From NCBI GenBank assembly GCA_021777335.1, contig JAJYDT010000023.1, forward strand, positions 1 through 32,525: a DNA stretch of 32,525 bases. Direction: 5' to 3'. Shown piece by piece: positions 1-32,525 of the stretch (position 1 is the stretch's first letter; each line of letters begins with the position of its first letter). Below the pieces are notes generated by a model. It was not told the DNA's origin and ran no database searches. It worked only from the letters and a program-made list of their open reading frames with translations. Origin of the DNA: Pseudomonadota bacterium. GTDB taxonomy: Bacteria; Pseudomonadota; Gammaproteobacteria; Acidiferrobacterales; Acidiferrobacteraceae. The position numbers were made by a program, and so were the translations under genes.

Positions 1-885
1 GTGGCGCCTGTAGCCGCCGGGGCGTTGACTCAGAGGGTGCCCCCGCAGCCTGTGGCACCGCGCGTGGTTGCGGCACCGCCACTGCAAGCGGTAGTTCCGC
101 GTGTCCCGCTCGCAACCCTCCGGGCGGCACCCCCTCACGCAGTGGTCGCCGCCGTAGCGCCACCGATTCTGTCAAACCATGGGACCCCGGCCCGGAAGAA
201 GCCAGTTGCCAGTCCGCGGCCTTTATACACCCGCACCCTGGGCGGTACGGGTGGGGTGACGCCAGACCGCACCGGAATATCGAAGGTCGTATTGCCCTTG
301 ACGCCAGGAGAGCAAGCGCGCCATGACTATGCTTTCGCCGCCGCCGCGCTTGAACGCGGGCAGATGCAGACGGCCATCACGGCGCTGCGCTCCGGCCTTG
401 CCCTGGATCCGGGGAATGTGCGCACACGTGAGCTGCTCGCGGGCCTTGAGTTGCAGCGTGGCCGGAATTCCGTTGCGAAGCGATTGCTCAAGCAGGGGCT
501 CGTGGTTTCACCGAAGTATGTCCATTTCGCGGAGTTGCTCGCGAATCTCTACGTGCGCGCGGGCCACCTGCCCAAGGCGCTCGCGCTGCTCGAGACGCAC
601 CGGGCACAGGCGCTCGGTAATGCCGGCTATCTTGCGTTTCTTGCCGCACTTGAAGAGCGCGCGGGCGAGCTCAGGGCTGCGGCTGCGGATTACCACGCCG
701 CCCTCACGCTCGCGCCCGGTGACGGCACTTCGTGGGCCGGGCTCGCCATCGCCTTGCAGACCAGCGATCCTGCGGCCGCCCGTCGCGCATACCGCCACGC
801 ATTGGCCGACCCGAAGCTTCCTCCGGCGCTCGCGCGTTATGTCCGCAACGAGCTGGTGGCCCTGACCCCCAGACTCAAGCCTTAA
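1..885 (+). CDS. MshN-like tetratricopeptide-repeat protein, 5' part probably outside the window
   Basis: The reading frame is open from the first base and ends with TAA at 883-885. The GTG at position 1 may be only an internal Val codon, so the true start probably lies upstream. Residues 1 to about 95 are rich in Pro, Ala and Val and look like a flexible linker. From about residue 100 (LTPGEQARHDYAFAAAALE) to the end there are roughly four or five TPR-type helical pairs with the usual LDPGN and LAPGD turns. This layout, a Pro/Ala linker followed by TPRs to the C-terminus, resembles MshN-type proteins of MSHA pilus biogenesis. In that family an N-terminal membrane anchor precedes the linker, and the missing upstream part could encode it. 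The assignment to MshN rests on overall resemblance, and a generic TPR protein is the alternative. The stop overlaps the convergent regulator gene by 4 bp. Confidence 0.7.
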   Translation: MAPVAAGALTQRVPPQPVAPRVVAAPPLQAVVPRVPLATLRAAPPHAVVAAVAPPILSNHGTPARKKPVASPRPLYTRTLGGTGGVTPDRTGISKVVLPLTPGEQARHDYAFAAAALERGQMQTAITALRSGLALDPGNVRTRELLAGLELQRGRNSVAKRLLKQGLVVSPKYVHFAELLANLYVRAGHLPKALALLETHRAQALGNAGYLAFLAALEERAGELRAAAADYHAALTLAPGDGTSWAGLAIALQTSDPAAARRAYRHALADPKLPPALARYVRNELVALTPRLKP

Positions 886-1262
886 TCCCGCCCGCCCTCG
901 TGTTCCTGGCGCATGTGTTCTGAAGGGGCGCCGGGCGGATCGTCGCGCGACCAGCGCCGGGCAAGATGATCAAGGATGTTCAGCGCCTCACCCAGCGCCC
1001 GGCCCTTGTCCGTCAATCCGTAGGAGACCTCCGGCGGTATGGTCGGACGGTACTGCCGTACGACCAGACCGGTCTCGGCCAGAAGCCGCAGCCGCTGCGT
1101 GAGCAGTCTTGCCGAAATCCCTTCAATCTCGCGCTTCAGGACACCGAACCGGATAAGCCCGCCCGCTTGCTGCTGCAGGGTCCACAGGATATGGGTTGTC
1201 CAAGCGCCCGAGAGCAGTTTCAGCAGCTGATCCATGGGACAGGGAGAGGGGTTACGGTTCAT
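882..1262 (-). CDS. HxlR-family winged-helix transcriptional regulator
   Basis: This 126-residue protein has the classic HxlR layout. A single Cys near the N-terminus (C8, in PCPMDQLLKLLSGAWT) is followed by a winged helix-turn-helix with RFGVLKREIEGISARLLTQRL as recognition region and the wing VVRQYRPTIPPEVSYGLTDKG. Family members such as YodB, HypR and QorR sense quinones, diamide or disulfide stress through that N-terminal Cys and repress quinone-reducing enzymes. It is transcribed divergently from wrbA, an NAD(P)H:quinone oxidoreductase, which fits the same job. ATG is at 1262, with a weak AGGA just upstream. Two palindromes 11-37 bp upstream of the start suggest autoregulation. The function as regulator of wrbA is inferred from context, and the family assignment is secure. 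Confidence 0.9.
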   Translation of the reverse strand: MNRNPSPCPMDQLLKLLSGAWTTHILWTLQQQAGGLIRFGVLKREIEGISARLLTQRLRLLAETGLVVRQYRPTIPPEVSYGLTDKGRALGEALNILDHLARRWSRDDPPGAPSEHMRQEHEGGRD

Positions 1263-1272
1263 ATTCCTAGAT

Positions 1273-1299
1273 TACTTTTAAGTACCTACTTTTAGTATA
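1273..1299. promoter_or_regulatory. Twin HxlR-type operator between the regulator gene and wrbA
   Basis: Two related AT-rich palindromes lie 14 bp apart. TACTTTTAAGTA (1273-1284) has arms TACTT/AAGTA. TACTTTTAGTA (1287-1297) has arms TACT/AGTA. The TACT...AGTA pattern resembles operators reported for HxlR-family repressors such as YodB and QorR. On the plus strand a TATAAA at 1313-1318 could be the wrbA -10, with its -35 position at about 1290-1295 inside the second palindrome. On the minus strand TATACT (plus 1294-1299) could be the -10 of the regulator gene. Binding here would block both. The sites are plainly visible, but the regulator assignment is inferred. Confidence 0.6.
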
Positions 1300-1372
1300 G
1301 CCGGTTAATCACTATAAAGGCGATTACATATCTATCTGCACTCAAATTACTCAATTTTCAAAGGAGCCTGTC

Positions 1373-1975
1373 ATGAGCCGGATCCTGATCGTCTATTACA
1401 GCACCTGGGGGCACGTCGAAACGATGGCGCAGATGGTCGCGGAGGGCGCGCGTTCTGTTCAGGGCGTTAACGTCACTGTCAAACGCGTGCCGGAGGTGAT
1501 GCCGCCGGACACCTTGCAGGAGATCCACGCCAAGACCGATCAGGCAGCGCCGATCGCAAGCCCCGAGGAACTCGCCAATTATGACGCAATCCTTTTCGGT
1601 ACCCCGGCCCGTTTTGGCAACATGGCCGGGCAGATGCGCAACTTCCTCGACCGGACCGGGTCGCTGTGGCAAAGCGGCGCGCTCGTCGGTAAAGTCGGTA
1701 GTGTCTTCGTCAGCACTGCCACCCAGCATGGAGGTCAGGAGAGCACGATCCTGTCGTTCCATACGACCCTGCTGCACCAGGGGATGATTATTGTCGGTGT
1801 ACCTTACAGCTGCGCGGACCTGATGAACGTGAACGAAGTCGCCGGGGGAAGTCCTTATGGTGCCGGCACGATATCCGCGAGCGACGGCAGCCGCCGGCCC
1901 AGTGCACTCGAGCTTTCAATCGCCCGTTTTCAGGGGCGGCATGTGGCGGAGGTCACGCAGAAACTGACTCGCTGA
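1373..1975 (+). CDS. wrbA: NAD(P)H:quinone oxidoreductase WrbA
   Basis: This 200-residue flavodoxin-like protein matches the WrbA length of about 198-200. WrbA binds FMN and reduces quinones by two electrons with NAD(P)H, which avoids semiquinone formation; it is cytoplasmic and tetrameric. Visible family signatures are the N-terminal phosphate-binding loop [12 protein letters not shown] (residues 8-19), the FMN-contacting segment [17 protein letters not shown] (about 79-95), [10 protein letters not shown] (about 117-126) and the late Gly-rich segment [12 protein letters not shown] strong Shine-Dalgarno AAGGAG at 1361-1366 fixes ATG 1373. The divergent HxlR regulator and the palindromes between the two genes suggest induction by quinones or electrophiles. 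Nothing appears truncated. Confidence 0.96.
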
Positions 1976-2019
1976 GTCGTGCGTCATGTGGCGCCCTATC
2001 GTCCGGGCAGGCCGGTGTG

Positions 2020-2051
2020 GGGATGGCCTGCGCGGGTTACCAGGCCATCCC
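2020..2051. terminator. Perfect 11-bp hairpin between convergent wrbA and the hyf-like operon
   Basis: GGGATGGCCTG (2020-2030) and CAGGCCATCCC (2041-2051) are perfectly complementary around a 10-nt loop. It sits between two converging genes, so it could stop transcription from both sides. There is no T-tract on either strand, so a classical rho-independent terminator is not proven. A role in 3'-end protection or as part of a rho-dependent terminator is possible. The rest of 1976-2189 shows no convincing gene. Confidence 0.5.
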
Positions 2052-2189
2052 GATGATCCCGGCGAACCCCCGATAGCCTGCCGCCACCGTGCGTTTGCAA
2101 ATTTCCGCACATGTCGATCTCTGCAGGCCGGCGAGCGGAAACACAACGGGCGGAAAGGCCTCAGGGCCGGTCCAGAGCCTCTGCAACCG

Positions 2190-2702
2190 TCAGCGTCGGT
2201 CGGTCGTGACGACGCTGACGATGCCGCTCAGAATGGCGGCCGGCGGCGGCGGGCATCCGGGAACCGTGAGATCCACCGGGATGATGTCGGCCACTGACCC
2301 ACGGATGGCATAACCCGACCCGAAAATACCCCCGGTACAGCCGCAATCGCCGACCGCGATGACCCATTTCGGGTCCGGGGTCGCGTCGTACACGCGCTTG
2401 AGCGCGCTTTCCATATGCCGGGATACCGGACCCGTCACGAGCAACAGATCGGCATGCCGCGGGCTGGCCACAAATTTGATGCCGAATCCCTCGAGGTTGT
2501 AGTACGGGTTATTGACTGCATGGATCTCCAGCTCGCACCCGTTGCACGAACCGGCATCCACGTGACGGATTCCCAGGGCCCGACCGAAGCGCTGATGGAT
2601 CTGCGCACGGAGGCCGGATTCTTTGGGCCGTTCGCCTGCTGGCCTTGCGGCTCGTTCGGAGACGACCCCGACCTTGATGACCTGCCTCAGCGTACGCAGC
2701 AT
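2190..2702 (-). CDS. hyfI: HyfI/HycG/NuoB-like [4Fe-4S] small subunit of an Ehr-type complex
   Basis: This 170-residue protein is the last gene of the operon. In related complexes this subunit carries the single [4Fe-4S] cluster nearest the large-subunit active site (cluster N2 in complex I). All four expected cysteines are visible: C53 and C56 in GSCNGCELE, C120 in GDCGCTGG and C150 in PGCPPPP. C122 is a fifth nearby Cys. The protein should therefore still transfer electrons even though the partner large subunit has lost its metal site. The frame is open further upstream, but ATG 2702 is chosen because GGAGG lies 5 nt before it and the homologous region begins there. It follows the HyfG-like gene by 13 nt and is surely co-transcribed with it. 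Confidence 0.88.
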   Translation of the reverse strand: MLRTLRQVIKVGVVSERAARPAGERPKESGLRAQIHQRFGRALGIRHVDAGSCNGCELEIHAVNNPYYNLEGFGIKFVASPRHADLLLVTGPVSRHMESALKRVYDATPDPKWVIAVGDCGCTGGIFGSGYAIRGSVADIIPVDLTVPGCPPPPAAILSGIVSVVTTDRR

Positions 2703-2715
2703 GATTGCCTCCGCG

Positions 2716-4260
2716 TCAAAGATCCTGCCCGCTGTAGGACAGGTTGAATGACTTGTTGATGAGTGGAAAATCCGGAACGATATTGCCAATCGTCGCGTGC
2801 TCCACCACCGGCCAGTTCTGCCAGGAGGGGTCATGCGGATGGCAGCGGCGGATCCGGCCGCCGTCGCCGGTTTCCAAAGCCACGAGTACCGGGCCACGCC
2901 ACCCCTCCACCAGGCCTACGCCAAATCCGCCGGCCGGTACATCGGGCAGAGCGGCGCCGCATTCCGTGCGCGGCAGATTCTCAAGTATGATCCGGCTCAG
3001 GCGCAGCGATTCGAACGTCTCCTGGAACCGTACCGAAACGCGCCCGGCGACGTCTCCGTCGAGACTGCCCGCGATGCGGACGTTGAGCGCATCGTAGGGC
3101 GCATACACCGGGTCACAGCGCCAGTCCCAGGTCTGGCCGCTTGCCCGGCCCGCAAGTCCGACTAACCCAAGTTGCCGGGCAAGCGCTGGCGCAACGCGCC
3201 CCGTTCCTGAGAACCGGTCCTGAAGGCCCGCGTGATCGTCGTAGATCTCGCGCAGGGTGTTGAGCTCGGACTCGATTCCGGGGATCGTCTCCAGCAGGAT
3301 CTGCCGGTGTGTTTCATCGAGGTCGCGGGCCACGCCCCCCGGGACAACGACATCCATAAGGTAGCGTGCGCCGAATGCTGCCTGATTGATCCGGAGGAGA
3401 TCCTCTTTGAGGCGCGAAAACTGGGCCAGCGCAATTGAAAATCCGGCGTCGTTTCCGAGTGCACCGAGATCCCCCAGGTGGTTGGCAATGCGCTCCCGTT
3501 CAAGATAGAGCGCACGCAACCAGATGGCGCGCACCGGCGGACTGATGCCGCAGATCATCTCCAGCGCCATGCAGTACGCCCAGGAGAATGCCACTGCGGA
3601 ATCGCCGGACACACGGGCGGCGAGTTTGTGGGCCTGCAGGGCCGGCAGCGTCTCGAAGCGTTTTTCGATGCCCTTGTGCGTATATCCAAGCCGCTCCTCA
3701 ATGCGCAACACTTTTTCCCCCACGACCGAAAAGCGAAAATGGGCAGGTTCGATCGTGCCCGCGTGTACCGGGCCCACAGCGATCTCATGCACGCCGTCGC
3801 CGGTGACGCGCACAAAGGGATAGCGCTCGTCGGCATCAGCATGGGGTCTCGTGGCATCGTAATCATGACGCAAAGGAAAGCAGTCGTCGGGCCAGGCCGC
3901 ATGACGTACCCACGAGCGCCGATCGGCGGCTTCGGCGCGTACCCCGAGCAGATCATAGGCCGCGCGCTGCATGCGGTCCGCGGCCGGGAAAATGTCGGCG
4001 ATCGACGGGAAGTGCGGTGTTGCGGCGGGCAGCAGAAGTTCGATGACCACCAGCCCGACGTCGTCCTGCAGGGCGACCCGGAGCAGAAAGCCGCCGGTGG
4101 TATCCCGCACATCTGAAGCCCACAAGGCATGGATGAAACCTCCCGCCTCATGTACGGCACTGCAGAGGGAGCGCAGCTGATCCGGGCGCACGGGGATGCG
4201 CCGCATCGGCACCGCGCCTGCGAGCGTCTCGACAGCCAATCCATAGACGGTGTAATCCAT
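2716..4260 (-). CDS. hyfG: HyfG/HycE-like large subunit lacking the NiFe ligands (Ehr-type)
   Basis: This 514-residue protein has the HycE/HyfG layout: a NuoC-like 30-kDa domain (about residues 1-150) fused to a NuoD-like 49-kDa domain. GPVHAGTIEPAHFRF (about 163-177) and LGYTHKGIEKRFE (191-203) match the family. Group 4 hydrogenases have RxCGxC at the first metal site. Here it reads RVSGDS (216-221), with Ser at both Cys positions. At the C-terminus the usual DPCxxC is replaced by NLSYSG (506-511). All four nickel-iron ligands are therefore absent and H2 chemistry is not expected. No C-terminal maturation peptide follows. This is the hallmark of Ehr complexes, which are grouped between complex I and group 4 hydrogenases. 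The substrate is unknown. ATG 4260 starts 6 nt after the HyfF stop. Confidence 0.9.
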   Translation of the reverse strand: MDYTVYGLAVETLAGAVPMRRIPVRPDQLRSLCSAVHEAGGFIHALWASDVRDTTGGFLLRVALQDDVGLVVIELLLPAATPHFPSIADIFPAADRMQRAAYDLLGVRAEAADRRSWVRHAAWPDDCFPLRHDYDATRPHADADERYPFVRVTGDGVHEIAVGPVHAGTIEPAHFRFSVVGEKVLRIEERLGYTHKGIEKRFETLPALQAHKLAARVSGDSAVAFSWAYCMALEMICGISPPVRAIWLRALYLERERIANHLGDLGALGNDAGFSIALAQFSRLKEDLLRINQAAFGARYLMDVVVPGGVARDLDETHRQILLETIPGIESELNTLREIYDDHAGLQDRFSGTGRVAPALARQLGLVGLAGRASGQTWDWRCDPVYAPYDALNVRIAGSLDGDVAGRVSVRFQETFESLRLSRIILENLPRTECGAALPDVPAGGFGVGLVEGWRGPVLVALETGDGGRIRRCHPHDPSWQNWPVVEHATIGNIVPDFPLINKSFNLSYSGQDL

Positions 4261-4266
4261 CTGTAG

Positions 4267-5718
4267 TTATCCAATGATCCTGGCCGCCTCGCGATACCAA
4301 TCAGCGAGGTAGTGGGGAATATAGAGCCCAAGTATCAGTACGATGGTCAAATGCGTGAATACGGGCAGCAGCGTCGGCGAATGGGGCAGGCGTTTCAGGT
4401 CAGTTTCGCCGAATACCATGGCCTGGACGCGCGAAAAGATCGCGCCGAACGCGACTGCAAGGGCCAGCAGAAGGATCGGCGTTGCCCACGGGTGATCCCG
4501 CATTGCAGTGATGAGAATCAGGAATTCGCTGGTGAATACACCGAATGGCGGCATTCCCAGGATCGCCAGGGTGCCGATCATCAGGCCCCAGCCCACCGTC
4601 GGATTGACCGTAATAAGACCACGAATCTTGTCCATGGCCTGGCTGCCGGCCTTCTGGGTGGCGTGGCCTACGGTAAAGAAGATGGACGACTTGGTCAGTG
4701 AGTGTACGGTCATGTGCAGCAGCGCGGCGAAGTTTGCGATCGGTCCTCCCATGCCGAAGGCAAAGGTGGCAATCCCCATGTGTTCGATCGAGGAGTAGGC
4801 GAACATTCGTTTGATGTCTTTCTGCCGCCACAGCAGGAACGACGCCACGACGACTGACACCAGACCGAAACCCATCATCAGATTCCCGGCCAGATCGGAG
4901 TGCACCGATCCTTCCACCAGCACCTTGCAGCGCACCACGGCATAGAGCGCGACATTGAGCAGCAGACCTGACAGTACTGCGGACACCGGCGTGGGACCCT
5001 CGGCGTGGGCATCCGGCAGCCAGTTGTGCAACGGAACCAGGCCCACCTTGGTGCCGTAACCCACCAGCAGGAATACAAAGGCGAGCGAGAGCACTGTCGG
5101 TTCCATCTGCCCTTTAACCTGGTTCAGGCGGGTCCACAGCAGCGCCGTGGTGCCCACATTCCCCAGAACCTTCTCGGCCGCGAAATACAGCAATATGGTG
5201 CCAAACAATGCCTGGGCAAGACCGACGCCGCACAGGATAAAGTATTTCCATGCCGCCTCGATACTCGCTGGCGTGCGATAAAGCGACACCAGCAGTACGG
5301 TGGTGAGGGTGGCCCCCTCCATCGCCACCCACAGTATGCCCATGTTGTTGGTGGTGAGCGCCAGCAGCATCGTAAACATGAATAACTGAAACATGCTGTG
5401 GTAAAGCCGCAACTGACGACGATTGAGACGGCCGTGGTGCTGCTCGATGCGCATGTAGGTACGGGAAAACAGCGAGGTCGTGAATCCGACAAATGAGGTC
5501 AAGGCCACCAGAAATACGTTGAACGGGTCAATAAAAAACTCCTCGTTTCCGGTCAGTATCGGCCCGTGCGCGATCACGTGCATGGTGAGCCACGCACCGG
5601 CTGCAAAGGTACCAGCGCTGACCAGGATGTTTACCTCTGCCGCCCAGTCACGCTCTCCAACCAGGGCCAGCAGCAGGCTGCCGAGCGGAGGGAGAACAAG
5701 AAGAATGATCAGTTCCAT
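4267..5718 (-). CDS. hyfF: HyfF-like proton-translocating antiporter-type membrane subunit
   Basis: This 483-residue polytopic protein belongs to the NuoL/M/N (Mrp antiporter-like) family and is predicted to move ions across the inner membrane. The key charged residues of the family are in place: E134 in VAMEGATL, K224 in YGTKVGLVPLHNWLPDAH, H231 and H238. PTPVSAVLSG and RMFAYSSIEHMG are further family signatures. The frame is open upstream, but ATG 5718 (MELIILLV) begins the first membrane helix and lies one base after the HyfE stop, so translation is probably coupled. With HyfB it gives the complex two antiporter-type modules. HyfD, the third such subunit in E. coli hydrogenase-4, is not found in this window. 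Confidence 0.9.
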   Translation of the reverse strand: MELIILLVLPPLGSLLLALVGERDWAAEVNILVSAGTFAAGAWLTMHVIAHGPILTGNEEFFIDPFNVFLVALTSFVGFTTSLFSRTYMRIEQHHGRLNRRQLRLYHSMFQLFMFTMLLALTTNNMGILWVAMEGATLTTVLLVSLYRTPASIEAAWKYFILCGVGLAQALFGTILLYFAAEKVLGNVGTTALLWTRLNQVKGQMEPTVLSLAFVFLLVGYGTKVGLVPLHNWLPDAHAEGPTPVSAVLSGLLLNVALYAVVRCKVLVEGSVHSDLAGNLMMGFGLVSVVVASFLLWRQKDIKRMFAYSSIEHMGIATFAFGMGGPIANFAALLHMTVHSLTKSSIFFTVGHATQKAGSQAMDKIRGLITVNPTVGWGLMIGTLAILGMPPFGVFTSEFLILITAMRDHPWATPILLLALAVAFGAIFSRVQAMVFGETDLKRLPHSPTLLPVFTHLTIVLILGLYIPHYLADWYREAARIIG

Positions 5719-5719
5719 G

Positions 5720-6382
5720 TCAATCCTCTTTGAGCGATTCCAGGTTGTGCAGGTCGAGACTGTCAAACTGTTCGCGGATGTGGAAGAAAAAGACGCCGAG
5801 AATCACCATGCCCACGAGTACGTCCAGCGCCACGCCAAGTTCGACAACCATCGGCATCCCGTAGGTAGCGCTGGTGGCCGCGAAAAACAGCCCGTTCTCC
5901 ATGGCGAGAAAACCGATTACCTGGGTGACCGCCTTGCGCCGCGTGATCATCATGAGGAATGACAGCATCACGATCGCAAGAGCGATCCCAAGGGTGCTCC
6001 TTGTGATCGTGCTCGCGAGCCGCGATATGGGTTCGGCGAGGGTGAAGGCGAAGATCACCAGCAGCAGACCGATGAGCATCGTTGCTGACGCGTTGAGCAG
6101 TGTCTCGGTCTCCCATTGGGCGCCGAGGCGGCGGATCAGCCGGTTCAGGATCAATGGCAGGAAGATCACCTTGAGGACCAGTGTCAGGGCCGCGGAGTAG
6201 AAGAGCTGGTATTGATGCGTGTTCCAGGCCACGACGACGATGGACACGAATAACGTGCCGCCCTGCAATGCGAACAGATCGACCAGGGTCAGTACGCGCC
6301 GTTGTGACAGCATGGAGAAGGACAGCAGCAGCAGTACCGCGGCACACAGATCGATCAGTTGCGATGAGAGCGGAGTCACCAT
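5720..6382 (-). CDS. hyfE: HyfE-like (NuoK-related) membrane subunit
   Basis: This 220-residue, very hydrophobic protein has about six or seven predicted membrane segments. Its length and position fit HyfE, the hydrogenase-4 subunit whose C-terminal part resembles NuoK, rather than the roughly 100-residue NuoK itself. GFLAMENGLFFAA carries the membrane-embedded Glu typical of NuoK/HyfE. The C-terminus is hydrophilic (FFHIREQFDSLDLHNLESLKED). The open frame extends upstream into the HyfC gene, but the start is set at ATG 6382 (MVTPLSS), 4 nt after the HyfC stop, because upstream residues are not hydrophobic in the family pattern and belong to the shadow of HyfC. Its stop is one base from the HyfF start. 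Confidence 0.87.
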   Translation of the reverse strand: MVTPLSSQLIDLCAAVLLLLSFSMLSQRRVLTLVDLFALQGGTLFVSIVVVAWNTHQYQLFYSAALTLVLKVIFLPLILNRLIRRLGAQWETETLLNASATMLIGLLLVIFAFTLAEPISRLASTITRSTLGIALAIVMLSFLMMITRRKAVTQVIGFLAMENGLFFAATSATYGMPMVVELGVALDVLVGMVILGVFFFHIREQFDSLDLHNLESLKED

Positions 6383-6386
6383 GGGG

Positions 6387-7316
6387 TCAGTGTCCCAGCA
6401 GCAGGTGTACGAGCAGTCCCAGCACCGCCAGAAGGAATGCGGAGGCCAGAAATTCAGGAACCCTGAAGATGCGCATCTTGGCATTGATTGTCTCAACCAG
6501 GGCAAGTCCGAAACCCACGGCGACCAGCTTGATGAACAGGGCCGGTACCGCGATTGCCAGGTCAGGCAGGTTGCCCAGCCCTTGCGCGAGACCCCAGGGT
6601 ACGAATAACGCGAACCCGATGCATACATAGTTGAAGAGCTTGAGTGCCGATGCCCACTCGATCAGTGCGAGATGTCTTGCCGAATACTCGAGCACGGTCG
6701 CCTCGTGGATCATGGTGAGTTCGAGGTGGGTCGACGGGTTATCGACCGGGATGCGGGCGTTCTCGGCCAGCAGCACCATCAGGAAGGAGATGCTCGCAAA
6801 GGCGAGGCTCGGGTAGATTGCCAGGGGGCCATGTGCCAGCACGTTCACCATGGTGGGAAGCGACGTGCTGTGGGAGATGAGTGACGCGGTGAAGAACACC
6901 ATGAGCAAGGCCGGTTCGGCGAGAAACCCCACCAGCATCTCACGCCGCGCCCCCATGGAACCGAAGGCTGTGCCGATGTCCATGGCCGCGAGCGCCAGGA
7001 ACATACGGGCGGTGGCGAACAGGCCGACCAGCGCGATGGTGTCGGCCGCATCGGCAAATGGAAGCCCGGTCCACAGCGACGGGATGATCCCGGCAGCGAG
7101 ACCCATGGAAGCAAATTGAACATAGGGCACAAGCCGGAACAGCGGGGAGGCGTTCGTGGCGATTACGGCATCCTTGTGGAATAGCTTACGGATCAGTCGG
7201 TATGGCTGAAGTATGCCCGGGCCACGCCGGTTCTGGAGCCACGCCCGGCACTGATTGACCCAACCGATCAGCAGCGGGGCGACGATGATTGCGAAGGCGA
7301 TTGCGATCAGCTGCAT
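6387..7316 (-). CDS. hyfC: HyfC/HycD/NuoH-like membrane subunit
   Basis: This is the NuoH-type subunit that anchors the peripheral arm to the membrane and forms part of the quinone-site region in complex I. Family signatures are LQNRRGPGILQPYRLIRKLF near the N-terminus, GSMGARREMLVGFLAEPALL in the middle and ENARIPVDNPSTHLELTMIHE, the acidic loop facing the large subunit. With ATG 7316 it is 309 residues, close to HycD (307). A GTG at 7337 would overlap the HyfB stop as GTGA and add seven residues. Neither start has a clear Shine-Dalgarno, so translation may depend on coupling to HyfB. A much longer open frame upstream is the shadow of HyfB. Confidence 0.9.
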   Translation of the reverse strand: MQLIAIAFAIIVAPLLIGWVNQCRAWLQNRRGPGILQPYRLIRKLFHKDAVIATNASPLFRLVPYVQFASMGLAAGIIPSLWTGLPFADAADTIALVGLFATARMFLALAAMDIGTAFGSMGARREMLVGFLAEPALLMVFFTASLISHSTSLPTMVNVLAHGPLAIYPSLAFASISFLMVLLAENARIPVDNPSTHLELTMIHEATVLEYSARHLALIEWASALKLFNYVCIGFALFVPWGLAQGLGNLPDLAIAVPALFIKLVAVGFGLALVETINAKMRIFRVPEFLASAFLLAVLGLLVHLLLGH

Positions 7317-7333
7317 GGTAAAGGCGCGGGTAT

Positions 7334-9337
7334 TCACAGCACAAAGACCAGCAGGGCGAGAAGGGTGAGAAAACTGAAAAGCAGGTATACCGAGATCCGG
7401 CCTCGCTGGATCACGGCGGTCATGCGGGCGACGCCCTGGATCACGGTGGCCACGGGTGCATACAGCCAGTACCAGAAATGGTCGTCTACCTGCACGCGGT
7501 AATGGGGTGCTGTGTCGAAGGGTGATGGCAGTGTGCGGCTCATGCGGAAGAATGGCTCGAAGATCTGGCGGATCGGTTGCCCGAAGCCCTCTGCGGTGTC
7601 CTGCATGCGAGCCGTCACCACGGGGAAGCCGCACCCCCAGGGCTCGGTCTTCCGGACCTTGCCGTGGTAGAGCAGGTGGACAGCAACCGTCACCAGCGTG
7701 ACGAGCGCCACCGTGCTTAACATGAATAGCACCGGGCTATAGGACGCCCGTTCGGGTGCAATAGGTGCGAGCAGCCACCAATGCTGCAGCCGCCCGCCGA
7801 GAGAGGCCCCCAGCAGTTCCCGGCTGACGCTGTTCAGGAGAGCCAGAATCGGGACAGGGAGGAGGCCGAGCAGCACACAGCCCAGCGCGAGCCACAGAAG
7901 ACCGATGCGTTCCGGGCGACCGCAGTCGTGGGCGTCCTGCAGCGTCGGCTCGCGCGGCTGGCCCAGGAAGATCACGCCGTAAAACTTGACCATTACATAG
8001 GCGGCCAGCGCCGATACCAGCGCCAGCGCGGCGGCCCCGATCGGCAGCAGCATGTTAATGAAGCTGTGGGGCAAACTGGGGGTGAAAAGGAATGCCTGCA
8101 GCAGCAGCCATTCCGAGACGAAGCCGCTCAAAGGCGGCAGGCCGGCGATGGCGAGCGTACCAATGAGCGTCAGCCAGGCCACCCATGGCATCCGGTGAAT
8201 CAGGCCCCCCAGTTTGCCGAGGCTGCGTTCCCGGGTCGCATGCAGTACCGAGCCGGTGCTGAGGAACAGGAGGCTTTTTGAAAACGCATGGCTCAGACAA
8301 TGGTAAAGGGTGGCGGCGAGCGCGACCGCCGCCAGCAATGCCATGTGGAATGCGTGGAAGATGATGGTCAGACCGACACCGAGAAAGATGATGCCGATGT
8401 TCTCGATCGAGGAATAGGCCAGAAGCCGTTTCATATCGGTCTGAGCCGCGGCAAAGACCACCCCGAATAATGCGGTGAACAATCCAAGACCGAGTGCCAG
8501 CAGGCCCCACCACCACAGTTGTGCGTGCAGGAAATCAAATGTGACGCGAAGCAGGCCGTAGATGGCGACCTCCAGCATCACGCCACTCATCAGCGCGGAG
8601 ACCGGCGAGGGCGCTGCCGGGTGAGCCTCCGGAAGCCACACGTGCAGCGGTACCAGTCCGGCCTTGGCGCCGAAGCCGAACAGGGCGAGTACGAATGCCA
8701 GGCTCGCCCACAAGGGGGTCAGGTGGGCGGCGCGCATGGCATCGAACGTGAAGCGCCAGCTGCCGCCCTGCAGTACTCCGAAACACAGCAGGATGCTGAT
8801 TGCACCGATGTGGGCGATAAGCAGATAAATAAATCCGGCGCGGCGGATCTCCGGAAGGCGGTGTTCGGTCGTGACCAGGAAGTACGAGGAGAGCGCCATG
8901 GACTCCCATGCGACCATGAACAGATAGGCGTCATTTGCCAAGACAACGACCGCCATGCTGGCGAGAAACACATGGTATTGCAGACACATCAGCCCGGGAG
9001 GTGTGCCCTCTCCGGGGCGAAGATAGCCAGCGGAAAACATGCTGATGCCGGCGGAGGTAAACCCGATCAACATCAGAAAGAAGCGGGATAAGCCATCGAG
9101 TCGCACATGAAACGGCAGTGAGGGCAATCCGAGCGGCAGGACCAGGGTTTGCGCCGGAAGTGCCAGACCTGACAGCGCCATCGCCCCGAGCAATAGCCCC
9201 AAGAGGGCGCTGACCGGGAACAGGATGCGTCCCACCCACGGCACACTCCGTATTCTGACGAGCCCGAGCAGTCCGATCACAAGCCACGCCACCGGAATCA
9301 GGGTGATCCCGAAAAACGCGCAGGTCGGATCTGTCAT
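7334..9337 (-). CDS. hyfB: HyfB/HycC/NuoL-like proton-translocating membrane subunit
   Basis: This first gene of the operon encodes 667 residues, matching HyfB/HycC (about 610-670). It is a NuoL-type antiporter-like subunit with about 15 or 16 membrane segments. Functional residues are present: E145 in AWESMALSSYFLV, K225 in GAKAGLVPLHVWLPEAHPAAPSPVSALMSG, H232 and H239. A second Lys region, TDMKRLLAYSSIENIG, is also conserved. The long C-terminal extension (about 560-667) includes KTEPWGCGF and FWYWLYAPVATVIQG, which corresponds to the lateral-helix region of HycC. ATG 9337 is preceded only by a weak ribosome site. A promoter about 115-150 bp upstream drives the operon, leaving a leader with possible secondary structure. 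Confidence 0.92.
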   Translation of the reverse strand: MTDPTCAFFGITLIPVAWLVIGLLGLVRIRSVPWVGRILFPVSALLGLLLGAMALSGLALPAQTLVLPLGLPSLPFHVRLDGLSRFFLMLIGFTSAGISMFSAGYLRPGEGTPPGLMCLQYHVFLASMAVVVLANDAYLFMVAWESMALSSYFLVTTEHRLPEIRRAGFIYLLIAHIGAISILLCFGVLQGGSWRFTFDAMRAAHLTPLWASLAFVLALFGFGAKAGLVPLHVWLPEAHPAAPSPVSALMSGVMLEVAIYGLLRVTFDFLHAQLWWWGLLALGLGLFTALFGVVFAAAQTDMKRLLAYSSIENIGIIFLGVGLTIIFHAFHMALLAAVALAATLYHCLSHAFSKSLLFLSTGSVLHATRERSLGKLGGLIHRMPWVAWLTLIGTLAIAGLPPLSGFVSEWLLLQAFLFTPSLPHSFINMLLPIGAAALALVSALAAYVMVKFYGVIFLGQPREPTLQDAHDCGRPERIGLLWLALGCVLLGLLPVPILALLNSVSRELLGASLGGRLQHWWLLAPIAPERASYSPVLFMLSTVALVTLVTVAVHLLYHGKVRKTEPWGCGFPVVTARMQDTAEGFGQPIRQIFEPFFRMSRTLPSPFDTAPHYRVQVDDHFWYWLYAPVATVIQGVARMTAVIQRGRISVYLLFSFLTLLALLVFVL

Positions 9338-9396
9338 GGTGTTGCCATTACCTTGCGGACACCGTGGTGAAACAAGCCCAATCAGGCCAGGAATGT

Positions 9397-9429
9397 GGCG
9401 ACCGTGACTGGTGTCGTCCGTCGCCAGTC
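9397..9429 (-). other. Mutually exclusive stems in the leader of the hyf-like operon
   Basis: In the roughly 115-nt leader, GGCGAC (9397-9402) can pair with GTCGCC (9420-9425). GACTGG (9406-9411) can pair with CCAGTC (9424-9429). The two pairings share bases 9424-9425 and interleave, so they compete or form a pseudoknot. No known riboswitch class is recognised. The symmetry is exact, but its meaning is inferred. Confidence 0.3.
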
Positions 9430-9440
9430 AAGCCAGTGCC

Positions 9441-9469
9441 TTGACATGAGCCGCGGATATTATCATTCT
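9441..9469 (+). promoter_or_regulatory. Promoter of the ribbon-helix-helix gene
   Basis: A perfect -35 TTGACA (9441-9446) is followed 17 bp later by CATTCT (9464-9469), which matches TATAAT at the important second and last positions. It would start transcription about 25-27 bp before the ATG at 9503. The -10 overlaps the first TTCTA operator box. Confidence 0.45.
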
Positions 9470-9487
9470 AGTATACTTCTATGTAAA
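9459..9487 (-). promoter_or_regulatory. Sigma-70-type promoter of the hyf-like (Ehr) operon
   Basis: On the minus strand TTTACA (plus 9482-9487, 5 of 6 to consensus) is separated by exactly 17 bp from GATAAT (plus 9459-9464, 5 of 6). This is the best promoter upstream of the operon. It overlaps the divergent promoter of the RHH gene and two of the three operator boxes, so the two transcription units share one control region. Confidence 0.6.
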
Positions 9488-9492
9488 TAGAA
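9466..9492. promoter_or_regulatory. Candidate RHH operator: three TTCTA boxes at 11-bp phasing
   Basis: TTCTA occurs at 9466-9470 and 9477-9481, and its inverse TAGAA at 9488-9492. All three start exactly 11 bp apart, which places them on one face of the helix. The last two form the palindrome TTCTATGTAAATAGAA (9477-9492). Short repeated boxes at one helical turn are how Arc/MetJ/CopG-type ribbon-helix-helix dimers usually bind. The array covers the -10 of the RHH gene and the -35 and spacer of the opposing operon promoter. Confidence 0.55.
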
Positions 9493-9502
9493 CACATCTT
9501 GA

Positions 9503-9703
9503 ATGCCACGGGAAAACCGCACCGCCAGGCTCACCGTCCTGATCGATCCCCGCAAGAAGGCGGTCTTTGAGGAGTTGTGTGCGGAAGAGGATGTGACACC
9601 ATCACAGATGGTGCGAAAGCTGCTACGGGAATATATTGAACGCCGTACCGGACAGCCGTGGCGCCCCGAGGAATACGTCAAGCACCGCGCCCCCAGGAAA
9701 TAG
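9503..9703 (+). CDS. Small ribbon-helix-helix DNA-binding protein, likely regulator of the adjacent operon
   Basis: This 66-residue protein begins with a basic segment and a beta strand (RTARLTVLIDP, about residues 6-16). Helix A follows (RKKAVFEELCAEEDV), then a turn with TPSQMVR and helix B (MVRKLLREYIERRTG). This is the MetJ/Arc/CopG fold. The basic C-terminal tail ends KHRAPRK. Such proteins act as dimers whose strands enter the major groove. No toxin gene follows, so an antitoxin role is not supported here. Its divergent position next to the hyf-like operon and the phased boxes in the shared promoter point to control of that operon and of itself. ATG 9503 has no good ribosome site, and the leader is short. 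The target is inferred. Confidence 0.75.
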   Translation: MPRENRTARLTVLIDPRKKAVFEELCAEEDVTPSQMVRKLLREYIERRTGQPWRPEEYVKHRAPRK

Positions 9704-10074
9704 CCCCGGTGTGCGGGCTGGCACAAGGGATCTCGAGGGGGATTCCCCCGGGACTCCTGTTTTTTCAGTGTCTCCAGATCCTTCAGATCCGGGGGATGCC
9801 CTGAGTTCCTCTGTCTGTTTCACAGACGTGATCCCCCCGGTGCGGCCTGTCCATGCCCGGAATCAGCGGTATCAACGCCGGGCCATCGGCCAGAACCTTG
9901 AGTGAGATGGCGGGTGTCGTGGCGTGGTCTGTCGGGTTCCTGGAGGTGGGTGACGTATCGCGCTGGCGATCGCGGGCATGCGGCCAGCGTTCTACCGAAG
10001 AGACGGATCCGGCGCTCCCAGGCCAGCCCGTAGGCGAGGGTCAAACGGAAGCCCCGCAAGCGTCTTGTCGCTAG
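9704..10074. other. Non-coding stretch with several hairpins between the RHH gene and bioF
   Basis: No convincing gene is seen here. Just after the RHH stop, AGCCC (9702-9706) pairs with GGGCT (9715-9719). GGGGG (9737-9741) then pairs with CCCCC (9745-9749), followed 10 nt later by six T's (9760-9765). Either may contribute to termination. A nested inverted repeat lies at 9789-9840 and is listed separately. An open frame on the minus strand (9820-10059) lacks recognisable motifs and was rejected. Confidence 0.4.
9789..9840. repeat. Nested inverted repeat
   Basis: The outer arms CCGGGGGAT (9789-9797) and ATCCCCCCGG (9831-9840, one extra C) enclose a perfect inner hairpin. In the inner hairpin GTCTGT (9813-9818) and ACAGAC (9822-9827) surround the loop TTC. 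The result could be a two-stem RNA, a terminator element or a protein site. It lies between two plus-strand transcription units. Confidence 0.4.
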
Positions 10075-10107
10075 TTGTCAACATTGGGATCAGATTTCGG
10101 TTGACTG
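10075..10107. promoter_or_regulatory. BirA-type biotin operator upstream of bioF
   Basis: TTGTCAACA (10075-10083) and GGTTGACTG (10099-10107) form an inverted repeat with a 15-bp spacer. The core GTCAAC/GTTGAC is perfect. The geometry and sequence match the bacterial BirA box (TTGTMAACC-N15-GGTTKACAA). The right half overlaps the -35 of the bioF promoter, so binding of biotinyl-AMP-loaded BirA would block RNA polymerase when biotin is plentiful. Confidence 0.75.
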
Positions 10108-10128
10108 TAAATTCCCGCGGATTAGACT
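10101..10128 (+). promoter_or_regulatory. bioF promoter, predicting a leaderless transcript
   Basis: TTGACT (10101-10106) and TAGACT (10123-10128) are separated by 16 bp. Transcription would begin around 10134-10136, which is at the A of the bioF ATG. No Shine-Dalgarno is visible upstream of that ATG. The -35 lies inside the BirA-like box. Confidence 0.6.
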
Positions 10129-10135
10129 GCGGCTC

Positions 10136-11296
10136 ATGTTTCAGGAACCACTAAGAACGGGGCTCGCGAAGCGCCGCGCGCAGCATTTGTATCGGCACCG
10201 GCGGCTGAGGGAAGGTCCGCAGCAGGTCGATCTGTCGCACGACGGCGCCATGCTGCTGTCGTTCTGCAGCAACGATTATCTCGGGCTTGCCAACCACCCC
10301 GAGGTCGTGACCGCCCTAGCGGAGGGAGCGCGGCGCTACGGGGTGGGCGCGGGGGCTTCCCATCTTGTCAGCGGGCATATGCGGGTGCATCAGGAACTCG
10401 AGGAGGCACTCGCGGCGTTTGTCGGACGGCCTCGGGCACTGCTCTTCTCCAGCGGTTACCTGGCGAATCTCGGCCTGCTGCAGGCACTGGCCGACCGGCG
10501 CAGCGTGATCTTCGAGGACCGCCTGAATCACGCCTCGCTGCTTGATGCCGCACGTCTTTGCAAGGCACGTGTTCGCCGTATCCCGCACCGGGACAGTGCC
10601 CGGCTTGGCGAGTGGCTGGGGGGGGAGGATAGCCGGGGGCCGCGCTTCGTTGTGACTGACGGAGTGTTCAGCATGGACGGTGATCTCGCCGATCTGCCGG
10701 TGCTCGACCGGCTGTGCGCCGACGAGGGTGCGCTGCTCGTGGTGGATGACGCACATGGGCTCGGTGTCATGGGTGCCACCGGCCGCGGCACCTTCGAGCG
10801 ACTCGGTGTCAGGCCCGGGGCGCATAACCTGGTCATGGGAACGCTCGGCAAGGCGTTTGGAGTTGCCGGTGCTTTTGTTGCGGGGGACGAGGTGATCATC
10901 GAGACGCTGATCCAGCGTGCGCGCACGTATATCTATACGACGGCGTCGCCCCCGGCATTGGCCTACGCGCTGCTCCGAAGTCTTGCCCTGGTGGAGCGCG
11001 AAGGCTGGCGCCGTGAACGGCTCAACAGTCACATTGACCGGTTCCGGCGGGGTGCGCACACCCTCGGTATTCCGCTGCTACCCTCGGAGACCCCGATCCA
11101 GCCGGTTGTCCTCGGGGATCCGGAGCGCGCGCTCGCGGTCTCGGCGGGTCTTGAGCAGGAGGGGTTTATTGTCCCGGCGATACGTCCTCCGACAGTGCCG
11201 ACGGGCAGCGCGCGCCTGAGAATCACCCTGTCTGCGGCCCACGAGCCCTGGCATATCGAGCGGCTGCTCGACGCCTTGGGCCGCCTGTGTAGATGA
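10136..11296 (+). CDS. bioF: 8-amino-7-oxononanoate synthase BioF
   Basis: This 386-residue PLP enzyme condenses pimeloyl-ACP (or -CoA) with L-alanine to 8-amino-7-oxononanoate, the first step in building the biotin rings. Family length is about 384-390. Motifs seen are FCSNDYLGL (43-51), GAGASHLVSGHMRVH (71-85), the PLP-stacking His in DRLNHASLLDA (H132), VVDDAHGLG (202-210, Asp that binds the pyridinium N) and the Schiff-base lysine K239 in MGTLGKAFG. The start MFQEPLRTGLAKRRAQHLYR aligns with the usual N-terminus. It heads the bioF-H-C-D operon behind a BirA-like operator. The gene is complete and undamaged. BioB and BioA are not in this window. Confidence 0.97.
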   Translation: MFQEPLRTGLAKRRAQHLYRHRRLREGPQQVDLSHDGAMLLSFCSNDYLGLANHPEVVTALAEGARRYGVGAGASHLVSGHMRVHQELEEALAAFVGRPRALLFSSGYLANLGLLQALADRRSVIFEDRLNHASLLDAARLCKARVRRIPHRDSARLGEWLGGEDSRGPRFVVTDGVFSMDGDLADLPVLDRLCADEGALLVVDDAHGLGVMGATGRGTFERLGVRPGAHNLVMGTLGKAFGVAGAFVAGDEVIIETLIQRARTYIYTTASPPALAYALLRSLALVEREGWRRERLNSHIDRFRRGAHTLGIPLLPSETPIQPVVLGDPERALAVSAGLEQEGFIVPAIRPPTVPTGSARLRITLSAAHEPWHIERLLDALGRLCR

Positions 11297-11300
11297 CCTC

Positions 11301-12032
11301 GTGGCGAGCGTCATCTGTATTCATGGGTGGGGACTTAACGCGGCCATATGGTCCGCGACATCCGCCCGCCTTTCACAATGGCATACGGTGCACACGCCTG
11401 ATCTTCCTGGCCACGGTACGAGCGACGCCGACTGTCCGGACCGTCTGGAACCCCTGGTGCGGATGCTGGCGAGGGACATCCCGGATGGCAGTACCTGGAT
11501 CGGGTGGTCCTTCGGCGGAGAGATCGCACTTGCCGCCGCCATAATGCTTCCGCACAAGGTTGCGCGCCTGCTGCTCATCTCGACAACACCACGGTTCATG
11601 CAAGCACCGGACTGGCCGCATGGGGTCGCACTCAGTCAATGGAGCGCATTTGCCGCCGAGCTGGCGGCAGACTATGACCGGACACTCGGGCGATTTCTGG
11701 CGCTTCAGTGCGGTGGCCATGAGCTTGGCGCGGTGCGTTCGCTGCGCCGGGCACTGGTTGCCCGGGGACGGCCGCGTACGGATTCGCTCGCGGCCGCGCT
11801 CGCGGTCATGGCAGATACGGATCTGCGCGCCGGACTGGAGGCTGTGCGCGTGCCAGCGCTCGTCGTGCACGGCGGGAAAGACCGGATCGTTCCGGTCGCA
11901 GCAGGACGCTGGCTCGCATCGCATCTGCCCGCCGCGGAAGCGATGCTGTTGCCCGACGCCGGACATGCCCCGTTTCTGACGGAAGACACGGTGTTCTATG
12001 CTGCCGCAGAGCGGTTCCTGAACGGATCATGA
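11301..12032 (+). CDS. bioH: Pimeloyl-ACP methyl ester esterase BioH
   Basis: This 243-residue alpha/beta hydrolase frees pimeloyl-ACP from the methyl ester made by BioC's disguise pathway. The oxyanion-hole segment CIHGWGLNAAIW lies at 6-17. The catalytic triad reads S70 (GWSFGGE), D194 (GGKDRIVP) and H222 (DAGHAPF). These segments match E. coli BioH closely (LLHGWGLNAEVW, GWSLGG, AAHAPF). The GTG start at 11301 lies 4 nt after the bioF stop. The protein begins right at the first strand, about 10 residues shorter at the N-terminus than E. coli BioH. It overlaps bioC as ATGA, so the two are translationally coupled. Confidence 0.94.
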   Translation: MASVICIHGWGLNAAIWSATSARLSQWHTVHTPDLPGHGTSDADCPDRLEPLVRMLARDIPDGSTWIGWSFGGEIALAAAIMLPHKVARLLLISTTPRFMQAPDWPHGVALSQWSAFAAELAADYDRTLGRFLALQCGGHELGAVRSLRRALVARGRPRTDSLAAALAVMADTDLRAGLEAVRVPALVVHGGKDRIVPVAAGRWLASHLPAAEAMLLPDAGHAPFLTEDTVFYAAAERFLNGS

Positions 12033-12883
12033 GCGGCCCATTTTTGGACAAGCGCCACATCCGGACTGCCTTTGAGCGTGCGGCGCCGGGCTATGATCAT
12101 GCGGCACCACTGCAGCGCATGGTGGGGGACCGTCTCCTGGAGCGGCTCGATGTTCTCGCGATCGCGCCGCGGAGGATACTTGATGCCGGTGCCGGGACGG
12201 GATACTGCCTGCCCCTGCTGCGCCGGCGCTATTCCGCCACCGTGATTGCGCTTGACCTCGCGCTGGCAATGCTGCGCGAGGCGCGCCGGCGTGATGGCTG
12301 GCGTTCGCGCAGCCCGTGTGTCTGCGCAGATGTCGAACAATTGCCGCTCGCTCAGGCGAGCGTCGGTCTCGTGCTTTCGAACCTGACACTGCAGTGGTGC
12401 GATGCCGAGGCGGCCTTCCGCGAATTTGCGCGCGTGTTGGCACCGGAGGGACTGCTTTTATTCTCGAGTTTCGGGCCGGACACGCTGAAGGAGGTCCGCG
12501 CCGCGTGGGCCGGGGTGGACGATGAGGTGCATGTTCACGATTTTGTTGATATGCATGACTTGGGCGATGGCCTTATGCGTTCAGGTTTTTCGGAGCCGGT
12601 GCTGGATATCGACCGGATTACGCTCCGTTATCCTGCGGCTTCGGACATACTCTCGGATCTGAAAGGGCTCGGGGCCCACAATGCGCGCACGGGACGGTTT
12701 TCGGGCCTGACCGGCAAAGACCGTTTTCGCCGGTTTGAGGAGCGTCTGTCGGCAGGTCGCGGCGAAGACGGCCGGATCCCGGTAACGTTCGAGGTCGTCT
12801 ACGGACAGGCGTGGAGGCCTGACAGGCCACCCGAGGCAGAGGGTGCGCCGGTACCTGTCCATTGGCTTGGGAGGCCGCAGTGA
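12029..12883 (+). CDS. bioC: Malonyl-ACP O-methyltransferase BioC
   Basis: This 284-residue SAM-dependent methyltransferase methylates the free carboxyl of malonyl-ACP, letting the fatty-acid machinery build pimeloyl-ACP methyl ester. The N-terminus MSGPFLDKRHIRTAFERAAPGYD carries the BioC pattern (F-D-K-x2-IRxxFxRAAxxYDxxAxLQ). Motif I of the Rossmann fold is ILDAGAGTG. CADVEQLPLAQASVGLVLSNLTLQWC is the acidic loop plus motif IV. LLFSSFGPDTLKEVRAAW and VHDFVDMHDLGDGLMRSGF are further BioC signatures. Its ATG overlaps the bioH stop, and its own stop overlaps the GTG of the broken bioD as GTGA. It is complete and within normal family length. Confidence 0.95.
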   Translation: MSGPFLDKRHIRTAFERAAPGYDHAAPLQRMVGDRLLERLDVLAIAPRRILDAGAGTGYCLPLLRRRYSATVIALDLALAMLREARRRDGWRSRSPCVCADVEQLPLAQASVGLVLSNLTLQWCDAEAAFREFARVLAPEGLLLFSSFGPDTLKEVRAAWAGVDDEVHVHDFVDMHDLGDGLMRSGFSEPVLDIDRITLRYPAASDILSDLKGLGAHNARTGRFSGLTGKDRFRRFEERLSAGRGEDGRIPVTFEVVYGQAWRPDRPPEAEGAPVPVHWLGRPQ

Positions 12884-13531
12884 GAGACGGCTGGTTTTTG
12901 ACCGGCACTGACACCGGCGTGGGCAAGACCGCAGGGCTCGGCCAGACTCCTCCAGGCGCTCGGGCCAGCGGCTCGTCACCGTGGGCATGAAGCCGGTGGC
13001 CACAGGCGCTGAACTTCTGGGTGGGCGTCTGGTCGCGGATGACGCCATTCGTTTGAATGAGGTGTCCACGGTCACGCGCGATTACGATGACGTCAATCCT
13101 TACGTCTACCGTCCGCCGGTATCACCGCATCTTGCCGCCGGGGAGGCGAGACATCCGGTCCGCTTTGACACCGCGAGCGATGTGTTTTCACGTCTCACAG
13201 GTGTTGCCGACGCGGTCGCGGTCGAGGGCCGGAGGATGGCTTACCTCGCTGGATGATCGGCGCACGATGGAGGATCTCGTGGTCACCCTGTGCCTCGGCT
13301 GCATCAGTCACCCCCTGTTGTCGCACGACCGCATTGTCGTCTCGGGTTTGCCATTTCAGGGAGGGTCGCAAACGATGCCGGGGCTCGCTGGCAGGCACCA
13401 CGCCTGTCATCGCCACACTCGCTGCGCGGCTCGGGCGGGAGCTCGGAAGTCTTCCCCATGACCCCGCCCTGCCGTGGATCCTTGAGTTGCCGTGTTTCCT
13501 GATGCCACGCACACCCCCGTCCAATGCCTGA
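12880..13531 (+). pseudogene. bioD: Degraded dethiobiotin synthetase gene (bioD), several frameshifts
   Basis: BioD makes dethiobiotin from DAPA, CO2 and ATP. The GTG at 12880 begins GWFLTGTDTGVGKT with an intact P-loop, but that frame stops at about 12990. BioD-like sequence then resumes in other frames: ARLLQALG (about 12942-12965), QRLVTVGMKPVATGAE with NPYVYRPPVSPHLAAGEA to about 13215 (MKPVA and P-x-APHxAA motifs), then GGWLTSLDDRRTMEDLVVTL and LGCISHPLLSHDRIVVSGL (about 13220-13350), then AGTTPVIATLAARLGRELGSLP from about 13395. At least four frame changes are needed, and the segment LPV.LVVGLR before LGCISH is missing. The neighbouring bio genes are clean, so sequencing error is unlikely to explain all of it. 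A functional bioD would have to be elsewhere. Confidence 0.85.
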
Positions 13532-13612
13532 CGCTCGACTCCGGGCCCGTGGTTTTATTTGAACCCGCCTGGTCGCCTAAGACAGCATCATCCCGTCAGA
13601 TCATGCGGTTGG

Positions 13613-15331
13613 CTAAGGTCCATGGGGTGCAAGCGGCGCCATCATGGACCGGAATCTGTCCATGGATTCAGGTGTTGCGGCAATGACCACCTCATCGCCC
13701 ACCATGAATAACGTGTCGTTGTCGGGAACGATATTATGCTCCTGACGCAGCATGGCGACGACGACAAAGTTGGCAAGCGCGAGGCTGCGCACCCCTTTGC
13801 CAATGATAGAGGCCCCAGCCGGCAGCAGGACCCGGAAGAGCCGTTCGTTGCCGCGTATGAAGGGAATGCCGCGTTCGCTGCAGAGGCGATCGCCGATCAG
13901 TCCTGTCAACGTGCCCTCGTCAATGACCATGTTACCGGTTCGGAGCAGCTCGGTGGCGATGTCCTGGTAGAGTTTCTGGTGTACCGGGCTGTCGATGGGC
14001 AATGATACCTGCGCTTCGTACAGGGTCGGATACCGGCGGTGCCGGGTTAACGCAATCTGGATGATGAAACTCAGCGACACGGCCACCATCGTCGGCATGA
14101 TCAGCTGAAATCCACCCGTCATCTCGATCACCATCACCAGCGACGCGATCGGCACCCGCGCGGCCCCTGCAAATACTGCCGCCATGCCCACGACCGAGAG
14201 ACTTGTGACACTGATGGCTGTAAAGCCGATAAAGTGCAGTAGCGCCGCCATGCTGGCACCGAGGATCGCGCCGATGTAAAGGGTCGGCGCAAATACACCC
14301 CCTGAACCGCCGGAGCCGATGGTGAGAGACAAGGTGATGATTTTGCCCAGTAACAGCAGGAGCAAGAACCAAAGGCCAAGCCCCGCAGCCCCTTCCAGCA
14401 CTAACTGCATGTAGCCGTAACCACCCCCTAGGATGCCGGGCAGCACCATGCCGATCAGGCCGACCACGAGACCCCCGATGGCCGGTTTGAAATGGTTGGG
14501 TAAGGGCAGAGCGTGAAAGCGATCCCGGACCCCATAGAATACCGATGGCAGAATGGCACCCACGATCCCGGCAAGCCCCCCGACAACGCCATACCAGATC
14601 AGATTAAAAGAACTGCCGAATGGCTGATTGGACACCACAAATAACGGTGTCCAGCCGTGGATAGAACCCACCACGGCGTAGGCGATGGCCGCCGAGATCA
14701 GTGTGTAGAGTAGCGCCTCTCCCTCAAATGCCATGCCCGAGTAGAGAATCTCCACGGCAAATATGGCGGTGCCCAGCGGGCTTTTGAAAATCGCCGATAG
14801 ACCGGCGGCCATGCCCATCAACACGATGAGGCGGCGTTCATCTTCCGGTGCCCGCAGTAACCCGCCCATGATCGAACCGACCCCGGCGGCAATCTGGGCC
14901 GTGGGTCCTTCCCGTCCGGCCGACCCGCCCGAACCGATGGTGAGTGCGCTGGCGATGCTTTTTACCAGCGGTACGCGCGGCCGGATGTATCCACCGGTCT
15001 GGTGAAAGGCCCGCACGGCACCATCGGTGCCGTGACCTTCAGCCTCGGGCGCAAAGGTGTAGACCAGGAGACCCGCGAGCAGTCCACCGACGGTGGTGGC
15101 GATGGGGATGAACCAATAGACATGAAAGGCGGGTGCTACGGGATTCTTATAGGCGGCTGCCACGGTGAGGTAATGATAGTGACCCAGGGGCTGGATCAAC
15201 AGCAGTTCGCCCATGTGCAGGAGCCACAAAAAGAGCAGGGCGCCCGCACCGCCAACGAGTCCAAGTATGACGGCGTAGACGACGAGTCGTCGGGAACGGT
15301 CTACGTTTTGTAGCCACAGCATAGGTAACAA
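13613..15331 (-). CDS. CLC-family chloride channel/transporter with C-terminal TrkA-C-like domain
   Basis: This 572-residue protein has a CLC membrane domain (about 15-420) and a cytoplasmic tail (about 440-565) resembling TrkA-C/RCK-C. The tail contains GASIIGKGVRSLALA and PDNDTLFMVGDEVVIAA. The CLC selectivity regions are GSGGSAGREGPTAQ (133-146), with the gating glutamate E141 equivalent to E148 of ClC-ec1, and GSGGSGGVFAPTLYIGA. The central Tyr region is YPTLYEAQ. Where ClC-ec1 has FIIEEM, this protein has FAVEILY, so the internal proton glutamate E203 appears to be Ile. The segment matching GSGIPE reads GHGTDG. Coupled 2Cl-/H+ exchange is therefore uncertain. It may help acid or osmotic tolerance. 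It is preceded by yajR in the same direction, with an 87-bp gap. Confidence 0.9.
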   Translation of the reverse strand: MLPMLWLQNVDRSRRLVVYAVILGLVGGAGALLFLWLLHMGELLLIQPLGHYHYLTVAAAYKNPVAPAFHVYWFIPIATTVGGLLAGLLVYTFAPEAEGHGTDGAVRAFHQTGGYIRPRVPLVKSIASALTIGSGGSAGREGPTAQIAAGVGSIMGGLLRAPEDERRLIVLMGMAAGLSAIFKSPLGTAIFAVEILYSGMAFEGEALLYTLISAAIAYAVVGSIHGWTPLFVVSNQPFGSSFNLIWYGVVGGLAGIVGAILPSVFYGVRDRFHALPLPNHFKPAIGGLVVGLIGMVLPGILGGGYGYMQLVLEGAAGLGLWFLLLLLLGKIITLSLTIGSGGSGGVFAPTLYIGAILGASMAALLHFIGFTAISVTSLSVVGMAAVFAGAARVPIASLVMVIEMTGGFQLIMPTMVAVSLSFIIQIALTRHRRYPTLYEAQVSLPIDSPVHQKLYQDIATELLRTGNMVIDEGTLTGLIGDRLCSERGIPFIRGNERLFRVLLPAGASIIGKGVRSLALANFVVVAMLRQEHNIVPDNDTLFMVGDEVVIAATPESMDRFRSMMAPLAPHGP

Positions 15332-15418
15332 GAATCCTTGGAAACCGTGGGCTCAGGTCCGATAGACCACTCAGGCACGACCGATGGCCTGTTGCCGGGA
15401 CGTCCAATCAGTGCCTGA

Positions 15419-16891
15419 TTAGGAGTGCGCACCCGAGAACGCGCGCAGCTGCTCCTCGTCTACGGTGGCCCGATCGATTCTCAGATAGGCGACACCTTCA
15501 TCCGGGACCATCGCCACATCGATGACCCCCGGGATTCTGGCCACCGCGGCGCGCAAGGCATCACTGTCCTCGGGTGTCAGCCTGGCCAGCCGCAAGACGT
15601 AACTGGCGAAATATCGTGGCTCTTTCATGCGGGTGGCCAGCGTTAACCACACAAGAATCAGCACGGCACTCGTCAGTATGGCGCCGTTGATGCCCCATCG
15701 CCCGTAAAGCGCGCCACCAAGGGTTCCGCCGGCAAAGATCCCCAGAAACTGACAGGTGGAGTAGACACCCATGGCGGTGCCCTTCTGGTCAGGCGGCGAG
15801 ATCTTGGCTACGAGTGACGGCAGGCTTGCCTCGAGGACGTTAAATGCCGTAAAGAAGATCCACAGCCCGATCGCCATCGCGACAATTGACTGGTCGGCAT
15901 AAAAATAGGAAAAATTCGCGAGCGCGAGCACGGCCACCGCGCCAAGAAATATCGAGCGCATTTTGCGGCGTTTCTCGGCCATGATGATGAACGGCACCAT
16001 CGCAACGAACGCCAGTACCATGATCGGGAGATAGAGCTCCCAGCTCTTGGCGATCGGAATACCCGTAAGATGGCCCAACAGCACCGGCATCACCACAAAA
16101 TTCGAGGTGAGGACGAATTGCATGATAAAGATGCCAAAATCGAGCCGTAAGAGCTCCTTGTTCTTCAGGACCTGCCTGAAAGATTCCGTAGCCACCTCGG
16201 TATCCCGATGGCGGAGGTGCGTCTGTGGGGTTGGCACTGCCCAGACCACGATGCCCATTGCCCCTATGGCCAGGATGGCCGTCACCCAGAATATGCCAGT
16301 GACCCCAACCCAGGTGTTGAGGACGGGGCCCAGTACAAGGCCGGCACTAAACGCCACGCCGATACTGACGCCGATCGTGGCCATGATTTTGGTGCGGTGT
16401 TCGTCTCGTGTCAGGTCAGCGGCCAGTGCCATCACGGTCGAAGAGATGGCTCCGGCCCCTTGCAGGGCCCGCCCGATGATCACGCCGTCGATCGTATGTG
16501 ATAGCGCCGCGACGACGCTTCCGCCGGCAAATATGGTGAGCCCGCCCAGGATGACGACCTTGCGTCCGATGCGGTCGGAGAGCATGCCAAAAGGGATCTG
16601 CAGGAGAGACTGGGTCAGACCATAGATACCGATGGCAAGGCCGATGAGAAAGGGGCTATGACCTTTGAGTGTTTCACCATAAACGGTGAATACCGGCAGG
16701 ATCATAAAGAGGCCGAGCATGCGTACGGTATAGATCCCCGCCAACGAATACGCGGTCTGTTTCTCCTGCGGCGACATCGTATCGCTGAATGCGGATGCTG
16801 TGCGTGACACGGACCGGATTGTCTCCTTGAATGCCACAGTCGCAGGAGTGTTGGCCGGAGACCGATCCGTATGACTGGGGAATGCGGCCAT
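15419..16891 (-). CDS. yajR: YajR-like MFS transporter with C-terminal YAM domain
   Basis: This 490-residue, 12-helix MFS protein closely resembles E. coli YajR. Shared stretches include VRMLGLFMILPVFTVYG, LAIGIYGLTQSLLQIPFG, the motif-A loop GMLSDRIGRK and KGTAMGVYSTCQFLGIFAGGTLGG. After the last helix a ferredoxin-like YAM domain follows (about 420-485; LRLARLTPEDSDALRAAVARIPG...), as in YajR. The transported substrate is unknown for the family. The E. coli start MTPGER corresponds to MSPQEK here (ATG 16777). ATG 16891 has a better ribosome site (GGGTGG) and adds a 38-residue Ser/Thr-rich leader, so either start is possible. A hairpin AATCAG/CTGATT (15406-15420) overlaps the stop codon. Confidence 0.92.
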   Translation of the reverse strand: MAAFPSHTDRSPANTPATVAFKETIRSVSRTASAFSDTMSPQEKQTAYSLAGIYTVRMLGLFMILPVFTVYGETLKGHSPFLIGLAIGIYGLTQSLLQIPFGMLSDRIGRKVVILGGLTIFAGGSVVAALSHTIDGVIIGRALQGAGAISSTVMALAADLTRDEHRTKIMATIGVSIGVAFSAGLVLGPVLNTWVGVTGIFWVTAILAIGAMGIVVWAVPTPQTHLRHRDTEVATESFRQVLKNKELLRLDFGIFIMQFVLTSNFVVMPVLLGHLTGIPIAKSWELYLPIMVLAFVAMVPFIIMAEKRRKMRSIFLGAVAVLALANFSYFYADQSIVAMAIGLWIFFTAFNVLEASLPSLVAKISPPDQKGTAMGVYSTCQFLGIFAGGTLGGALYGRWGINGAILTSAVLILVWLTLATRMKEPRYFASYVLRLARLTPEDSDALRAAVARIPGVIDVAMVPDEGVAYLRIDRATVDEEQLRAFSGAHS

Positions 16892-17760
16892 GATATCGCC
16901 ACCCGGAAGCTAACACCAGCAGACTACGGGCGCAGAGGGCAGTATTATCTCGTAATCCACGCAATGATGAGCAGAATTTCTGCCGGACTTTCCCTGTGAG
17001 TGCGCTGAAAAAATGGGCAAAAAATTCGAGGTAAAGAAAGCAATGTAAAGAATGGTAACGCCGCTTCCGTGCGAACGTTGCTCAGCGTGATGCTGCGCAC
17101 CTTCAGGGTGGCAACGTCCTGGAGACGAGCGCGCCCGCTCGTTGCTGAAGGTCTCAGGGAGCCTCATACGCCCACAAGGCGTGTTCGGGACCGTCCACAC
17201 GGATCCCATAAGCGCGCGCAAGCAGGGCGCGCGCTCGGCGGGCGTCCGGTCTCAGCGCCATGCCTGTCAATCCCGGCTGTCCCTCAACCGCCGCACGCGG
17301 TTGCAGTTCACTTGATCTTCAGACCCAATGGGTAACGCCTGATCTTTCCGTTGCCCTAAAGTGCATGTCGGAGGTAATCCGTGTCGATGCCCCGTGGCTG
17401 CTCGTGGTCCTTGTCGTCCGTTTCCGCGGCCCCGTGCGCGCCTAGACCGTGGAATCCGCCGGGCGCCCTCTTTCCTTAAATAGCCGCTCACCCCTGGAGT
17501 CAAACCACTTCGGATAGGCCGACGGGTCCGGCGGCTCGGGTGTGTGCTCGCCATCGCAGCAGCCCCCTGTTGCCCGCTCGGGCGGGTCTGTCGGCCTCCC
17601 TTAAAACCCGTCCAGACGCCGGGCCACTACACTGTTTGGGGGGTGGTCAGGACGCGCACGGGATATTGATTTTAAGGAAAGCACGCCGCCAAGCAATACC
17701 GGGCGCAGGCAACGGTTGCGATGGAGGATCGTCTATGCTAGTGTCGCGGGCCGTTCGGGC
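16892..17760. other. Gene-poor intergenic region between yajR and the cytochrome oxidase cluster
   Basis: About 870 bp show no convincing gene on either strand. Open frames here are short, rich in Arg, Pro and Ser, and lack ribosome sites or recognisable motifs. Contents noted are an AT-rich stretch at about 17010-17060, a long bulged hairpin at 17099-17152, a GC-rich alternating tract at about 17213-17243, and a minus-strand open frame without a start codon (17442-17600) with protein-like composition. A small palindrome GCAACGGTTGC lies at 17709-17719. A regulatory RNA could be present but none was recognised. Confidence 0.5.
17075..17152. other. Long hairpin with a competing alternative pairing
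   Basis: ACCTTCA (17099-17105) plus GCAACG (17111-17116) pair with CGTTGCTGAAGGT (17140-17152), giving 13 bp with a 5-nt bulge. An inner ACGAGCG (17125-17131) pairs with CGCTCGT (17136-17142). The strand GCAACGT (17111-17117) can instead pair with ACGTTGC (17075-17081) upstream. Switchable folds of this kind occur in regulatory RNAs. The direction of transcription is unknown. Confidence 0.35.
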
Positions 17761-17774
17761 TTGATCGAAGTCAA
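17761..17774. promoter_or_regulatory. FNR/Anr-like site upstream of the cytochrome oxidase cluster
   Basis: TTGATCGAAGTCAA matches the FNR-family consensus TTGAT-N4-ATCAA at 9 of 10 fixed positions. It lies about 110 bp upstream of the DUF2244 gene that opens the aa3 oxidase region. A possible -10 TATGCT (17734-17739) lies just before it, so a bound regulator could act as a roadblock under low oxygen. No good -35 was found, so the arrangement is tentative. Confidence 0.4.
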
Positions 17775-17885
17775 GTGGGGATCAAGGCCCTGACAGGAGG
17801 CTTCGTCGCCCGATTGCGGGGCGAGGCGCTCCCGGGTTGGTCGGACTTGCTCCCGCGAATCGGTATGTGACGGGTGGGGAGCCAG

Positions 17886-18353
17886 ATGACTCAGGGTACG
17901 GAATTGTCGCATTACCGCCGGATGATCCGGCCTAACCGCTCGTTGTCACGGCGATGGCTGGTCGCGGTCTTCGCGGCATATGTGGTTACCGAAGTAGGGA
18001 TAGGCGTGGCATTCTTCATCATGGGCGCATGGCTCGTCCTGCCATTTGCAGGTCTTGAAATCTTCGTCATCGGAGTCATCCTCTATTTGGTATCGCGGCA
18101 CGCGCGTGACTACGAGCTTATCGTGGTGGATGAGCGTCACCTCAAGGTCTTTAGACGCCTCGGCAGGCGCAGGTTCCATCACGAATTCCAGCGGTACTGG
18201 GCAAAGATCTCACTCCGATGCGATGCCAGAAAATGGTATCCATCCCGGCTGGTCGTCGGCTCGCATGGGCGTTTCGTTGAGATCGGGGCGTGGATGGAGG
18301 AGGACCAGCGCCGCGTACTCGCGCGGGATCTTAAACAAATAATTCAGCGGTAA
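17886..18353 (+). CDS. DUF2244 integral membrane protein of the cytochrome oxidase cluster
   Basis: This 155-residue protein has two adjacent membrane helices (about 25-70), then a soluble domain with RDYELIVVDERHLKVFRR, WAKISL and SRLVVGSHGRFVEIGAWM. These are DUF2244 signatures. DUF2244 genes commonly stand next to coxB/coxA in proteobacteria, but their molecular role is not known; involvement in oxidase biogenesis is assumed from context. ATG 17886 is chosen because GGGGAG lies a few bases upstream. A GTG at 17874 would add four residues. A hairpin with a T-rich tail separates it from coxB. Confidence 0.85.
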   Translation: MTQGTELSHYRRMIRPNRSLSRRWLVAVFAAYVVTEVGIGVAFFIMGAWLVLPFAGLEIFVIGVILYLVSRHARDYELIVVDERHLKVFRRLGRRRFHHEFQRYWAKISLRCDARKWYPSRLVVGSHGRFVEIGAWMEEDQRRVLARDLKQIIQR

Positions 18354-18356
18354 CAG

Positions 18357-18387
18357 CGCCAATGTCTACCGCTGGCGTTTTATTTTT
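18357..18387 (+). terminator. Hairpin plus T-tract between DUF2244 and coxB
   Basis: CGCCA (18357-18361) pairs with TGGCG (18373-18377) and is followed by TTTTATTTTT (18378-18387). An alternative pairing is CAGCG (18354-18358) with CGCTG (18370-18374). The T-run is good but the stem is short, so partial termination is more likely than complete. It could set the ratio of DUF2244 to oxidase transcript. Confidence 0.5.
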
Positions 18388-18408
18388 GTGATTCAGGGGA
18401 GAACTTGC

Positions 18409-19632
18409 ATGTCCACATGTCGTTACCGCCGTCTGGTGCCGTTCGGTCTTGGGCTATTGGCGCTGCTATCGAATGTCGCCCGTGCGGCCTCCGGGGTACC
18501 ATCCGATTGGGGAATCAATATTCAGCCCCCGGTAACCCCCATCGCACAAGATATCATGCATCTCCATATGATGGTGTTCTACATCTGTGTAGGCATCTTC
18601 GTGGTCGTTGCCGGTTTCATGTTCTATTCGATCATCTTTCACCGGAAGAGCCGCGGGTATCGGCCGGCCACGTTCCATGAGAGCACGACGGTCGAGATCA
18701 TCTGGACGATTATCCCTTTCGTCATCCTGATTGCGATGGCGATACCGGCGACCAGCACCCTGCTCAAGATCGTCAACACCCGGCCAGGTACCCAGCTGCT
18801 CGTCAAGGTGACGGGCTATCAGTGGAAATGGCGCTATTCCTACCCGAAGCAGCACATCGCATTCTTCAGCAGCCTGTCGACCCCGCTTGCCCAGATCGAC
18901 GATAAAGCGCCCAAAAACCCGCACTTCCTCCTGCAGGTGAATCACCCGCTGGTGCTCCCGGTGAATGAGAAGGTACGTTTCCTGATCACATCAAACGACG
19001 TGATCCACGGCTGGTGGGTGCCTGCGCTCGGTATCCAGGATGACGCCATCCCAGGGTTTATCCATGAGGGTTGGGCGACGATCCTGAAGCCCGGCGTTTA
19101 CCGTGGCCAGTGCGCGCAGCTGTGTGGCGCGGGGCACGGCTTCATGCCGATCGTGGTCAAGGCTGTGCCGCAGGCGCAGTTCGTGTCCTGGGTCAAGAAG
19201 GAGCAGGCCGGAGAGCAGATTGCGTCGGCGAACAGCGCAGCGGCTACCAGCAAGGTGTGGACCAAGGCGGCGCTCATGACCAAGGGCAAGCAGGTATTCC
19301 AGACGAGTTGCTCGGTGTGTCATCAGGCCAGCGGCCAGGGTGTCCCCGGGATGTTCCCGCCAATCTCGGCTGGTCATCCCTTCAATGCCGCGCCGACGCT
19401 GACCGCGAAGCTCGCGCGCCGCGGTTTCTATAAAGGCGGCAAGATCGTTGAAGGTCCGGTCGCAAAGCATATCGACATCGTGCTGAACGGCATTTCCGGC
19501 ACGCCTATGCCAGCCTGGGGCCCGCAGTTGAGCAATGCGGCGATTGCGGCGGTTATCACGTATGAGCGCAATGCGTTCGGCAATCATACGGGCGATATCG
19601 TGCAGCCGTCCCAGATCCAGGCGGCGCGCTAG
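18409..19632 (+). CDS. coxB: Cytochrome c oxidase subunit II with fused cytochrome c domain
   Basis: This 407-residue protein carries the CuA centre, where electrons enter the aa3 oxidase. A signal peptide (cleavage after about residue 26, ARA) precedes two membrane helices (about 52-77 and 95-120) and a periplasmic cupredoxin domain. CuA ligands are H200 (VIHGWW), C235, C239, H243 and M246 (CAQLCGAGHGFM). The electron-entry aromatic segment is YQWKWRYSY. A C-terminal class I cytochrome c follows, with haem motif CSVCH (301-305) and a likely axial Met in GTPMPAWG, as in caa3-type subunits. It may take electrons directly from cytochrome c or c4. ATG 18409 has AGGGGAG 6-12 nt upstream. An upstream GTG (18388) would spoil the signal peptide. 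Confidence 0.97.
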   Translation: MSTCRYRRLVPFGLGLLALLSNVARAASGVPSDWGINIQPPVTPIAQDIMHLHMMVFYICVGIFVVVAGFMFYSIIFHRKSRGYRPATFHESTTVEIIWTIIPFVILIAMAIPATSTLLKIVNTRPGTQLLVKVTGYQWKWRYSYPKQHIAFFSSLSTPLAQIDDKAPKNPHFLLQVNHPLVLPVNEKVRFLITSNDVIHGWWVPALGIQDDAIPGFIHEGWATILKPGVYRGQCAQLCGAGHGFMPIVVKAVPQAQFVSWVKKEQAGEQIASANSAAATSKVWTKAALMTKGKQVFQTSCSVCHQASGQGVPGMFPPISAGHPFNAAPTLTAKLARRGFYKGGKIVEGPVAKHIDIVLNGISGTPMPAWGPQLSNAAIAAVITYERNAFGNHTGDIVQPSQIQAAR

Positions 19633-19665
19633 GCTATTTATTTCGGTATTGAGGAGGGTAAAGAG

Positions 19666-21249
19666 ATGTCCACCGCTACTACTGCTGCACATGGCCACGA
19701 TAGCCACGAGGATCATCCGACCGGTCTGAAACGGTGGATCTTTACCACAAACCACAAGGATATCGGTACGCTCTATCTGTGTTTCAGCCTGCTGATGTTC
19801 TTTGTCGGTGGTGGTTTCGCCATGGCGATCCGCGCCGAGCTCTATAAGCCCGACATGCGGTTTTTCAGTCCCGAGGTCTTCAATCAGCTGCTCACGGAGC
19901 ATGGGCTCATCATGATCTTCGGCGCGATCATGCCGGGCCTCGTCGGGTTCGCAAACTGGATGATCCCGCTCATGATCGGGGCGCCCGACATGGCGTTGCC
20001 ACGCCTCAACAACTGGAGCTTCTGGATCCTGCCGTTCGGTTTTGCGCTCCTCATCGGCAGCCTGTTCGCGCCGGGCGGGGGTCCCGCGGGCGGCTGGACC
20101 CTGTATCCGCCACTGTCGATCCAGGGCGGAATCGGCACCGACATGGCGATCCTCGGGCTTCAAATACTCGGGGTTTCTTCGATCCTTGGCGCGATCAATA
20201 TCGTCGTCACGGTCCTGAACATGCGCGCGCCGGGCATGACCTTGATGAAGATGCCGATGTTCGTCTGGACCTGGCTCATCACGGCCTATCTGCTGATTGC
20301 GGTCATGCCGGTGCTCGCGGGTGCACTGACCATGCTGATGACGGACCGCCATTTCGGCACGCATTTCTTCAATCCGGCCGGAGGCGGTGATCCCGTCCTG
20401 TACCAGCACGTGTTCTGGTTCTTCGGGCACCCGGAGGTCTACATCATGATCCTGCCGGCATTCGGACTGATCTCGGAGATCATCCCGACGTTCTCGCGCA
20501 AGCCGCTCTTCGGATACACGTCGATGGTGTACGCGACGATGTCGATCGCGTTCCTGTCGTTTATCGTCTGGGGGCACCACATGTTCACCTCGGGCATGTT
20601 CCCGACCAGTGACCTGTTCTTCATGTACTCGACCATGCTGATCGCGGTGCCGACTGGTGTTAAGGTCTTCAACTGGACCGCGACCATGTGGCGGGGTGCG
20701 CTCAGTTTCGAGACGCCGATGCTGTTCGCGATCGCATTCCTGGTCCTGTTCACGATCGGGGGTCTCTCCGGGGTCATGCTTGCGATGTGGCCCTCGGACC
20801 AGCAGTACCACAATACCTATTTTGTGGTCGCGCATTTCCACTATGTGCTGTTCGGCGGGTCGGTGATGGCCATGATGGGGGCGATGTACTACTGGCTGCC
20901 CAAATGGACCGGGCATATGTATAACGAGACCCTCGGCAAGTGGCATTTCTGGCTCACCACGATATTTTTCAACGTCACATTCTTCCCGCAGCACTTCCTG
21001 GGGCTTGCCGGCATGCCGCGGCGCATTCCGGACTATGCGCTTCAGTTCGCGGGCTGGAACCAGGTCTCGAGTCTGGGGGCGTTCGGTCTCGGTGCCTCTC
21101 AGCTGCTGATGGTCTATATCCTGGTCCAGACGATCCGGGGTGGCGCGAAGGCGCCAGCCAAAGTATGGGAGGATGCGCATGGTCTTGAGTGGACGCTTCC
21201 ATCGCCGCCTCCTTACCACTCGTTCGCGACTCCGCCGAAGATCACCTGA
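19666..21249 (+). CDS. coxA: Cytochrome c oxidase subunit I (aa3-type, family A)
   Basis: This 527-residue, 12-helix catalytic subunit reduces O2 to water and pumps protons. Haem a ligands are H79 (LTEHGL) and H392. H390 binds haem a3 (VVAHFHYV). CuB ligands are H255, H304 and H305 (GHPEVY, WGHHMF), with Y259 the cross-linked tyrosine. The D-channel is complete: N97, D108, N115/N116 in NWMIPLMIGAPDMALPRLNN, ending at E257 of HPEVY. The K-channel Lys is K333 (PTGVKVFNW). With E257 present it is an A1-type oxidase expected to pump with full stoichiometry. GAGGAGGG lies 8-15 nt before ATG 19666. It is separated from coxB by 33 nt and stops 2 nt before the small assembly gene. Confidence 0.98.
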   Translation: MSTATTAAHGHDSHEDHPTGLKRWIFTTNHKDIGTLYLCFSLLMFFVGGGFAMAIRAELYKPDMRFFSPEVFNQLLTEHGLIMIFGAIMPGLVGFANWMIPLMIGAPDMALPRLNNWSFWILPFGFALLIGSLFAPGGGPAGGWTLYPPLSIQGGIGTDMAILGLQILGVSSILGAINIVVTVLNMRAPGMTLMKMPMFVWTWLITAYLLIAVMPVLAGALTMLMTDRHFGTHFFNPAGGGDPVLYQHVFWFFGHPEVYIMILPAFGLISEIIPTFSRKPLFGYTSMVYATMSIAFLSFIVWGHHMFTSGMFPTSDLFFMYSTMLIAVPTGVKVFNWTATMWRGALSFETPMLFAIAFLVLFTIGGLSGVMLAMWPSDQQYHNTYFVVAHFHYVLFGGSVMAMMGAMYYWLPKWTGHMYNETLGKWHFWLTTIFFNVTFFPQHFLGLAGMPRRIPDYALQFAGWNQVSSLGAFGLGASQLLMVYILVQTIRGGAKAPAKVWEDAHGLEWTLPSPPPYHSFATPPKIT

Positions 21250-21251
21250 AC

Positions 21252-21392
21252 ATGAGTATCGCGATGATGGAAAAAAACCTGACAATGGCCAGACGCAACA
21301 GGCGGACCGCGCTCATGGTGGGGGCGGTCGCGCTGGGGTGGTTCGTATTGGAGATTGTCTGGCACTTCTATTTTCCGTTTTATTCGAGATAG
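21252..21392 (+). CDS. Small single-helix protein between coxA and ctaG
   Basis: This 46-residue protein has a basic N-terminal segment (MARRNRRT), one membrane helix (ALMVGAVALGWFVLEIVW) and a short aromatic tail HFYFPFYSR. Its size, position and RRN-R-TAL-hydrophobic pattern match the small 'cytochrome oxidase small assembly protein' genes often found between coxA and ctaG in proteobacteria. ATG 21252 is 2 nt after the coxA stop, and an ATG at 21267 is an alternative. It may help cofactor insertion or subunit assembly, but no activity is established. The gap to ctaG is 3 nt. Confidence 0.75.
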   Translation: MSIAMMEKNLTMARRNRRTALMVGAVALGWFVLEIVWHFYFPFYSR

Positions 21393-21395
21393 GCG

Positions 21396-22001
21396 ATGGC
21401 GTCTTCCGCCCCCACGCCGTCCCGCAGATCGAAGATGGGGTCGCACTTCAAGCTGGTGCTGGTGCTGGTGGCAGTGATCGCGGGGATGACGGGGTTCGGT
21501 TATGCGCTGGTTCCACTTTATAATATTGTTTGCAAGCTGACAGGTTTGAATGGCAAGACCGGTGGCATCAACCAGAAGGCTGTGGCTGCCATCAAGATCG
21601 ACAAACATCGGCTGGTGGAGGTTCAGTTCTTCACTTATGAAAATCAGCAGATGCCCTGGAAGGCAACACCCATGGTTCAGAAGGTGTGGGTGCATCCGGG
21701 ACAGCTCATGAGTGAGAGCTACCGTATCGAGAACCCCACCAATGACGTGATCACGGGACAGGCGGTCGACAGTCTGATCCCGGATGATGCGGCCTACTAT
21801 TTCAAGAAACTCTATTGTCTCTGCTTCAAGCATCATACGATCGGGCCGCATCAGTCGAAGATACTGACCCTCGAATACATCGTGATGCCGGGGCTGCCGA
21901 AGTTCGTCCACAGGATCTATTTTTCGTACACGTTTTTCGAGGTATCGAAGCACCCGCTTGAGGCGGCCGCGACGCCGCAGACCCTGCGTGTGCCGGGATA
22001 A
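21396..22001 (+). CDS. ctaG: CtaG/Cox11 copper chaperone for CuB
   Basis: This 201-residue protein has one N-terminal membrane helix (about 18-40) and a periplasmic immunoglobulin-like domain. Cox11/CtaG delivers copper to the CuB site of subunit I. The copper-binding pair is C141 and C143 in KKLYCLCFKHHTI (standard CFCF motif), and a third conserved Cys, C46, lies in PLYNIVCKLTGLNGKT next to the helix. The domain after CLCF (IGPHQSKILTLEYIVMPGLP) is less typical than usual but complete. It is packed between the small protein and coxC in the oxidase operon. Confidence 0.95.
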   Translation: MASSAPTPSRRSKMGSHFKLVLVLVAVIAGMTGFGYALVPLYNIVCKLTGLNGKTGGINQKAVAAIKIDKHRLVEVQFFTYENQQMPWKATPMVQKVWVHPGQLMSESYRIENPTNDVITGQAVDSLIPDDAAYYFKKLYCLCFKHHTIGPHQSKILTLEYIVMPGLPKFVHRIYFSYTFFEVSKHPLEAAATPQTLRVPG

Positions 22002-22036
22002 CAAGGCGTATTAATATTTAGGAGAGGGGAACAGAC

Positions 22037-22876
22037 ATGTCCGCAGCATCCGGGAGTTATTATCTGCCGAAGCCGACCCATTGGCCCATCCTGGGCTCGA
22101 TCGGGCTGCTGACGCTTGCGTTCGGTTTCGCGCTGACCATAAACGGCTATGTGCCGGGTCCATGGCTGATGCTCACGGGCGCCCTTGTTATCGTTCTCAT
22201 GCTCTTCGGATGGTTCGGTACCGTGGTTCATGAGAGCCAGAGCGGGATGTACAACCAGCAGGTGGACAGGTCATTCCGCATGGGGATGGGCTGGTTCATC
22301 TTCTCCGAGGTGATGTTCTTCTCAGGGTTCTTCTTTGCGCTGTTCTACCTGCGGGAGATCGCTGTGCCGATCATCGGGCACGACCACCTGCTCTGGCCCG
22401 GGTTCCATGCCGCGTGGCCGACCAGCGGACCCATGGGCGCGCCTTTTACGCCGATGGATGCCTGGGGCATACCTGCGATCAATACCTTGATCCTGCTCAC
22501 ATCCGGCGCGACCGTCACATGGGCGCACTGGGGTCTTTTGAAGGAGAATCGCAAGCAGCTGATCTTCGGCCTGATCCTCACCATCGCCCTTGGCTTGACC
22601 TTCGTCGGACTGCAGGCCTTCGAGTACTATCGCGCGTACACGCAGTTTGGCATGTCGCTGAAGGCAGGTGTCTACGGCGCGACCTTCTTTCTGCTGACCG
22701 GTTTCCATGGTTTTCATGTGACACTCGGTGTGATCATGCTGAGCACCATGCTGGTGCGCTCAATCAAGGGACACTTCACTCCGGAACACCACTTTGCATT
22801 TGAAGCGGTAACGTGGTATTGGCACTTTGTGGACGTGGTCTGGTTATTTCTGTTCGTGTTCGTTTATTGGCTGTAA
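22037..22876 (+). CDS. coxC: Cytochrome c oxidase subunit III
   Basis: This 279-residue protein has seven membrane helices, as in standard COX3. It stabilises subunit I and its proton-uptake path and does not carry metal. Visible signatures are ESQSGMYNQQVDRSFRMGMGWFIFSEVMFF, WPTSGPMGAPFTPMDAWGIPAINTLILLTSGATVTWAHW (acidic and Asp positions of helix III) and the C-terminal HFAFEAVTWYWHFVDVVWLFLFVFVYWL. AGGAGAGGGG precedes ATG 22037. It ends the first block of plus-strand oxidase genes, and a strong hairpin follows at 22900-22918. Confidence 0.97.
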   Translation: MSAASGSYYLPKPTHWPILGSIGLLTLAFGFALTINGYVPGPWLMLTGALVIVLMLFGWFGTVVHESQSGMYNQQVDRSFRMGMGWFIFSEVMFFSGFFFALFYLREIAVPIIGHDHLLWPGFHAAWPTSGPMGAPFTPMDAWGIPAINTLILLTSGATVTWAHWGLLKENRKQLIFGLILTIALGLTFVGLQAFEYYRAYTQFGMSLKAGVYGATFFLLTGFHGFHVTLGVIMLSTMLVRSIKGHFTPEHHFAFEAVTWYWHFVDVVWLFLFVFVYWL

Positions 22877-22899
22877 CGGTGGGCGATTGCACGACGAGG

Positions 22900-22918
22900 G
22901 GCCGCGCTAGGCGCGGCC
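22900..22918. terminator. Perfect GC hairpin between coxC and the DUF2909 gene
   Basis: GGCCGCGC (22900-22907), loop TAG, GCGCGGCC (22911-22918). It lies 24 bp after the coxC stop and 7 bp beyond the stop of the convergent DUF2909 gene, so it could terminate both. There is no long T-tract on either side. Confidence 0.55.
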
Positions 22919-22924
22919 TTGCCG

Positions 22925-23134
22925 TCAGGACGGGCTGTATCCCGGGATCAGTCCGAAGTAGAAGGCAGCCATCAGCAGGATGAACAGCGACAGCGACAGG
23001 GCGACGCGGATCGTCAATGCGCGCACCATGCGCAGATCGCGCGAATTGCCGCGAAACATGAACCTGAGCGCCGAAAACAGGCTTACCAGAATCGCAGCCA
23101 GCATGGCGATGATGACGATGTGGATCAGGAGCAA
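22925..23134 (-). CDS. DUF2909 twin-transmembrane protein
   Basis: This 69-residue protein has two membrane helices (about 3-25 and 42-65) joined by a basic loop RFMFRGNSRDLRMVRALTIRVALS. This is the DUF2909 pattern (GNSRDxRxVRALTxRV). In many gammaproteobacteria this gene sits, as here, between coxC and SURF1 and on the opposite strand. Its role is unknown; an oxidase-related function is assumed from the conserved position. The start appears to be TTG at 23134, since no ATG or GTG upstream keeps the frame and the next ATG would cut into helix 1. Confidence 0.82.
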   Translation of the reverse strand: MLLIHIVIIAMLAAILVSLFSALRFMFRGNSRDLRMVRALTIRVALSLSLFILLMAAFYFGLIPGYSPS

Positions 23135-23203
23135 GGTCGGCCGACCATTTTTTGAGGTTCCGGTAGTATACCCGCGCCCCGGTCACGGCGGCAAAGGGTA
23201 GTC

Positions 23204-23920
23204 GTGCCCTTGGGTATTCGGCCTCGTCTGTGGCCTACGCTCGCTGCGATCGCCGGGATCGCGGTGTTCGTCCGGCTGGGATTCTGGCAATTGCACCGTG
23301 CCCATCAGGCGCAGGCGCAGAAGGATGCGTATCAGGCGCGGATAAAACGGACGCCCATGGCGCCGGGTGGAGGTCTATGGGACCCGGCGAAACTCAGGTT
23401 CCGCCGGGTCGCGGTATCCGGGCGCTACGATGCCCGGCATCAAATCCTGCTCGACAATCAGTTCAGCGGCGCCAACGTGGGTTATGATGTATTGACACCG
23501 TTACGTTTGGCACACAGTCGTTTCCGTGTGCTGGTCAATCGCGGATGGATTCCGTTTAATGGTGATCGGGCGCATCCGCCGGCGGCACCGCCGCCGAAAG
23601 GACGCCAGCAGGTGGTGGGCCTCGTGAGCGTTCCGGGGAGATACTTCCGGCTGGGCCGTCCTCGTCCGCCGTACCCATGGCACACGGTATGGGAGTATCT
23701 TGATCTCAAGCTTTACCGTCGTGCCGCGCCGTTCCCGGTAGAGCCGGTGGTGATCCTGCTGTCGCCACGAAGTACGGGTGGTTACGTACGGCACTGGCCT
23801 CCCGCAGGGACCAAGGTCGCCATGTACGAGGGCTATGCGGTCCAGTGGTTCCTGTTCGCGTTCATTGTCGTCGTGATCTTTGTGGTGGTCAATCGGCCGA
23901 AACACCATGACAACAAGTGA
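23204..23920 (+). CDS. SURF1-family cytochrome oxidase assembly protein
   Basis: This 238-residue protein has the SURF1 layout: an N-terminal helix (about 10-27) ending GFWQLHRAHQAQAQKDAY, a periplasmic domain, and a C-terminal helix (about 212-232) after MYEGYAVQWF. Family motifs include VSGRYDARHQILLDNQ and FRVLVNRGWIPFNGDR. SURF1 proteins help insert haem a3 into subunit I. The start is GTG 23204, with AAAGGG 6-11 nt upstream. Its last 14 bases overlap the next gene, so translation is coupled. The helix-loop-helix arrangement matches the family, with no internal damage. Confidence 0.93.
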   Translation: MPLGIRPRLWPTLAAIAGIAVFVRLGFWQLHRAHQAQAQKDAYQARIKRTPMAPGGGLWDPAKLRFRRVAVSGRYDARHQILLDNQFSGANVGYDVLTPLRLAHSRFRVLVNRGWIPFNGDRAHPPAAPPPKGRQQVVGLVSVPGRYFRLGRPRPPYPWHTVWEYLDLKLYRRAAPFPVEPVVILLSPRSTGGYVRHWPPAGTKVAMYEGYAVQWFLFAFIVVVIFVVVNRPKHHDNK

Positions 23921-24521
23921 TACCAAGAAACTGCGCCGTGCCGGGCACCGGCAGATCCTGGCAGTGTTCGCACTGTTCGCGGTGCCGCTGGCGCTCGCGA
24001 CCGCCCTTTATGTAGCGCGCTGGTATCCCGCTCCGGTAAACCATGGCACCCTGGTGACGCCGGCGCGGCCCATCCACTCCGTGTTGCTGACCGAGCTTGA
24101 CCGGTCCAGAAGCGTGCCCTTCTCGAAGCTCTACGGAAAATGGCTATTGGTTTACTTCTCCGGGGGTTCTTGCGGGTCACTATGTACCGATGCCCTCTAC
24201 AAGATGCGCGCGGCGGCGCTGTTCCAGGGCGAAAATCAGACGCGCGTGCGACGCATTCTGGTATTTCAGAATGCACCATCACCCGCGCGGGTAGCAGCGC
24301 TCGTCCGGCAGTTTCCGCAGCTCAGGATCTTCAGTGGCCCTGAACAGTCCGTGCACCAGCTTGCTGTTCAGTTCAACGACCACGCGATACCGCTCAAGGC
24401 CGGCGTCGTCGACGTCGTCGACCCCCTTGGAAACTGGATGATGGGTTATCCGCCGGACGCGGATGCGCGCGGGATGCGCCAAGACCTAACGCGGCTCCTC
24501 TCCGTCTCGCAAATCGGCTGA
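23907..24521 (+). CDS. Sco-like thioredoxin-fold membrane protein of the oxidase cluster
   Basis: This 204-residue protein has one N-terminal helix (about 17-38), then a thioredoxin-like domain. C89 and C93 in GGSCGSLCTDALYKM form a CxxxC pair as in Sco proteins. H159 in FNDHAIP sits where Sco has its copper-binding His (DH-T/S-I), followed by VVDPLGNWMMGYP. It could bind copper or act as a thiol reductase for CuA assembly. It differs from the typical Sco protein encoded 2 kb downstream and is usually labelled hypothetical. ATG 23907 overlaps the SURF1 end. An upstream ATG at 23880 lies deeper inside SURF1 and is less likely. Confidence 0.8.
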   Translation: MTTSDTKKLRRAGHRQILAVFALFAVPLALATALYVARWYPAPVNHGTLVTPARPIHSVLLTELDRSRSVPFSKLYGKWLLVYFSGGSCGSLCTDALYKMRAAALFQGENQTRVRRILVFQNAPSPARVAALVRQFPQLRIFSGPEQSVHQLAVQFNDHAIPLKAGVVDVVDPLGNWMMGYPPDADARGMRQDLTRLLSVSQIG

Positions 24522-24523
24522 TC

Positions 24524-25555
24524 ATGAACGACAAACTCAATCTGTTTTTCCGGCTCGCCCTGGTGGCGGTTTTTCTGACCTATGGCGTCATCCTGCTCGG
24601 TGCCTATACCCGCATCGAGAACGCAGGCCTCGGGTGCCCCGACTGGCCCGGCTGTTACGGGCGTGTTTTCGCGCCGACGACCCCTGCGCAGATCGAGCAG
24701 GCTCAACGGTACGCCCCGCGCGCCGATATCAGCCCGTCAAAGGCATGGAAGGAAATGATACATCGTTATGCCGCCGGCCTGCTGAGTCTCGTGATCCTCG
24801 CGCTCGCGATCGTGGGCATGCAGCTCCAGCGCCGGAGCCACTACGCGCGCTATCTGCTTCCGCTGCTCGCGGTTGTCCTGGTGATCTTCCAGGCGACGCT
24901 CGGGATGCTGACCGTGCGGTGGAAACTGAACCCGCTGATCGTGATGGGCCATCTCCTTGGCGCATTCACGATACTGGCACTGCTGTGGTGGATTGCCTTG
25001 CGCGAGCGGCGTTTCTTCCGGCCAGTCCCGGTGTCTCCGCTCACGCGTCGGCTGCGATGGGCCGCGCTCGTTGCGCTCGTGATTGTGACTGTGCAGATCG
25101 CGCTCGGCGGGTGGACCAGCGCGAACTATGCCGGACTCGCTTGCCCGGATTTTCCGACGTGTCAGGGCCAGTGGTGGCCGCACATGAACTTCACCGACGG
25201 GTTTACCTTGTGGCACAAGCTCGGTATCAATTATGACGGCGGTGTGCTGAGCCTTGCGGCGGCGGCGGCGGTGCAGATGGCTCACCGGATTGGCGCGCTC
25301 GTCACACTCCTGTACGTCGGGGGTCTGTCGCTTTACGTGATCGCGGCAGGGAAGACACATCACCTGTGCCGCTACGGTCTGGCGCTGTTGATCATCCTGC
25401 TGGTGCAGGTTACGCTCGGCGTTCTGAATGTGCTGACGCATCTGACCGTGCCGATCGTTGTCGCCCATAACGGCGTTGCGGCGCTGCTGCTGCTTGCGGT
25501 CATTACACTCAATCATGTCGTGCGGCCTGGCGCGCACGAGGAGACTACTCCATGA
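24524..25555 (+). CDS. ctaA: Haem A synthase CtaA (COX15)
   Basis: This 343-residue protein has eight predicted membrane helices. It oxidises the C8 methyl of haem O to a formyl group, giving haem A for the aa3 oxidase. Conserved histidines lie in [24 protein letters not shown] and VAHNGVAA. Paired cysteines occur in [12 protein letters not shown] (C38, C44) and again in [12 protein letters not shown], reflecting the internal duplication of the family and the regulatory disulfide loops. It begins 2 nt after the Sco-like gene, and its stop overlaps the start of ctaB as ATGA. The gene is complete. Confidence 0.96.
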
Positions 25556-26490
25556 AGACGAGCGGTATCGCGGCCATGCAGCCGGAGCAGCAGGGGTTCG
25601 CATGGAAGGCCCGCGAGTATATCGAGCTCGGAAAACCACGGGTGGTCGCACTGATCGTGTTCACTGCGGTCGTGGGGATGTTCCTGTCCACACCCGGGCT
25701 TGTTCCGTGGCGGGTACTGGTCCTTGCGACCCTCGGCATCGGGCTCGCGGCAAGCAGCGCGGCAGCGATCAATCATGTACTGGACCGGAAATCCGATGCG
25801 GTCATGGCGCGTACGTGCGGCCGGCCCCTGCCTCAGGGCACGGTCACAAACGCGGAGGCATTGACGTTCGCGCTGACACTTGGCGTTATCTCCATGGTCA
25901 TCCTGACCGTGTGGGTGAATCCGCTGACCGCCGCGCTGACCTTTCTGTCCCTGATCGGGTATGCCGTGATCTATACCGTATTCCTGAAGCGCGCCACCCC
26001 GCAGAACATCGTGATCGGTGGCGCGGCCGGGGCTGCTCCGCCGATTCTCGGCTGGGCCGCCGTCACCGGGCACGTGGATCCGAATGCGCTGATCCTGTTT
26101 CTGATCATCTTCACGTGGACGCCGCCGCATTTCTGGTCGCTCGCGTTGTATCGGGAGCTTGAATACGAGAAGGTCGGGATTCCCATGCTGCCTGTCACGC
26201 ATGGCAGCAGGTACACGAGACTCCATATCGTGTTCTATACGCTGCTGCTGACTGCGGTGAGTCTGATGCCGTTCGCGAGCGGCATGAGCGGGGTCGCGTA
26301 TCTCGTCGGTGTATCACTCCTGGACGCGCTGTTTCTCTATTACGCCGTGCGGCTGTACAGGCACTACAGCGACCGGTTGGCGCAGAAGACTTTTTTTTAT
26401 TCGATCCAGTATCTGAGCGCCGTCTTCGCACTGCTCCTGTTTGATCACTATCGCGGATACTTCTCGTCAGCATGGCGCGTGCTCGGTTGA
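25552..26490 (+). CDS. ctaB: Protohaem IX farnesyltransferase (haem O synthase)
   Basis: This 312-residue UbiA-family prenyltransferase adds a farnesyl group to haem B to give haem O, the substrate of CtaA next door. The first Asp-rich motif is [23 protein letters not shown] (N-x3-D-x3-D). [28 protein letters not shown] is the second conserved loop, with [14 protein letters not shown] and [14 protein letters not shown] following. Nine or so membrane segments are predicted. ATG 25552 overlaps the ctaA stop, so the two haem A biosynthesis enzymes are translationally coupled. Family length is about 290-310. Confidence 0.96.
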
Positions 26491-26508
26491 TGGGCAGGAA
26501 CAGAGGGG

Positions 26509-27099
26509 ATGCGGGGGCCTGAGCGCCCGCAGTGGGTTGCGATCGTGGCGCTGATGCTGGCGCTCGCGGCCTGCCACAGATCGCCTCACTTCATCGGCAC
26601 CAACATCACGGGTGTTCCGTGGGGTGGCAGTTTTACCCTGACCCGGCAAAACGGCAGGCCATTCGACACGGCCTCGCTGCACGGTCGGGTCGTATTGATC
26701 TATTTCGGCTATACCCGCTGCACGGACGTCTGTGAGCCAACCCTCCGCCGGCTCGCGCGGCTCGTGCATCGGCTCGGGTCGGCTGCCGCAAGGACCCAGG
26801 TCGTGTTTGTGAGCATCGATCCGCGGCATGACACGCCTGAGCGCATGAGGAAATTTCTCGACCATATCGATCCGCAGTTTATCGGGTTGACGGGGACGCA
26901 ATCGCAGATCGCACGGGTCGTGGCACAGTTCAAGGTCGCGGATACCCGTCATGCTAAGGCGCCTCCCGCCGAGCGTTTCACCCATTCGGACGGCATTTAC
27001 GTTGAAGGTCCCTCGGGACGTTTGCGTTTGTATGTGTCGGGGTCGACGCCCCTTCGGGGTCTCGCGCACGACATCCGGAGTCTACTCGCGGGCGACTGA
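26509..27099 (+). CDS. Sco1/SenC-family copper chaperone, predicted lipoprotein
   Basis: This 196-residue protein has a lipobox LAAC with the lipidated Cys at C22, so it is anchored to the membrane by lipid rather than a helix. The thioredoxin-like domain has C71 and C75 (TRCTDVCEPT) and the copper-binding His H159 (FTHSDGIYV). Sco proteins load copper into the CuA site of subunit II and reduce its cysteines. VFVSIDPRHDTPERM is a family signature. ATG 26509 follows a GAGGGG that abuts it, with CAGGAA 8 nt upstream as the likelier ribosome site. It closes the oxidase assembly block. Confidence 0.94.
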   Translation: MRGPERPQWVAIVALMLALAACHRSPHFIGTNITGVPWGGSFTLTRQNGRPFDTASLHGRVVLIYFGYTRCTDVCEPTLRRLARLVHRLGSAAARTQVVFVSIDPRHDTPERMRKFLDHIDPQFIGLTGTQSQIARVVAQFKVADTRHAKAPPAERFTHSDGIYVEGPSGRLRLYVSGSTPLRGLAHDIRSLLAGD

Positions 27100-27122
27100 T
27101 ACAACCCGGCGTATGGGGGCGC

Positions 27123-27875
27123 ATGGATTATGGTGAAAAGGATATGAATGGTTATCGTGAAGCTGTGCAGGAGGCACGCGAACTTGCGCACAGCCACCTG
27201 AACGGGCTGCTTTCAACGCTTTCTGCGGAGATGGCAGGCTGGCCATTTGGATCAGTTGCACCCTACGTGCTTGACTACGCGGGTGACGCGCTGCTGCTGC
27301 TCTCCGATCTTGCGCAGCACAGCCATAACCTCAAGCGCGATGATCGAATGAGTTTGCTGGTCTGGGACGATTCCGGAGCGGACATCCAGCAGGGTGGTCG
27401 GGTCACGCTGCTTGGGCGCGCATGCGTGGTCGAAGGTGATGCCGCAATGCGCACCCGCTATCGGCGTTATGTTCCAAAGGCCGATGACTACTTCAGGATC
27501 CATGATTTCCGGTTCTATCGTCTGCAGGTTGAACGTGTGCGGTACATCGGTGGTTTCGGCAACATCCACTGGATCCGCGGCGAGGATTACCGGTATTCCG
27601 GGGATGCGACTGCCCTGTGGGACGCGGAGGAGAGCGCCGTACAGCACATGAATCAGGATCATGTCGAAGCGTTGTCCCTGTATTGTCGCTCCGCAGGCGT
27701 CGAGGATCCGGCTCCGCGACTGTTGGGCATCGATCCGGAGGGATTCGACATGGAAGCCGCGGGGCGGCGGCTGCGGCTGCGGTTTTCGGCGCCCGTGCAT
27801 GACGCGGCCTCGTTACGCGCGGAATTCACGCGCACCGTTCGGACCTTACGCGAGGGTGCCGCCGGGAACCTCTAG
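27123..27875 (+). CDS. HugZ-like pyridoxamine-phosphate-oxidase-fold protein with DUF2470 domain
   Basis: This 250-residue protein has an N-terminal split-barrel PNPOx-like domain (about 10-165). It contains GWPFGSVAPYVLDYAGDALLLLSDLAQHSHNL and the aromatic segment FRFYRLQVERVRYIGGFG. A DUF2470-type helical domain follows (about 165-245; ESAVQHMNQDHVEAL). Members include HugZ/HutZ haem-degrading proteins and uncharacterised flavin- or haem-binding relatives. The MNQDH motif is typical. Placement beside haem A synthesis genes makes a haem-related role plausible, but this is inferred. ATG 27123 is used, and ATG 27144 is a possible internal start. Its last 30 bp overlap the convergent ABC transporter gene. 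Confidence 0.82.
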   Translation: MDYGEKDMNGYREAVQEARELAHSHLNGLLSTLSAEMAGWPFGSVAPYVLDYAGDALLLLSDLAQHSHNLKRDDRMSLLVWDDSGADIQQGGRVTLLGRACVVEGDAAMRTRYRRYVPKADDYFRIHDFRFYRLQVERVRYIGGFGNIHWIRGEDYRYSGDATALWDAEESAVQHMNQDHVEALSLYCRSAGVEDPAPRLLGIDPEGFDMEAAGRRLRLRFSAPVHDAASLRAEFTRTVRTLREGAAGNL

Positions 27876-29579
27876 CTCGTGTATGCGGCCATCGCGCAGC
27901 TCGAGGCGGCGTTCATGGAATGCGTTCAGGGTCGAGCGGTGGCCGACGCTGATGAACGTGGTACCCGGGAGTTCGCGGCGCAGCATCCGATAGAGATCAG
28001 CCTCGGCCGCTTCGTCAAGGGCGGAAGTGGCCTCGTCCAGATAGATCCAGGCGGGTTTCTGCACGAGGATGCGCGCAAACGCAAGCCGCTGCTGTTCACC
28101 GAGCGACAGAGTCAGCGACCACGGACGGGTCTCATTGATCAGGTCCGCGAGACGCTCGAGGCCGACGGTGCGCAGTGCGGTGGCGAGCTCTGTATCCTTG
28201 GTGTCCGGAAGGCCGTGGGGATACAGCAGGATCTCGCGCAGGGATCCGAGCGGAATATACGGTTTCTGCGGAAGGAAGAGCGACTGGGATCGCGCCGGAA
28301 CCGCCATCTGTCCTGTTCCGAACGGCCATATGCCTGCTAACGTCCGCATCAACGTGCTCTTGCCGCTTCCAGAAGGCCCGGTCACCAGCACGGAAGTGCC
28401 AGGACCGACGGCGAGCGACATGTCGCGCACGAGTTCCTTGCCATCTGGCAGATGCAGCGTGAGTCCTGAGAGCGAAAGCGAAGGACCTTCGTTGCAGACC
28501 GGCGCGTCCGGCGCGCTCGCGGTATCCTGAACCTGCGTCATGTGCTTGTGGAATCTGCTTAACCGGTCCACCACGGCGTGCCACGCGGCGAGCATGTCGA
28601 AGCTTGATACCACATACGACATGGCCCCCTGGACCTGGCCAAAGGCGGAAGCGATCTGTATGACGAGTCCGATCTCGATCGCGTGGGAGAAATAGGCCGG
28701 CGCTGCGACCAGGAAGGGGAAAATGACCGCGACCTGGACATACCCGTTCGAGAACCAGTTGAGCATCTTCTGCCGGCGCATGATCGACCAGTAGTTCGAG
28801 AACACCGATGCGAAGCGGGCTCCGAGCCCTTCGCGTTCCCGGGGTTCTCCGCCATAGAGCGCAATGCTCTCGCTGTTCTCGCGGACGCGGACTAACCCGA
28901 AACGGAAGTCGGCATCATAGCGCTGCTGGTTGAAATTGAGCCCGATGAGCGGCCGGCCGATCCGCACACTGAGCCAGGTCCCCGCAACGGAATAGATCAG
29001 CGCCGCCCACACGAGGTATCCTGGGATGTCGAGCGGTTTTCCGTGAAAGGGGATCGGAGTCTTGTAGGAAAGCATCCAGAGCATGGTGACGAACGAGCCG
29101 ATGGTAACGACGGACCGCAGGAGTCCGAGTGAAAGATGCCGCACTCCGCTCACATAGGCGCCGATGTCGTCCGCGATCCGCTGGTCCGGGTTGTCGGTGT
29201 TGTCGTTGAAAAGCTGCATCCGGTAGTACGTGCGTTCCGAGAGCCACTCGTGCACATAGCGGTTGGTGAGCCACCGACGCCAGCGGATGTACAGCATCTC
29301 TCCGAGGTATGTCTGGTACACGGCTGCCCCGATAAATGAGGCTGCAAGCCAGCAGAACCGTAACATCGCGGCCCAGAACGCGGGCGCATCGTAATGCTGC
29401 ATGGCATCATAGAAGCCGTTATACCATTCCGTGATCAGCACGTTGATATAGACGATCCCAAGGTTGAGCGCGACCACGGCGGCAAGCAGCCGGTATGCCG
29501 AATGCCGCTCTTCAGAGCGCCAGTAGGGGGCTGCAAGGTGCCAGGCGTCGGCAAAAAAGGAGCGGTTAAATCTCTCCAT
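27846..29579 (-). CDS. SbmA/BacA-type fused ABC transporter (ABCD-like half transporter)
   Basis: This 577-residue protein has an N-terminal membrane domain of the SbmA/BacA/ABC_membrane_2 type (about 25-345). It contains YLGEMLYIRWRRWLTNRYVHEWL and DNPDQRIADDIGAYV, followed by an ATPase domain (about 366-575). Walker A is GPSGSGKST (401-409), the signature LSLGEQQRL (491-499), Walker B WIYLDEATSALDE (511-523), and the H-loop His lies in SVGHRS. Homologues include E. coli YddA, mycobacterial Rv1819c (cobalamin and peptide uptake) and peroxisomal ABCD proteins. It probably works as a homodimer in the inner membrane. The substrate cannot be told from sequence. It overlaps the HugZ-like gene tail to tail. 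Confidence 0.92.
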   Translation of the reverse strand: MERFNRSFFADAWHLAAPYWRSEERHSAYRLLAAVVALNLGIVYINVLITEWYNGFYDAMQHYDAPAFWAAMLRFCWLAASFIGAAVYQTYLGEMLYIRWRRWLTNRYVHEWLSERTYYRMQLFNDNTDNPDQRIADDIGAYVSGVRHLSLGLLRSVVTIGSFVTMLWMLSYKTPIPFHGKPLDIPGYLVWAALIYSVAGTWLSVRIGRPLIGLNFNQQRYDADFRFGLVRVRENSESIALYGGEPREREGLGARFASVFSNYWSIMRRQKMLNWFSNGYVQVAVIFPFLVAAPAYFSHAIEIGLVIQIASAFGQVQGAMSYVVSSFDMLAAWHAVVDRLSRFHKHMTQVQDTASAPDAPVCNEGPSLSLSGLTLHLPDGKELVRDMSLAVGPGTSVLVTGPSGSGKSTLMRTLAGIWPFGTGQMAVPARSQSLFLPQKPYIPLGSLREILLYPHGLPDTKDTELATALRTVGLERLADLINETRPWSLTLSLGEQQRLAFARILVQKPAWIYLDEATSALDEAAEADLYRMLRRELPGTTFISVGHRSTLNAFHERRLELRDGRIHELEVPGGTLA

Positions 29580-29698
29580 CAGGTGTTGATCTCCGGTCTG
29601 TCAGTTGGGCCCGCTCATCGGACCATGAGTCGCACGTCATGTTCCCCGTCTCCGGGTTCTCGCTGCTGTCTGTCGTTCAGAGGTATGATGGCACGAAT

Positions 29699-30556
29699 AT
29701 GATCTTCGATACCTTAGTGGACGCCCGGACTCTCGGTGACCATCTCGGCCAGCCGGACTGGGTGGTCGTGGACTGCCGGTTTCGTCTTGATGATGTCACA
29801 GCCGGGGCTTTGGCCTATGCCGCGGGCCATATCCCAGGGGCACGCTATGCCGACCTTGAGCGCGACCTTTCTGGCCCGCGAAGCCAAGGTTCCGGCCGAC
29901 ATCCTTTGCCCGACGTCGGCTGTCTGCACGAGACCCTGGCGGCATGGGGGATCAACCCGCGAACGCAGGTGATCAGCTATGATGATGCCAGCGGCGTATA
30001 TGCAGCACGCCTCTGGTGGCTGCTTCGTCTCATTGGTCATCGTACCGTGGCAGTCCTGGATGGTGGTCTTGCCGCCTGGAAGGCGCTGCCAGGCGAGATG
30101 ACCCAGCTGATGCCCACGGTAGCACGGTCCGTCTATGAGTCGTCAACGCCCGCGGTTGTGACGGTCGATACGTCCTGGATTGAGCAGCAGCTTGCGCAGG
30201 TTGGCCAACGCTGGGTGCTCATCGACGCGCGCGGAGCTTCCCGGTTCGAGGGCCGCGAAGAACCTCTGGATGGGGTGGCAGGACACATCCCCGGCGCGGT
30301 CAATCTCCCGTTCAATGGAAATCTGGGCGTAGAGGGACGGTTCCTCGCGCCGGGTCACTTACGCGACCGGTTCCTGTCCATCCTGCCGCCCGGTCTCCCG
30401 CCGAATGCCGTAGTGCACATGTGCGGTTCCGGGGTCTCGGCGTGTCATAACGTGCTTGCGATGGAGCGGGCAAACCTGTGCGGTTCGCGCCTCTATGCGG
30501 GTTCCTGGAGCGCATGGATCAGTGATCCCGGACGCGCCGTGGCGCGCGGGACATAG
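29699..30556 (+). CDS. Two-domain rhodanese, probably 3-mercaptopyruvate sulfurtransferase
   Basis: This 285-residue protein has two rhodanese domains. The inactive N-terminal one (about 5-130) contains DCRFRL, YAAGHIPGARYADL and SYDDASGVYAARLWW. The catalytic C-terminal one (about 160-280) contains LIDARGASRFEG, VAGHIPGAVNLPF and the active loop MCGSGVSACHN, with nucleophile C242. The CGSGVS/T loop marks mercaptopyruvate sulfurtransferases, while thiosulfate sulfurtransferases have CRKGVT. It moves sulfur from 3-mercaptopyruvate to thiols or cyanide. ATG 29699 fits the family N-terminus. TATGAT at 29684-29689 could be a -10 very close to the ATG. An upstream in-frame ATG (29639) would add 20 unlikely residues. 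Confidence 0.9.
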   Translation: MIFDTLVDARTLGDHLGQPDWVVVDCRFRLDDVTAGALAYAAGHIPGARYADLERDLSGPRSQGSGRHPLPDVGCLHETLAAWGINPRTQVISYDDASGVYAARLWWLLRLIGHRTVAVLDGGLAAWKALPGEMTQLMPTVARSVYESSTPAVVTVDTSWIEQQLAQVGQRWVLIDARGASRFEGREEPLDGVAGHIPGAVNLPFNGNLGVEGRFLAPGHLRDRFLSILPPGLPPNAVVHMCGSGVSACHNVLAMERANLCGSRLYAGSWSAWISDPGRAVARGT

Positions 30557-30718
30557 GGGCGGTGATGGGCAGGGTGTCCGCGGGGCCATGACACCGCACC
30601 ACGATATCGGGCATGGCTTCCATGGAGGTGCATCTTTCAGGGCAAGGGGAGGATATCCAGGCACGGCACACTCGCCTGATCCAGAAAGCCTTTCCGCACG
30701 CCTGTCTGCATGACAGAA

Positions 30719-30736
30719 ATGTCATCCGGGTGTCAT
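30719..30736 (+). promoter_or_regulatory. Pho-box-like direct repeat upstream of a secreted protein gene
   Basis: ATGTCAT (30719-30725) and GTGTCAT (30730-30736) are two 7-bp repeats with a 4-bp spacer. This is the 11-bp periodicity of PhoB boxes (CTGTCAT-N4-CTGTCAT). The interval 30557-30718 contains no gene but does hold CTGTC/GACAG (30702-30706, 30712-30716). Other OmpR-type regulators also bind 11-bp repeats, so PhoB itself is only one possibility. Confidence 0.4.
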
Positions 30737-30811
30737 CGCTGCAATCTTACAAGTCGGTTTCGCGATGCGCTATCCTAACGTGAGATGCTGTTTCCCGGGG
30801 AGGGTATGTGT

Positions 30812-31207
30812 ATGAAGTCTTGGATGCTTGTCGTTTGGGTTCTATGTGCCATGATCACCCTGAGCGTGCGCTCGGCGTACGCATGGCAGCGCCCGGCACT
30901 TCCGCCGCTTGCAACCCACCACCGATTCATTCGTGTTGATGATCGGGGGGACGAAGGCGATGACGAAGGCGGTGATGGCGATGGGTGGATCCCTTGGTGG
31001 TTCGGGATGCGTATGCTCGCGCCAAGGCGGCGTGTCATTGTCGAGCAGCCTTACTATTCTGCGCCGCCCGAACAGTATTCTTCGCCTCCGCCGCAAGCGT
31101 ACTGGTATTTCTGCCAGAATCCGGAGGGATATTACCCGCAAGTACGGGCCTGTCCTGAGGGCTGGATGCGCGTTGTTCCGGGCGGCGGCGCCCCGCCGCC
31201 CCCGTAA
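30812..31207 (+). CDS. Secreted proline-rich protein with a conserved YYP-CPxGW C-terminal motif
   Basis: This 131-residue protein starts with a signal peptide (MKSWMLVVWVLCAMITLSV..., cleavage near AYA-W). An acidic Asp/Gly-rich stretch follows (DDRGDEGDDEGGDGDG), then a basic/Pro/Tyr-rich stretch (PPEQYSSPPPQAYWYF). The C-terminal part CQNPEGYYPQVRACPEGWMRVVP, with two cysteines (possibly a disulfide), is a pattern I recognise from many small secreted proteobacterial proteins of unknown function. GGGGAGGG at 30797-30804 places the start at ATG 30812. ATGs at 30785 and 30806 are upstream in frame but badly spaced. It probably sits in the periplasm or outer envelope. No function is known. Confidence 0.75.
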   Translation: MKSWMLVVWVLCAMITLSVRSAYAWQRPALPPLATHHRFIRVDDRGDEGDDEGGDGDGWIPWWFGMRMLAPRRRVIVEQPYYSAPPEQYSSPPPQAYWYFCQNPEGYYPQVRACPEGWMRVVPGGGAPPPP

Positions 31208-31377
31208 AACGGGCGGCACGACGGCTGCCTGATTGTTGGGTGCGCCGGTCTCCTTTGCGAGCCAGCCAATCGCCAGATCAGCTTGCGCTTACCGCAGGAG
31301 CCCTGTCAGCCTGGGGTGCAGTGCGACCCCGGGTCCATTATTACGGATCAGTTGTACAAAACCGGCAACGATTGGCT

Positions 31378-32004
31378 TTAAAGTGTGCGAATGAACGCCG
31401 CAACCGCGCTCATCTCCTTGGAGCTCAACTTGGAAGCAATCGTGTGCATGATGTTGCTCGAGCCGTTGGTCCGGAGTCCTTGCTTGAAGTATCCAAGCTG
31501 GGTCGTCACATAGGCGATGTGCTGACCAGCGAGTCTCGGGAACAGCGGTGGCAGGCCGCGCCCGGTCGGGCCGTGGCAGTTCATGCAGGCCGGTGTATTG
31601 GTGCTTGGAATGCCGCCCATATAGATTTTGCGTCCCGCCGAGACCAATGCCGCCGGTTCGATACCCGGTGCCGGCCCTTTCTGGCTTGCGAAATAACGCG
31701 CGATCTCCGAGATTTTATTGTCCGGTACCGTGGCTGCCATACCCCACATAATGGATTTGGCAAGGGGGTCGGCACGTTTATGATTTTTGAAATCGCGGAT
31801 TTGAGCGATGAGGTAAGGGGCTCCCTGCCCGGCGAGATCAGGAAATGTCGGGGCAACAGAGATGCCGTTGACGCCGTGACACGCTGCGCAGGTCGTGGTG
31901 ACAATCGCGGGAGGAGGCGCCGCTGCATATGCACCAGTAGTGATTAGCAGAAGGACTATGCCTGCGCCGGACCCGATCCGCTTGTGCCACAGATTACCGA
32001 CCAT
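31378..32004 (-). CDS. Dihaem cytochrome c4
   Basis: This 208-residue protein has a signal peptide (to about residue 28, AYA-AA) and two class I cytochrome c domains of about 90 residues. The haem motifs are CAACH (39-43) and CMNCH (140-144). Likely axial Met residues lie in KSIMWGMAATV and SSNIMHTIASKL. The domain motif DLAGQGAPYLIAQIRDFKNHKR is repeated as RLAGQHIAYVTTQLGYFKQGLR. Cytochrome c4 is a periplasmic, often membrane-associated electron donor to terminal oxidases. The aa3 oxidase encoded 9-14 kb away, with its fused cytochrome c, is an obvious possible partner. ATG 32004 is preceded by AGGGGGC. Confidence 0.95.
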   Translation of the reverse strand: MVGNLWHKRIGSGAGIVLLLITTGAYAAAPPPAIVTTTCAACHGVNGISVAPTFPDLAGQGAPYLIAQIRDFKNHKRADPLAKSIMWGMAATVPDNKISEIARYFASQKGPAPGIEPAALVSAGRKIYMGGIPSTNTPACMNCHGPTGRGLPPLFPRLAGQHIAYVTTQLGYFKQGLRTNGSSNIMHTIASKLSSKEMSAVAAFIRTL

Positions 32005-32525
32005 TACTGCCCCCTGTACGTTCGTATTATTGGTCCCAACGTCATCGGGCCACTCTGTTCTCTGAACCGGAGCCGATTCCGCGCCCTTTGAATTCTATCG
32101 CCGATTGTACGGCGGCGGAAGGCGTGCCGTGACAGGCGAGAAGCCCGGGCGCGGCGCAGGCCAAGCGGCGAGTCCTTTGTGGTCGTAGAGCCGGTGGGTG
32201 GAGCGGTTTTTCTGACTGATTCATGCGCTGCCGCCGGGGCAGTCAGGCCTGCCGGAACAAAGCGCAGATCCAACCTCGCGTCGTATCCCGAGGGGCCCCT
32301 TGATGGGGGATCGCCAGTTTTGCCAAATGTTCTTGTTGCGACGAGGACGGAATTGCCACGTGATCGGGAGGTGAGCAAACCGCACCGCGAGTCCACCTGT
32401 AGAGGGTTGGTTACCACTATATTATTAAGCCAAAAAACAGCACTGCTGCCGGGTGCGATAGGCGCTCACGCGCGCAACCCCTCGGGCTCATGGTCACACG
32501 GCGGTTGCTTCGGCGAGCCTCTCCT
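32005..32525. other. Intergenic end of the window, no supported gene
   Basis: No convincing coding region was found. A 137-codon minus-strand open frame (32004-32417) is Arg/Ser/Pro-rich without motifs and looks like a GC-rich chance frame. An AT-rich patch at about 32413-32441 could hold a promoter, but no well-spaced -35/-10 pair stands out. A gene may begin beyond the right edge. Confidence 0.4.

Follow-up and report, generated by a model that had tools for sequence, protein, structure and literature searches.

An RHH gene and a helically phased box array shared by Ehr operons and SulP transporter genes

Comparison of the sequences around a gene for a 66-residue RHH protein reveals a conserved array of 8-bp boxes at intervals of one helical turn. 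The array and the RHH gene occur together, and their partner is exchanged between Ehr and SulP. The RHH gene lies in the window, the whole stretch of 32,525 nucleotides that was analysed, back to back with an operon for an Ehr complex. Taken as a whole, these patterns quite likely reflect a local RHH regulator, most likely a repressor, that acts on an 11-bp-phased array and is portable between Ehr and SulP. The literature searches found neither an earlier account of this RHH in connection with Ehr or SulP nor a dedicated regulator of Ehr complexes.

The Ehr operon, the RHH gene and the boxes between them

All six subunits expected of Ehr are encoded in one operon on the reverse strand. Its first gene specifies a HyfB-like antiporter subunit (7334–9337; NF005086, E 1e-264), and the others specify a NuoH/HyfC-like subunit (6387–7634; PF00146), a HyfE-like subunit (5720–6628; NF008556, 94.7 bits against a cut-off of 136), a HyfF-like antiporter subunit (4267–5766; NF005045, E 2e-259), a fused NuoC–NuoD-like large subunit recognized by profile matches (2716–4260) and a NuoB-like small subunit with the expected FeS-cluster cysteines (2190–2897). 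For the NuoH/HyfC-like and NuoB-like genes these are the longest open reading frames, with true starts probably further in. A motif search found no CxxC anywhere in the 514-residue NuoCD-like protein, which implies that the large subunit lacks Ni-site ligands. By this missing motif, an Ehr complex is a better fit for the operon than a hydrogenase. Described Ehr complexes likewise combine HyfB-C-E-F-G-I-like subunits with an absence of CxxC Ni ligands, and their function is stated to be unknown (PMC10284858). Clusters of hyfBCEFGI have been reported in At. ferrooxidans (PMC7735108) and C. metallidurans (PMC2864759).

The RHH gene (9503–9703, forward strand) is present in a single copy in its genome. 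Its product, which the earlier note had recognized as an RHH protein, matches the Pfam family RHH_9 (PF19839, 81.8 bits against a cut-off of 23.4, E 3e-23). Between the two transcription units, a promoter scan of 9300–9800 recovered one promoter-like site only, the sigma-70-type promoter of the Ehr operon (TTTACA-17-GATAAT, 10/12, reverse strand, reading from 9487 to 9459), just as had been claimed. The scan did not pick up the weak candidate promoter of the RHH gene, TTGACA-17-CATTCT (9441–9469, forward strand; hexamers at 9441–9446 and 9464–9469), which was read from the sequence and has the same spacing in four related loci (L002, L012, L013 and L060).

We searched 84,980 species genomes for homologues of the RHH protein and found 80 relatives. 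Upstream flanks were visible for 76, and 67 of these face a divergent Ehr operon, so the divergent promoter region that the earlier note had described as common to both units is a recurrent arrangement. Five adjoin a SulP transporter gene, one (L037, from Dyella monticola) is next to a remnant of hyfB only, and three have something else.

Upstream sequences were aligned on ATTATCAT, and column conservation was measured in 45 non-redundant loci. The alignment revealed operator-type boxes of 8 bp at offsets −11, 0, +11 and +22, with unconserved spacers of 3 bp between them. Mean information in the three boxes that did not serve as the anchor was 0.62 bits per column, compared with 0.17 in the spacers, a level reached by none of 1,000 shuffles. 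In the window the register of 8-bp boxes and 3-bp spacers runs through 9459–9488. Box 2 (9459–9466, ATTATCAT) is the strongest conserved element, with 1 to 2 bits per column, and also carries the leftward −10, GATAAT; box 3 (9470–9477, AGTATACT) has conserved outer A and T; and box 4 (9481–9488, ATGTAAAT) overlaps the leftward −35, TTTACA. The slot of box 1 (9448–9455, GAGCCGCG) is degenerate or lost, and in many relatives it holds ATGATAAT, which completes a palindrome. The best copies among relatives read ATGATAAT-N3-ATTATCAT, and the window's copy, with box 1 lost, is among the weaker ones. Even so, boxes 4 and 2 together, with zero mismatch, occur once in its genome. Most of the Rhodanobacteraceae genomes tested contain the palindrome only once, in the intergenic region of RHH and Ehr or of RHH and SulP.

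Presence of the array and of the RHH gene

A matrix for the array was trained only on Ehr-linked sites and then applied to held-out SulP promoters and to promoters without the RHH gene. It recognized the array at all seven held-out SulP promoters that adjoin an RHH gene (scores 15.7 to 38.8), at none of 20 SulP promoters without RHH (maximum −6.8) and at none of 15 Ehr promoters without RHH (maximum 5.3). Background scores had a 99% level of 4.3 and a maximum of 17.3, and the window's array scored 19.1 when left out of training. The earlier note had named relatives that keep the operon and lose the RHH gene and the boxes independently as the pattern contrary to its reading; the opposite was found at these 15 Ehr promoters. 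Control of the Ehr operon and of its own gene by the RHH protein is thus a well-supported prediction.

Could the conserved blocks merely be divergent promoters (leftward TTYACA-17-GATAAT), with no binding by the RHH protein, or binding at another site? Boxes 2 and 4 do match the leftward −10 and −35 in position and in their 17-bp spacing, so constraint on the promoter may account for some of the conservation of these two boxes at divergent loci. However, boxes 1 and 3 are conserved though they lie outside the hexamers, and the 35 RHH-less Ehr and SulP promoters have no array. Arrays also occur away from the RHH promoter. In Burkholderia there is one at hyfB, with the RHH gene about 1 kb away, and another upstream of yjdM; in Sulfuricella pSCD the array at SulP and that at RHH are separate, with 2 kb between them; and Pantoea has arrays at yjdM and at RHH. 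Most of the genomes with such distant arrays also have one at the RHH gene. Finally, at two loci with a displaced RHH gene (L027 and L067) the palindrome has remained at hyfB, and in Dyella monticola (L037, 5336–5887) hyfB is reduced to a 183-codon remnant while the RHH gene and a perfect palindrome survive the recent loss of Ehr. Together, these patterns argue that the array would be an operator and not just a promoter, and we consider the promoter-only explanation unlikely.

Several further features of these loci were noted. The extra DNA between hyfB and the intact RHH gene spans 4844–6001 in L027 and 4778–4943 in L067, and in the latter it is apparently a second, broken RHH copy. The array copies upstream of yjdM, which encodes a zinc-ribbon protein, or of its operon with a spermidine synthase-like gene lie at 5072–5112 in L255, 5076–5116 in L256, 2088–2128 in L259 and 5041–5081 in L261 (Burkholderia and Pantoea). 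Genes for YoaK and spermidine synthase-like proteins recur beside the RHH gene, also in L086.

Alternatively, the palindrome might belong to a different regulator encoded by the host, such as one of the Fur family, with the RHH gene as one more member of its regulon. Fur boxes have 7-1-7 arms, TGATAAT-N-ATTATCA, and the TGATAAT...ATTATCA of the array resembles them. The arms in the array are 3 bp apart, not 1, so it does not conform to a Fur box. Unlike the sites of a global regulator, the palindrome occurs once per genome in most genomes, and its presence tracks the RHH gene across classes, including on plasmids and megaplasmids. We therefore regard a host regulator as quite improbable, and return to the RHH protein as the likely ligand of the array.

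The same alignment bears on which bases form the boxes. The earlier note had taken as the operator three pentamers (TTCTA, TTCTA and TAGAA, within 9466–9492), and these are present as claimed, starting at 9466, 9477 and 9488, exactly 11 bp apart. A triple of any pentamer, in either orientation and at exactly 11 bp, arose in about 0.08% of Markov shuffles of 9400–9502 and in 0.24% of shuffles of the AT-rich core, a chance of about 0.1–0.2%, and it occurs three times in the whole window. The periodicity was thus unlikely to be pure chance and called for an explanation. As written, however, the pentamers are very improbable operators: each runs from the last base of one box across the spacer to the first base of the following box; they are exact in only 4, 2 and 1 of the 45 non-redundant rows; and their inner three bases, being unconserved spacer, are among the least conserved columns. 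In this genome the spacer sequences are, as it happens, TCT, TCT and AGA, so that the right period was noticed and the wrong boxes drawn. Comparison of the intergenic region in relatives, a check that the earlier note had suggested, thus upholds the array in 11-bp register and not the pentamers.

The RHH protein, its predicted action and the origin of the locus

The AF2 model of the RHH monomer (pLDDT 84.7) has helices at residues 16–28 and 33–49 and an extended N-terminal stretch. Its nearest PDB folds by Foldseek are the RHH proteins CopASO, PutA, ParG and CopG, with a TM to target of about 0.85, but with E above 0.1, the chain being so small. In an alignment of 31 relatives, R9, T11 and L13 of the predicted DNA-contacting strand are invariant, as is Cys26 in helix 1 (codon 9578–9580). 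The protein has no ligand domain, and Cys26 is the only obvious candidate for a sensor and the only hint to the relieving signal; redox or metal sensing by this residue is possible. A function as a plasmid or phage replication regulator was rejected, given that the NCBIfam RepA subfamily scores only 24 bits against a cut-off of 87 and that there is no PHROG. That the protein is the orphan antitoxin of a toxin–antitoxin locus is barely credible: CopASO and other antitoxins rank among its closest folds, but no co-transcribed toxin gene of type II was found in the window or the related loci examined, the next gene, bioF, is more than 400 bp off, the downstream genes vary, and the conserved partners are Ehr or SulP. 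As a co-regulated partner, bioF was ruled out because its downstream position is not conserved. The roughly 430 bp between RHH and bioF (9704–10135) hold no obvious gene.

We are reasonably confident that the target of the RHH protein would be the box array. On this proposal, it would recognize half-palindromic boxes of 8 bp whose consensus is ATGATAAT or the complement of this, ATTATCAT. If it behaves like Arc and RelB, each box would take up one dimer in its major groove, and dimers on adjacent boxes, placed 8 + 3 = 11 bp and therefore one helical turn apart, may cooperate on one face of the DNA. The −35 and −10 of the Ehr promoter and the presumed −10 of the RHH gene are all covered by the array at 9459–9488, with the degenerate slot at 9448, and its occupation would thus switch off both transcription units at once. 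From this overlap, the protein probably represses Ehr and itself, and predicted autorepression is plausible. Some RHH proteins, such as AmrZ, also activate.

The closest known systems are small RHH repressors. The Arc repressor of phage P22 and CopG are, like the window protein, small and of one domain; both repress their own promoters, and their operator half-sites are one helical turn apart. The window protein has no sequence similarity to them beyond the fold, and its system differs: there are as many as four boxes of 8 bp, the target is bioenergetic and the partners can be exchanged. In E. coli, the RHH protein RelB binds four short repeats on one face of the helix, with critical spacing, and is autoregulated (PMC2812701). 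The proposed array resembles relO in its short repeats on one helix face, whereas relO has 6-bp repeats in 12-bp half-sites, no spacer and a toxin partner, as against 8-bp boxes, 3-bp spacers and no toxin here.

The origin of the locus appears to be separate from that of the genome around it. No RHH gene was found in 17 sampled genomes of the organism's own family. Ehr is present in 13 of them, with HyfE only about 50–60% identical, and the closest relative, G096 from another family, has 79% identity in RHH and 87% in HyfF. This distribution points to lateral acquisition, and the RHH–Ehr unit (2190–9703) was probably acquired as a cassette. The own-family Ehr operons were dropped as a test set, as they have Ehr but neither RHH nor the array. 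Seven of these RHH-less operons (L150, L151, L161, L241–L243 and L245) share a different conserved stretch, TATTACGTTATGTTACATTATATAG, upstream of hyfB, and in L151 a KfrA_N DNA-binding protein, perhaps a replacement regulator, is encoded divergently from hyfB. Another RHH-less Ehr operon (L154, 4632–6755, in G045) is divergent from a transketolase gene.

Exchange of Ehr for SulP

In an even draw of 369 genomes at class level, the RHH gene was found in 15, all of different genera. Seven copies are beside Ehr, six beside SulP and two (L251 and L252) beside neither; one of these two is without an array. The earlier note had proposed a switch dedicated to the Ehr operon. The tie of the RHH regulator to the Ehr locus stands, but exclusivity does not, since the same RHH and array serve SulP in other lineages. 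Among 147 genomes drawn around Rhodanobacter glycinis, Ehr occurs in 22 and a DauA-type SulP in 23, and no genome has both, compared with 3.4 expected (P = 0.017 without phylogenetic correction). In the same draw, RHH accompanies Ehr in 11 genomes (P about 1e-6) and tracks a clade of 70–78% identical Ehr, not the 59% clade. In the RHH protein tree, which is coarse because it rests on only 54 columns, the SulP label requires at least four changes on well-supported branches, and the SulP-linked copies of Luteibacter are nested among Ehr-linked ones. The regulator and array may thus form a portable module, attached in other lineages to a DauA/YchM-type SulP instead of Ehr.

The RHH-linked SulP proteins best match NF008660, the DauA/YchM model. 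Inorganic carbon was an attractive first guess for their substrate, weakened by the far better fit of the DauA model than of BicA. DauA of E. coli has been reported to be a C4-dicarboxylate transporter active at acidic pH (PMC5703999). In an acid-tolerant Nitrospira, hyfBCEF was reported to be upregulated; the authors read the complex as a hydrogenase (PMC13109103). These observations suggest that Ehr and SulP could have a common role at low pH or in anion handling. We tentatively suggest, as a possible though doubtful extension, that the mobile RHH gene and its 11-bp-phased array have been re-attached repeatedly to Ehr or DauA-type SulP because the two can stand in for each other physiologically, for example in withstanding low pH or in the proton-coupled movement of inorganic carbon or dicarboxylates. 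If so, Ehr would be a redox-driven machine for handling ions or acid, taking the place of a secondary anion transporter.

With the 41-bp array model one can search for the remaining members of the regulon, in addition to yjdM, already a probable member. Ehr complexes are widespread, and an RHH regulator with a defined site, on Ehr or on DauA-type SulP, provides a concrete handle on their purpose. The occurrence of the RHH gene and its boxes beside SulP in related bacteria is a new clue to the role of Ehr, and the signal that relieves the proposed repressor, or an ability of SulP to replace Ehr, would point to what the complex is for.
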